Source: Sphaerolaimus hirsutus (Eukaryota; Nematoda; Chromadorea; Monhysterida; Sphaerolaimidae). Taken from it: 64,000 bases of DNA. A program made the position numbers and the translations under genes. The notes beneath the pieces are model-generated. The model did not search any database, was not told the DNA's origin, and saw only the letters and a list, made by a program, of their open reading frames with translations. Each line of letters starts with the position of its first letter. The first letter of the stretch is position 1. Where the stretch lies: contig OZ038454.1 in NCBI GenBank assembly GCA_964036195.1, forward strand, positions 22,740,315-22,804,314, written 5' to 3'. Positions 1 to 64,000 of this stretch are shown here, piece after piece.

Positions 1-1830
1 ATTACTCTCGTTTTCTTTTTGCATTTTCCCAATATGTACTGTCGAACGTCATAATTATTAGGTTTTTATCAAGTTTACATTTTAGTTAAAAGGGTGCAGT
101 GTCTGGGAATGATTTAGAAAGGTTCTTATGTTTCTAGTTAAGCTAACAGGTGTTAACTCTGTTAAATGCTTAGACGCCCCGATAGATAACATTCAGAAAA
201 TTCCCCGACCAAGTGCATTTTTATTTAGGACTAGGTAATGGGTGGAAAAGTGGCAAACGGCAATTATTGTCGGCATGCGACTGCAAGACACATGCAGAGC
301 ACAGTTTACAGTGAAGAGCACAGCAGTGCCAATTAATTATTCCCATCACCCAGGGTGATTGGTGAACTCATAAGTGCTAGTGTCTTGTGGCGTGTGTTCA
401 TGCCCGAAGTTTCCAACCCTTACCCGGCAATGCAATAACCTTGAACAACCCCCGCAAATGAGCGTTCTTTCTGTGGCCTTGGTCGGGTGCGCTATAAAAA
501 TATTTTTCACCTAAAGGGGCGCAGGTTGATAACACGTGTCACACCACCTGCTCTCGACTGTACCGTAACCTCTGAATAGAAACCCAGTTCTCGACACTCA
601 CCTACGAGATAAATTGTATTTTAATTACGTCATTGGTAATTACCGCTACTTTACGCTTGGTTTGACCCACATTTTACCCGCCTTGTTTAATTAGATAATT
701 TTCCCGCATTTAATTAATTTACTTGTGCCTTGTACATTATGTTTACAGTTTTCCAGTGATCACTGATTACGCCTTATTAATTCGCTTATTATGGTTAATT
801 GTTTTGTCTTTGATTTAGTATTCAGTTCGATTATGGTAGATTTTGGTGATTATAAAACGCACTGATTTTACATTTTTTTACCCACTAGAGGCTATACGAC
901 TCACTTGAGCTATTGTGAAATTGACTCTGACTACATCGCTAAATAAAGTTCCCGTGAAACCAACTTGGTCCCCCTGAAGCATACTAACTGCTTGAATTTT
1001 AATTTGAATTTTATTAATTTCGGCTTTTCATTAATTACGGCTTTTTAACAATTAATCGAAGTAAACCGCCGGCAGCAGTTACGAAAGGGATTGGTAAGTT
1101 GCCGTGTCCGTCCTCAGGAACTGTCAGGACCCCAAGGGGTACTGGCGCCGTTCCTGATTTGCGTGTAAACATCCCCGTACCATAAAACCAATTATTTATT
1201 TAATTAAGCACGCAATTGGAAGCGCAAAGGGACCGGAACTTGCAATTCTCTGCCGCAGCAAAATTCGACGAGTGGCGTATTTTTGTGGTAAAAACGGAAA
1301 ATAGTAAAATTAGTAAAAACGTAAAATATCTGACATTGTCTGGGGCGAATTTGGCAAATAGCCAAGTGCCCAGAGAAGTGGTAACTGCTAATTAAAGTTT
1401 TAAGTGATAAGTCAAGTGACAATGGACGACTTATCTTTTTGCTTACAACTCTATTATTTTCTTTTACCCAGTCCTGATATTGGCATAACAAATACTGATT
1501 GGTGGCAGCCAGAGAAACGATCCTTGAAACATGATGCAGCCAATATGCCAATAGGACTCATTTAAGGACCACATCGTAAATATTTACAATCAGATGTACC
1601 TAGAATTGGGTTGAATCCCTCCGATCCCAGGTCGGGCCACACGGCGCAATTCGTTCGCGTAGCAATGGGCAAACGTTTGCCGCCCGGGATGACCCTGAAA
1701 AAGCCGCCTGGCGCGGTGCCAGTAAGCCGTTTTTTAAAGAAAAATTTCTTTTTTTTATTTAAAAAAGCCCTTTTTGCATCCACGCAGCACCTGTTCAGTT
1801 GCGCCCGTCAGTGTCAACAAAATGTTGTCT
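1..1830. other. Unannotated AT-rich region
   Basis: No gene recognised. A TATAAAA at 492 with downstream AATAAAG at 943 recalls the layout of a long terminal repeat, but I could not find matching termini or a primer-binding site, so I do not call one. Confidence 0.3.
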
Positions 1831-1834
1831 GCTG

Positions 1835-2044
1835 GTGCCAGTTCCACAAAATGAGAAGTGAGAAGTGAAATGACAAAGGCGAAGTAAAAGCGCAAAGGTG
1901 AAGTTAAATTGGCAAGTGAAATGGCAAAAGCGAAGAGAAGTTACTTTTTATTTTTATTTTTTACTTCGCTTTTGCCAATTCACTTGCCGTTTCACTTCGC
2001 CTTTGCCATTTCACTTCTCACTTCTCATTTTGCGGAACTGGCCT
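1835..2044. mobile_element. CWG-flanked palindromic MITE (GAAGTG/CACTTC arms)
   Basis: Near-perfect inverted repeat flanked by CTG on both sides: GTGCCAGTTCCACAAAATG at the left, CATTTTGCGGAACTGGCCT at the right. The arms are repeats of GAGAAGTG, AAATGGCAAA and GCGAAG. Confidence 0.65.
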
Positions 2045-4200
2045 CTGGTCGTTCACTTTTAATCGCCAGAGCAGTACCTGTATTTTGCATACTGGGTCTC
2101 TAGATTTTGATAGAGATGCGGTGGTTAGCAACGAACACGATGAGCTCTTCGCGGCGTATATTAAAGTGTGATTTCGGCGTCGATTAATTTATTTCTATGT
2201 TTTTTAGTGTGTTTTGGATTTGGATCTTTATTGCACGTTTACTAGATTGGTATTTTCTAGTCAATGAAATCTAAAGACAATGAGTTTGCTGAAAACACGT
2301 AATGTGTTTGAGGCTTTTGAAAGAACAGGTGCCGGTTGCCAAATCCGAATTTACGTACATATGTACATATCACGGTGGGATTAAATAGCACGTGATAAGT
2401 AAGGTTAACAGATCACCAGATACCTAATTACACATTTATACTAGGTCAAATGATAACTAAAGTTACAATTGGCTATTCTATTTACAAATTACTTGAATGG
2501 AAGTCAAGTTACTAAATAGTTATACCTAGATAGCTTTATACATTTCAAGTTAGAATCAACCAGAGTTGCGAAAGCGTATTTACGCTTACCCGAAATACCC
2601 GGGTAAATGGGTATTTATACTTACGCTTACGCTTTCGTAAAATACCCATACGCTTTTTTACGCTTTCCCGGCCGAATTACCCGGGTACTAAAAGCGTAAA
2701 AAACGTTTCACACGGTCCGGTTTCATGCTTTAAAAAAGTGTAAAACAACAAAAAAGGAAATGAACGAAAACGCGTACAAAAAACTGACTGCGTGTGTGCA
2801 GTATCGCACTAAAAACAGGACCCTGTGTATTTACCTTTTTGCATATTCCCCTTTTGAATAAATGTACCTTAATCCCTGGCAGATTTAACAAAATAAATAT
2901 TTAACATCAGCGTGTAAGATTCACCTATGCATGGTATGCATTTACCCTGAGGGTGAGTTTCAAGTGGCACAAATTTACCATCGTGTCGATCATTTCACCC
3001 TCACGTTAAGTATAGGGCATTAAGTGTAGGGTGGCAAAGTCAAAGGTATGCACAATGCATTTACAAGTGAAAATTGAAATTTTGAGTTGCAAAAATAAAT
3101 GTATTTACAAGTGCAAATCATAATTTCAATTAGCAAAAAATAAATGCATTTGCATGTTCAAATCGGAATTTCAATGTGCAAAAATAAATGAATCTGCATG
3201 TGCAAATCTAAATTTTGATCTGATAAAATAAGTGTATATGCATGTGAAAATCAAAATTTAGATATGCAAAAATGAATGTAACATTTATTAAAATCAGATT
3301 CCCTTCATTTAATCATTATCAGATTTAAATCAGATCAGAAACATAACAAAATTAGCATGCAGGTAAAAAATAAATAACTGATTTTATCAGGTGCAACGCT
3401 TTGTGCAAACATAAATACATGAGGCACATGTGTGAGTAAGACGATAATCTGTTAAATAGAGATTTGATAATTCATGGCAAATTTTAATCCCTATCTCAAA
3501 TATGAGGGTGAATTTGAACCCTTGATTTAACATGAGCAGGTGTGCATACTTTGTGTGAGGGTAAATATATACCCCCATTGAGGGTGAATATTCTGTTCTG
3601 AGGGTGAATCTTATGTCTGCAGGGTAAATTCATACCAAAGGTAAATGCACAAGTAGCAAGGGTAAATTAATTAGCAGGGTAAAAACACCACGAAGGTAAA
3701 AGAGCATTCTCCCCTAAAAACAGCAGCAAATGTACACAATTCTGTTGAAATAGAAATGTCTCGTTAAAATTGTCTTGCCTAGCAAAGCAATATCGTAGCT
3801 TCAGATTAGGAATTTTGGGCTGAAAATGAATTGCAAAAACTGTCATTGAGAGAGTTTTATTTTGAAACTGTTCACTGAACAAAAACAGATAGAATCCGGG
3901 ATGCATTACCTTTGCCGCCACTGTATGTGAGTATATATCCACCTGGTATGCATATTCACTTGATTGTGAATGCATACAGAAACTTAATGTATAATAAGTA
4001 TGCAACTGTGTACTAATTTAATGTGAAAATATGAATGACAATGGTGTATACCGTATTTCCTTGAAATACCCCCGGGGGGTTTATTTTTTCAGAGTGAGAA
4101 TTTTGAGGGGGGGTTAAACGAGGGGGGGTATTTCGTGGGGTGAGGTTATTATTTCGCCAGAAATTTTTTGAAATCCCAGTACTAAAATGTCGTCTGAAAC

Positions 4201-4854
4201 TAGGGTGTCAAAAAAGATTTTTTACGGAAAACGGAAACGAAAACGGAAAAAAATTTTGAGCGGCCGGAAAACGGAACGGAAAACGGAAAAAAATTTGCAC
4301 TTGGTGGAAAACGGAAACGGAAACGGAAAAAAAATTTCAGCAGCCGGAAAACGGAAAAAGAGGCCGGAAAAACGGAAACGGAAAAATCAATTTTGCACGG
4401 AAATGGAAAAACTTGTTGAAATTTTGCTGGAAAACAGATAAAATTTGCTGAAATTTTGCTTGAAGTGGAAAAAATTTGCAGTAATTTTGCTGGAAACAGA
4501 AAAAAAATTACATCATTGACAATCTGCATGAATTTTTACCAGTTTGGCTGATCAGAAAACAGAAAGTTGAGCCAGAAAAAGGTAAAATGAGGCAGAAAAA
4601 TCGAAAATTGTGGTGGAAAATGGAAAAAAAGCTGAAAAACTGGAAATTGAGGCGGAAAACGGAAAAAAGGCGGAAAAACTCAAAATTCAGCCGGAAAACG
4701 GAAAATGAGCCGGAAAAACGGAAACGGAAAAAAAATTTGCCGGAAAACGGAACGGAAAACGGAAAAAAAATTTCAGCAGCCGGAAAACGGAACGGAAAAC
4801 GGAAAAAATTTGCCTGCGGAAAACGGAAACGGAAAACGGAAATTTGACACCCTA
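4201..4854. mobile_element. hAT MITE with GGAAAACGGA arrays (654 bp)
   Basis: Terminal inverted repeat TAGGGTGTCAAA / TTTGACACCCTA and a perfect 8-bp duplication TCTGAAAC (4193-4200, 4855-4862). The plus strand is almost pure purine, made of GGAAAACGGAAACGGAAAAA-type units, hence the spurious Phe/Ser/Arg-rich open frames on the other strand. Confidence 0.85.
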
Positions 4855-4924
4855 TCTGAAACGTACGCAGACGTCGAAAAATATCGATAACAATCCTACT
4901 GAAAAAGTGCAAAAAGAATCCCCT

Positions 4925-4995
4925 TCACAGTCCGGGAATTGAACCCGGGCCTTGCGGGTGAGAGCCGCAAATCCTAACCACTAGACCAACTGGGA
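4925..4995 (-). tRNA. tRNA-Glu (anticodon CTC)
   Basis: The minus strand folds as a full cloverleaf. The acceptor TCCCAGT pairs with ACTGTGA with one C-U mismatch. The D arm has TGGTCTAGTGG (A box), the anticodon stem TGCGG/CCGCA has loop CTCTCAC (anticodon CTC), and the T arm is CCGGGTTCAATTCCCGG (B box). A TTTTT Pol III terminator follows about 10 bases after the 3' end. It lies inside a TA-flanked MITE whose other copies lack it. The acceptor mismatch leaves open whether it is a working gene or a captured pseudogene. Confidence 0.8.
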
Positions 4996-5685
4996 GATGA
5001 ATGCAACAAAAATCGCCATTTATAAGACATTTATAAGTGTGTAGACGTATAAACACTGTTTCACATAACAGAGTCATCGTTTTTAACGTGTGTTCTGCAT
5101 TGCCGGGGTGACAAACCGCAGCCTTTGTCATTTACGTTCTCTATAGACTAAATTTGGGGGGGGGGGGTATTTCGAGGGGGGGTTATAAGTTCATAGTGTC
5201 CATTTTGAGGGGGGGGGTATTTCGAGGGGGGGGGGTATTTCGAGGAGATATGGTAAATTCATCTAATAGTGAAAGCAAGAGTGTTTTCTGATGCAAGAGC
5301 ACTTTCTAAAAGAAATTTACGCTTACGCTTTATTTTACGCTTTCCTAGGTATTTTAAAAATACCTTACGCTTACAGTATCCATACTCAAAATTTGGAAAG
5401 TGTATTTACGCTTACGCTTACGCTTTCCAAAAATACCGGTATTTTAACAACTCTGGAATCAACCACTTACCTACTATGTTTGACGTTGGATTTCAGAAGA
5501 ACTTTTCACGTTTCAGTTATTGGGGTGAAGAAAGACTGTCATTATGAGACCACCCTTGTATTTTCTAATCAGGGCATTTGATACGACATTGAATCGGCTC
5601 CTAAAAAGTAACAAACAAAAACAGCACCTCACAATTTAGGCAAACAAAATACGGCATTATCACGGTGCCTAATACGGTCTTCCTG

Positions 5686-5925
5686 GGGCCAGTTCCGCAA
5701 AATGAGAAGTGAGAAGTGAAATGGCAAAGGCGAAGTAAAAGCGCAAAGGCGAACTGAAATGTCAAGTGAATTGGCAAAAGCGAAGTAAAAAAATAAAGTA
5801 AGAAGTAATTTCTCGTCGCTTTTCTCATTTCACTTACCAATTCACTTGCCATTTCACTTGGCCTTTGCGCTTTTACTTCGCCTTTGCCATTTCACTTCTC
5901 ACTTCTCATTTTGCGGAATTGGCAC
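5686..5925. mobile_element. CWG-flanked palindromic MITE (same family as 1835-2044)
   Basis: GGGCCAGTTCCGCAAAATG at the left, CATTTTGCGGAATTGGCAC at the right, CTG on both flanks. The arms carry GAGAAGTG and AAAGGCGAAG repeats. Confidence 0.65.
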
Positions 5926-5928
5926 CTG

Positions 5929-7592
5929 CACTTGTAAATCATTCTCCATTTTTGTATTTTTTTCAACATGGCCATGTTTCCGCTGAGTTCCATCCTTGCC
6001 GCCGGCGAAGAGCAGTTTGGGTAGGTGCACTATTTCTGAGCTGAGAAAAATTTGAGCGACATATTTTTACTTGATTGTAGTGGTGTGGTGGAAATTGAAG
6101 TTGACACATGCTAGTTGACATAAAAATTCGTGTCAACTACTGGGATTAATCCTGTGATCTTAACTTGTACTATGTGATAGAGAATAGCTAATTTTATATA
6201 GTGACACTTAATTTTCATTGTTTCTGTTTAGTGTTATGCTAAAAATTGTTTGTGTTATTTAGTTGACATTCAGTTTCCAGTTGACATAGTTGACATTCAA
6301 TATCAAAGGTGCTGCATCAGAAAAATACAGCATTCAAGCAAATTTCTCCGAGCCCGTGCCATTATGCATCTAGGCCCATCATGCACCTAATTCTACCCAT
6401 TATGCATCTAGACCGATCACTCACGAGTACTCACTGACTCGTGTACTTTTTGAAAGTATGGGAGTACAGAAAACGTATTTTAACGGGACAGAAATGGTTA
6501 TTTTGCCAGACAATAGGTGACAAACGTAGGACATTTTCCTAAGAAATATTTATCAGGAGAATAAACACATCTTTGATGTATTTTAGGGCAAAAATAGCAA
6601 AAATACCGATTTTTACATTACTTTTGTGAGAAAAATACCTACTTTTACGTTCTCTGTGAGAAAAAAAAAACATTTTTATGTTTTCCGTGGAAAAATTACT
6701 CGATTTTACGTTTTCTCTGGAAAAACTATTTTACTCACCTTTTACACAGTGTAAAAGTAAAAATAAGATAATTAACGTTTTCTGTACTCAGGGGCGAGTA
6801 AAACAAAAATACCTTACATAAAGTTTACTTTTAAAAAGTTCAGTACTTTGTACAACTCTGGTTAGATGCATTATTGTTCTAGGTAGATGCATAATGGGTA
6901 GAATTAGGTGCATGATGGGCCCAGATGCATAATCGGTTTAGATGCATAATGAGTACTACTCATTTCTCCAGCTACAGTCGTCAGATTGTCTAAATTGAAA
7001 TTGACAACAGGAACTAACACATCATTCCTTCCTTGCAAATACTTCTTCAAAATTGACCGCGGCTGCATCTGCGTAGAAACACTGAAAAGTGCCCCATATT
7101 TCAGCTGAGTGATGGAAAATTTCTTTATTTTAGGCTCCATAGCCGACGCAGAACGAGCATAGATTTAGAAACAATAACATGCAGTGAAGATTAAAAATAC
7201 GCTCTAGGAGTTTTGTGACACCCGTAGAAAGCATTGCTCTTAAAACATACTTGTTACGTTGTTAGTTCAGTGGGTTAGTTGTTACGTTGTTAATTGCGTT
7301 AACTGTTACGTTGTTAGTTACGTTGTGGTTTTTATTTACGTTGTTAGAAGGCGTACCGTATTTCTTCGATTTTATTGACTGTTCATTTACATTGCCTTGC
7401 TCGTTTACATTGTCGGGTCTGCGGGCCTTCTGAAAAATACATTGCCATGTTTGAATACATTGGCGTATAAAAAAATAGATGAAAAATAGATTTGATTCAT
7501 CACTTTGTTTGCCGCTCTAAGGAGTCTAACAACTCTACTATTGCGAAAATTTACCTAATTTATGATGAACGCAGAGTGTAGTTTTCATTATA
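5929..7592. other. Non-coding region with short repeat motifs
   Basis: Contains GATGCATAATGGG-type repeats around 6360-6420 and 6860-6950, which bracket the hAT-like remnant at 6428-6863, and TTACGTTGTTAGTT repeats at 7250-7340. No coding evidence. Confidence 0.4.
6428..6863. mobile_element. hAT-like GAGTAC-family remnant
   Basis: Contains GTACTTTTTGAAAGTATGGG, GAGTACAGAAAACGTATTT, repeated TTTTACGTTTTCT blocks and the right end GTACTTTGTACAACTCTG. The left end is truncated. Confidence 0.5.
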
Positions 7593-8016
7593 CCGTATTA
7601 CCTCGAATTATCCCCCCTTGAATTAACCCCCCCCCCCCTCGAAATACCCCCCTAAAATTCGGCTGAGGAAATAATAAACCCCCCCTCGAAATACCCCCCC
7701 TAAAATTGAGTGTAAAGAGAACGTACAGGACAAATACCGTAGTTTGTGATCTGTACAATGCAGAACACACGTTAAAAGTGATGATTAAGTGACGTTAGGG
7801 AAGCGCTTGTGTGTATATACAGTTATATATGCCTATAAACACATATACATCTACGTAATTGTTCGATTTTTCTACCTCTGTGTATGGGGAATTTCTGAAA
7901 ATTTCTGGCGAAATAATAGACACCCCCCCTCGAATAAACCCCCCCCTCGAATTATCCCCCCTCAAATTTTGCTGGCGAAATAATAAACCCCCTGGGGGTA
8001 TTTCGAGGTAATACGG
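7593..8016. mobile_element. TA-flanked CCGTATT MITE
   Basis: TA|CCGTATTACCTCGAATTATC ... GATAATTC-like inverse ending GAGGTAATACGG|TA. C tracts make GGG/CCC hairpin arms. The internal part shares TGCAGAACACACG with the other copies. 424 bp. Confidence 0.75.
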
Positions 8017-8224
8017 TACTTATTCCACATTCATATCTAATTAAGAAATGCACATGAAAAAACAATGTGGAATATACATTGCCATGTTCATTCACTTTGC
8101 CCTGCTCGTTTACATTGCCCCCCAAAATGGCTTATGAAACAATACATTGGCGGTCAATAAAATCGAAGAAATACGGTAGTTTAGAATGCATTTTACTAGA
8201 AAAATGTCTACCTACCTATATTTA

Positions 8225-8640
8225 CCGTATTACCCCAAATTATCCCCCCCCCCCCTTGAATTAACCCCCCCCCCCCTCGAATTAACCCCCCCCTCAAAAT
8301 GGGCTGGGGAAATAATAAACCCCCCCTCGAAATACCCCCCTCCGGAATGATGTACATCATGTATGCAATGTACATGACGTATTTATTACTACTTATTTGC
8401 ATCGCAGCTACTCTTATACGCTCATTTGTGTACAGATGTACATCTATAGTTCTGTGTATTGTATAGAATCTATGTATTCTCACATTTATTACCGTTTTTG
8501 TGTAAGAAATAGCGTATTCTTTACTACGAATTCCACGAAATTTTCTGGCGAAATAATAAAACCCCCCCTCGAATTAACCCCCCCTCAAATTTTGCTGGCG
8601 AAATAATAAACCCCCATGGGGGTATTTCGAGGTAATACGG
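8225..8640. mobile_element. TA-flanked CCGTATT MITE
   Basis: TA|CCGTATTACCCCAAATTATC to TTTCGAGGTAATACGG|TA, 416 bp, C-tract rich. The interior has ATGTACATCATGTATGCAA, shared with 22154-22665 and 43096-43500. Confidence 0.75.
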
Positions 8641-8794
8641 TACTTGATTACTGAGTGAATACGCTTACGTTTCACCGAAAAAAGTACCTGTACTCACTTG
8701 TATGTATACTTTTTGAAAGTACCCGAGTACAGAACACATATTTCAGATAGGCATTCATATACCATGTATCCTCAAATTGCCGCAAAGACACCAG

Positions 8795-10010
8795 GGGCCA
8801 GATTTAATTCTCGAGTAATGTGCCCTACCCGAAAGTAATGCGCCCGAAATCGGGCAGCCGGCCTACAAATTGTTTACGGATGCCCTACCCTACACGTCAG
8901 TCTCCCGACATGACAAAACGCAATTCAATTGCGTGTCGGGAAACACGTGTCGGGTGTAGGGCATATTTGTTTGTTTTGTTTAGTGTTTCACAAAAAAAGA
9001 AAATGTGTAAATTGTGTAAACGATGCCAATGCAAGCAAAAGAACGTTGCATTTGGGCCAACCTGTATTTAGTTAGGGTGGAGCACTGTGTGCTGAGAATG
9101 TGTTGAGATTTGAGGAAAGTGGCCCGAAATCCACTGTGGATACATTGTGAAGTGTGCGTAAACTCGGCGGACATTATGGAAGTCAATGGTCTAAGAAATT
9201 TTTGTACGAGTGCGGTATAAACCAACGATAGGGTCACATGTGAATTTGGCCCACGTCCAAGTCACTCTGCGTTTCAGACAAATGAGAGCAAAAAATGCAG
9301 GTTTCATGTTCATGTCACTGATTATCGCTGCGGAATGCAATAAATCGACCGGAAATGATCACAAGTACACTAGTTGACACATTTGTGATCACTTCCTGTC
9401 GCTTAATTGTGTTCCACAGACGTAATGAGTAATGCAAACGTAAATCCTGCATCTTTCACCCCATTCGTAAAATACGTAACCTGACGCGTGCCAAGTTAAC
9501 ATACCGGATATCTATCACATTCGTCCTTTTTAGGAATTCATTAGAACTGTTTGAGCGAGATATCAAGCATTCCGACTCTGTATTTTTATATCTGAGCTTG
9601 ATCCATTTATTTTTCACATTTGAAAGTTCAATCGGTTTAAATAAACTGTGAACTGAACGGAATCCGTCCGTTCGAATTCGAATTTGAGACTTATCTTACT
9701 CGTAGATAAAAGAAGGAAAGCTGACTCGTTTCATGTCTGCCGAGTTTACCTATTCCGTCGGTCATTTTGACCGAACTTTCACCGCTCCCAACAGCATTTT
9801 GCTGTAGGGCGGATTTTTATTTTTATTTTTATTTTGTCGGCCACGCGCCCGACAAAACCTGAGAATTGAATTGGAAATTGGTTCATAGGGCGCCTTACGC
9901 GCATAACTTAACTATGCTTTGTACACGGGTTTTGTCGGGCGTGTAGGGTGACGTGTGTAGGGTGTAGTGCATAACTTAAGAATATTTGTAGGGCATATTA
10001 AATCTGGCCC
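8795..10010. mobile_element. 1.2-kb element with GGGCCAGATTTAAT inverted ends
   Basis: CAG|GGGCCAGATTTAAT at the left and ATTAAATCTGGCCC|CAG at the right, so a CAG duplication. The interior contains several GCCCGACA/TGTCGGGC inverted motifs but no transposase frame, so it is non-autonomous. Confidence 0.6.
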
Positions 10011-10013
10011 CAG

Positions 10014-11118
10014 GGGAGTTATTGTTGTGCTAGGGTATTGGAGGGTATTGTGTAAGGCTTTTTAGACTGGGGATTTATTCAAATGGGTATTCGAGGGGGA
10101 ATTCTTCGACGTACATATACTTTCTGACTGCCACCTAATTGGACAGCCCGACAAAATAGGGTTATAAAAATTAAATTTCTATCTCACATTTCGGATGCAT
10201 TCCACTCGTCTCATCAGCAAGATGGGTTTATGTAGAAATGAAATCGTCATGGTGAAATATTCAAAACTGCACCGCAAATAAGAATATTCAAATATTCACA
10301 TTTTTGTGATTCAACTCCAAATAAAATGTGGATAAATTAAGTGTACACATTTTACAATGAAATGAACTTCTGAAGTGAGTAACCAAAAATCAGCGAGCTA
10401 AAAAAAACTTTCCCATGCTTGTGGCACTGATCACTATTCAAATTTGTGCAGAAAATTACCGTAAAATATGGATTGTAAAAAAACGTTTTTAGCTTACCAT
10501 AAAAAACTCACAGATCTGAAGAGCGCCACCCAAACTAGACCCAGCACAGATAATGTAAAGCATGTAAATAGTTGTAACTTGTATTTAAAGCGTGTTGTAA
10601 AATATGGAAAAACATATTGGAAGAAATGATAATTGCAAAAGTACCATATTTCATCTACGGAATAAATACTTCTATTTAGGCAAAAGCCAGTACTGTGTGA
10701 TGCTATTTTCATGTACATTTTGAAAGCTAACTTTTGACGCGTTAGCTTGCATTCAAAATGCGCCAGCATCACGGAGCGGCACCACTCATACACTTTTTGG
10801 CAAATCGCCAGAAAGGTTAATGTCTGTGTGACAGACGATTTAAACAAAGAAATATTAAAAAATAATTATCGTCCAAATGAATGGACATGGGAAGGTTGAA
10901 ATATGGTAATTTGCGCAAAATACGCGTGTATGTAGGCGAATAAATGCAGGGTGATGCAAAAAAAAATACAAAAACGCATTCAAATACCCCTACCCGATGA
11001 CAACATACGTACACAACACAAACCCATGCCCAAGATCAATCAACAACCAATAATCAATCACTCATCCATTAATCAACCAATCCACAACCCGACTCCGCCT
11101 CCCCCCAAATCCAATCCC
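10014..11118. other. Region downstream of the stop codon (3' flank / possible 3' UTR)
   Basis: Lies just past the last coding exon on the minus strand and would include its 3' UTR. An AATAAA on the minus strand appears only near 10073-10078. Otherwise AT-rich with no features recognised. Confidence 0.35.
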
Positions 11119-11274
11119 TCAATTCCTGCCGCCCTTCTGTGCCGCGGCGGCGACAAGTTGCTGTTTGTGCGGCTCGCGCTGCTTGCGCTGCATCATGGGC
11201 GTGTTCGCCGAGCGCGTCAAACTGCCGCTGTTGCGTTGCTGCGCCGCCGCGCCGCGCTTGCGTTCCAGCCATGC
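11119..11274 (-). CDS. Exon 16: last coding exon, AWLERKR repeat and stop (residues 1435-1485)
   Basis: Acceptor AAACAAACCAG, then AWLERKRGAAAQQRNSG to AAAAQKGGRN and a TGA at 11119-11121. It completes the second DAEAAFQ-AWLERKR unit. No close AATAAA-type polyadenylation signal was found on the minus strand just below 11119, so the 3' end of the transcript is unknown. Confidence 0.83.
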   Translation of the reverse strand, partial: AWLERKRGAAAQQRNSGSLTRSANTPMMQRKQREPHKQQLVAAAAQKGGRN

Positions 11275-11309
11275 CTGGTTTGTTTTTTGGGTGGTGGTTG
11301 TTATAAATA

Positions 11310-11872
11310 CAGGGGTGGGCATTTTCAGTTACCGCTGGAAAAACGCGATAGCTTGAGCTACAGTTGAGCTATCACAGTGAGATTTTAACACAATAGAGTA
11401 GACTCCATAGGACACCTATTCTGAAGTTTGCAACCCAAACGGCCTCATTTTGGGTGAGTTGTGGAACACACAGTTTTTAGTGTATTTTTGTGACTTGACC
11501 CCCTTAATCTTGGGTCTGGGGGACTATTTATGAAAAAAAAGAATTTGGTTGTAGCCCCGACCCCAAACCCCAACATACTCAAAGGGCAACAAAATCGGCC
11601 GATGTACGACAGAATGGGACTACACCAAAGACCGGTGACCCCCCCCCCCTCAAACGCCACCCTCGATTTTTCCTATGGGTGGCGCCAAGTCACAAATTAC
11701 ACTAAAAACTGTGCATTCCACAACTCACCCAAAATGTGGCCGTTTGGGTTGCAAACTTCAGAATAGGTGTCCTATGGAGTCTACTCTATTGTGTTAAAAT
11801 TTCACTGTGATAGCTCAACCGTAGCTTACGCTATCGCGTTTTGCCAGCGGTAACTGAAAATGCCCACCCCTG
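11310..11872. mobile_element. Palindromic element with CAGGGGTGGGCA ends (intron 15)
   Basis: CAGGGGTGGGCATTTTCAGT at the left and its inverse at the right. Two roughly 200-bp arms mirror each other around 11540-11680. The ends look hAT-like, but only TA is shared at the flanks, so the superfamily is open. It lies 36 bases from the exon 16 acceptor. Confidence 0.7.
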
Positions 11873-12187
11873 TACTAGTGGAGTGGTTGTTTGTGGGTGA
11901 TGCTTGACGACAATTAAATCGAGTTGGTGCTACCGTTACATATATTTGTGTGCCGTATTCTTTCGAATGACAACTCGACGCTTTGAATAACTATCTCCTG
12001 AAAATGCTGATCACAAGAAAAGTATAGCCGTGACGTGAAGCACTCTCGTGTGAAATGTGCAAAATTTGAGAAAGTGAGAAAACGTGTCAGTCAATTCAAA
12101 GTAAGACGGCGCCATGCCATTCTGGTATACCTAATGTCCCAGTGCCATTGTTCACAAACCGCGCACTTGACATGTATAAAATTATTA

Positions 12188-12346
12188 CCGTATTTCTTCT
12201 AATAGAAGAGCGTCGTTCTATTTTTTTGGTCAACTTTTTATCTGCCGTTCTATTGGAGGCTGCCGTTCTATTTTTTCGCGGGTGAAAAATAGTGCCACCA
12301 CCTGCCGTTCTATTGGAGGTATGCCGTTCTATTAGAAGAAATACGG
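12188..12346. mobile_element. TA-flanked MITE, CCGTATTTCTTCTAATAG type (intron 15)
   Basis: TA|CCGTATTTCTTCTAATAGA to TCTATTAGAAGAAATACGG|TA, 159 bp, with repeated GCCGTTCTATT units. It shares only the first bases with the C-tract family. Confidence 0.75.
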
Positions 12347-12450
12347 TAACTCAAACAGTAAGAATTTGAGAAAGGAGAACGTAAGGCGCCCGTCAAGCCG
12401 ACGAAGCACCGGGCGCCCTGCACCTTACTCCGCAACAAAACCATTCGCAC

Positions 12451-12603
12451 CTGAAAGGCGGCCTCGGCGTCCTGCCTGCGGCGGTCCTTCTCCTTGTCGT
12501 CGGGCTCGTGCTGCGAGTGCTGCTGCTGCGGCTGGTCGTGCTGCCTGCCAGAGCTCGTGCTGCGCTTGCGCCGCCGCTCCGCCCGTTTGCGTTCTAGCCA
12601 GCT
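12451..12603 (-). CDS. Exon 15: SWLERKR repeat, His/Gln-rich middle (residues 1384-1434)
   Basis: Acceptor ATCCCCCAG, then SWLERKRAERRRKRSTSSG, a Gln/His run, DDKEKDRRRQDAEAAFQ, donor CAG|GTGCGA, phase 0 at both ends. The unit DAEAAFQ-SWLERKR is formed across the exon 14/15 junction and repeats across 15/16, so exons 14-16 probably arose by exon or module duplication. Confidence 0.85.
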
Positions 12604-12626
12604 CTGGGGGATGGTCGTGATTGGTG

Positions 12627-13113
12627 CATGGTTGTTGAAATGTATTTACGTTTACTCGAGAAATAGGTATACTTGAGTACTGAGTGAATATTTTTTAGGT
12701 TTCCCCTGGAAAAAATACCTGTACTCACACCTTTACGCGTACTTTTTGGAAGTACGAGAGTACAGAAAACGTAAAACACAACAATTAATGTGGTGTGTAA
12801 AAGGCAAAAATGACTCAAAATTTATTGAAACGGCTGCAAAAAGGCAGCAAAAATTATTTATGTTGCGATGTGTAGAGAAAGTGACGACTACTGTCACTTT
12901 TCTTTTTACTCATTTTTCTGTTTTCATGGGTACAAAATCGAAAAAGTACTCGCTTATACGTATTCCCTGAAAATTACGTGTTTCCATTGCAGCATTGTAA
13001 AAGTAAAATAACTATTTTACGTTTTCCGTACTCAGGGCTGGGGTGAGTAAAACAGAATACCTACTTTACATTGGTACGTTTATATAAAAAATACACCACT
13101 TTTAACAACTCTG
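12627..13113. mobile_element. hAT-like element, GAGTAC-rich family (intron 14)
   Basis: Starts CATGGTTGTTGAAATGTA and ends CTTTTAACAACTCTG, like the copy at 41211-41687. The flanking 8-mers no longer match. It begins 24 bases from the exon 15 acceptor. Confidence 0.6.
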
Positions 13114-13198
13114 GTTTTTTTCACAGCGCTACACAAGCCCGTCACACAACGGAAACACCTCCAACATCACACCAATTTCACTAAAAACCAAAACCCAC

Positions 13199-13354
13199 CT
13201 GAAACGCTGCCTCGGCATCCTTGCGTCGCTGTTCCCGCTCCAATCTGGCTCTTTCCTCGGCTTGGCGCTGGCGCCTTTGTCGCTCCTCCATTATGGCGCG
13301 CAGACGGGCGCGTTTCTCTGGCGTCACGTTGAAGATGGCCCGGATTTCCGTTTG
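13199..13354 (-). CDS. Exon 14: charged coiled-coil-like helix (residues 1332-1383)
   Basis: Acceptor CCACATAG preceded by a C run. It reads QTEIRAIFNVTPEKRARL, then a long Arg/Glu/Gln helix (IMEERQRRQRQAEERARL...), and ends RRKDAEAAFQ at a phase-0 donor CAG|GTGGGT. The helix is almost entirely charged, like single alpha-helix or coiled-coil segments of cytoskeletal proteins. The ending DAEAAFQ recurs at the end of exon 15. This is the most family-like part of the protein. Confidence 0.85.
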
Positions 13355-13435
13355 CTATGTGGGGGGGGGGGGTAAGGGTGAGTGGGTTTGACGCACTTCC
13401 GGAGCGGCTTATAGTTTTTTTATTTTTAGGGGTCC

Positions 13436-13650
13436 AATTCAGAAAGTCGATAAGTCCGAAATTGACAGAATGGAATTCGACAAGTCTTTATGTTGACACA
13501 AAATTGCTTTTGTGGAATCGGGAAAAATAGCAATCAGTGAGAAAATTCAATGTCGAAAGTCAAAAATGTCCACAAATTCCACAAGTCAAGATTTGTGCAA
13601 AACGCACATTTAGGATTTATCGACTTTTAGAAGTCGACGCCTCATCTACG
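13436..13650. mobile_element. Diverged relative of 17370-18454 (intron 13)
   Basis: AGAAAGTCGATAAGTCC at the left and CGACTTTTAGAAGTCGACGC then CTCATC at the right. Internal CGACAAGTC/GACTTTTAGA motifs as in the intron 9 copy. Confidence 0.4.
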
Positions 13651-13893
13651 ATATGTTCAATCAATTCCATCAATTCATGTTCTTGAAAACCCAAACAAGT
13701 TCACAACACGTCACCAATGTTCGCTACAATTACCTACAAAATGTGCACAAGTAAACCGAAAATACGCCGGGAAAGTCCGCACGGCAATAGGTGAAATCCA
13801 GGATTCTCCAAAAAAACATCTACAACTGAAAAAATCCACAAAAAAACAGATTTCCACCGCAAGCGCACACACATCTCCACTCACACCCCCGAC

Positions 13894-14147
13894 CTTCACC
13901 GGAGTGGCTCCCCCCTGATAGGCCTGTCCATCCGCACCCTGAGCAGCCAGCCCGGCAGGATCGTGGCTCTTGGGCCGCATGCGCAGTCTGTTAACGGTGC
14001 CCGGATGCATGCCCGACGCCCGATGCCCGGCGCTGTCGTCGTTGTCGGGCGCGTGCGACTTGCGGTTGGTCGAGCGGCCCCTGGATTTGCGCTGCTGCTG
14101 ATCGGGTTGCGTTTGGACATTACCGGTCGTTTTGTTGGGGGTCGCGC
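13894..14147 (-). CDS. Exon 13: basic Arg/Ser/Gln segment (residues 1247-1331)
   Basis: Acceptor AAACCCCAG, then GC completing Gly, ATPNKTTGNVQTQPDQQQRK, RGRSTNRKSHAPDNDD, and VNRLRMRPKSHDPAG, ending GGATPVK with phase-0 donor AAG|GTCGGG. Net positive and GC-rich compared with its introns. No recognised fold. Confidence 0.8.
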
Positions 14148-14527
14148 CTGGGGTTTGGGGTGGGATATGTTTTAGGTATCGGAAAAGATAGGATCAGTGA
14201 AACAATCTACTCTAATCTAATCAATGTATGTATTTTATGTACCTATCTGAAACAAAATGCATTTTTACGCATCACATTCTCGCTACACACTCTTTTATTG
14301 TCAGATAACTTGAATTTTGGTCAACGCACAAAACGGCTTTGAATGCATTCGAGTATACCAGCAGTTGACGAAAATTGAAAATACCTCATTTTAGTAAACT
14401 CAAATATGTTCAAAGCTGATTTCAATGTGGTGTACCACTTATGCTGCTTCTGTATACATCATTCAGTCTCATCACAATTTATTTTTTGTTTTCGTTTGCA
14501 AAAATATCAATTAAAATGGAAAAATAC

Positions 14528-14759
14528 CCGTCGGGTGCTCAGATCTGGCTCTAGGCTCTGTTTTCGAGTGTGATTCTTTTGTTTTTGATTTCTTAGACAC
14601 CTTTTTGGTGCTTCTGGATTTCGTTTCTGTAGCTGCAATTGTAGACTCTTGGATTTGTTCAGGTTCAGCGGGTTGAGCGGCTTGTGTTTCACCATTTTCT
14701 TGGTGAAATTGTTCACATGGAATTTCCGGTCGATCGGTTACGTGGTCTGCTGACTGTGT
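14528..14759 (-). CDS. Exon 12: Gln/Glu-rich then Lys-rich segment (residues 1170-1246)
   Basis: Acceptor CTTAATTACAG, then TQSADHVTDRPEIPCEQF, a Gln/Glu/Ala-rich stretch, then a switch to basic sequence (STKKVSKKSKTKESHSK) ending RSEHPT plus G. The phase-1 donor GTATTT is completed by GC of exon 13 to make Gly. The change of charge marks the end of the acidic region. SKKSKTK is a plausible nuclear localisation or nucleic-acid/microtubule binding patch, by inference only. Confidence 0.8.
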
Positions 14760-14854
14760 CTGTAATTAAGTAAATAAAATAAAAATGTGGACATAACAAC
14801 TTTTTGCTGGAGACAAATTGACTTGTTGACTTTTTGCTGAAATCAGAGGGAGAG

Positions 14855-15000
14855 TTCTAAAAAGTACCAAACGTTTTTCAAAGTATGCATCAACATAATG
14901 CATTTATTTTTTACTCACCCCTGAGTACAGACAACAAAGAAATTTTTTTTCTTTTACTCATGAGTACACATCAGCAAAATACTTTTTCCCAGAAAGCAAA
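14855..15000. mobile_element. hAT-like GAGTAC-family remnant (intron 11)
   Basis: AAAAAGTACCAAACG, TTTTTACTCACCCCTGAGTAC and TTTTACTCATGAGTACA motifs without recognisable ends. Confidence 0.35.
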
Positions 15001-15192
15001 AAGTGAATATTTTCAGAAATTTTGCTATCCAAAATCCTGATTTCCATCTTTTTGCTCATTTTTACAAACAAATTCACTAATTCATGTGCTTTTTACATAT
15101 TTTCAGCTATTTTTGTCTTTGTGCCCCAGTTTACCCTTCTATAATAATGTTGCAACTTTTGAAACCAACGTGACAAAAAAATTGAAAATAAC

Positions 15193-16614
15193 CTTTTCCT
15201 CCACAAGTAGATACTCATCAGGTTCATTGTGTGTCTGCTCTACCTCGTTCTCAACCACATTCTCTTCATTCTCATATCCATGATCATCCTCACATCCATC
15301 ACCAACAACTGCACCATCTTTCTCATCACTTCCTTGGTCCTTATCGCCATCAAATTGATCCTTATCACCATTCTCATCATGTCCACTCAAATGGTAACTC
15401 TCATGCATCTGATGCTCTAGATGTTCATGCGTGGGCATGGTGATTTGAATGATCTCCCTTGGTGATGAAGTCGCATCACTGAGTGCAGCCTGCTCTGGCA
15501 TGGCGGAAACTTCAATATCTGCCATTGCATCTGGATCCTGTGTGAGTTCATCAGGTGCATGAACTTCATGTTGAATTTCGGATGCCTGTTCATGTTCGTC
15601 TACAGCAAACTGCTGCTCATGCTCTACGCTATGCGTGCTGCTCATTTCTGAGGCAGCTCTTAGCGCGTCATTGGCTGTGGTGATGGCCATTTCACTCCTG
15701 TCTGGCTCATGTTCCGTGTCTGAATGGTGTGAATCGCTGGCTTGGTTCTCTTTATTTTCCTGTGTGATGCCATCAATTTCTTCAGCCACATTGGAATCTT
15801 TTTCAGAGTGGTCTTCAGAGTGGTCTTCAGAGACGTGATCTTCAGTAGTGGGATTGTCAACCTCAGTGTTCACAGCTTCATTTGAGGCATGCTGAACATT
15901 CACATGCACTTTGCTGTCATCACTGTCATTCACATGGTCATCATCATGAATAATGTCATTTTCTGCAGTCACTGATTCTGGCTCTGGCTCATCTATGGCC
16001 ATCTGGTCACTTTGATCACAAAGTTCATTCTGTGCATTTTCACCTTGGTTTTCTTGTTCAGGCGGTACTTTTTCTGGATCAGGTGCATCAGCTGCTGAAA
16101 TTTCAGAGATGATGTTAGCATCTACATGGACCTGGTCAGATTCATTTGAAACAGGGTGAAGTCCTTCATGGTCAACTGCATCATGTTCTGAGGGACTGCC
16201 ATCTGGTGATTGAACTTCCACTCTTTCATCATCTAATTCAACATTGCCATTTGACTGAATGTCAGTCAACTCTGATTGCTCACATTCAACAGTGTTCTGT
16301 GAATTGAGAAGCTCCTCAACTTGCTGGGAATCCATATCAGTGCCCTGCGCCTGGTCTGCTCCCTGCAAACTGCCACTATCATTGTGTTCAGGCTCTTCAA
16401 ATGCTTCCTCATGCTTTGCAGTGTCTGGTGTCAATGTGACTTTGACGCAACTCTCTGTGTCATTTATGACATCATTTGAGGTGCTACCCTCAGGCACTTC
16501 CTCGGAGTTGCGTGGAGTTCTGGGAGAGGTATCCAAATCTGCTTTTTGTGGACCCTCGTCTGATGGTACATGTTGAATTGTGACTGGTTCGTGATGCTCT
16601 GGGTCTGGGTCAGT
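15193..16614 (-). CDS. Exon 11: large 474-codon acidic exon (residues 696-1169)
   Basis: Acceptor TTTTACCTCAG opens in phase 0 as TDPDPEHHEPVTIQHV. The exon is dominated by Asp, Glu, Ser, His and Asn and ends DEYLLVEEK before a phase-0 donor AAG|GTTATT. It includes EDHSEDHSEKDS-type short repeats and many EHE/DEH runs, so it is probably intrinsically disordered. The open frame continues 18 codons past the donor (VIFNFFVTLV...) into AT-rich sequence that reads as intron. The composition would suit a flexible or cation-binding linker, but no function can be assigned from sequence. Confidence 0.88.
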
Positions 16615-16849
16615 CTGAGGTAAAATGGGTGTTTTGTGTATTTAGGTTCACAGGCTGGGTGCACTTCCAGACCCAGTAAAATGCTTTGTAAAATTGCAAA
16701 ATTTCATTGTCATTTTACATGACATGACAACATTACAGGGCATTTTACATTATTTTTGACACTTGCATTTTGACTTTACAGACCATTTTTGCAACACATT
16801 TAACATTTTACAGGGCATTTATAAGGTCTGATAGCATGTGTCACCAAAC
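16615..16849 (-). mobile_element. Intron 10, containing a degenerate copy of the same element family
   Basis: Most of this 235-bp intron is element-like, with repeats of AAATGCCCTGTAAAATG. The arm at 16655-16684 matches the end of intron 6 closely, including the outer CTG (CAG on the minus strand). The used acceptor is 40 bases further on, at 16614, because exon 11 from 16654 would be out of frame. The left arm is eroded. Either an old introner with a shifted acceptor or an element inserted in an existing intron would fit. Confidence 0.5.
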
Positions 16850-17215
16850 CTGGCTTTCTCCCTCATCATTTCCCACATCAGCAGTCTCAAGCACTGAACC
16901 CTCATTTTCATTTGCACGTGTGCCAGTGTCACTGTCTTCTGTTTTTCTGTCATGTTCAGTTTCCACATTGACAACTGGCACCTCAATCATGAAATTATCA
17001 TCACCATGGTTAGATAATTCATCATTTTCAAGCGACCTCGCTTTTGGGTCGTCATTTTCTGAGTTCTGAATTGATTCTTCAGAAATCTTGGGTAGTTCTG
17101 GGTCATTTTCCGCCACTCTGACATTTGATTCAGTGAACTCGGGTGAAATCGCGTTGCTGGCACCATTGGTTTCTGATGGCTGAATTTCTGGTGGTTGATG
17201 TTCGTCGAATGAATC
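16850..17215 (-). CDS. Exon 10: acidic segment (residues 574-695)
   Basis: Acceptor TCCACATAG, then DSFDEHQPPEIQPSETNGAS to GNDEGESQ, 122 codons, phase 0. It contains a short hydrophobic patch, FMIEVPVVNVET, amid Asp/Glu/Asn. Donor CAG|GTTTGG. The 235-bp intron that follows contains a degenerate copy of the element family that makes introns 3 and 6. Confidence 0.82.
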
Positions 17216-17369
17216 CTATGTGGATGAGTTCAGTTAACCTAGTTCAGTGTGTCGATGCCAAAGGATGAAACTTTGCGTAAAGCCATAACTGTGCATAAAT
17301 TGATTTTGCATAAGCAGAATGAAATTTTGAAATTTTCAACATCTTTCAACAAAAATCGTTAAAACAATT

Positions 17370-18454
17370 GAGGCCTCTACTTCTAAAAGTCGACAAGTCC
17401 ACAAAATGCGATTTTGAGTAAATCGCATTTTAAGTTTCCGATCCAATTCCAGACCCGTGGTGCGTGTTCAATTTGGCTCTCTCATGCTTTCCATTGAGTT
17501 CCATATGTTGACAATAATGCTGCGATTACAGCTCGGGCGTAAAATTGACCGGGCGTAAAATTGATTTTTGGGCGTAAAATTAATTACAGGTGAATGGATA
17601 AACATATGGCGTTGTAATTTCAGTCAAAGAAAGCGCACATGCAGATGTTGCTTGTGTCCAAAGCTCATCAGTTTATTTTAATTGTACTAGAAGTTATGAA
17701 TTTTGGCGCAAATTTTTTTAATTTTACGCCCACATTTTACGCCAGTTACAGCGCATAATTGGAAAAATTGTGCTAAAATTCATAACTCCCAGTACGATCA
17801 AAATAAACTCATGAGCTTTGGACACAAGAAACGTCTGCATCTAAGCTTTCTTTGACTGAAATGACAATGTCGCATCCTTATCCATTCATCTGTAATTAAT
17901 TTTACGCCCAAAATCAATTTTACGCCCGGTCAATTTTACGCCCGAGCTGTAATCGCAGCATAAAGTGTGTAATTTTCAGCCCCTGCTCTCAACGTATATG
18001 TGAAAAATCGAGTGTCCATAAATTTCCATTCGGTCAGAGCAAAACTGTTTTTGGGAGGAAAATGGACTTGTCGACTTCTTGCACTCAGGAGCATTTTTGT
18101 TCCCGGTGAAGGCGACTCTGCCTTATGGGCAATTTATGGACTTGTCGACTTTTAGAAGTAGCTGTCCATGACGGACTTATCACATTTCTTGCTTTTTTCC
18201 CATAAAAAACGAAGGCGAAGGGTGGACTTGTCGACTTTGAGCCCGAAACTAAATGGACTTGTCCACTTCTTGCCCGAAATTTTTGCATTTTTCCCAAAAA
18301 ATGTCAAATTTGGCACTTTGCCATATGGGCATGTGAGGTCCAAAAATTGATGGAAAATGATAAAAAATGTGCGGAAGGAGACCCAGATGATGTTTCCGGG
18401 CCTAACTCCAAATTTTCAATTTTGTGACTTGTCGACTTTAGAAGTAGACGCCTC
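17370..18454. mobile_element. Element with GAGGCCTCTACTTCTAAAAG ends (intron 9)
   Basis: Inverted ends GAGGC(C)TCTACTTC...GACTTGTCGACTTT, flanked by AATT on both sides. The motif GGACTTGTCGACTT recurs internally at least five times. It contains the nested palindrome 17518-17960. A diverged relative lies at about 13440-13650 in intron 13. Confidence 0.55.
17518..17960. mobile_element. Harbinger-like palindromic MITE, TAA target
   Basis: TGCTGCGATTACAGCTCG and its inverse at the two ends, flanked by TAA on both sides, with mirror arms of about 200 bp (GGGCGTAAAATT units; AGAAAGCGCA). The 3-bp TAA duplication is typical of PIF/Harbinger. Confidence 0.75.
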
Positions 18455-18569
18455 AATTATCATATAACTTGCAGACGGCAAAATAAGTATCCATTCAAAT
18501 TTCTTATGTCTTATTTCATAAACGCAGAGCATATAACAAACTGCAGTTTTTGGCAATTACATTTTACTT

Positions 18570-18681
18570 ACCTATTTACGCTGATTTCGGGTGGGGGTAT
18601 TTTGAGGGGGGTTATAAATTGCAGTGCCCGTTTTTAGGAGGTATTTGTAGGAAGGGGGGGGGGTATTTCGAGAAAATACGG
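18570..18681. mobile_element. Right part of a CCGTATT-type MITE (intron 9)
   Basis: G-tract arm and right end GTATTTCGAGAAAATACGG|TA are present. The left end is missing or too diverged. Confidence 0.5.
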
Positions 18682-18837
18682 TACCTATATAAAAATCACA
18701 TTCTTTACATGGTAAATTTCACCGAAAAGTGTGCCGTCACTGTCAGTAAACGCTTTATTAAGATAAATATGAACTCGTGTGAACTAAAAATCAACATACC
18801 AAAAACATTCAACAATAAAAATTCCCCCAAAACAAAC

Positions 18838-18984
18838 CTGCACAGGCAGAGCAGCTGCGTCATCATCACTGCCAGACTCTGGCACAATTACTTCACTTTC
18901 GACATTTTCGTCTTCCGACGTGTGCACATTCGCCATTGTGGACATGTTGTCGGTGTCCTTGTGCCCGGGTTTTGCGCTATCGTC
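18838..18984 (-). CDS. Exon 9: acidic segment (residues 525-573)
   Basis: Acceptor GCTTTCCAG, then DDSAKPGHKDTDNMSTMAN to SGSDDDAAALPVQ, 49 codons, phase 0 to phase 0, donor CAG|GTTTGT. Acidic, Ser/Asp-rich, no recognised domain. The surrounding introns carry repeat remnants, but the exon itself does not. Confidence 0.8.
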
Positions 18985-19070
18985 CTGGAAAGCGTGAATG
19001 GGAAATATTTGCAGTGGCATTTGAGTGCAGTTGAGAGTGGATTGTGTAGGGTGAAATATTGACATGGGTG

Positions 19071-19195
19071 CACAGTTGTTAAAATGTATTCACATTTACT
19101 CAAAAAATACATATACTCGAGTACTGGGTCCTGTACTGACCTGTACGCGTACTTTGAAAAGTAAACATGTACAGAAAATATATTTCAGAAATTTC
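19071..19195. mobile_element. Truncated hAT-like GAGTAC-family left end (intron 8)
   Basis: CACAGTTGTTAAAATGTA, then ATACTCGAGTACTGGGT and AGAAAATATATTTCAG. The right half is absent. Confidence 0.5.
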
Positions 19196-19407
19196 AATAT
19201 GCAACTTTTGTTGCTAAAATAAAGAAAGAAACCATGCAGAAATCATATCATCTTCCTGTAGATCTGGAAAATACTAAATAATCATTAGAAAACGACATCT
19301 GTTACGTCTTCCTGTGTAAAAACTGCCCTCACATCTTGAAAGCTAATTATACAGTTGTTCTTTGTCAGTTAGTGCGTGCAGCGCCAATCTACTCGCAAAA
19401 GACCTAC

Positions 19408-19608
19408 CTCAGTTTGAGCATGATCTGTATGCCGGGCATCACTATCTACTTGATTCGCGCAATTGTTGTCAGCTTGTTCGATTTCTGTGTCATTGCCATT
19501 CAATCGGGCATCTGTTTGGCATTTTGCCAATTTTTCTGTTGATTCATCGATATGTTCGTTTGATGACGCCGCCGGGATTTGGGAATTGTTTTCACCAATT
19601 TCGACGTC
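19408..19608 (-). CDS. Exon 8: acidic Asn/Asp-rich segment (residues 458-524)
   Basis: Acceptor ATTCGCAG, then DVEIGENNSQIPAASSNEH to DSDARHTDHAQTE, 67 codons, phase 0 at both ends, donor GAG|GTAGGT. An ATG 30 bases upstream (MTKNVWNHSQ) is in frame, but it precedes a good acceptor and follows an in-frame stop, so I treat it as intronic. The segment is acidic and probably disordered. Confidence 0.8.
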
Positions 19609-20465
19609 CTGCGAATGGTTCCAGACATTTTTGGTCATACTTAATGGTCATTTGAGTGGCAAGGAAGCCCAGTGAACGCGCGAAGTTCACTCAGCTGGGA
19701 ATTAAATAATTCAGACCTTTCACACGATCGTTTTGGGTATTCTGATTTTTGGCGGGTCTGTGCCTGTCGGCATGTAAACCGTTTGGCATCTAGACAACGG
19801 ATCAGGGGTTTGCCAAGGTATTGACCCTCGCAAGGGTTCATAGATAGCAAATCAGAAATAGATAGCTGAAAATTATATTGGGGGGTCACTGGGGCTAAAA
19901 TATATAAATATGATATATATCGCAAAATTGACAAAATTGAGCATAATTTCTGTGGGAAATCAGGAAAGATTGCTCAAAGTATGCTCCACAGATATACCTA
20001 GATAGTTGAGTGATCTGTGGGGGTATCAGGGGGTAGCCTCAGGATAGCTAGCTAGCTGAGCAGCCGCCTCCTCCATGGGACCACCGAACGCGTCTAGATG
20101 CCAAGCGGGTTAGATGCCAAGCAAGCCTACGCCACTTTTGGCAAGTGTGTAAGGTACTTATTTTCATCTATCTAAATACCTAAATACCGACCCTCTGGCC
20201 AAAATAAGCGCGCGGTTTACAAAGGTATTGGAGTTATTTAACGGTGATTTCTACAAACTTTTCGCTATCAGTCTCATCATTTACCGTAGTGCCAAATTGA
20301 GCATTCCCGTCTGTGCAAGCTAAATTTTCAGACTTCACACCCCCATTTCAGCAAAAAAAGTATCGAACAGAAAGCGAAACAAGTAGCAAAAAGTATCCCA
20401 TGATAATTATCCACAAAAAGGTAAAACAAAAATCGATGAATTATTTTAAAATTCCCACAACGCAC

Positions 20466-20615
20466 CTCCAAATGTTCATTCAAATTGTCATTGATCGTGT
20501 CCTGATCAACATGTGCACCAATTCCCTCAACATGGACCTCACCCCCACCATCATCCGCGATATGTCCATTTCCATTCTCCAGGGCAGCGTGTTCATGCGA
20601 ATCCAAATCCAAAGG
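20466..20615 (-). CDS. Exon 7: acidic segment (residues 408-457)
   Basis: Fifty codons, PLDLDSHEHAALENGNG to DNLNEHLE, Asp/Glu/His/Gly/Asn-rich. It starts right after the CAG that closes the transposon-derived intron 6. Phase-0 donor GAG|GTGCGT. It continues the acidic region of exons 8-11 in composition and phase, which supports the chain. No domain is seen. Confidence 0.78.
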
Positions 20616-20786
20616 CTGCGGGCACTTCCAGACCCTGTAAAGTGTCAAGTGCCACGTAAAGTGTCAAAAGTCAAGTAAAATGCCCTGGAAAATGGCAAAC
20701 GTCCGTTTGCCATTTTCCAGAGCATTTTTCATGACTTTTGACACTTTACATGACACTTGACCCTTTAGAAAGTCTGGGAGCGGCAC
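20616..20786 (-). mobile_element. Intron 6 = complete 171-bp introner-like palindromic transposon
   Basis: The whole intron is one long inverted repeat. On the minus strand it begins GTGCCGCTCCCAGACTTT and ends ACAGGGTCTGGAAGTGCCCG plus CAG. Internal arms (AAGTGTCA, AAAAGTCA, GGAAAATGGCAAACG) mirror each other. The bases before the donor are CTG and those closing the intron are CAG, a C(A/T)G pair. Both splice sites are therefore element or target-site sequence. Confidence 0.8.
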
Positions 20787-20992
20787 CAGATCGTGTCCAT
20801 TCAAAGTGGCCTCGTCGGCGGCGGCGGCGGCGCCGTTGAACTGCACGTCGTGGCCGCGCTGCGCGGCGCTCAACTTGGCGTCGCAGTGCCGCTCGCTGTT
20901 GGCGTTCAGGTCGCCGGCCGCGTCGACGCCCGCCCCCTGCTGCATGTCGTCCACGGCGCTGGCGGACATCGTCACGTCGGATAGGGGTGTGT
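20787..20992 (-). CDS. Exon 6: Ala/Asp-rich segment (residues 340-407)
   Basis: Acceptor AAACCCAG with a weak pyrimidine tract. The first two bases AC complete a codon begun by G at the end of exon 5 (Asp). It reads TPLSDVTMSASAVDD and continues to EATLNGHDL in 68 codons. The internal ATG (TMSAS) could be an alternative start if exons 1-5 belong to another transcript. Its phase-0 donor CTG|GTGCCG is the outer end of the transposon that forms intron 6. Confidence 0.72.
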
Positions 20993-21757
20993 CTGGGTTT
21001 TGGGTGGTTGGGTGTGTTTGGTGCGGATTTTGGGTTCGATTTTGGAGTTTGGGGGGTACGTAAATATTTACATGTATGCGCTTTTTATTGTTGATAAAAA
21101 TTCTATAAATGAATTTTAAGTAACTAAGTAAACTAGGTAAATGTATCCATGTGCCCAAATAATGCAGCAAACGCAAATGAAAGAAGAACCGGCGCAGAGT
21201 GATTCATGTACGTAAACATTGCGCCAGTTAAATTGAAAAAAAAATGGACAAACAAAAAGAATATCTGCTCTTAAAAATATTACTGAGTCATCACTGACTC
21301 CATAAAAAAAGTTGCAACAATCAGTTGCTCCCTGTCAAATCCCTGTTAAAATTTGAAATATAAAAATGTAAAACTCCCTATAAACCGTTATGTGAAAACT
21401 ACTTAATGATCCTCTCAAGTGAGACAAGTGACAAGTGATTTTCCAGGTGCCCAGAAAACATTTTACCAGAATTCAAATGAAAATCACTTGTATTTACTAA
21501 AAACGCCACACAATATGGAACTGGGTCCAGAATGTTCACGCTCAAATAGAGATGTAGGAAATTTACATGACACTGATTCATAGCGTCATGAAAGTGTGAA
21601 AAACCAATACCAGTCACAATTATAATAATATAATGCTACCTCGTCAAGGGTACGCCGAACACGTTCAGAGTGTGAAAAGTGGCTAAAAAATCGAGTAAAA
21701 GTGCACAATAAATACAATGTTACGGCAGTGGGTTAGTTGAATATGGGTTTTGATTTA

Positions 21758-22147
21758 CCGTATTTCCTCGTACTAGCCCCCCTCGAAATACCCCCTCAAA
21801 ATGGCCACTGTGAATTTAAATACCCCCGCCCCACCCCTTCGAAATACCCCCCAAATTGAGTGTCAATGTCAAAAGCTGCGGTTTGTGGTCCGAGCAATGC
21901 AGAACACACGTTAAAACAATGACTGTGTTATGTTAGAACATTGTTTATACCATCTAGGTTTATACCATACTTATACAAACAAGTCTATAGACTCTTATAC
22001 ATGGTGCTTATTGTTGTATTTTTCTATGTCTGCGTACGTTACACACAACTAATTATTTAGCACTGGCATTGTGTCGAAATAATAAACCCCCGCAAAATTC
22101 TCACTCTGAAAAAATTAAACACCGGGGGGTATTCCTAGGAAATACGG
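21758..22147. mobile_element. TA-flanked CCGTATT MITE
   Basis: TA|CCGTATTTCCTCGTACTAG to CCTAGGAAATACGG|TA, 390 bp. It abuts the next copy with only six bases between, which suggests preferred insertion near existing ends. Confidence 0.75.
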
Positions 22148-22153
22148 TATATA

Positions 22154-22665
22154 CCGTATTACCTCGAATTATCCCCCCCCCCCTTGAATTAACCCCCCCC
22201 TCGAATTAACCCCCCCTCAAAATGGGCTGGGGAAATAATAAACCCCCCCCCTTGAATTAACCCCCCCCTCGAATTAACCCCCCCTCAAAATGGGCTGGGG
22301 AAATAATAAACCCCCCCCCCTCGAAATACCCCCCCCCCCTTCGGAATGATGTACGTCATGTACATAATAAATACGTCATGTACGCAATGTACATTATGTA
22401 TATTACTGTTAATTTGCATTGCAGCTACACATAGAGTAGTTTGTGTAGCTATCTACGTTTTTATGTCCAAATATATCCTGTTTGGACACATTTATTACCT
22501 ATTTTGGGTACGCAAATGCCTACTATTTACTACGATCCTTACGAAAATCTCTGACGAAATAATAACCCCCCCCCCCTCGAATAAACCCCCCCCTCGAATT
22601 AACCCCCCCTCAAATTTTGCTGGCGAAATAATAAACCCCCATGGGGGTATTTCGAGGTAATACGG
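22154..22665. mobile_element. TA-flanked CCGTATT MITE with duplicated C-tract arm
   Basis: TA|CCGTATTACCTCGAATTATC to TTTCGAGGTAATACGG|TA. The left arm unit (CTCGAATTAACC ... GGGGAAATAATAAACCC) is present twice in tandem, accounting for its greater length (512 bp). Confidence 0.75.
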
Positions 22666-23389
22666 TATATTCTAAATACATTTGCCTTCATGGGAGTCTG
22701 CGATCAGAATGTTGTGTCCGTAAATATGGCATTTTAACACTAATCATACATGGCATTTTTCACAAAAAGTTCACGCAGCTTGATTCTTGTGATATGAGAA
22801 TGTGTTCACCTTATCTACATAAAAAAGTGAAATATTTATGTATTTATATACATGTAGGTATGCTATTACATGCTATGGTGTATAAAACGGGGAAAAAACA
22901 CAGGCACCGAAATATGTATTTTTGCAACACAATATTAATATTTTTGAATGCAGCAGATAGAACATGACTCCACGTTAACATACATTTGATTTACAGTTCA
23001 CCCATATCGGTACAAAGCAGTTTCAAATTGAAAAACATGTTCTATGTTATTAAAGTTCGGGGGTCACTTTACAGTTGTTGACAATTGGCTACTTACTAGG
23101 TAGGTATACATCGAACAAAATGCATTGAAAAATGAAATCAAAACACATTTCATTACAACGATTAATGGAGCCTTAATAGCATACCTAATCACAGGGGTAG
23201 GATCAAATTAACTGTACTATATACCGATATGATTGATAAAAAGTGAGCATGAGCAATATTAGTCAGTTTTCGAAAAATTATGTTTCTCTTCGAAATGAAA
23301 AGTGCTCGCTATCTCACATTTGAAAAGTGTGTTTTTTCAATGTATTCACTGTCGCCAAAGCCCTATAAAGCCGCTAAAACATGCACGAT

Positions 23390-23610
23390 AAGCGCAACTG
23401 AGTGTCCAGGAATTTTTTCGACCACTCCGAAATATTCGCGCACGCAATTTGATAATTCGCGACCGCATCAGAGCGGCGCCGAGGCCAGGCGTTTTTTGAA
23501 CCCGACAACCGCTGTCGCCGCCGGGCGGGCATTCATTCGGGCGGCCGGGCGGCGCGGCAGCGCATAATGATGTGCCGCCGCGCCGCGCCGCCCCGTTTCC
23601 AAGGTGGGGT
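23390..23610. promoter_or_regulatory. GC-rich island A in intron 5 (candidate regulatory element)
   Basis: CpG-rich, strongly unlike the AT-rich neighbourhood, with GCGGCGCCGAGGCC, TTCATTCGGGCGGCCGG and GCGCATAATGATG. No repeat-like ends and no consistent exon with matching phases. Regulatory role is inference. Confidence 0.35.
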
Positions 23611-23989
23611 TGAGTTGGTTATCGAGTTGGGTATTGGGATATTTATCGAGTATCGAGTGTTTTTGGGTGGCGAGAATTGATATTAATGCGTTTTAATAAT
23701 TTTTGGAGAATTATGAGAAATCGGAAGTCGACTTCGAAATCTCGGAAATATCGTATCGAATGAAAAATCCGATGTTGAAAGTCAACTTCAATACCTTTAT
23801 AGATTTCACAATCATATCCAATATCGAATATCTAACACTTTTTTACTGTCGAAATTTTCCAAAATGTCGAATGTGGACATCTCAACGCCATTCCACCAAC
23901 CCCACGCCATAACCAATGAAATGTGCAGATTTCAAACAGGAAACATGCAAAAAACGCATGCATTGCATTCGCTCCCATTAAAATCTCCC

Positions 23990-24260
23990 TTTCAAACGGT
24001 AAGTCACGCAAAATGGGCCGCAAAAACGCTTCCAAACGTTCCCATTTCCACCGCGATGCCTCAACCAGAAACATCTAGCTCCGCCCACTTTTCCGCCAAT
24101 GCAACAGGGCAATTCCACTGGCCAATGGCACTAGATAAGGAGGTAAACAAGCGCGCCGAGATGAGACCCGGGCCGCGGCATGTGATAGAGTTTTTTATGC
24201 GCCGCATAATGCCGGGTACCGGTTCGGTGCAGTGCGCCAGCTGTCCTCCAGGGGCAGCGG
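23990..24260. promoter_or_regulatory. Island B in intron 5 with forkhead-, GATA-, CCAAT- and Hox-like sites
   Basis: Within about 150 bases: TCCGCCCAC (GC box), GCCAATG (CCAAT), TAGATAAGG (GATA-like), GTAAACAA (forkhead-like), then TTTTTTATGCGCC (caudal/Hox-like). This cluster looks like an enhancer or an internal promoter. Confidence 0.4.
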
Positions 24261-24334
24261 CGGGAAAGTTTGAGATGGTATTATTAGGGAGAGGGACTAC
24301 AAGTACTGCTTAAGTTGGCTAGGTGTCACCCCAG

Positions 24335-24771
24335 GTGCCAATCCCAAGCCCTGTAAAGTGTAAAGTAAAGTGTCAAATGTAAAGTAAAGTGTCNNNNNNN
24401 NNNNNNNNNNNNNNNNNNNNNNNNNNNNNNNNNNNNNNNNNNNNNNNNNNNNNNNNNNNNNNNNNNNNNNNNNNNNNNNNNNNNNNNNNNNNNNNNNNNN
24501 NNNNNNNNNNNNNNNNNNNNNNNNNNNNNNNNNNNNNNNNNNNNNNNNNNNNNNNNNNNNNNNNNNNNNNNNNNNNNNNNNNNNNNNNNNNNNACCCTGA
24601 AAATGCCCTGTATGAATGTCAATTAACATGTCAAGTGTTAGAGTCAAGCAAAATGTTATGAAAAAAGTTGAAACAACCGGGAAAAGATATAAAAAGAGTA
24701 CATTTTACCAGGCATTTTACCTTTGACACTTTGCATGACATTTGACACTTTACAGGGTCTGGGTGTGGCCC
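24335..24771. mobile_element. CWG-flanked MITE of the introner family, in intron 5, interrupted by an assembly gap
   Basis: The left end is CAG|GTGCCAATCCCAAGCC and the right end CAGGGTCTGGGTGTGGCCC|CAG, so both flanks are CAG. The body has TAAAGTGTCA-type repeats. The N run hides its centre. Confidence 0.6.
24394..24593. other. Assembly gap (200 N)
   Basis: A run of exactly 200 N inside a palindromic repeat. The true length is probably unknown, and the inverted repeat is a likely cause of the gap. Confidence 0.99.
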
Positions 24772-25059
24772 CAGGGTAATAATAAGTGGGCTGAGGTGAG
24801 ATTTGCATTGGCAAAAATACTACATACATCTTGGAGTGCGACTGTTTGTGTTCAGACACGGCGATGACACTTTATAAAGTGCCCAAATGTATCACAGTAC
24901 ATCACAAACCATACAAAGTATGCATATGTGAAGCATGCTCCACTGAAATTAGCACAGCGTGTGATAAATAATTATGAATGGTGAAGCCTGTGGAGTATTT
25001 GACTGTGTCACGGAAGAATTCAAGAGGTGTAAATATTCACGGATTTCAGGCACAAACAG

Positions 25060-25201
25060 GGGGGCAGTCTCAGACCCTGTAAAATGCCCTGCAAAATAGC
25101 AAGGTATGTTTACCATTTTGCAGGGCATATTATATGACTTTTGACACTTTGCATGACATTTCACATTTTACAGGGCATTTTACAGGGTCTAGGACTGGCA
25201 C
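25060..25201. mobile_element. CWG-flanked MITE of the introner family
   Basis: Left end CAG|GGGGGCAGTCTCAGACC and right end GGGTCTAGGACTGGCAC|TAG, with mirrored TGCCCTG/CAGGGCA arms. The right flank has mutated from CAG to TAG. It lies in intron 5. Confidence 0.55.
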
Positions 25202-25229
25202 TAGATCCACTTCGGCAAGTCCACACATC

Positions 25230-25400
25230 AAGAACCCATTTTTTCGCCGCGAAAAGTGCCATTTTCCGGCAAAGTCGCGACAACCGACAAACAAAGCGGC
25301 GCGCGGGCTACCAGCGCTCGTTAGAAACGTAATAGAATTTCCACGCGAATGTCGACTGAAATTCACACGATTAATGCGGGGTTGAATTGCGCCTATACTA
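25230..25400. promoter_or_regulatory. GC-rich island C in intron 5
   Basis: GTCGCGACAACCGACAAAC, AGCGGCGCGCGGGC and CACACGATTAATGCGG. Non-repetitive within the window. Function unknown. Confidence 0.3.
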
Positions 25401-25482
25401 GTGATTTTCAGGTATGCACTCAATTTGTCAGCGGGCCGATTTGAGCACATGAATGCAGATGTTATGTGGCGCCCGCCGCTAA

Positions 25483-25963
25483 CGATGGCAAACCCTCTGG
25501 AAAAAAGTATTCAAATTTTTAAGTATTTTTTCAAAACGAATTTTCGAATTTCGAATTTTTACGAAAATAGTTTTCGAATTTTCGAATCTTTTTGATTACT
25601 TTTCGAATTTTCGAACCTTTTTTAGGAATTTTCGAATTTTTGCATCAAATCACGGAATTTTCGAATTTTTCTGGTGAATTTTAATACATTTTCATGTTTT
25701 ACAGCCTTCTGAGCTGTTACCACAGACATGTCTGCACATCTTTTGTTCTGTCGTTACAAATAAATTCATGTAGAACGAATGTTTGGAACAGCGTTTCTGC
25801 ATTTTTTATGCTTTTTCTTCCAAAATTTAGTAAACAATTCGAAAATTCGAAAAAGTTTTTCTAGAAAAATCGATTTGTAAGTGTTTTGTTTTCTAGGGGT
25901 GAAATAAAAATTCGAAAACTCTGATAAAATTCGAAAATGTTTTCGAATTTATGTTTGCCATCG
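25483..25963. mobile_element. Inverted-repeat element with TTCGAATTTTCGAA repeats
   Basis: CGATGGCAAACCCTC at the left and TTTGCCATCG at the right enclose many TTTTCGAATTT / AAATTCGAAAA units. Flanks show no clear duplication. Confidence 0.5.
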
Positions 25964-26204
25964 GTACCTGCCGCGCAGGTGGGAATATGTTTTGCGAGCC
26001 AAAAACAATTCTACGCGCATAATTTCGGGGTGAATAATTTCGGGTAAGGGTAATAAAATTGTAGTGGCGGACTGGCTGAAGTGTGGTTTGAAACATTGCT
26101 GAACAGGGACAGAAGTGTAAAATTTAGGCTAGAACACCTATGAATTTATGAATAATAATTCGGCTACGTAAATACGACTCATGTAAATACATGAACTAGT
26201 ATAA

Positions 26205-26569
26205 GGCCGCGTTTACAGCTTTTTTGTGACGACTCGACAGACAACTGAAGAAAATTTAAAAAGCCGAGTAAAAAGGTTCCATATTCATGAGAAAAAGTGA
26301 TCAACTATACTTTCCCATTGGAAAAATTGTGCCGTTGTGGCTTGTTGTCGCCGGCTGTCGGGTAACTGTCCGACAACGGCAAAAAAGTTCAAACATCTAT
26401 AACTTTTGAGCTACAAACGCGATTCTGCAATTTGACATGTAAATATATTCGCCTAGGTGGAATGTATGGTTGACAACTTTTTTCATGAATATGGAACCTT
26501 TTTACTCAACTTATTTAACTTTTTTGTGTTGTTCAGTCGTCACAGAAAAAAACCCGTGTAAACGCTACC
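26205..26569. mobile_element. Palindromic MITE, TAA target, GCGTTTACA ends
   Basis: TAA|GGCCGCGTTTACAGC to GTGTAAACGCTACC|TAA, with mirrored GACGACTC / GTCGTCAC and AACTTTTTTCAT motifs. 365 bp. Confidence 0.6.
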
Positions 26570-27198
26570 TAATACAAAGATACCTAGACACCCAACATCA
26601 AAAACATAACCACAAAGTTTTAAATGCCTGTGCTGTGCATGCTTAAATAAAACCACCCACAAAAATAAAGGTTACAAAAGACAAAAATAACTACATCCGA
26701 TAGGCCTATTTATTGCAGTTTCTATTCACGCTATCACTTGACCGTCTGACTAAAAGCGATTGAGTAAAACACCGCTGCACATAGCCGAATAGCTATGTTA
26801 CGTGATAAATGGCACATACACCACTAATTTTTCTGCTACACAAACAACAAATGAAGCATGCCCTGCAACTAGGTAGGGTAAGGCAAAGCCCTTTAAGCAA
26901 TAGCTCATGCAAAAGGTTAAATTAGGTAGGTTAAAAAGTGTAAATATCTAAAGGGAACGAGTTTTCAGTCAACTTCTATCAATTTATTTACCTTGTGTAA
27001 GCATGCAGTGCAGACACTAATTGGAAATTAGCAGTTTTCGATTACATTTTTTGCATGCATTGGTGCCCAATGCGCAAGTGTTGTGAAATCCAAAAGTTAT
27101 GATACAAAAGTTTGATGTGAATTGGCGTTCCATTTTGATTTGACGCGATGCAGATTTATTACAAGTGGGCATTACTGAACGGTATTCGGTCAGCCCAG

Positions 27199-27426
27199 GG
27201 GCCAGTTCCGCAAAATGAGAAGTGAAAAGTGAAATGGCAGAAGCGAAGTAAAAGCGCAAAGGCCAAGTGAACTGGCCAGTTAATTGAGACGGAAATTGGA
27301 AAAAGCGAAGGGAAATTACTTTTGCCTTTTATTTTTTTACTTCACTTTTGCCATTTCACTTCGCTTTGCGCTTTTACTTCGCCTTTGTTATTTCACTTCT
27401 CACTTCTCATTTTGCGGAACTGGCCC
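27199..27426. mobile_element. CWG-flanked palindromic MITE (same family)
   Basis: GGGCCAGTTCCGCAAAATG at the left and its inverse at the right, with outer triplets CAG and CTG. About 230 bp, in intron 5. Confidence 0.65.
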
Positions 27427-27524
27427 CTGGGCACCCAGCTCCGGCGCCACTTCAATGTTCCTAGAATGCTTAAATAGATCCAAAAAAAGCCAATATCGCA
27501 ACATTATGAAGCCTCGGTCAACTG

Positions 27525-27960
27525 AACCTGTCGCGCGGCGCCGCCGGCGCGTCACTTTCGCACACCGCTCAAAATAAACCCGTCAAAAGTCAACCTCACG
27601 CGCGCGTCACAAATCGCAATCACACCGAAATTGACACTGCGCCGCAGGCTGTGCAGCGCACTGCGCAGCGCACTGGAGCGGCCCAGCCGCGCGGCACAAA
27701 GACGCGCATCTGCCGCCGCGCGCCGCGCCAGTGATACATGAGCGCGGCGCGCGTTGGCATGGCGGCGCGGCGGCGCGGCGCCGCCCTGACCCCCGCCGCC
27801 GCGGCGAAAGCCCCTGATATTTCGTCTCGGACGGCGGGATCAAGTGCGGCCGATCGACTGCCGGTTTGGGTGGAACATGACGCGCATGTAAACGCCGAGG
27901 GGAAGCGACCCGCCGAGCGTGTGTTTACTAGCGATATTGCGAACGGAGGAGAAGGCTGAT
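27525..27960. promoter_or_regulatory. Largest GC-rich island (D) in intron 5
   Basis: About 430 bases of CpG-rich sequence with TGCAGCGCACTGCGCAGCGC and GGCGCGGCGGCGCGGCG, and a forkhead-like TGTTTAC near 27925. Open frames exist on both strands as a result of GC content. It could be a CpG-island promoter inside the intron. Confidence 0.4.
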
Positions 27961-28314
27961 ACGGAGGCTTTTGTGGCAGCGGCGGAAAATTGTGAGAATT
28001 TTTCGCGTTTAGAAGATTTGGTGCCATATTATTCAGCTCCGCAATTTCCAGGCCCAAATTAGTGGGCACTATATTCAGTTCTCCCATCTCAAACGGAAAA
28101 CATGCAAAAAAGTCCAAATTAAGTGTCAAGTGGGTGCAAACTGGCTGCGTTGCAGCTCACTCAAACACTTTTCAAGATTTCAACCCTCTAAAGTGACATA
28201 TTCAGAGGCTCCAGGGGCTGGCACCAGGTGCAAGTCTCCTGAGAAAAATGTGCCATAAAGTTGCATATAATCCTCACAAAGTGCACATTCCCCAGCAAGT
28301 ACCCAACCCATCCC

Positions 28315-28465
28315 AGTGTTGTGGGCGTGAGGCGGCCGGGCGGCGCGCATTTTCACGCCTTCTGCAGTCCGGCCGCTGCGACGCCGCTTCATTCTGTCGG
28401 CAATCACGACCCGATTTATGCAAATGCGCCAGTGGTTGCTGGCTGGGATCGGCGTCAACGAATTT
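28315..28465. promoter_or_regulatory. GC-rich island E in intron 5
   Basis: GGCGGCCGGGCGGCGCGC, CGGCCGCTGCGACGCC and an octamer-like ATGCAAAT near 28418. Weak coding-like frames on both strands, none with good splice phases. Confidence 0.3.
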
Positions 28466-28649
28466 AAGAGAAATGTCCGGGCTAATGTACGGCGCTGCGA
28501 ACAATATGCTGTGACAATTGGTGCCCAGCGCCAGCACTAAAATGAACAGTACCGCACAGCACACTGTTAACACACCATTATTGTAAAAATTACTGAACCC
28601 TACCCGTTAAAATTACTGAAACCTACTGAACCTGAAAATGTAAAATACT

Positions 28650-29048
28650 CTATATCGTTGAATAAGACCCCCTTTAAAACATTCCCCTTGAATCACGCCA
28701 CCCTATTTGCCAGGTGAAGGAAAAATAACTCCGCCTCTATAACCCCCATCTTGAGTAACTCTGGGTATTTGGGGACTTATTAACTCTTTTGGGTATTAAC
28801 TCTGGGATGTGTATCCACAATGTGTATTTGAATGATTACCTTTTTGTTGTTGTTGAACTGTTAAATACCTTGATTACATGTGTTCATTGAATGTATTCAT
28901 ACAATGAATGCAGTGCAAGTTTTCCTAGAAGTTATGAGGAAAAACAACTCCCCTCTTGAATGACACCCCCTTTGAATAACAGCCCCTCCAAAATTTCTGA
29001 CGAAAAAATAAGACTCCTGGGGTCTTATTCGAGTATATATTTATGGTA
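28650..29048. mobile_element. Probable MITE with AATAAGACCCC / GGGGTCTTATT ends
   Basis: GTTGAATAAGACCCCC at the left and GGGGTCTTATTCGAGTAT at the right, C-tract-bearing interior similar in layout to the CCGTATT family. The exact limits are not resolved. Confidence 0.4.
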
Positions 29049-29299
29049 CTTTTTCCTATCCATACTCAAATTATCCTATCCTATGCGTAAATTACTTTTT
29101 TCCAGTAAAAAGTAAAAGCGAGCACTTTGTCCCAATAAAAAGTAAAAGCGAGTACTTTGTCCCAAGAAAAAATAAAAGCGAGTACTTTTTCATAGATGCC
29201 CTTCACATGTAAAAAGTGATTTTTTGAGTCAGAATAAAGTTGACTGGAACGAAACGAGCACTTTTCAGCTATCAACATTCATCCACAAAACTTCCACCA

Positions 29300-29497
29300 T
29301 CCAGCAGCTATCCACGCACAGAGCGACGCAAACGCAGGTCTTCTATCTAACGAGATCCATGCAAATGCATGTGCACCGCGGCGGCGCAGATAATGAATCG
29401 CGTGCGCTGGATATCATGCTGAACACAAGCGCGGCTGTGTCGTGCAGCGTCGCTTTCCTGCCCATAATGAGCTGCCGCCGCGGCAGCCCTTCATTAG
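29300..29497. promoter_or_regulatory. GC-rich island F in intron 5, cut by a hAT-like insertion
   Basis: GCACCGCGGCGGCGCAG, CCCATAATGAGCTGCCGCCG and GCGGCAGCCCTTCATTAG. The element 29498-32028 inserted at its end; sequence resumes at 32038. Confidence 0.3.
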
Positions 29498-32028
29498 GAG
29501 AGAATTCCACTTTTCATCCCTTACGGTTGTCAAGCTCACGGTTTTCATGCTGGACCTGCCACTTTACTAGCTCAGTGTGACACTTTACTTGCTGCTCTAG
29601 TGTGCCACTTTTCATCCAAACTGTGTCACTTTACTTGCTGTAAGTATGCCACTTTTCAAGCCAAACTTGAGTATTTTGTGCTACTTTACTAGCTAATTAT
29701 GATGGTTTACATGCTAATTTAATGTGCCATTTTTCATCTAAAGTATGCTACCTATTTTACTTGCTGTAGTATTCCACTTTACCAGCCAAAGTTTTGCCAT
29801 CCAATTTATTTGTATAGGGCTTTTTCACATGTGGTAAGATGATACACACTTAATCCAAAACAGACATTTCTGTACCTGTATTTGTAGAATCTGCCATATA
29901 CTCAACGGACATGATACTCTGCCCTCGCACTCATTTACACTCCTGGAAAAATGTTTTTATCCTCCTGATCTGGAACAAAACAATTCAATGTCTCCCCTGC
30001 AAACGTGCGACCTGTGTCAGGATAGACATGGGATGAATTCTTGTAGATAAATGTGCCTTTATGCTTTTTTGTCGATTTTTAGGGTTCTGAGTGCCTAGCT
30101 ACTCGTTTGACAGCGATCCAAAGTCAAATTTACGGTTGAAAAAAGTCTTTATCCCTCATGCTAAAACGTTAAAACAAAGGAAAAAAACATGGTAAAACGA
30201 TGGAAAAGACTCGGATGTGATGTAAAAAAATGATGCACTGCTAAAATATTTATCACTTTGCCAATTTGTGTTAAAAATGGTATATACTCGGGGGACTTTA
30301 TGCCGTACATTTTTCGCGAGGAAACACTCCATCGGTGTGAATCGTCATTTTTTTAGTCGCTGTCCAACTCGTACTGGTGTGAAAAACAAAAGCGAAAATC
30401 TGCGTACCTAATGAAATGTTCGGCTGCGCTCGAACTCGTTCTGATGGAAAGTACGAAATTTTTCCTGAATGTCAAGGTCGTATAAGAAACGTTTAGCAGA
30501 ACAGTGTAAAAGAATGCGATAAGTTCCGCTGAAGATAATCAGAATATTTCTGGCTCCAGAAACGCGACATATTTACTTCAAAATAGTATGGTCGGACAGC
30601 ATACAAACGAATCCATTCTTTTCTAAATTTTTTTTGTGAAAGATGAGTCCTTAAACTTTTCAGTTTGACATAGATATTTGATTTTGAAAAAACCCGTACA
30701 TAAATATTATCTATTGGTAGAGTATCATGTCTGCCGAGTATACGCAGTGGACTTAATACTCTGCACTCACATTGATTTCGCATCATGTTCAAAATCGTCT
30801 GCCATTGGTTGGCAGACAAATATCGACCCGGCATGGTGCGTATTTTTGAATATATGAACAAAACGAAATGTTGGCACCGTGCCAGCTCACAACTGCGCGC
30901 ATTAAGCAAAATGTAAAATTGCATGAAAAAATCGCGGAAAGCACTCTGTTCACGGTTAACGATATATTGACTATATACACACAAGGGGGGCCATATTTTT
31001 ACTGTGGGGGGTTGACACAATTACCCACTATGTATGAGTTTCACCCCTCAGTGAACCATATTTAATGTTTGATTCACCATTGAACCAAAAAAATTAAAGG
31101 GATAAAGACATTTTTCCAGGAGTGTATGTCTCACGTTGGAAACGTGCCAATGGTGATAAAGCATGCGATTTTGGTATAAAGATGAAAAATCATTGTTGTG
31201 AATAAGTTAACGTTTAGCATTATAACAATGATTACTTTTTTCAACTTTTTATGAAAATCGCATGCGTAAAAAATCGTTGGCACACTTCCAGCGGGAACCA
31301 CGCGTGTAGGGTGCAAAGTAACTAGAGTATACCTGCAATTTGATGGAAAATTGATGAAATTTAAAACTGAAGTGATAGAAAATTAACAACATTTCAATTA
31401 ATTATTTGACATATTTGGCAAGAAAAATGATCCGTAAATTTTACATGGGAAAATAGTATCATACAATTACAAAAACCTGATTCACTGATTCACACTGAAC
31501 ACTGATTCACAAAGTGAAAAATGCTCAATATGCCAAGTTTTTAAGACACTCACCTGTTCCATTTTTGTCCATGTGATGCTTTTCATGGTGCCGCTCACTC
31601 AACTATGGCACTCGCTTTATCCACTTGAGTGTTTTACATAGTGCCGCGTTATAGTCGGTTGAAATCTTTGATTTCACCTCTGGTGCGCATGGAAATGCCG
31701 CATCTGGTACTTTTTTAACGTGTGCATTTGGAGCGTGGCAATATGATGCAAACAATTACTGTGGCTTGTAAACTGTGATACTTTGGCACGTAAACTGGTA
31801 TACTTTTGTATGAAAAGTGTCGTATTTTTTTGGCATGTCTAGGGCTTGAAAACTGTAATACTTTGGCACGTAAACTGGTATACTCTGGCATGACAAGCGT
31901 CACACTAATTGGGCAAGTAAAAACATGTCTAGGGCTTGACAACCGTATGTTTTGGCAAGTAAAATGAAGTGTTTTACATGTAAAACGTGAGCTTGACAAC
32001 CGTTTGGGATGAAAAATGGAACACACTC
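29498..32028. mobile_element. hAT-like element (CTTTTCATCCC ends) with nested insertions
   Basis: Left GAGAGAATTCCACTTTTCAT, right ATGAAAAATGGAACACACTC, flanked by CTTCATTAG on both sides (29489-29497, 32029-32037). Internal repeats are CACTTTACTTGCTG / CTTGACAACCGT and TTTGGCACGTAAACTG. A Tc1-like element lies within. Same family as 42031-47842. Confidence 0.7.
29938..31124. mobile_element. Tc1/mariner-like element, degenerate
   Basis: TA|CACTCCTGGAAAAATG to CATTTTTCCAGGAGTG|TA, 1187 bp. The host sequence on either side is continuous when compared with the related repeat at 53820-53870 (CGCACTCATTTATG), which confirms the insertion point. A 175-codon minus-strand frame (30493-31020) includes PGRYLSANQWQTILNMMRN, which resembles a helix-turn-helix N-terminus of such a transposase, but no intact catalytic domain is seen. 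Confidence 0.7.
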
Positions 32029-32589
32029 CTTCATTAGTGGCGAAATGTTTGAGGCAGAGTGGGTGTATAAAAATAATGCGGCTGAGAATAACGTTGACGT
32101 TGCGGCTTCGTTCACGTGGAATGCGGTAGATTTTTGATTGAGATATCACGTTTGTTCACTGGGGTATGTAGGTGGGTGTCTAGACGGGATGAGACATTGG
32201 CCTACATTTACGTGTTACAATTGGAATACTCGGCGGACCGCAAAGTATGCGTCCAAACTTACTTATGTCTTAGTCGATAACACTTGATGTGAGCATGATA
32301 CTTATGCACGCACTTTCACAAACGGACCTTTCAGTTGACCGGTTTGCAAACTAGTTGACGAAGCCACAATTTAGTTCACCTGACAGCAAGTTTACATCAT
32401 CTTTTACAAGCACACAGCTCATGAAAATATGCCACTTGACTTGGCAAACCGTAACAACCATCAACCAAGTAAATATCAAACTTGACTCCACATTCCGCGC
32501 ACAGCACTTCCCGAAAACTCCAACCAGTTCGCGAACAAAGGCGACAACAATATCCTCAGTCAACTGAGCACCAAATACCGTAGTCCGCC

Positions 32590-32725
32590 AGTAATAGGTC
32601 CGGCAACTGGCCGCCTCGCTCACGCGAAGGGAACGCACGCAATAAGCCCGTGTTTTCCCAAGGGAGCTGCGCCGCCCGCGCCGCGCGGCCGCGCGGCACA
32701 AAAAAATGTCGCCGCGGCTGCAGTG
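32590..32725. promoter_or_regulatory. GC-rich island G in intron 5
   Basis: CGCCCGCGCCGCGCGGCCGC and CTCGCTCACGCGAAGGGAACG. Non-repetitive; no coding evidence. Confidence 0.25.
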
Positions 32726-33462
32726 CACACTTCAGAGGCGTATTCAATTAAAGCTCATCTGTATGTGGGCAGAAATGACGTCACCTCGGAACGTTACTGA
32801 CTGAGGGAAAGCGGAAATGAATTTCCTGGTATCCTTGAGTGTAATGTAGATATTTATGTATCGGGGTATAAATACACATTTAAGATACCCCATGGCGTAG
32901 TTGTACACTTTTACTTACAGACATACAGACAGAAATGCAGTGCGGTGCGACACACGTACAAATTTCCGTGTCAAGTCTACACTTCGGAAATATTAATTAT
33001 ATAGACAAGGATTTTGGCCCATTCGAGATTCCGATTTGTCCATTTTCTCTGCTAACACTTTTTTAAATAACTCCACAAAAAAAAACAAGTGATATCAGAT
33101 AGAAAAAAACACAAAGCCATGCACAGCTGAAAAAAACCTTTGAACAAGTTGAACAAGTTGAAGGGCGGGGCCGCGCACACATGCGACACACGCGGCTACA
33201 ATGCACTCACAAATCTGCATGTGCAACGTTACTCAGATATCAGAATAATCCACAAAACAGTTTCTCTTTTACAAAAGACAATTTGTTTGAAAGTGACACA
33301 TTTGTCGGTAGCGAAAGATAAATATTTTCTCGCGAGCACATTTTTCATGCAAAACCGATTGCAGCTTCCTGTTTCTCAAATTGATTGTTTCCAGTTGTGA
33401 GTTTTGTATAGGATTGGTGTTACATGCGCCGAAAAGACACTAGCTTACCGTATTCCTTCTAA

Positions 33463-33861
33463 TGCTGCGATTACAGCTCGACGTAAAATTCGACCCAGCG
33501 TAAAATAGATTTTTGGGCGTAAAATTAATTACAGGTGAATGGATAAAGATACGATGTTGTAATTTCAGTCAAAGAAAGCGCATATGCACATGTTTCTTGT
33601 GTCGAAAGCTCATCAGTTTATTTAAATTGTACCAGAAGTTATGAACACAGCGTAAAATATTAAAAAATTGTGCCAAAAAACATAACTTCTGGTACAATTA
33701 AAATAAACTGATAAGCTTTCGACACAAGAAACATCTGCATATGCGCTTTCTTTGACTGAAATTACAACATCCTATCTTTATCCATTCACCTGTAATTAAT
33801 TTTACGCCCAAAAATCAATTTTACGCTGGGTCGAATTTTACGTCGAGCTGTAATCGCAGCA
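33463..33861. mobile_element. Harbinger-like palindromic MITE, TAA target
   Basis: Same family as 17518-17960 (TGCTGCGATTACAGCTCG ends). It splits another MITE whose start TA|CCGTATTCCTTC is at 33448 and which resumes as TAATAGAACG, so TAA is clearly the duplicated target. Confidence 0.75.
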
Positions 33862-33869
33862 TAATAGAA

Positions 33870-36060
33870 CGACACACTTCGAAATAAAGTGTTCCTCATA
33901 TAGAACGGCCGGTTCTTGCACTTTTTCACTGATGCAAAATCGAACCGTTGCATTGAATTGACCGGCACCTCAAATAAAACGGCAGATTAAAAGTTAACGG
34001 AAAAATAGAACTGCGTTGTTGTATTAGAATGAAAACGCAAAGTGGTTTTGCATTTTATGGGTGAAGAATGAACCATACGACAGGGGCTCTTATAGGCGCG
34101 CGGGTGGGTTTGGCCCCAAAACCGCCCATCTATCTATCTATCCCGGAAGCCGCTGAGCTATCTATCTATCTATCTATCTATCCCTGAGAACCCCACGCCC
34201 ACCCCCCAAATCGACCAGCTATCTATTAATCTATCTGGAGCGAATTTTAAGAAATTATATTTAATTTTGCGCAAAATCGGTAATTTTCATATCTTTTAAT
34301 AGATTTTCACTTCCAAAATCACTAGTTCATGTGTCTAATTGTCTATATTCACAATTGGAGGTAATACAGTGGGTATCTGGCTGTCAAATACAAGCTTTAC
34401 TAGATTTTTATGCATCTGGTGCATATGTACTTTTGGAATGACACGCTTCAACCGCGTCTTGATGATAGAATAACAGCGCAGAAAATTAAATTAGTGTTGC
34501 GCTCTGGGCGGGCAGAGAAAATGTCACGTCATTTCCTCTCAAAATAAAATGAAAATGTCAAAAAGCGGCTTCTTATGCGTGCAACGCTGATATTACAACA
34601 AAAACACCTCAAAACAGCCATCGAAAACACTGTGCACAAGGTATAGGCAAAGAAAGTATTAAATAGCTACCAAGGGATGGAGATGGTTCAATTTGGAAGG
34701 CGATTTTTACGCACCAACGATTTTTCGTCCGAGTGCAGTGCACTGGCGTGGCAATGCGTGCAACCAAACTCAATTAGCCCGACACTTTCTGTCGGGTAAC
34801 CCGATTACCTAGTTATTTGAAATTGTACGCCGCCCGAAATATTGTAACTCAATAAATAAGCCCAACGATCGTATTTTGCTTATTCTTTTGCTGTGGTTTA
34901 TTTTTACGGTTTATTATACTACATTCGGTTCCACATTTTTCGGTTCTGTGTGATAGGATCCGGCCGAAAATGAACTGAACCATAAATATCTATTTACACC
35001 GCTACCGAATTAAATGGAACCGAGTCCTATAAACCGATCGAAAATTCATTTTAAAACTGTGGGACCAAATCGTATTGACCCAATAAAGATATGGATCCAA
35101 ACCGTTGGAAACTACTGAGTGTGAACATATAAATCTGGCACATTCGGGTGAATTAAATTGCGCCCCTGGTGTCTAGCACGATACAAACATTGACCTGCAC
35201 TTTGCTCAAACAAAGGGTACCCGCTGTGTTACCCGCGGAGGGTAGGTAATCATCACCAATGATGGAAATACAAAATAGGAAATTTCTAGATTTTTTTTAT
35301 TCTTGATTTTTGGTGACATATTTGTTTGAAGTTACTAAGATATTATATAATCAACGATTCCGTTTTCTAGTTTTCTCGGGAAATAAAGTTTTATCGTTGC
35401 CATATTATTTAGAGTTTCATTGTAAGTGCTTATTATAAGTTTTAAATTTGAATAAAAATGAACAAATGATATTCAGCATAGGTAATTGATGATAAAGCCA
35501 AGACAAATTGAACAAATTAAAATCTATTTTACTAAAATTTCCCATCGCGTAACATTATACTTTATTTAGGTGGGGCTATTTATCTTTCATGTTTGTCTAA
35601 GTCAATGATAAATACGGCCAGCTAACTTCTGCAGGAAATTGGGTACGTCCAACCAAGTTTTCTGAAGACATTTTCAGAGAATTTTTTAACGACAAAATGG
35701 TTCCTATGAAACTGGTTTATTACTTTTACGTATGCTTTGAATAAGGGCAAACAACTTTCCAGACAGACCAATAATGACAAATAAAAAATGAAACGACAAA
35801 TTCAATTGCGACAAATTACAGAAACGCAAGAACATTTAGAGATAAATAAATATGAATTACTTAATTAACATGTTGAAAGCGCAGACTAATCCAATAATTC
35901 CGTAAAAAATCAAATTTTTAGTCAAAAAGCTCCAGTAGTTCTCAAGATAGAAATCTTACATCACAATTTCACTGTTTGTTGACAATTCCAATGAAAAATG
36001 TTATTTTGACAAATTGTGCAAATTTAAAGTTCATATCTTGAGAACTACTGAAGGTTTTTT
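33870..36060. other. Intron 5 stretch with little recognisable content
   Basis: AT-rich. Holds the (CTAT)n tract, a GCCCGACA/TGTCGGGT pair near 34770-34800 and otherwise nothing I can support. Confidence 0.4.
34129..34183. repeat. (CTAT)n microsatellite
   Basis: Two blocks of CTAT tetramers, 34129-34143 and 34159-34183. Confidence 0.9.
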
Positions 36061-36064
36061 GATA

Positions 36065-37849
36065 CCGTATTTCGTCGAAATACCCCCCTCGAAATACCCC
36101 CCTCAAAATGGACATTATGAATCTATAAACCCCCCCCCCCCTCTAAATACCCCCCCCCCCCCAAATATAGTGTATAGAGAACGTAAATGACAAAAGCTAC
36201 GGTTTGTGATCCGGGAAACGCAGAACACACGTAAAAACAATGGGTGGATCCTATTTAACATACAGCCCATATTACAGTATGTCTCCCTACACATGCCGCA
36301 GTGCCCATATCACAGTATGTCTTTTTACACATGCCCGCAAGTGCAGATCACATGTCGCGTGTGCAATACACATACACGCAGGCGGTGTTATGGAAATGCG
36401 TGTGCACATGAACCGTGCATGGTGCATGTAAATCAACTTGTAAATAATATAATACCTAGTTCAAATCATTAGTAAATTTTATGCATGTGTAAATCATGTA
36501 AAATAAGCTGACGCAAAAAGTTCCATGGTCATATGGAACATCATTTTTCAGAGTAATTTCTTACTTGATTCTATTGGGGAGTAAATTTTCATCAGAATTA
36601 TCAACTTGTTAATGGTTTACATTGCAGGATTATTCAAAATGGAAAGTTCTTCAAGGTAACATTATAGATAATTTTACTATTATCTACTTAACTAATTTTT
36701 TTAAACCTTTGGAAAAACACACTATCCATCCCTAGTCTAAACAATTTATTTTATTTGTTATTTGTTGCGTTACAAAATATTTAACTGGTACAATAAATAT
36801 TTTTGTTGTGATCACTTATCTATCTCACAATTATATGCATCTTTTTCCATCAACTTATGTAAACACAACTCACGCAAACAACAATTTTAACTTACTGCAT
36901 GATTAACAACTAAAAGCACTTTTGTGAAGGGTGTCCTTCTAAAAGTACCCATCTACAAATTTTTCAAATTTGAGTTATGGCCATTTTCAGCATCCCCATA
37001 AAAACACACTTCAAAAAAAGAAATAATATGTGGGGGGTGCAAAATTCAATTTTGAGATATTGGGGGGTCAAAAAATGAAAAAATGGCAAAATACAGATCC
37101 TGTAATTCAAAAAGTACCGATCTACAAGCTTTTTCAGCTTTTGTACCTTTAAAAGTACTGATCTACACAGTTTTCCAAAAATTCTGCATTCTGCACATTA
37201 TTTTCTGTGCTTCTAAAAGTACCGATGTCAGATTACCGATTTTAGAAGAAAACCCTTCACATGCTATTTAGCTCTCATGAATGTTGAAGATGTGGGCACC
37301 AAAAATACACTATAATGTGTAAATAATGAAATACATGGACATTCCGCATGCACACACATTTCCGTAACACCGCACACGTGTCTGTGTATTGCACACGCGA
37401 CATGTGATCTGCTCTCGCGGGCATGTGTAGGGAGACATACTGTGATATGGGCACTGCGGCATGTGTAGGGATACATACTGTGATGTGGGCTGTATGTGTA
37501 ATGTAGCACACTCAAAAACAATGACCGTGTATGTTAGAACAGAGTATTTGCCGTCTACTACGTACCTATAATAAGTCGGTTTGCTCTCGGTTTGCCCGCG
37601 TCATACTACCCGGCGGCAAACTAAATCCACACCAATAAGTCTATTGAGTCTTATATTTATATGGCAGTTTTTTTGCATTTTTCGACGTCGTGTACGTTAG
37701 TAACCACATTTTAGTACTGGGATTTCAAAAAAATTTCTGGGGAAATAATAACCCCCTCAAAATACCCCCCCTCGTTTAACAACCCCTCCCCCCCCCAAAA
37801 AAAAATTTCCACATTGAAAAAACCCCGGGGGTAATTCGAGGAAATACGG
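36065..37849. mobile_element. TA-flanked CCGTATT MITE split by a 1.27-kb insertion
   Basis: TA|CCGTATTTCGTCGAAATAC to GAGGAAATACGG|TA. The interior matches 21758-22147 on both sides of the insertion (AACACACG... then ...GTATGTTAGAAC). Confidence 0.75.
36243..37513. mobile_element. Element with long inverted arms inserted in the MITE 36065-37849
   Basis: Flanked by AAAAACAATG at 36233-36242 and 37514-37523; the MITE without insertion has one AAAACAATG, so this is a real target duplication of at least 8 bases. The arms (36250-36470 and 37290-37500) mirror each other, with TACACATGCCGCAGTGCCCA-type sequence present twice per arm. No transposase is visible. Confidence 0.7.
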
Positions 37850-38092
37850 TATACATATCGGTTGACGCTTTCAACATAAATATCAATTGAAGCATCGATA
37901 TCTCTAATAAGCGTTCTTGCGTATTTGTCGAGACTGAATTTGTCCTTTCAACATCCAACAAACATTCAAGCGCAGTTGCAAATGTGCCACACTACAAGTA
38001 GAAAGTAGAAAATCACTCCTTAAGTAGTCCAAGCAAGCAAAATCTATTGCTTTTACTGATGGCACTATTTAGTTAAGATTAGGGCTTGCAGG

Positions 38093-38314
38093 TAGTGATG
38101 GAATGGCACCACGGCGTTGGCGCCATTTGAGAACGCCAAAGGGTGCCGCGCCATGGCGCCCTTTTTCTGCGGCGCCATTGGCGCCTTACACACTCTTTCC
38201 AATTGGCGCCATGCCTTTTTTCTCTGGCGCCATTGGCACCTAGCGCCGTGTTTCCGAATTGCGCCATGGTGCCATTGCGTTGGCGCGCTTTTTTCTGGCG
38301 CTTTTCCATCACTA
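38093..38314. mobile_element. hAT-like MITE with GGCGCCA interior
   Basis: TAGTGATGGAATGGC to CGCTTTTCCATCACTA, flanks CTTGCAGG / CTTGTAGG (7 of 8). The interior is dominated by GGCGCCATT-type units, giving open frames on both strands that are not coding. Confidence 0.75.
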
Positions 38315-39094
38315 CTTGTAGGGGGCAAAACTGCCTTAAATAGAACAACGAAAAGTAGCCAAGAAGTGAGCGTGTTACAAACCAGATCCGCCGTTCGCTG
38401 CGCAGGAGACAATGCAGAAACTGCCCTTTCTGTCAAGTGCAAAGTGCCAGGTAAGTTACGAATTTTTGACAAGTTCACTGAAAGAGTTGCCTAATATTTG
38501 ACAAAAAGTTGAAACCTATTCTTGACAATTGACGGCACCGTTACTTAAAGTGGAAGTGGAACTTTTCACCACGCAATTTACAAGGAATTTGCAAATCCAT
38601 CCAATATTCGTCACTTGACATTGCACTTGGCAACGAAATTGCGCTTGATAAGTAGCTGCATATGTGAAAAATCGCTCGGTAAGCCGGGACATTTGCATGG
38701 GAACAGTGGGAGCTACATTTACTTAAAAAACTTAGTAGGCTCAAATGGGCTTACTGCGTTCCGGTATTATTGGGACAGTGTTGGAACAATGAAAACGGAA
38801 TTTTTACTTTTTTCAAATTCACTTTATTCCAATTTTATGTGATCCTCATTTCTTTTGACGAGAGATTAGATTTGACATGAACAATGAAGGTTGTATTTTA
38901 AAGTGGCAACCATTTTGCAATGGCAAAGTCCAGGGGGAATTTATTTTTTGTAAAAACAGTTATGATGGGGACCAATCAATTGTGATCATATCATAACAGA
39001 ACTGTTCTCATATCAGAATTTTTGTGCAGATTCATCATCAATTCACGCCCATAAAATAAATTAGAGTCATTCTTAAAGTGAATACCAGCTATTA

Positions 39095-39251
39095 CCATAT
39101 TTCCTTGAAATACCCCCCTCGAAATACCCCCTCAAAATAGGCACTATGAATTTTTTTTAAAAAACCCTCGTAATACCCCCCTCGTTTAACCCCCTCAAAA
39201 CTTCCACTATGAACAAATAAACCCCCAGGGGCATAATGTGAGGAAATACAG
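39095..39251. mobile_element. Short TA-flanked MITE copy
   Basis: TA|CCATATTTCCTTGAAATAC to GAGGAAATACAG|TA, 157 bp, a deleted derivative of the CCGTATT family. Confidence 0.6.
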
Positions 39252-39330
39252 TATATTAAAATAGTAGAAGCGTTAGTTATTGTTAGCTCACTGCCAACAG
39301 GAAGTGCGCATGCAAAATTTCAAGTAGATA

Positions 39331-39527
39331 CCATATTTCCATGAATTACCCCCCTCTGGGGTTTTTTTCATAGTAGAAATTTTGAGGGTGGGGGTAAACG
39401 AGGGGGGTGGGTTTATAAATTCATAGTGTCCATTTTGAGGGGGTATTTCGTGGGGAGGTTTGTCGAGGGGGGTGTGTTTATAAATTCATAGTGTCCATTT
39501 TGAGGGGTGTATTTCGAGGAAATACCG
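39331..39527. mobile_element. Short CCGTATT-type MITE copy, reverse orientation
   Basis: TA|CCATATTTCCATGAATTAC at the left, G-tract arms, TTTCGAGGAAATACCG at the right. The right flanking TA is lost. Confidence 0.5.
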
Positions 39528-39599
39528 AAGTACTCTTCAGGCAACTTCACTTCAAATTTGACAAAATCCCACAAAAAACCTCCGTCCCACAAATTCCGA

Positions 39600-39880
39600 A
39601 ACAGACCCAAAAAGTGTCCGCAAAGTTGCCGTGAGTGCAGCGAAACGGCTGGCGCGGCGTACACTTCAAGCATAATGCAGCGCGCGAGAGAGAAAAAATG
39701 TCGTCAGAACAGCGCGAAAAAAAGTATCTCCAAAAGATGTCGGCCCCGCTGAGCACGCAATCAAATTTATTGCCGCCCGCCCGCGCGGTCATTCGGGATC
39801 GGGGCGATGCAGAGCGGTTTTTTATGTCAGGCAAGGCACTTACAGATTACAGGCAAAAATGGATGCGGGTCCGCCTAGAA
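39600..39880. promoter_or_regulatory. GC-rich island H in intron 5
   Basis: GGCTGGCGCGGCGTACAC, GCATAATGCAGCGCGCGAG, CGCCCGCCCGCGCGGTCATT and TTTTTTATGTCAGG (caudal/Hox-like). The ATAATG and TTTTTTATG motifs echo islands A, B and F. Confidence 0.3.
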
Positions 39881-40541
39881 CATGACATGATGGGATAAAG
39901 TCTAAAGTGGCCAGCCCGTCAGGCGATATGCGCCCCCCCCCCAAATGGATTTTGTGCATGTGCCGTACCGGGATGGAACATTGTATATTAAAGGGTACGG
40001 TATTCAGTCGGTGACGAGGTCTGTACGGTTTGACTGGGAAAGTGCTCTTTTCTGACTTATAATTTAGACTTTGACTTTGACTGAATGTAAACCAGTAAAC
40101 ATTTTATCCAGAAAACAAAAAATTCAAGGTATAATTTGAAAATTACGCACCCGTATGACTCAAATTAAATTCACCCGACAGATTTGTCGGGCATTGTGCT
40201 ACGCCCGACAAAGCTCTGTCATTCGACATCGTGAAAAGTCATGTACGGCGGACAAAACCGTTCATCATGATATAGAAAAGTACGCCAGTACGGTTATTGA
40301 CTGCCCGACAAAAAGCCCGCAGGGCAGAATGAATCAAACTCACAGACGAAATGTATTGCTCCGCCCAACAAACTATTAAAATAAAATATTGGCCCACAGA
40401 GAAGAAATAACGCCATCAGTATCACTGTGAGTAGTACTCAGTAAAACCATTGAAAATCAAATATCATGAAATAGGGAGTCTGCAAATTTGCCGGGCGAAT
40501 TCAATTTTGTCTTAACAGTGAACTCAGAAAATACTCATTTC

Positions 40542-40856
40542 CAGAGTTGTTACAATTATTGAACATTCTTCAAAGTATATGTAGGTATATGTGAAATACT
40601 TTTTACTCACCCCTGAGTACAGAAAATGTATAATACATGTTTTTAGCCGCACTCATGAGTTCTCTGAGTAAAATACTTTTATCCCAGGAAAATATAAAAT
40701 CGAGTACTTTCCCCCGAAAATGTAAAAGCGAGTACTTTTCAAAACTACGCATACATGTGAGACCTGGTACTTTTTTAAAGTACGCCTACCATGTGTTTAC
40801 CCAGTACTCGAGTATATGTATTTTTTCGAGTAAATGCATAAATATTAACAACGGTG
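40542..40856. mobile_element. Short hAT-like GAGTAC-family copy
   Basis: CAGAGTTGTTACAATTATTG to AATATTAACAACGGTG, flanks CTCATTTC / CTCATATT (6 of 8). Reverse orientation of the family. Confidence 0.55.
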
Positions 40857-41210
40857 CTCATATTTATCACTGGAATCGGTACAGACCAAGTACGCTACAT
40901 TTGGGACCACCAGCACTGCACAATTTTGTCTGACTGCAGACTTGATCCGCTAGTAATAGCTGTACATAAATGGAACTATAATAGTAGATCACGTTTTGTA
41001 ACGTCGTTACATTTTCGTTTCAGGTAAGTGGGTGAGCTAAAAATTGCGGCGAAAACAGGCGGGAACGAGCGCGGAACTAAACGTTTTATAGTAATCTTAT
41101 TACATTTACATGGATGCAATTGGGTTGGTCCTCAAATATGGCCCAAAGCGTATTAAATGCGTGCATGAAAACTGCATTTTTGAGACGTGTAGCCATCTAT
41201 TACATTGCAC

Positions 41211-41687
41211 CATGGTTGTTAAAACATATTTACTTTTACTCGATAAATAGGTACGTATGCTCGAGTAAAGAGTAAGTACGTTTACGTTTCCTTACGTTTT
41301 CTTTTGATAGTACTCGAGTACAGAAAACGTATTTCAGTCAGCCATTTATATCCATTTTTGATGTCATAGAAGGAAAAAGGGAGAGAAAATGCTAAAAATA
41401 CAGGAAAATGGTCCAAAATGGGTATATAAGCACACATAAGAAAACATGACTTAAAATAAACAAAAAGTTATGAAAAGTAGTGATTTTGAGCGAAAATTGG
41501 GGCGACATTTATCAAAAATTCTCATGTTTGCGTTTTCCAGGGGCAAAAGTATGTTTACTCACGATTGCTCATGAGTAAAAGTAAAAAAAATTACTTTAAG
41601 TTTTCTGTGCTCAGGGGGTTTAGTAAAAAATAAATACGTTATGTTTACGTATACGTTGAAAAAAGTTCGGTACTTTTAATAACTCTG
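41211..41687. mobile_element. hAT-like element, GAGTAC-rich family
   Basis: CATGGTTGTTAAAACATA to CTTTTAATAACTCTG with a perfect 8-bp duplication CATTGCAC (41203-41210, 41688-41695). The interior is full of ACTCGAGTA, GAGTACAGAAAACG and ACTCATGAGTAAAAG motifs. Confidence 0.8.
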
Positions 41688-41755
41688 CATTGCACCCTAC
41701 ATACAAAGTAGAACTCAAAAAGGAAATTGTGAAAAACCTAATCAACTAAATCCTC

Positions 41756-41965
41756 ACGTGAAAACCAGGAACCAGTTCCCCGGCCGCACCCCATAAAATT
41801 TCGGAAAAATGTAAAATGCACACAGATTGGTCGCATCTCCTGTAAAATGTAAACTGCCCAGTGAAATTTCACCCTGCATTTTACATTCGACACGACATTT
41901 GACAAAATTGAGACATTTAACTTGACATTTTCTAGAGACATTTTCTACAGACGGCTAGAACCCGG
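41756..41965. mobile_element. Probable diverged copy of the same MITE family
   Basis: CAG|GAACCAGTTCCCC at the left and CTACAGACGGCTAGAACC at the right, with mirrored AAAATGTAAA/TTTACATT tracts between. The ends are eroded. Confidence 0.35.
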
Positions 41966-42439
41966 TGCACAAGTAGCAATATACGGTGCCAATGGAGACC
42001 CGGTGCTTAGGTACGGCCCCCGTACTTGAGGAGCGATTTCCACTTTTCATCCCGTACGGTTTACATGCTCACGGTTTACATGCCATTCTGTGTCACTTTA
42101 CTAGCTAAGTGTGACACTTTATCTGCTACTCTACTTTTTCATTTTTCATCCAAAGTATAACACTTTACTTGCTATAAGTATGCCACTTTTCAAGCCAAAG
42201 TTGTGTGTTTTGTGCCAATTTACTCCTTTGCATCAAATGTGCCATACCGTATTTCTTCTAATAGAGGGGCAGGTCTCCAATAAATGGGCGTCTCCAATAG
42301 AAGATACACAGTAAAACTGCTGGAAGCAATGATGTCAGACAGTTCCATCCTTTTGTATGATGGAAATTAGTCTGTCAAAATTTTGATATATTGTGCCCAC
42401 ACACACTAGTTTTCCGCGTGACGCTTGGGAAAACTCAAA

Positions 42440-42660
42440 TGGCGACATGTCGCCATTCAGTTTTCCCATCTTGCATGAAGTAAAATTTAGAGGTAAAAAT
42501 AAATTTGTTTTGGTTTCGGCAAGTCACAATTTTTCCCAACATGAATGCAATAGGGGAAAACTGAATGGAAAATGTCGCCATGTGGTATGGCAACACTTCC
42601 TGAATGTCGCCATACCACATGGCGACATGTCGCCATTGTCGCCATTGTCACCATGGACAA
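42440..42660. repeat. TGTCGCCA / TGGCGACA array, left
   Basis: Repeated ATGGCGACATGTCGCCATT units in both orientations form local hairpins. Confidence 0.6.
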
Positions 42661-42770
42661 CTATATTGAATTTTCGACATGTGAATGCAATAAGTGAAAA
42701 CTGCCAAACTTTGCTGTGTAAGCAACTCTGTTGAACTAGCAATTAACCACAGCCATTTTTGACATGCAGA

Positions 42771-42803
42771 AAGAGGAGGAGGAGGAGGAGGAGGTGGAGG
42801 AGG
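42771..42803. repeat. (GAG)n trinucleotide tract
   Basis: Eleven GAG/GTG-type triplets. Open through as poly-Pro or poly-Glu frames, but with no gene context. Confidence 0.9.
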
Positions 42804-43095
42804 GCAATGTGAACAAATGTGATGTTGTATCAACACAGTTTAATCTGTGAAAGTACTGACATCATGCTTTATCAGATACATATTTACTATTTTTGTGCTT
42901 TACATGTGATATATTTGTTTTTGATTTTGTTAATTTTTCATGCTTGATATTTGTTCCTGTTTTTCATTGTATATTTTTAAGAAAAATATCATGTACACAC
43001 CTGTTGTTTTCCATTTTACTTTTTACATATGAGAGAAATATTGCAGACAATACAATTGTAAAAAGACAGCAATGAATGTTTTTGAGAATAATGTA

Positions 43096-43500
43096 CCATA
43101 TTTCCTTGAATTACACCCCCCCTTGCATTAACCCCCCCTCAAAATACCCCCAGGTGTTTTCCTGCTGAGGAAAAAATACCCCCCCCCCTCAAAATACCCC
43201 CTGTCTGGAATGATATACATCATGTATGCAATGTACATGATGTATTTATTGATGCCAATTTGCATCGCAGATACACATATACGTTAATATGTGTACAGAT
43301 GTACGTCTAAATACCCGATATGTCCCGATATATCCTATTTACCCATGTTTATTACCAGTTTTGGGTATGAAAAAGCATACTGTTTACTATGAATTTCCTG
43401 AAAATTTCTGATGAAATAATAACCCCCCCTCGAAAAAGCCCCCCTCAAAATTTCCACTCTGAAAAAATAAACCCCCTGGGGGTATTTTGAGGAATTATGG
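43096..43500. mobile_element. TA-flanked CCGTATT-type MITE
   Basis: TA|CCATATTTCCTTGAATTAC to TTTTGAGGAATTATGG|TA, 405 bp, the innermost layer of the 42031-47842 nest. The interior has ATGTACATGATGTATTTATT as in the 8225 copy. Confidence 0.7.
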
Positions 43501-44339
43501 TATGTGAATAATGCCTTAGTAAATGGAATCATGCATTAGGATCAGAATTTTGAAAAATGTAATGGGAACACAAACATTACAAACAAAAACATGATTATTG
43601 TATTTTGACCATATTTCTGGAGCTTTTCATAGCTGTAATTGTATTGCACAAACTTTGAAAAGTGAATGAGATTGAATAAGTGACTGTATTGGAAATTTGC
43701 AAGTGTGTATGAAACTATATCGATGTTTAACAAGATTGTGCTGACCGTGGCAAAATGAATGGATAAAGAAATACAGAGAATTGATAATTAGGCTCATATT
43801 TGCATATTTACTTATTTGCACTAATTTACAATTTATGCACTATATTTATTTACCACGCAAATTGTATTTCCTGCACTATATTATTTACTCATGGAGAATA
43901 TTCAATTAGGAAAGTGTTCTATAAGTTATTGATAGATTCATGTGGAATGTTTAGGTTAAAGGGTCAAATAAGTTATTATTAGGTGTATTAATATAAAATT
44001 AGGCTCATTCAACTCGCCGTAATTTTCTGATCATGATTATATATACATTTGCATAGTTTACTTGCAGTTAACAAAAGTCAAATCTTGTAAATATTTACGT
44101 GCTGCGTAATTATCTAGGCCAGCGTCCTAATAGAGAAATGGTGCCCTGCGTGCAACTAGCATTTACTTTACAAAGCCCTTCGCATAGGTATAATTGTCAT
44201 AACCCTGTTCACAACTATTTATATTTACTTAAAATTATAATACCCCGCTCAATTGAATATATTATAGGTTCTGCTCAATTACAATACCCATTTACCTTGA
44301 ATAAGTCCCAATTTGCCAATTATGAAATATACGTTTCCT

Positions 44340-45185
44340 GAAAGTGATTATTATTATTTAATTCGAATATATCCTACTTTATTTACATTATTAGGAACAT
44401 TTGCAACACTATTTATAATTTCCTAACCCTATCATATTAGTTCCAATGTGCGTCAATGTTTTCTGACAAATTGAAACAAATTAGTAAATCGGCCGAGTTT
44501 GCCGACTTCGCGCCTCTCAAGATTAATAGTTTTTCTATTCGCCCAATTTGTACTTGGTATTTCTTTACCATAAGTATTTGAATGTATGCACGCATAGAAT
44601 AAGCCAACTGTTTCGGTCAAATGTGTCTTATTGTTATAATTTTGGTTTATTTGTGCATTTGTATTAGGAAATTACTGTAACTGTTTTTCTATACATGATT
44701 TCCGTGTCTTAGCTACTTTGGAAGTTTTTACTTCAGTCTGCGGACCCCAAGCTACTGAACAAAAATAAGCTAGCGATAGAAACTTCGACTAGGAAGCTCG
44801 CTAGGCTTTGCGCTTTTGTAACACGCTGTATCTGATCGAAATAAAGTACCTGAAACAATTCGAACCCCCCTTTTTCAACACGCAACTACGAAATAAATTC
44901 AACCTGGCTGTCGACAAGTGAACGTTCGGCAACAACGGGAAATCAACCACTCTAAAGGCCGTTTCTCACTACGGTCTTGGAGTTGCCGGATTCGGTGGTA
45001 GAAGACGCTGACTTCGGTGGCTTCATCACAAAGATAGGAACTAGTTACTCACTAATTGCACAACATTTAACTACTTAACTAAGTACTTCACAAACTACTT
45101 GCTAAACCAATTTCCAAATGAATTAAACAAACTTAAATCAAATGACTTCAAAAGTAAACACTGCTATTCTCATTCACCAATAATT
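44340..45185. other. Unclassified interior of the 42400-47405 element
   Basis: Distinct composition, with AATAAAGTACCTGAAAC near 44840 and a less AT-rich stretch at 44880-45030. Possibly part of a retroelement end, but no matching repeat is seen in the window. Confidence 0.25.
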
Positions 45186-45189
45186 ACAA

Positions 45190-45560
45190 ATAACACTGTT
45201 TGCACTGTTTAAAAAAATGCATGTTGAGTTTTCACAATGTGCCAGCATGTTGATTTTTCACAATGTGCCAGCATGTTGACAATATTCCTTGGCTCAATAG
45301 CAGTTTTTGCAATGCATGAAGCAGTTTTCCACTTTGTCTGTCATTATGGGAACAGTATGCATACACGTTGTGAAAACTGGCGACACATGGCGACAGGTGG
45401 CGACAGGTGGCGACAAGAAATGTCGCCACACGTGTCGGCAGTTTTCACAATATGCAAGCATCTGTGGAAAACTGTCGCCATGGCGACAAAAATGGTGTCA
45501 AAATGTCGCCATTTTTGTCGCCATATTGGTGAGTTTTCACACAGGTGGCCACTTTGAAAA
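45190..45560. repeat. TTTTCACAATGTGCCAGCATG and GGTGGCGACA tandem repeats
   Basis: Two tandem copies of a TTTTCACAATGTGCCAGCATG-like unit (45229-45275) followed by GGTGGCGACA repeats and inverted TGTCGCCA copies. Confidence 0.6.
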
Positions 45561-45890
45561 AGTATCTTTAAACGAGACATGAATGGACCAGAGATGTGAA
45601 ATTTGGAGGTCTTATGCAGAATTTTTTCCTCTATTTTGTGTAGAGAGATAGGCACTTAACGATATGTATTAAATGAGTAATAATTTTTTTAAATTTTTGA
45701 GTTTTCACATGGTTTTCATGGTGACAACCATGGCGACAGTAAAGAAATAGTAGTTAAGCACAAATAACGTCATGTTAGGAAAACTCAACTGAACTTTGAC
45801 ATGATATTTTTGGCATTTTTTGTAAAAATCGTACATTTCAGACAGCGGCACACGTTACTACAACTTCAAAGAATTTTATTCAGTGATACT

Positions 45891-46163
45891 TAGGGTGTCA
45901 ACAAAAACTTTTTGGCAGAAAACGGGAATGAAAATTGAAAAATTTGCTGTATTTATGCTGGAAATACAAAAATTTACAAAATTGAGAACTTGCATGCATG
46001 TTTACCAGTTTCACTGAAACAGAAATACTTGAGAAAGAGAAAATTGAGCTGGAAAATAATTTTTTTTTTGAAAAGCAGACAAGTGAGCCAGAAAATGGAA
46101 GCGGAAATGGAAAAAAATTTGCCTGTGGAAAGCATAAACGGAAAATGGAAAGTTGACACCCTA
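45891..46163. mobile_element. Second copy of the TAGGGTGTCAA hAT MITE
   Basis: Ends TAGGGTGTCAAC and GTTGACACCCTA with GAAAATGGAA-type interior, a degenerate form of the arrays at 4201-4854. No clear 8-bp duplication remains. Confidence 0.65.
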
Positions 46164-48194
46164 GTTTTGACACCTTGCATGACACTTGCCATTTTACATG
46201 GTGATTTTACACAGTTTGTGACTGCTACCAGATTGGGAATGAGAAAGCACCGCTGCGCACTCCAGATGAACAAATGCTTTGCAACCATACAGTTTGTTTT
46301 GTTTTTGTTTTACATTTATCACTGTTTTGACATGTTTTTTTACAAAGAATGTATGCTAAATAATGCAGTTGGACTGGAGGGATGCGTATGACGGGCTGGA
46401 TAACATGCAACATGGTGATCAACGACGCAAGTGTGACCACAGAGGGTTGAGAGAGAAACTAAAGGAGTGGATGAAGACTCCAGAGGGGGTTCTGGCGTGG
46501 ATAAATTGGCGAAATTGTTGAATTTTTATAATTTTTTATGACAGGTTTTGATTGTTCATGTGTGTGCTGCATGAAGTGGTAATAAGTGAAAAGCTAAATG
46601 AAACTTTTACTACCAAGTGTAAATTATTTTTCACCTTCTGCATGCAACGTGGGAAAACTAAATATTTTAGCTTTTCAACTATACAATTAGTTGAGTTCGT
46701 GATTAATGCTTGATTTAGATTTCATGTGTTCCCGCATATTTTTGTCTTTCGATAAAAGTCTAATGAGCGCTCAGGGTAAAAAATTGGATTTTTAGGACAT
46801 GTTTTAGTAAAAGAAATTGAAAAATACTTTTTTTTGTTTTTTTTATGGTGTAGATAAATCACCTTTTTTTTGACGATATACTGAATACATGCTGTGCCTC
46901 ATGTGAAAAAAATTGCAGCTGATTGCCAAGTGATTAAAAGTTTATTGAATTTTTTATGTCATACATGTTAAATTCATTCATTTTTCAAACTGTGGTAATG
47001 ACAGTGTGTGATTAGTATCAAATAAAAGAGAAAAAAAAAACTGTACGTGGCTCTCAATTTACAAGTATTACAAAGTAACCAATGATTTTATAAAAATTAT
47101 TATATTCATGATTTTCAAAAATTATTTAAAAAAGAACAAAAATAACTGGAAGCACAAAAATGTACATATATGTACAGTTTCACATAGTGTGTAACATGCA
47201 ACATAAATAATGTTCCGGAAATCAATTTTTTTATGGTGCAAAACTCATTAAACTTTCACCATTTTTTCACAGTTTTCCCAAATGGGTGTCACAAAGGGAT
47301 CATTGTAAAAAAATTGCAAATGGCGGCCTCTTGCATCTGTTGCCTGCACAATGGGAAAACTAAATTGAGTTTTCCCATGAAAGTCACGCGGAAAACTAGT
47401 GTGTGTAGGCCCATTTAGTTGTTATTGTTGTTATTCAACATATATTGAATTCTATAAATTGTTTCAAATGATGCTAAATAACGACTGTCAAGTATACCCT
47501 GTAAAATGTTGGCTGAACTTGAAAAAAGATTGTCTGAAAAAATGGCGAAAAAATAGAAGGGCAGACTCCAATAGGAGGGTGGATAAAAACGTTGATGAAA
47601 AAATAGTAGGGCACACTTCTATCAGGAGAAATACGGTATTTATTTGGCATGCCTGTGGCTTGTAAACCGTAATACTTTGGCACGTAAACTGTTATACTCT
47701 GGGATGAAAAGTGGCACATCAATTTGACATGCAAAAACATGTATGGGGCTTGAAAACCGTATGTTTTAGCAAGTAAAACGGAGCATTTTAGATGAAAACC
47801 GTGAGCATGTAAACCGTTAGGGATGAAAAACAGAACACACTCTACTTGAGCACTGGGTCTTCATGGGCGCTGCAGGGGTTCAGTATGGGGGGTTGGAGGG
47901 GAGAGTTACCCCCCAAACGCTCCAGCTATCTAGCGATTTTTCTCCCCTTTTTCCTTCTTGAAAAACCTTATACATTGAACCCCTGCGAACCCCCCTGCAA
48001 AAACAACTAGTATAGACATGATTAGTGCCGTAATGGCGCCATTTGAGGGCGCCAAAGTACGCCGCACCTTGGCGCACGTTTATTAATTTTGCTACTTGTG
48101 CACCGGGTAAACTTGTGCACCGGTACAGGGCCGGCCCAGACTAGCTAGGTAAAATGCCTAAAAAACTGCAATAACAGTAAATACAAAGGCTAAC

Positions 48195-48435
48195 CAATAA
48201 ACGAAGGGTTTCCATTCAACTGCAACTCCAAGTCTCCATCCATTTCCATCGGACAAACTCTGAAATATTCCTTTCGAATCATCGCAGGCGTAGAGTCATC
48301 GTCCACTAAATCCTCATTTTCCTCGGCGACAACATCGTTGACAATGTTGTTGTTTTTGCATTTTTGGCTTTTAAAGTCACTTGAAACTCCGCTGTCGCAT
48401 GTGAGGTCTTCTAGGGAGTCTATGGAACTCATGTC
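48195..48435 (-). CDS. Exon 5: acidic segment (residues 259-338)
   Basis: Acceptor TTTCACAG, then DMSSIDSLEDLTCDSGVSSD, an Asn/Asp/Glu-rich stretch, and IRKEYFRVCPMEMDGDLEL with more ordered-looking sequence. It ends NPSFI plus G, with a phase-1 donor GTTAGC. An in-frame TAG follows at once, so without splicing the protein would end here. That alternative end is possible, but the phase match with exon 6 argues for splicing. Confidence 0.7.
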
Positions 48436-48485
48436 CTGTGAAAGGGTTTTAAGTCTGAACTCTGAAGGAAATGGACCTTAAACCT

Positions 48486-49087
48486 GGGGCCAGATTTAAT
48501 ACTCCCTACAGATTTGTAGGGTAGGGCGTACGCCCGATAGATTTTTTTAAATTCAGCCTCATCGGCGCACATGCACCGAGGGCAAGGCAGTTCGTAAAAA
48601 ACACAAAACTATCCCTTAAGGTCGCCGACATTGCAATATGACGTATATTGCTTCGATTTTGGCCCGGAAATCACGATTTCGTCATTTATTGGCCGTCTGC
48701 CAATTCGTTTTTTATTTTTTTTTGTCGGGCGGGTTACTCGCATAAGTCGCGCTTTTGTACGCTCGTGCATGCATTTCTTTCTTGTCGCTGCCCTCATGGT
48801 TTCGGTTGTAGGCAGTGAACACTAAAAAAGTGACCTCCTGACTACACAAAAGCGAGACCTATGCGAGTACCCGCCCGACAAAATAAAATAAAAAACGAAT
48901 TGGCAGACGGCCAAGAAATGACGAAATCGTGATTTCCGGGCCAAAATCGAAGCGATATACGTCATATTGCAATATCGGCGACCTTAAGGGATGGTTTCGT
49001 ATATTTTACGAACCGCCTTGCTCTCGGTGCATGTGCGTCAATGCGGCTCAACTTTAAAAAATCTGTCGGGCGTACGTAATCTGGCCC
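48486..49087. mobile_element. Palindromic element, about 600 bp, with GGGCCAGATT ends (in intron 4)
   Basis: Outer triplets CTG and CAG. Two arms of roughly 250 bp mirror each other closely (for example CGGAAATCACGATTTCGTCA and its inverse) around a short centre at about 48770-48850. A transcript of intron 4 would form a very long hairpin here. Confidence 0.7.
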
Positions 49088-49292
49088 CAGGAGTGAAATT
49101 GTGGCCGATTTAAATGAGAATAGTGTTAAATGTTGTTGCATTGTCCAGTGACATGTGGGTAAATCACAAGTGCAAGTTACAAATGTGATTTTGAAAGAGG
49201 AAATCGAAACTTGCTGGCGTAATGTCAGTCTCCCAAAAAGCGGGTCACTTTATGATGTCCACAGAACTGATTTAACTGAAAACATGCAGTTA

Positions 49293-49806
49293 AGCCGTGA
49301 TTTCAGCTCAGCGTGATTTTGATGTAAAATGACGACGTAAAATGACGTCGTAAAATTAATTACATGACTGTGGATGATGCTACAGATCTATAATTTTTAT
49401 GGATAATATATGTATCCAGACCTTAATCGTGTTCAATACTGAGTGCTATCAGCCACAGCTAGAGCGAATTTAAGAATTCAATTTTTTCATTTTACGTCAT
49501 CATTTTACGTCAGGGAACTAATTTTACATTCCATGTTTATGATTGCATGTAACCATTGACGTAAAATGTAAAGTTAGTTCCCTGGCGTAAAATGATGACG
49601 TAAAATGAAAAAAAAATTGAATTTTTCAATTCATTCTAGCTGTGGCTGACAACACTGAGTATTGGGCACGATTAAGGTATTGATAATTATATTATCCATA
49701 AAAAATTGTAGACCCGTAGCATCATCCACACTTACGTAATTAATTTTACAACGTAATTTTACGTCGTCATTTTACGTCAAATTCACGCTGAGCTGTAATC
49801 GCGGCT
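49293..49806. mobile_element. Harbinger-like palindromic MITE, TTA target (intron 4)
   Basis: AGCCGTGATTTCAGCTCAGC and its inverse, TTA on both sides. The arms carry GACGTAAAATGACGTCG units and TTGAATTTTTCAATTC-like centre motifs. Confidence 0.7.
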
Positions 49807-49849
49807 TTACGGAAAACGGAAAGTTTTCACTATGGAAATCTCCCATAAG

Positions 49850-50306
49850 GCCGGAATTAGAGCTCAGCGTCGATTCGACGTGAAATGATGACGTGAAATG
49901 ACGTCGTGAAATTATTTACATGAGTGTGGATCATGCTACAGGTCTACAATTTTCTAAGGATAATATATGAATCAATACCTTAATCGTGTCCAATACTGAG
50001 TGTTGTCAGCCACAACTAGAGCGAATTGAAAAATTGCAAGCAGCAGTCTGACGTGAAATGTCAAGTTGTTCCCTGACACTGTGACGTGAAATGATGATGA
50101 CGTGAAATGATAAAAATTGAATTTTTCAATTCGCTCTAGTTGTGGCTGATAACACTCAGTATTGGACACGATTAAGGTATTGATTCATATATTATCCTTA
50201 GAAAATTGTAGACCCGTAGCATGATCCACACTCGTGTAATTAATTTCACGACGTCATTTCACGTCATCATTTCACGTCGAATCGACGCTGAGCTCTAATT
50301 CCCGCT
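49850..50306. mobile_element. Related palindromic MITE with GACGTGAAATGACG units (intron 4)
   Basis: Ends CCGGAATTAGAGCTCAGCG and inverse. The arms match the neighbouring 49293-49806 element (CACACTGAGTATTGG-like, TATCCATA-like motifs), but AAAATG units are replaced by GAAATG units. Exact ends are uncertain. Confidence 0.6.
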
Positions 50307-50417
50307 TAACGGGAAGTCCCAAATGCGCGACGAAATCCATAGCCCAAATCCTTCACTGCCCCCCCCCCCCAAAAAAAAACTCCCCTCCATTCACCCAAAT
50401 AACCCCCACGGTCCCAC

Positions 50418-50553
50418 CTGATCACTATCCCCGCCCAATTCGCCCATCTCGGCCAATTCGCCGGTACCGGCGCTTCCGCTAGCCACGCTCAATTCGCTGG
50501 TGGTCATTTCGCTGATGCTCGGGCTCACTGCCAAGTCGACCACGCTGGGCTCC
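50418..50553 (-). CDS. Exon 4: Ser/Glu/Gly-rich segment (residues 213-258)
   Basis: The first base G completes the AGG codon split with exon 3. The exon then reads EPSVVDLAVSPSISEMTT and continues to GELGGDSDQ, with a phase-0 donor CAG|GTGGGA. Its acceptor CTCAG is the target-site copy at the end of the transposon-derived intron 3. The sequence is acidic and Ser-rich, with no recognised domain. Confidence 0.78.
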
Positions 50554-51242
50554 CTGAGGCCAGTACAGTACCGTGTAAAATGTCATGTAAAACGCGAAAT
50601 GTCATGTAAAGTGGAGCATAGTTGATAAAATGCTCGTTACGTTTACTCGAAAAATACGTATACTCGAGTACAGAGTAAATACGTTTGCGTTTCCTCCCAA
50701 AAAAGTTCCAGTACTCGCTTTTACGTATACTTGTTGAAAGTACTCGAGTACAGAAAACGTATTTCAGATCACTTTTATATCAATTTTTTGATATCATAGA
50801 GGGGAAAAAGGAAGAGAATATGCTAAAAATATGGGAAAATGGTCCAAAATGGGTATATAGGAAACATCATGTTTAAAATAAGCAGAAAGTTATGAAGTTA
50901 GAGATTTTGAGCGAAAATTGGGGCGACATTTCTCAAAAATACTCACGTTTACGTTTTCGAGGGGCAAACGTTTCGATCACGTTTACTCATGAGTAAAAGT
51001 TGAAAAAATTACTTTACGTTTTCTGTACTCAGGGGGCGAGTGAAAAATAAATACTTAACGTTAACGTATACTTTCAAAAAAGTTCGGTACTTTTAACAAC
51101 TCTGAAGAGGAGATGACAAACGTTTATTTTTGTATTGAACGTGTTGCAGTTTTCATGACATTTTACAGTTCACACGTCATTTTACATTTCACATGACTTT
51201 TTACATTTCACATGACATTTTACAGGGTGCGGGACTGGGCAC
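50554..51242 (-). mobile_element. Intron 3 = introner-like transposon (with a nested hAT insertion)
   Basis: The intron starts GTGCCCAGTCCC and the family motif CACCCTGTAAAATG follows. It ends with the inverted counterpart (TTTTACACGGTACTG...GGCCT) plus CAG. The exon side of the donor is also CAG. Donor GT is the first two bases of the element and acceptor CAG is the downstream target-site copy, so splicing leaves a single CAG. A 488-bp hAT-like element (50617-51104) sits inside. Without it and its target copy, the founding element would be about 190 bp. Confidence 0.75.
50617..51104. mobile_element. hAT-like element nested in the introner (intron 3)
   Basis: CATAGTTGATAAAATG to CTTTTAACAACTCTG, flanks AAGTGGAG / AAGAGGAG (7 of 8 match). 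Same GAGTAC-rich family as 41211-41687. It postdates the intron. Confidence 0.75.
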
Positions 51243-51351
51243 CTGAACGTGACCGTGGTGGGCCTGTTGCTCGCCGAGGGGGAAACTGGGGAAAGCACGG
51301 TTAGACGGTAGTTGGCGCGCCGGCGGATCACGGAACGGGGTAGCGTGGGCG
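51243..51351 (-). CDS. Exon 3: basic/Ser-Thr segment (residues 177-212)
   Basis: Phase-1 acceptor CCCCTCAG, then APTLPRSVIRRRANYRLTV and a Ser/Pro-rich stretch, ending TTVTF plus AG (phase 2). The donor CAG|GTGCCC is also the exact outer end of a miniature transposon that fills the whole downstream intron. Joined to exon 4 it reads VTFREPSVVDLA. This is one of the better candidates for a structured motif in the protein, but I do not recognise it. Confidence 0.78.
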
Positions 51352-52693
51352 CTGAGGGGTTGAATTCCATTGGTTACGGTAGGGTACGGTATGGGTTACT
51401 TTCTTTCGGTTACGGTAGGGTAAGGTGGAAAGGCCGGGAGCGGTATGACAGCACCGTTGCGGTAAATCGTAAGGAAATTTAGAACGGAAAACCGAAAAGT
51501 TCAAACACGTTGTTTGAATTTCTTTTGAGTTTCTCGAATATTTAACCAGTCGGAAAAAAATAACAATTAAAAAATTGCACTAATGCTTTTAAATTTCTTT
51601 TAGTTTATTTAGTTCAGAAAATATAAAACATTTTGTTGCCGAATACAACGGTAATGCATTGCACTGAAAACCTGTTAAAATACATAACTTTTGAATGTTT
51701 AAAAATTTATTGAAAAAATCATAACTTGATAATTTTGTGTTCAAAATACAGAAATTCGAAAACTATCTCACACAACGGTAGATTCTAGTGTAAAGTGTCC
51801 TATCATAAAGTATTTGTGAATTAGCCGGTATCTCTATAAACGGTACAGCAAATTTCAAGATAGCATTAACGGAAAAGTGCAAAAACTTCCCGTTTTCCAG
51901 TAATTAATTAGGGTAATTAATCCAACCTAACGTTCACATATTTAATTCATAATGCAGAACTTACGGTAGTAATTATAGTTCGCCGGAGGGGCTAGAAGAA
52001 GGCTGGAGGGCGGGTTGTAGGTTGAGTGAAGGTTTGCCAGTGCGTCAACTGCGTGGATATGAATAGTGAACTTATGAATGCATTCGAATCGATTTATACA
52101 GGGTGTGGCATATTACACGCCCCCTCTAGATTTCGAATAGCTTGTCACTGGGTGGTCGGATTAACGTCAAATTTTAGGTCAATATTAACAACTAAACCGG
52201 AAAGGATCCCTAAAAATATGGCTGCGATAGCTTGACAAGTTATTCACGCAAACACAAAGAATTGTCGCTTTTCTACCACCTCGTGGCAATACACATTGAC
52301 AAAACAGAAGCTGCAGATGAAACCCAGATCGGTTGCAGTTGGCTATTCATAAGAGTGATGGTTACATTGAGTGATCATTTGTTGCATTTTGTGTGTCGGT
52401 GCACATCACTCCTTCATAATAAAAATTTTGCACTGGTTATTGTGCGTTTTTATCGCTCAATGCCTATCGTCACGAGGTGTTGGTACTGACAATTACGCGT
52501 TTGCATGAATAACTTGAGAGCTATCGCAGCCATATTTTCAGGGATCCTTTCCTATTTAGTTGTTAATGTTGACCTAAAATTTGACGTTAATCCGACCACC
52601 CAGTGACAAGTTATTCGAAATCTAAGGAGGGGGTCTAAATTGCCGCACCCTGTATTTATCTGTGAACATATAAATACTCCGCGGATTGCAGGA

Positions 52694-53539
52694 CAGAGTT
52701 GCGAAAACGTATTTACGTTTACCCGAAATACCCGGTTATTCGGGTATTTATACTTACGTTTACGTTTACGCTTTCCAAAAATACCGTTATGCTTTGTTAC
52801 GTTTTCCTGGCACAATTACCCGGGTACCAGAGAAAACGTAAAAATATGCCACACGGAAGCATATTGTTTGACAAATGTAGTGTATTATGATGAGTTCAAT
52901 ATGTTCTAATGTTGAGGAGTCCTAATTCCGCAATTGGAGAACTCAAACACCAATTTGTAAGTGAAAAGTAAAAAGTTGAAGGAAAGTATTTTTGTGAGTG
53001 AGAACTGAAATGCAAAAAAAAGTCAAAGATATTTTTAGTGTTTTCTCATGACTGGCAATTTGTCTTTTAACTTGCCATTTCACATACAGATTTACTTTTC
53101 TTTCAATTATTACTTGCCATTCAACTTGCCATTACTTCTCACTCATAAATTTTTTTAGTTCTCCTGTTACGGAATTTGCACCTTATGGCCCTACACCCAC
53201 TAGTTGACAACAACGCAAAATGTCAACTCCAATCCCAATTCAATATCCCGACCCCATCATTCTAAATATATATATATATATATATATAAAATACAGGTAA
53301 GCAGAAAAAGTTTGATGGAGATCATATGAACATCCACAATGTTGTAAAAAAAACATTGTGTTTTTTGTATTCTCTGATAGTGGAAGCACTTAATCTAATT
53401 TTTACGTTTACATTTTATTTTACGTTTTCCCCGGTATTTTGAAAATACCTTACGTTTTAGTATTTATACTTTTGATTTGGAAAAGGTATTTACGTTTACG
53501 TTTACATTTTCCAAAAATACCGGTATTTGTACAACTCTG
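52694..53539. mobile_element. hAT-like element, TTACGTTTACG variant
   Basis: CAGAGTTGCGAAAACGTA to CGGTATTTGTACAACTCTG with a perfect 8-bp duplication TTGCAGGA (52686-52693, 53540-53547). The reiterated hexamer is GTTTAC where the 2561 copy has GCTTAC. It contains a degenerate GAAGTG/CACTTC palindrome at about 52925-53190 and a (TA)n tract. Confidence 0.8.
53266..53288. repeat. (TA)n microsatellite
   Basis: Uninterrupted TA dinucleotides inside the hAT-like element 52694-53539. Confidence 0.9.
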
Positions 53540-53799
53540 TTGCAGGAATGCATTTCTCTGAACGAAACACTCCATCGTGGTGTCATAATTGATAAAACAA
53601 AATCGTTCCAACAAATGATTTCAGGCACGAAACATAAACATTGATTGAACTCTATTCGCCTTTTGTTTTTCATATCATTGCGACATCGTCTTTTGTAATT
53701 AAAAAGCGTTAGAAATGTCATTTCATGAAATTACGATTTTGGATGCTCTTTTATGGAAAAAGATTGTGATTGATAATTTTTATTTAATTTTTATCGACC

Positions 53800-54040
53800 T
53801 ATTCGCTAAAATTGGTATACTCGGTGGATATGATACTCTGCCCTCGCACTCATTTATGTTTCACGTTGGAAGCGTGCCAACGATGATAAAGCATGCGATT
53901 TTTGTGTAAAAGATGAAGAAAAACGTATAGAGCTATAATAGTGAAGACTTTTTCAACTTTTTTTGAAAATCGCATGCGTAAAAATCGTTTCGCACCCTTC
54001 CAGCGGGAACGACGCGTGCAAAGTGTAAAGTGACTGGAGT
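53800..54040. repeat. Copy of the repeat that hosts the Tc1-like element
   Basis: GATATGATACTCTGCCCTCG, CACGTTGGAAGCGTGCCAA and CCAGCGGGAAC motifs match 29905-29937 plus 31125-31325 without the insertion. An inverted pair (GATAAAGCATGCGATTTT / AAAATCGCATGCGTAAAA) gives it a hairpin core. Confidence 0.55.
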
Positions 54041-54116
54041 AGGTATATGGAAATCCATCATTATATTATGTCCATTTCCGAGCGTGTCGGGCGCGTCTGC
54101 GTTCCAATTAAATCTG

Positions 54117-54250
54117 GGGTCAGGTAGTACTCCCAGAGCCTGAAAATATCACGTAAAATACCAAAAAAAAATTTACCAGGCAATTCACAATGACATTTCA
54201 CATGAACTTTTACAACTTACTTGACATTTCACAGGCTGTGAGACTGCAGT
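54117..54250. mobile_element. Degenerate copy of the introner-family MITE in intron 2
   Basis: The ends GTAGTACTCCCAGAGCCTG (after CAG) and CAGGCTGTGAGACTGCAGTC are inverted counterparts around TTTACAT-rich arms. It lies about 55 bases inside intron 2 and does not supply the splice sites there. Confidence 0.45.
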
Positions 54251-54306
54251 CACTCCCCCCCCCTTAAAGGTCCAATAAACCCCTGCACCAAAGCACCACA
54301 ACCCAC

Positions 54307-54572
54307 CATTCCTTCTGACTCTATCCGTCTGCAACTGGTGCGGCCTGGGGAAACTGGGCGTAATCCTGGTCGCCTGGCTGCCGCCACCCGGTTCGCTGAT
54401 GCCCTGGCCGGTGCTGCACAGCGGACGCGTAGCTGCGATGTGTCTGGTGCCGCTGGCTGCACTGGTGCCGGTGCTGGTGCCGGGGCCGGTGCCGGTGTTG
54501 GTGCCGTTTGAGCCAGTGGTGCCGTTGTTGTTGTTGGCAGGGGAGTTGGCGTTATGCCAGTTCGACTTGGGG
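54307..54572 (-). CDS. Exon 2: Asn/Gly/Thr-rich low-complexity segment (residues 88-176)
   Basis: The acceptor is a strong pyrimidine tract ending TCACGCAG. The first base completes a Gly codon begun in exon 1, and the exon reads PKSNWHNANSPAN followed by an Asn run and Gly-Thr repeats (GTGPGTSTGTSAASGT). It ends QLQTDRVRRN with a phase-1 donor GTGGGT. The low-complexity composition suggests a disordered linker. An upstream acceptor in the same frame at ACCGAG or CGCCAG would not match the exon 1 phase. Confidence 0.75.
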
Positions 54573-54740
54573 CTGCGTGAGGAGAGGATGGACTGGCGCT
54601 CGGTAAAAATCAAGATTTTTTGTAATTTTTAGACACTGCGCAACGCTAGCATTTGAGCAATAGTCTCTTTATAGGGCTTTATCTTCTCGTCGAAATACCT
54701 ATTCGTCGAACAGTTGAAAATTTCCATGTTGGAAGAAATA

Positions 54741-55054
54741 CCATTTTTCCTCGAAATGGACACTATGAATTTATAACCCAACCCGAACCGAAAATTTGGA
54801 CATTTTAGAACCGAACCGGAACCTAACTTGAGAACCGGAACCGGAACCGAATGTTTTGAGGAACCGAGAACCGATATACGAACCGAAATATTTTGGAACC
54901 GAGAACCGGAACCGAAAATTTTGAAATTCCCAACCCTAGTACTGGGATTTCAAAAAACTTCTGGCGAAAAAATACACCCCTCGTTAATCCCCCCCCCTCA
55001 AAATTTCCACACTGAAAAAGTAAACCCCCAGGGGGTTAATTCGAGGTAATACGG
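54741..55054. mobile_element. CCGTATT-type MITE in intron 1 with a GAACCGGAACC array
   Basis: TA|CCATTTTTCCTCGAAATGG to TTCGAGGTAATACGG|TA. About 54776-54945 it holds an inserted array of GAACCGGAACCGAAA-like units ending CCCAACCCTAG, purine-biased like the 4201-4854 element. Confidence 0.6.
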
Positions 55055-55112
55055 TATATACAGCGTGCAACGCTACAAACGAGCACACAGGCGCCAACCC
55101 ACTAGCACTTAC

Positions 55113-55375
55113 CCGCCATTCTGCTGCGCGGCGACCTTGACCCCATTGAGCTGGGCGGCCCTGGTCGCCTGCCTGGCCGCCTTGGTGGGCGTCGGCTCGC
55201 AGCTCCTGGACGCGCCCGGCGCCGCCGCCGCGTCGCCGCAGTCGTTCGCCCGCCGCACGTTGGGCACGCTGTGCGTTAGCCTACCGAAACCGGCGGCGCC
55301 GCCGCCGCGCGACGCCTGCTGCCGGTGCGCCGTGGCCGCCATGGGAACGTAGGCGCCTGCGCCGCAGATCATCAT
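55113..55375 (-). CDS. Exon 1: start codon and Gly/Ala-rich N-terminus (residues 1-87)
   Basis: The coding start is a double ATG (MMICGAGAYVPMAATAHR...). An in-frame TAG at 55409-55411, 11 codons upstream, and an A at position -3 support this start. The exon is very GC-rich and encodes an Ala/Gly/Arg-rich, probably disordered N-terminus, including the run LTHSVPNVRRAND. It ends in phase 2 at GG followed by a consensus GTAAGT donor. No domain was recognised. The GC-rich block around this exon looks like a CpG-island promoter. Confidence 0.75.
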
Positions 55376-55900
55376 CTTGGGCTCTCGGCGGCTGCTGCCG
55401 CTGCCGCGCTAGTTCCGGCGGCGCGGCAGAAAGTTTTTTTATTGTCGCGGTCGGACGTCTTACGGTGACAATTGTCAGGCGGCTACTGCGCCCAGTGGAG
55501 TGCAGAGTGCGCGCGGCAAGTGCGACTGCGCTTTCACTTGGCAGCTGAAAGTGTGTCCCCGGTGCGAGTTCAATGGACCGGACCAGACGCGCACAGCCTT
55601 TATTATCAGGAAATGAGGCCGGGCGTGAAATTGAATTAGCCCGATTGGTGTTTTTCGGGCAGCCCGAGTCATTGAAACGAAAACTCCAAGATGGATTGCA
55701 TGTTTGATTCAGAGCCAACCATTTATTGAAGATACCTAAATACATCAAGTGAACCGGGCTGGGCGAAAAAATTAGGTAGTCGGGGCAATCAAATTTCCGC
55801 TCCGCACCGCAACAGTTCACATGCGCGGTGCCCATCTGCGAACTTTCCACTCCAATGAGCGCAGTTTCACTTTGAGTTTCCAAGCTTGACGTTATGCATT
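55376..55900 (-). promoter_or_regulatory. GC-rich 5' flank / probable promoter and 5' UTR of the gene
   Basis: Directly upstream of the start codon the sequence is GC-rich and CpG-rich to about 55440, then moderately so to about 55680. This fits a CpG-island promoter. No TATA box is placed with confidence and the transcription start is unknown. Antisense open frames here are GC-driven. Confidence 0.4.
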
Positions 55901-56644
55901 TTGAATATGTCCTATGTATATCCGCGTGGGGCGACAGCGTGTGGCCGACAAATGCAGCGCAGCTATTTTTGCATCATTGTCGACGATGAAAAGAGAACAC
56001 ACATTTGAAACACAGGAACTCGTGGTCATGGAACTATTTTTATTTTACACAGAGTTTTGTAAGATGACAAGTGGCAAGCGACAAACAATTTCTGCTTTCT
56101 ATTTATTACTGTAAATCCTCATATCAGTTGCCCACATAAACTGCTCAACCGTTGGCTGAGTGGTGAAAAATAACTCTCCCCTTGAACAATCCCCATTGTT
56201 TAGTTAGAAAAAACTTTCCCCTTGCGAACTCCCTATGTGGAAAATATTATGGAAAATTTTAAAAACCCTTAATGAAGCAGAGATGAACCAAAACAATTCT
56301 ACACATGTCCGGCTCAATTAATTCAATGATTGTCTGCATTTTCGGAGGTTCGCAGTGGTTTCAGGGGTATGATTTGATTTGCAGTATTTGTTCAAAGCAG
56401 CTTACATTTTTTATTTCCAAATTACCCAGCCCTAAACCATTTTGTCCCATGAAAAAGAATCAACGTGATCAACGTGTTTTGTGTAAAAGCTCTATTAGCT
56501 CAGTATTTTGAAGAAAACAAACAAATAAAACACAAAAGAACATATACCTATTTATCATATTCAAAACTCAAAACACAGAAAGTGTTCTAAGAAAACTTTA
56601 ACATCCCTAATCACCTCACTGCTCTTATTGATTCTATGTATAAA

Positions 56645-56800
56645 AGGCGCGGGGGGGGGGGGGGGCGCGGCGCGGCGACAACACTCTAAACACGGCCGTT
56701 CACGTGTTCAATAATAACACTGCAATAACGTCTCAATGTGAGCCGCGCGGCGGCTCAGCCGCGGCTTAACACGATTTGGAACGGGCCGTCGCTTCGCGAG
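56645..56800. promoter_or_regulatory. GC-rich island with G run upstream of the gene
   Basis: A run of about 15 G then CGCGGCGCGGCG and AGCCGCGCGGCGGCTCAGCC (inverted repeat). About 1.3 kb upstream of the start codon; could be a promoter or an untranslated first exon region. Confidence 0.25.
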
Positions 56801-57485
56801 AGAAGTGGCCAGAGGCGAAAGCGATTTTTAACCATAGCGATTGGTAAGCTCTCGATTTGTAAGCCAAATTATGCCCATTTTAACAATCTGCCAAGATTTT
56901 GAAGCTGGAAACTGTTGTTCAATGTCTAATTTTTTTTGGTTATGAAAAATGTTCAATTTCTCATAAGAATGATATGTGAAAGGGTATCAATTGATAGGGT
57001 ATCAATAGAAACACAAGACACCTGTAATTGAGATCAACGTTTAAATTAGCTGTGCCAATAACATGTGTACAACCATATTTCCCAAAAATTGTCCCCAGGG
57101 TGGTTATGAGTTCACCAGGAAATTTGTCCTGGGTACAGGCAGGCCAGAAGTAAAACACTCAATATCTCAATGTGTTTCACCTACCGCAGGGGTTTTGTAG
57201 ATTTGGACCCCCGCAGCGTGAGGGTTCATATAGATAGTAAATTGCTCCCGAAAAGGATAGATAGGTGAAAATCGTTTGTTTGGGAGGGGGTTCATGGGGT
57301 TTGGGGGGGGGGGTCATGGGGTTTGGGGGGGGGGTCATGGGGGTTCAATATATAGGCTTTTCCAAGGTATAGATAGAAAAAAAGAGAAAAAATCGCTAAA
57401 AGTAGGTGATAAAGAGGTATAAAATTGCCCATTATAAATAAATGGTGATAATCCCACCAACCCCCCTACTAAACCCCTGACCTAC

Positions 57486-57885
57486 CGTATTACCTCCAAT
57501 ATAAGGTATACCTCCCTCCAATATAAAATACTCTCTAATATAAGGTATACCTTTTGGCTTTTTTGAACGTCACAAAATAAATATAAGGTATACCTTTTGG
57601 CTTTTTTGAACGTGACAAAATAAATATAAGGCATACCTCCAATATAAGGTATACCTCTAAGACATTAATCAGCATTTTACAGCACCACAGACCCATTTTT
57701 ATGTTGTGTACATTACATTATTTTGCCAAAACAATTAATACATCATGTAAATACATTGCATACATGATGTACATCATTTCAGATTGGGGGGGGGTTGAGG
57801 GGTACTTACTTTTTCCTCAGCTTGCTCAGACCTGGAGGTATTTCTGGAGCGTAAATCCAAGGGGATATTTTGAGGAAGTGACAAA
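57486..57885. mobile_element. Degenerate CCGTATT-type MITE with ATAAGGTATACC repeats
   Basis: Left end TA|CCGTATTACCTCCAATATAA is clear. Several copies of AATATAAGGTATACCT follow at 57502-57660, then the shared GTAAATACATTGCATACATG segment. The right end near 57880 is diverged. Confidence 0.45.
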
Positions 57886-57909
57886 CACTTAGCACTAGCC
57901 TGTTGGTTG

Positions 57910-58676
57910 CACAGTTGTGAAAGCGTATTTACGCTAACCCGAAATATCCGGGTAAATCAGTATTTATACTTATGCTTATGCTTACGCTTTCATAAAATAC
58001 CCGTACACTTTATTACGCTTTCCCGGCCGAAATACCCGGGTACTAAAAGCATAAAAAAGTTTCTCACATGGTCCAGTTTTATGCTTTTGTAAAAAGTGTA
58101 AAACGAAAAGAAAGTGAACAAAACTGCATACCAAAAAAATGACTACATGTGTGCAGTAATACACTGGAAATCGTGGCACATGTACCAATTGTGTCGCAAT
58201 ATGAATGTCACTATTATACTGTGTCCTCAGGCAAAATATTTAGATGGCTTTAGAATAGAAATTTTGCGGCCGAAAATGAAGATGACATAAGTACATAGTA
58301 TGCCTTACGTTTACGCTATTAGAAGAAATGTGGTAAGTATTTATGAGAATTAGGTATAAATACATTGCAAAAATCGACAGCACAAACTCCGAGTTCGGAA
58401 ATGAAGATTAATTAACTGTTGCTGTCGATTAATTGCTATCAACATCTAAGGGCAGACTACCAAGTAGACATCCGAAAAATGTCGCTGAAAGCTTGATTTT
58501 GAATGAATTCACTGAGCAAAAACTCCCTGAAAATTTGTTACGCTTACGCTTTATTTTACGCTTTCCTAGGTATTTAAAAAATACCTTACGCTTTTAGTAT
58601 CCACACTCAAAATTTGGAAAGTGTATTTACGCTTATGCTTACGCTTTCCAAAAATACCGGTATTTTAACAACTCTG
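57910..58676. mobile_element. hAT-like element, TACGCTTACGC variant
   Basis: CACAGTTGTGAAAGCGTA to CGGTATTTTAACAACTCTG, flanks GTTGGTTG / GTTGGTAG (7 of 8). 767 bp. It shows the ends of the 2561-5455 element without its large interior. Confidence 0.75.
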
Positions 58677-59217
58677 GTTGGTAGTCACCTAATGTTATAC
58701 GTTGGCAAACACTCTGGAAAAAGTGTTTTAATTTTTAGTTTTTTTTCTAAAATGACTTTACAATCAATGCAGTTTGACTTTACAATCTAATGAGATATCT
58801 TGGCTGTAAAATTAGAGCCTTAATATCGGGTAGGTTAAATATCGCTACACTTCAAAGTGACATGTGTGCCGGGCTCCCTAGTGTGATTGAGGGTGAACAT
58901 AACATAGCAGGCGCGCGCCCGTCATTGCATGCCGTCTGAAGTATCTATTCTTGCGGTCGGGCGATAAAAAACGGTTCTCAGCTGTGTGTCAAATCAAATA
59001 TTGACATAAATAGGTACCTACATGCGTGTATATTTTAAAACATGAAACATCGAAAAGTACAAGGGAACGGCTAACTGTTGCGATGCGAGTGCAGAGTAAA
59101 TAATTGAGAAAGTCTGGCGGTATGGGAGCTCGCGGGAAGATTCGCAGAAAAAGTCCATTGACTTAAAATGATGATGAATTAAATTCTTTACAAGTTAAAT
59201 CATGATAAAGTATCTAC

Positions 59218-60008
59218 CAGAGTTGCGAAAGTGTATTTACACTTACCCGAAATACCCGGGTAAATGGGTATTGATATTTTCACTTACACTTACACTTTCA
59301 TAAAATACCCATACACTTTTTTTACACTTTCCTCAGCAAAATACCCGGGTACAGAAAGTGTATTTTTTTCTTTCAGATGGCCCTGTTTTATGCTTTTGAG
59401 AAAGCATATAATAGGGTCATGTACAAAAAATAACTGCACAGTGCACACATGCAGTTATGCATTGAATGTAGAAAATATGGAAAAGGTACAAACTAGCCTT
59501 TGATCTCCAACCTTTGATCAGTACTCATGGTATTCTACAGTTTCATCATACTTTTGTAAAAAGGACAAGATCAATGGAAATTCACCAGCTGGACACAAAG
59601 TCAACTGGCTTTTGCATTGACATTTGCTGCATGTCCATTCTTGCATTTAAACAGTGTGTATCGCATTGCTTAATCAGTCAAATATCAACACTGAAAAAGT
59701 CCCATTATTAGGGAACTTCATACCACTACAGTATTTGTTACAGTCTGAAATATTTCATAAAATGCAGTAAAATGTGAAATAATGCATGAAAATGACAAAT
59801 AAATTGATCTAAAGGTGAAAACAGTGGTGTTTTCAAATGCTCAACAGTGAGAGCTCTTTCTAAAAAAATTTTACACTTACACTTTTTTTACACTTTCCTA
59901 GGTATTTTTAAAATACCTTACACTTTTAGTATCCATACTCAAAATTTGGAAAGTGTATTTACACTTACACTTACACTTTCCAAAAATACCGGTATTTTAA
60001 CAACTCTG
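59218..60008. mobile_element. hAT-like element, ACTTACACTTAC variant
   Basis: CAGAGTTGCGAAAGTGTA to CGGTATTTTAACAACTCTG with a perfect 8-bp duplication GTATCTAC (59210-59217, 60009-60016). All hexamer units are CTTACA instead of CTTACG at both ends. Confidence 0.82.
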
Positions 60009-60029
60009 GTATCTACATAGGCACATGTA

Positions 60030-60290
60030 CCGTTTTTCCTCGAGATACCCCCAGGTGGGTTATTTTTCGCCAACTCACTCAAACCTGGGTGTCATTTGGG
60101 GGGGGGGGTATTCGAGGGGAGATTTTTCCCAGCATTTTCGTCTCATTCAATGATAAATAAATTCATAAATTGAGGTTATCAAATGTGAAACCTGTGCACA
60201 TTTCAATTTGAAATGTATGGCTAGTTACCGCTAACTCAGACCTGGGGGGGGGGGTTAATTCAAATGTGCGGGTAATTCGAGGAAATACGG
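60030..60290. mobile_element. TA-flanked CCGTATT-type MITE
   Basis: TA|CCGTTTTTCCTCGAGATAC to TTCGAGGAAATACGG|TA, 261 bp, with GGGGGG tracts. Confidence 0.65.
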
Positions 60291-61074
60291 TAACTACGTC
60301 GAGGCACAAACAACATACATGTCTAAAGTTGTATTTAGTGAAAAAGAGCACAGGTGCGTAGGCGGGACATATTTAAATATGTTATGCAGTGCACCGTCCA
60401 AATTCCCTATAGACCATCTACAAGAGTTTCGGGTGAAAATATTTTCGGATGAGATGAGGGTAAGTTCCGCGTATATTTGGGTGTATATTTGAGTAGGTAA
60501 TCTATCTTCTTGTTATTTTTATGTAAGCTCAACGGAGAGTTTAATCTTTTTGGGCAAAACTTTATGAATATTTATGAAATATTACCATCAATTTCAGAAG
60601 ATACAGAACAGAGTAAACAAAACTTAATAAAATAATTAAATGTGAGCAATGAACAAAGTTGAAGCAAGTGGAGCCATGGCAAGGCAAGGTATTTAATCGG
60701 GAACTGAACATCACTGGACTGCACTTAAACGCGAGTAATTTTTGCGACATTTTCTTTCTTCAATAAATATTTTTCCAACCGAAAATTTGCTCGGGGAATT
60801 GTTGAAGGGGAGTTAATTTTATTTATTTATTTGGATTCGATTTCAGATACTCAAAAACTTTTCGACGATACACTTTCCATCATCATAATCATAACCATCA
60901 TCTTATCATATGTATACAAAGTACGAACCCCCACAAATAAAAGACAACGCTGAAAAAATGTAAATATGCCAAAACAAAGACAAAATGGCAGCGCACAGCT
61001 TACAAAACCCTCCAACCAAAAAAGTACAACCCATCGGCTATCAGCTCACCCATCTCTTTGTTTCTCCACCTTGA

Positions 61075-61265
61075 CCCGGGCGGCAGGAATTCGCCCTTTT
61101 TGCCGCGCTGCACGTGCAGCGCGGCAGCTGGACTTAGGTAAAGAGGGCAACAAAACCGGACGATATATGGCGACAAAGGGCCGCGCGACAAATGGGCCCG
61201 CCGCGGATCGAGTGCTTGTCGCGAGCGACGCGCCCGCCAGCCACACACGAGGAAAAGCGGCTTGT
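61075..61265. promoter_or_regulatory. GC-rich island with a 26-bp perfect palindrome
   Basis: 61101-61126 is a perfect palindrome centred on CACGTG (E-box) within TGCCGCGCTG...; flanking CpG-rich sequence to 61265. No exon with a supporting frame was found on either strand. Confidence 0.3.
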
Positions 61266-61330
61266 GTGTGTGTGTTAAGGGGGGGGGGAGAACAGCATTG
61301 CCTTGGAAGAATAGTGCAAAAAGTGCACTG

Positions 61331-61376
61331 CCACCGGCGGGAATCGAACACGAGTCTGATGGATTACGCGCGGGCG
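61331..61376 (-). pseudogene. Possible tRNA-like fragment (B-box-like sequence)
   Basis: The minus strand carries TGTTCGATTCCCGCCGG, which resembles a T arm with B box, preceded by GTAATCC and GACTCG. The T stem does not pair well and no full cloverleaf is seen. It may be a decayed tRNA or tRNA-derived short element. Confidence 0.2.
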
Positions 61377-61715
61377 TACAAAAAAGTTTCCATTTCTTCA
61401 CAAAGATCTCAAAGTACCCATTTCTCAACGAAAGTTTTAAAAGTTCCTAACAAAGTCCATACTGCAGCCAAATTTGCCAAACAATTCTGCGTCACAAAAG
61501 TGCTCGCTTCCATGTTTGAATGACCAATGACAAGGAGTTATTGTAAGCGCACGGCACTAGTTTTGGGTTCCGAACTGGCGCTGACACAGCTAAACAATGT
61601 GTTCAAACCACAATCTGCAGGGCCGGTGACAAAAGTTATTTTTGGTAAAGGTAAATATTTAACCTTTAGTTTACTTTTTCGAAAAAAATACCTCATGTTG
61701 TTATGTACAGGAACA

Positions 61716-61824
61716 CCGTATATCCTCGAAATACCCCCCTTGAAATACCCCCTCCGTCATTTAACCCCCCTCAAATTCTCACTCTTAAAAAATAAACCCC
61801 TGAGGGTATTTCGAGGAAATACAG
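61716..61824. mobile_element. Short CCGTATT-type MITE
   Basis: CCGTATATCCTCGAAATAC to TTTCGAGGAAATACAG|TA. 109 bp, strong hairpin. Confidence 0.6.
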
Positions 61825-62119
61825 TACATTTACCAAGATGCTTTTCAAATAAATTACCTGATGGTCTCAGAATCAATGCATAAATTTTTTCAATTTTCTT
61901 TTAATTGAATTGCTAAAATTACTGGTACAAACGGTTCGTTCAATGCAGTATAAACCTTTATCTCGAATAATCTCCCGACAGAAAAGATAAACGAAACATC
62001 ACACCCAGTGAGTTATTTGAATATTTTTACAGTAGTTCTAACCATTTACCTATGTACAAGCATCAAGAAAAGTGTTAAGTGTTACGTAATTTTTTTTAAA
62101 TGGCAGGTGAAGTGGCAAG

Positions 62120-63222
62120 TAGTGATGGAAAAAGCGCCAGGACTTTGGCGCCAAGCGCCAAAAGCGCCATGGCGCTTTTCCGAACTCCAGCGCCAAGCAC
62201 CAATGGCGCCAAGCGCCAAAAGCGCCATGGCGCTTTTCTAGACTATGGCGCCAAGCGCCAATGGCGCCAGAGGATGTTGGCGCCAAGCGCCAAAAGCGCC
62301 AGCGCCAACATTTTTTGCTTCTCATATATGCAGCCATGCTAATGCACTGCTATTAATTTGTTTTTGGCGCAAGATATAGGTAAGTCAACTCCAGTCACTT
62401 TTGTTATTTTTGTCTTGATATTCTACAGCTGGGTGTTTGGGCTAACTATAGCAAACCATCTGTAAAAAGTGCTCAGATTTATAGGTGTTTTTTAAAATTA
62501 CTTAAGGAAGTTAGTAGTTTTTCCCCTAAAATAATTCTCAAATTTTCAAATGAAGTATTCAATTTTTTGGAATACTTTCGATTTTTCTACTAGGATATTG
62601 CAGTATCGAGTTTTGCTAGTCAATTTTGAACACAGGATTTTGAGGTTTCAAATTTTGGATTGCCATTGTTGGAATGGCTTTAGAAAGTGACTCCACACCC
62701 TGTAAAATCAAGTGTCAAATGTAATTTTACATGTGATGTACAATGTCAATCAAAATAAAAAAGAACTTATTTTGATTGAACTTTTGACATTTCGCATGAG
62801 ACTAAACAAAGTTGTATTTACGAAATTTTGGATGATGTTTATTTCTTAACTTCACACTTTACAGGGTCCTTTGCCCTGTTTAAACAATACTGCAAGGAAC
62901 GAGCTCAGCATAGTGATTGAGCTGAAACCTATGTGGAGAGTGTTACCAGTCCGATGAATAGTCGCATAAAGCCTTACATAATTCGGATTAGATGGGAAAA
63001 GTGTTGAATACCCATGCAATCACAGGGACATTGTTCACAAGGTAATCAAGAATAAGGTATGTTGATCCTGGGACCTGGGCTTTTCTAAACCCCAGCGCCA
63101 AGCGCCAATGGCGCCACAGCAAAAAGGCGCCAAGTGCCAAAAGCGCCATGGCGCTTTTTGCTGTGGCGCTAGCGCCAGGCGCCAGCGCCAGGCGCCAGCG
63201 CCATGGCGCTTTTCCATCACTA
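62120..63222. mobile_element. hAT-like element with dense GGCGCCAAGCGCCA arrays
   Basis: TAGTGATGGAAAAAGCGCCA to TGGCGCTTTTCCATCACTA, perfect 8-bp duplication GTGGCAAG (62112-62119, 63223-63230). Arrays of the same unit occupy both ends (62135-62310, 63085-63205) in inverted order. Confidence 0.82.
62693..62870. mobile_element. Probable diverged copy of the same MITE family
   Basis: CACACCCTGTAAAATCAAG at the left and CACTTTACAGGGTCC at the right, with an internal AAATAAGTTC-type inverted centre. It sits inside the larger hAT-like element 62120-63222. Confidence 0.35.
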
Positions 63223-63230
63223 GTGGCAAG

Positions 63231-64000
63231 TATTGTACTTTCAAATTTATGTAGTACCAACCATTTTTCTCCCAACTTATCCACTTTTAAAAATGGTACC
63301 GTTCTCAAAACGAAAAAGAACATATTTAAATTAAAGATGTAGAAGGCATCCTTCTGAGATTTTTCCATCGCCCATATATGTTTCCCAGTTTATTTATGCA
63401 GTCAGCAGTGGCTTTGACGATTTGATTTATGCAAATATGACGCAGATACATAAAATTTACATACATAAATAGTCAATGCTGGATAATTAGTGCGCTTTAA
63501 ATATGCAACCAATTTGTGTCCTCTGACTACTAAATACATTGAAAATTTAAATATTGCCACTACCGAAAGATCCACCATTCAGTAAACTGCTTAATTCAGT
63601 AAAGAGCAACTGCTCAATTGCCAGGTTAAATAGCTAATAGCAGGTAAAAAAAGCTCCCCATAATAATTTCCCAGTAAATGATCAGCTTGGACAAAAACAC
63701 CTACGTGAACATATTTGACAGGTAAAAAGTGGGTACGCAGATAAACCTAAATATTTACCGTAAATCCTCGAACAAGTTCCCGGGGGGGGGGGTATTTTTT
63801 CGTCACAATTTTTTGAGAGGGACTTAATCGAGGGGGGGGGCGTATGCAAGGGGGGAGTTTTTCGAGGGGGGGCTTATTCGAGGATTTACGGTACATATAT
63901 CTATACCTATTTACCTGCATCTTGATCTGAGGGGCGGAACCCAGCAATGGGTAGGGCCCTATATCTCATGTTTACAATAATAATAATAATACCTGCATCT
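63231..64000. other. AT-rich window end
   Basis: Apart from the MITE at 63758-63891 and an (AAT)n tract near 63976-63991, nothing was recognised. Confidence 0.4.
63758..63891. mobile_element. Short TA-flanked MITE
   Basis: TA|CCGTAAATCCTCGAACAAG to TTATTCGAGGATTTACGG|TA with G-tract interior; 134 bp. Confidence 0.65.

Follow-up and report, generated by a model that had tools for sequence, protein, structure and literature searches.

A palindromic MITE family that appears to become exactly excised introns in an animal genome, even without the usual end signal

The window analyzed here, a stretch of 64,000 nucleotides (C6:22740315-22804314) from a genome of 348 Mb in 762 contigs, carries a gene on its minus strand at 15193-20969. 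This gene has six or more exons, all of them divisible by three in length and joined in phase 0, and encodes an acidic protein of 823 amino acids so far. The upstream coding exon (20787-20969, minus strand, 183 nt) starts with ATG and ends in phase 0; the downstream coding exon (20466-20615, minus strand, 150 nt) continues in phase 0 and is followed by four more phase-0 exons with GT..AG borders. The initial annotation had described a frame that runs on across the junction, which agrees with the phase-0 join of the two exons. It had also called the intervening intron 'intron 6', a number that we could not confirm: counted from the ATG, 20616-20786 is intron 1, that is, the first coding intron. 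When the element described below is retained, stops within it close both exon frames. A search of a protein collection with the 227-residue N-terminal part of the protein returned no homologue at E <= 0.001, so that the splice proposed here rests on frame, splice sites and the behavior of the element family.

The intron (minus strand, 171 nt) corresponds to a 168-bp palindromic MITE, a putative introner, followed by CAG. The element (20619-20786, minus strand, GTGCCG...GTGCCCG) was delimited by its inverted repeat, its fold and the ends typical of the family, and its left end is the splice donor. The closing CAG (20616-20618, minus strand) is both the splice acceptor and the right copy of a 3-bp target duplication; its left partner, with one mismatch, is the CTG (20787-20789, minus strand) that forms the last codon of the upstream exon. 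On the minus strand, the borders read ...GATCTG / GTGCCG...GTGCCCGCAG / CCTTTG..., and the intron runs as GTGCCGCTCCCAGAC...GTCTGGAAGTGCCCGCAG between the exon-final CTG and the CCTTTGG of the next exon. The two inverted-repeat arms (20616-20701 and 20704-20789) are 86 nt each, 84% complementary and separated by a 2-nt spacer. Folded as RNA, the minus strand of 20600-20800 reached -118.8 kcal/mol; 200 shuffled versions gave -52.3 (sd 4.1; z -16.3), and no shuffle went as low: the palindrome at 20616-20789 is real and far beyond chance. Pairing in this fold takes in every internal AG (8) and every internal GT (11), and donor and acceptor are separated by two steps. The earlier description of the intron as one palindromic inverted-repeat element, whose initial GTGCC provides the GT donor, is thus borne out.

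Other family members were seen in the window. A decayed copy lies in another intron of the same gene (16615-16849, minus strand), where the donor is CAG/GTTTGG and the acceptor CCTCAG is found about 40 nt past the right end of the element. On the plus strand, a longer copy of about 440 bp occupies 24334-24774, with 200 N inside (24394-24593), and the window search for the family yielded a further copy at 25060-25202. The window also contains C-rich repeat blocks at 8200-8600 and 22140-22660, with units such as CCCCCCCCTCGAATTAA.

The absence of other genomic copies had been named as a finding that would speak against an introner; copies are in fact abundant. A 186-base query produced 84 matches in the genome (40 were scored of 2,636 first-look candidates), and a 27-base left-end consensus, allowing at most one mismatch, produced 4,750 (2,457 and 2,293), while the reversed control produced 0. 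We drew two samples, neither of which is random over the genome: 39 copies chosen by similarity (L043 proved not to be a copy), and 70 copies in their order of occurrence on contig C1. Of these 70, 64 show both ends; the six lacking a right end were dropped, and 59 of the 64 are distinct. Together the samples represent 91 distinct loci. The family element is a palindrome, mostly of 140-200 bp, with ends that differ when read inward: GTGCCA on the left and GGGGCA on the right. Among the 59 distinct C1 copies, the left end is identical in all by design of the search, and the right end is mostly TGCCCC followed by CNG. In two copies (L100 and L101) the right end resembles the left, being GTGCC or intermediate, and these may represent symmetric sister forms. 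Three near-identical loci on contig C13 (L013, L014 and L029) each combine a thrombospondin-type exon with the element, the right end of L014 being disturbed; this set is probably a local duplication.

The triplet preceding the left end is CNG in 58 of the 59 C1 copies (CTG in 27, CAG in 25, CCG in 3 and CGG in 3) and TAG in the remaining one. The flanking triplets are identical in 41 of the 59 (21 CAG, 19 CTG and 1 CGG), so that 40 have a CWG duplication (CAG/CAG or CTG/CTG); the unequal flanks comprise CTG/CAG in five copies, CCG/CAG in three and ten single cases, including one each of CAG/CTG, CAG/CCG and TAG/CAG and some with an unclear right end. Restricted to copies of this sample with CAG or CTG only, the left-by-right table (21, 1, 5, 19) gives a Fisher p of 1.8e-7. 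Identical flanking CNG is a 3-bp target duplication; inspection of the copy flanks by eye disclosed no 8-bp, hAT-type duplication outside CWG. Exact counts over the genome for elements of 162-192 bp are 179 CAG/CAG, 117 CTG/CTG and 48 CTG/CAG. For CAG/CTG in the same size range, about 436 would be expected if both ends were independent. About half of the insertions sit at CTG. The closing CAG of the window intron had been read as the partner of the CTG left in the exon, which fits these counts of CTG...CTG and CTG...CAG copies, and the CNG duplication likewise sustains the idea that the element supplies one splice site and the duplicated target the other.

When flanks were joined at the element ends, a known protein or domain became continuous at 15 of the 91 loci, all in sense. 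Residue alignments to solved proteins run through the join, without a gap at that point, at L008 (GRK2), L079 (AMPK gamma-1), L106 (BCKDHA), L039 (TRAP1), L023 (intersectin-1), L107 (SLC23A1) and L071 (chondroitin synthase 2); the similarity of L108 to DHX36-type helicases is weak (E 7e-6) and comes with no Pfam match. Pfam domains span the join at L023, L071, L106 and L107 and, by Pfam alone, at L009, L010, L013, L016, L058, L070 and L105. At L016 the donor is GC rather than GT, and the Pfam score of 21 lies under the cut-off of 27. Six loci with a Pfam match not clearly over the join (L015, L035, L038, L051, L091 and L097) were left out of the 15; the joined flanks of L002, L004, L012 and L022 had no Pfam match, and 76 of the 91 loci had no domain proof over the join. 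The initial annotation had proposed to look for introns matching the element over its whole length; such introns are found indirectly, as protein continuity at the element ends, and the annotation's proposal of an intron-generating MITE family that restores the coding sequence gains support, at the level of sequence, from the 15 restored loci. Two of these, L070 (CTG...CAG) and L071 (CTG...CTG), are separated by about 1 kb on C1 and match consecutive portions of the Pfam family CHGN: they probably belong to one chondroitin-synthase gene that has both acceptor classes.

All 15 restored loci have the element in sense, which under random orientation has p 6e-5; the sense frames were first chosen by visual inspection. 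A blind test on the 20 longest frames of each orientation gave three sense frames with a match, two of them over the join (L106 and L071) and one ending at it (L097), and one antisense frame with a match, which is not over the join. Reading 118 antisense frames by eye yielded a single recognized protein, L115, which lies antisense near a GDT1/TMEM165-like exon; the Pfam GDT1 match covers residues 76-100 and the join falls at residue 50. Codon-usage scoring of sense versus antisense flanks proved too weak to be of use: of the 91 loci, 12 sense flanks and one antisense flank exceeded the threshold, and the sole antisense scorer, L107, is in sense by homology.

We consider it highly probable that this family consists of introners: MITEs, non-autonomous DNA transposons, whose insertion creates introns. 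Sense orientation and frame point to splicing. The left end would supply the GT donor and the duplicated target the acceptor. The ancestral kind of end may have been the G-rich right end, a change to GT at the left having created the donor. A sense insertion at CAG would then produce CAG/GTGCCA...CCCCCAG/, a ready GT-AG intron whose removal would leave the exon exactly restored. At CTG, a sense insertion would produce a GT...TG intron, for which exact removal would likewise be required, because conserved genes carry such copies. We propose that TTTTACAG, mostly located 19 nt before the end, may provide the AG for the first splicing step, and that the terminal AG or TG may then serve exon joining, the hairpin drawing both ends close to each other. 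The right triplet of some CTG copies would later have changed to CAG; the element of the window would be one of these.

The restored loci fall into two acceptor classes. An AG end is seen in six (L008, L013, L023, L039, L070 and L108, with TAG in L008 and L108), and nine are CTG...CTG loci (L009, L010, L016, L058, L071, L079, L105, L106 and L107), an insertion that implies an intron ending in TG. The motif ACAG occurs upstream of the right end in 20 of 21 CAG/CAG, 17 of 19 CTG/CTG and three of five CTG/CAG copies, 19 nt being its commonest distance from the end. In the folds of 58 copies, full pairing covers 284 of 404 AGs and 499 of 648 GTs, so that internal AGs are not all hidden, and the distance from donor to acceptor has a median of 6 (range 2-27). 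In human genes, according to the text consulted of PMC2374985, TG acceptors always have a companion AG no more than 28 nt away. This pattern would fit the use of AG for step one and of TG for step two, but the same source states that TG never serves as sole acceptor in those genes. The TRAP1 locus (L039) has a leucine at the join, as do the solved relatives; the CTG of this locus is therefore likely original and the right CAG the altered copy. Some CTG...CAG copies, the window element included, thus look like later conversions to a normal acceptor, a direction that for the window copy we infer. In the similarity-chosen sample, five CTG...CAG copies (L001, L023, L033, L035 and L039) stand against four CAG...CTG copies (L003, L024, L027 and L028), so that a one-way change toward AG is unsupported there. 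The chances seem to us about even that one MITE family made hundreds or more introns here and that, given its CWG target, roughly half of its new sense insertions are removed as sole GT...TG introns, the internal AG about 19 nt upstream being used for the first step only; one base change could later turn such introns into GT-AG.

The restoration of protein by taking out the element plus one triplet, in CAG and CTG copies alike, would also be obtained if the elements were cut from the DNA of body cells through the CNG duplication, like the internal eliminated sequences of ciliates and with no splicing, and GT...TG introns are unexpected from ordinary splicing. However, DNA removal needs neither the sense bias of 15 out of 15 nor an asymmetric GT end, both of which point to RNA, and we hold this reading to be very improbable. 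We give still less credence to the notion that old, ordinary introns were later hit by the MITE, its ends being splice sites by coincidence. The decayed copy within 16615-16849, with its acceptor about 40 nt beyond the element, has such an arrangement, but 15 loci restore their protein at the element's own borders, with the target duplication as exon edge.

A further possibility, which we find unlikely but well worth weighing, concerns the CTG...CTG copies only: these may not be spliced at TG, and instead use other sites (for example, TTTTACAG 19 nt upstream) or represent recent, harmful insertions. The presence of an AG 19 nt upstream in most copies argues for this, as does the human record, where TG acceptors serve only as alternatives to AG in the part of PMC2374985 consulted. 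Yet use of the upstream AG would leave 19 additional nt in the message and put the two sides out of frame, while both sides keep one conserved frame at nine such loci; and nine of 15 restored loci are too many for harmful insertions by chance.

If the introner reading with TG acceptors is true, sole GT-TG introns would allow the two steps of splicing to be studied apart, and CTG...CTG copies beside CTG...CAG copies may show the maturation of a new intron. Introners are a leading source of mass intron gain, with only two animal groups reported in the available text of PMC9860276. In the present family the parts are unusually plain: an end that would give the donor, a target that would give the acceptor, and a reason why half of the insertions would need TG. 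A short hairpin MITE with thousands of copies appears here to become an exactly excised intron even without the usual end signal.

Literature searches listed no report of this element family, and the sections seen of papers on Flustra (PMC13326412) and on chaetognaths (PMC12460157) contained nothing on such introns. Larvacean tunicates, as described in the part consulted of PMC13326754, are likewise animals with many non-GT/AG introns, for which introner transposons with weak splice sites are named there as a possible source. The mitochondrial contig of the present genome has 14,754 bases, and ATP6 (named by eye) is present in the 10 kb of it that were read. Mitochondrial COI reads through with TGA as Trp and has AGR at positions expected to be Ser. 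Tunicate mitochondria translate AGR as Gly, unlike the mitochondrial code found here, which reads AGR as Ser, and a tunicate host was rejected on this ground. A chaetognath host was rejected on account of ATP6, a gene that chaetognaths are not known to have. The case against an arthropod is weak: a search for Chitin_bind_4 gave no match, but neither did its controls. Among the COI matches listed, those with a species name reach no more than about 65-67% identity, and the two best (89% and 79%) carry none. The matches to GRK2, intersectin and chondroitin synthase indicate an animal.

Amoebophrya, a dinoflagellate, has introner elements with hairpin inverted repeats, direct repeats of 3-5 nt at exon borders and non-canonical splice sites, features that recall the present ones; in the sections consulted (PMC7789003), its inverted repeats measure 8-20 nt and its sites are highly varied, whereas here a single near-full-length palindrome has fixed ends. 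The NuwaI transposons of the PHIS (PIF/Harbinger) superfamily, mainly found in animals, produce 5'-CWG-3' duplications and have inverted repeats that usually start with GGG, as far as the text seen of PMC4482050 describes them. Our element has the CWG duplication as well; of its two ends, the right one (GGGGCA) is of the GGG type and the left one (GTGCCA) is not, and a few of its targets are CCG or CGG. We regard a relation to NuwaI, suggested by the duplication and the right end, as putative. Gozashti et al. 2022 (PMC9860276), in the available text, surveyed 3,325 genomes and report introners from no more than two animal groups, of which copepods are named. Those introns, too, were made by transposons that have terminal inverted repeats and duplicate their target, and one class (their Fig. 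2C) carries its own 5' splice site and borrows the 3' site from the duplication, the mode in which the present family would work. The animal family described here differs from them, as they appear in that text, by its 4,750 left-end matches and its many putative TG acceptors.
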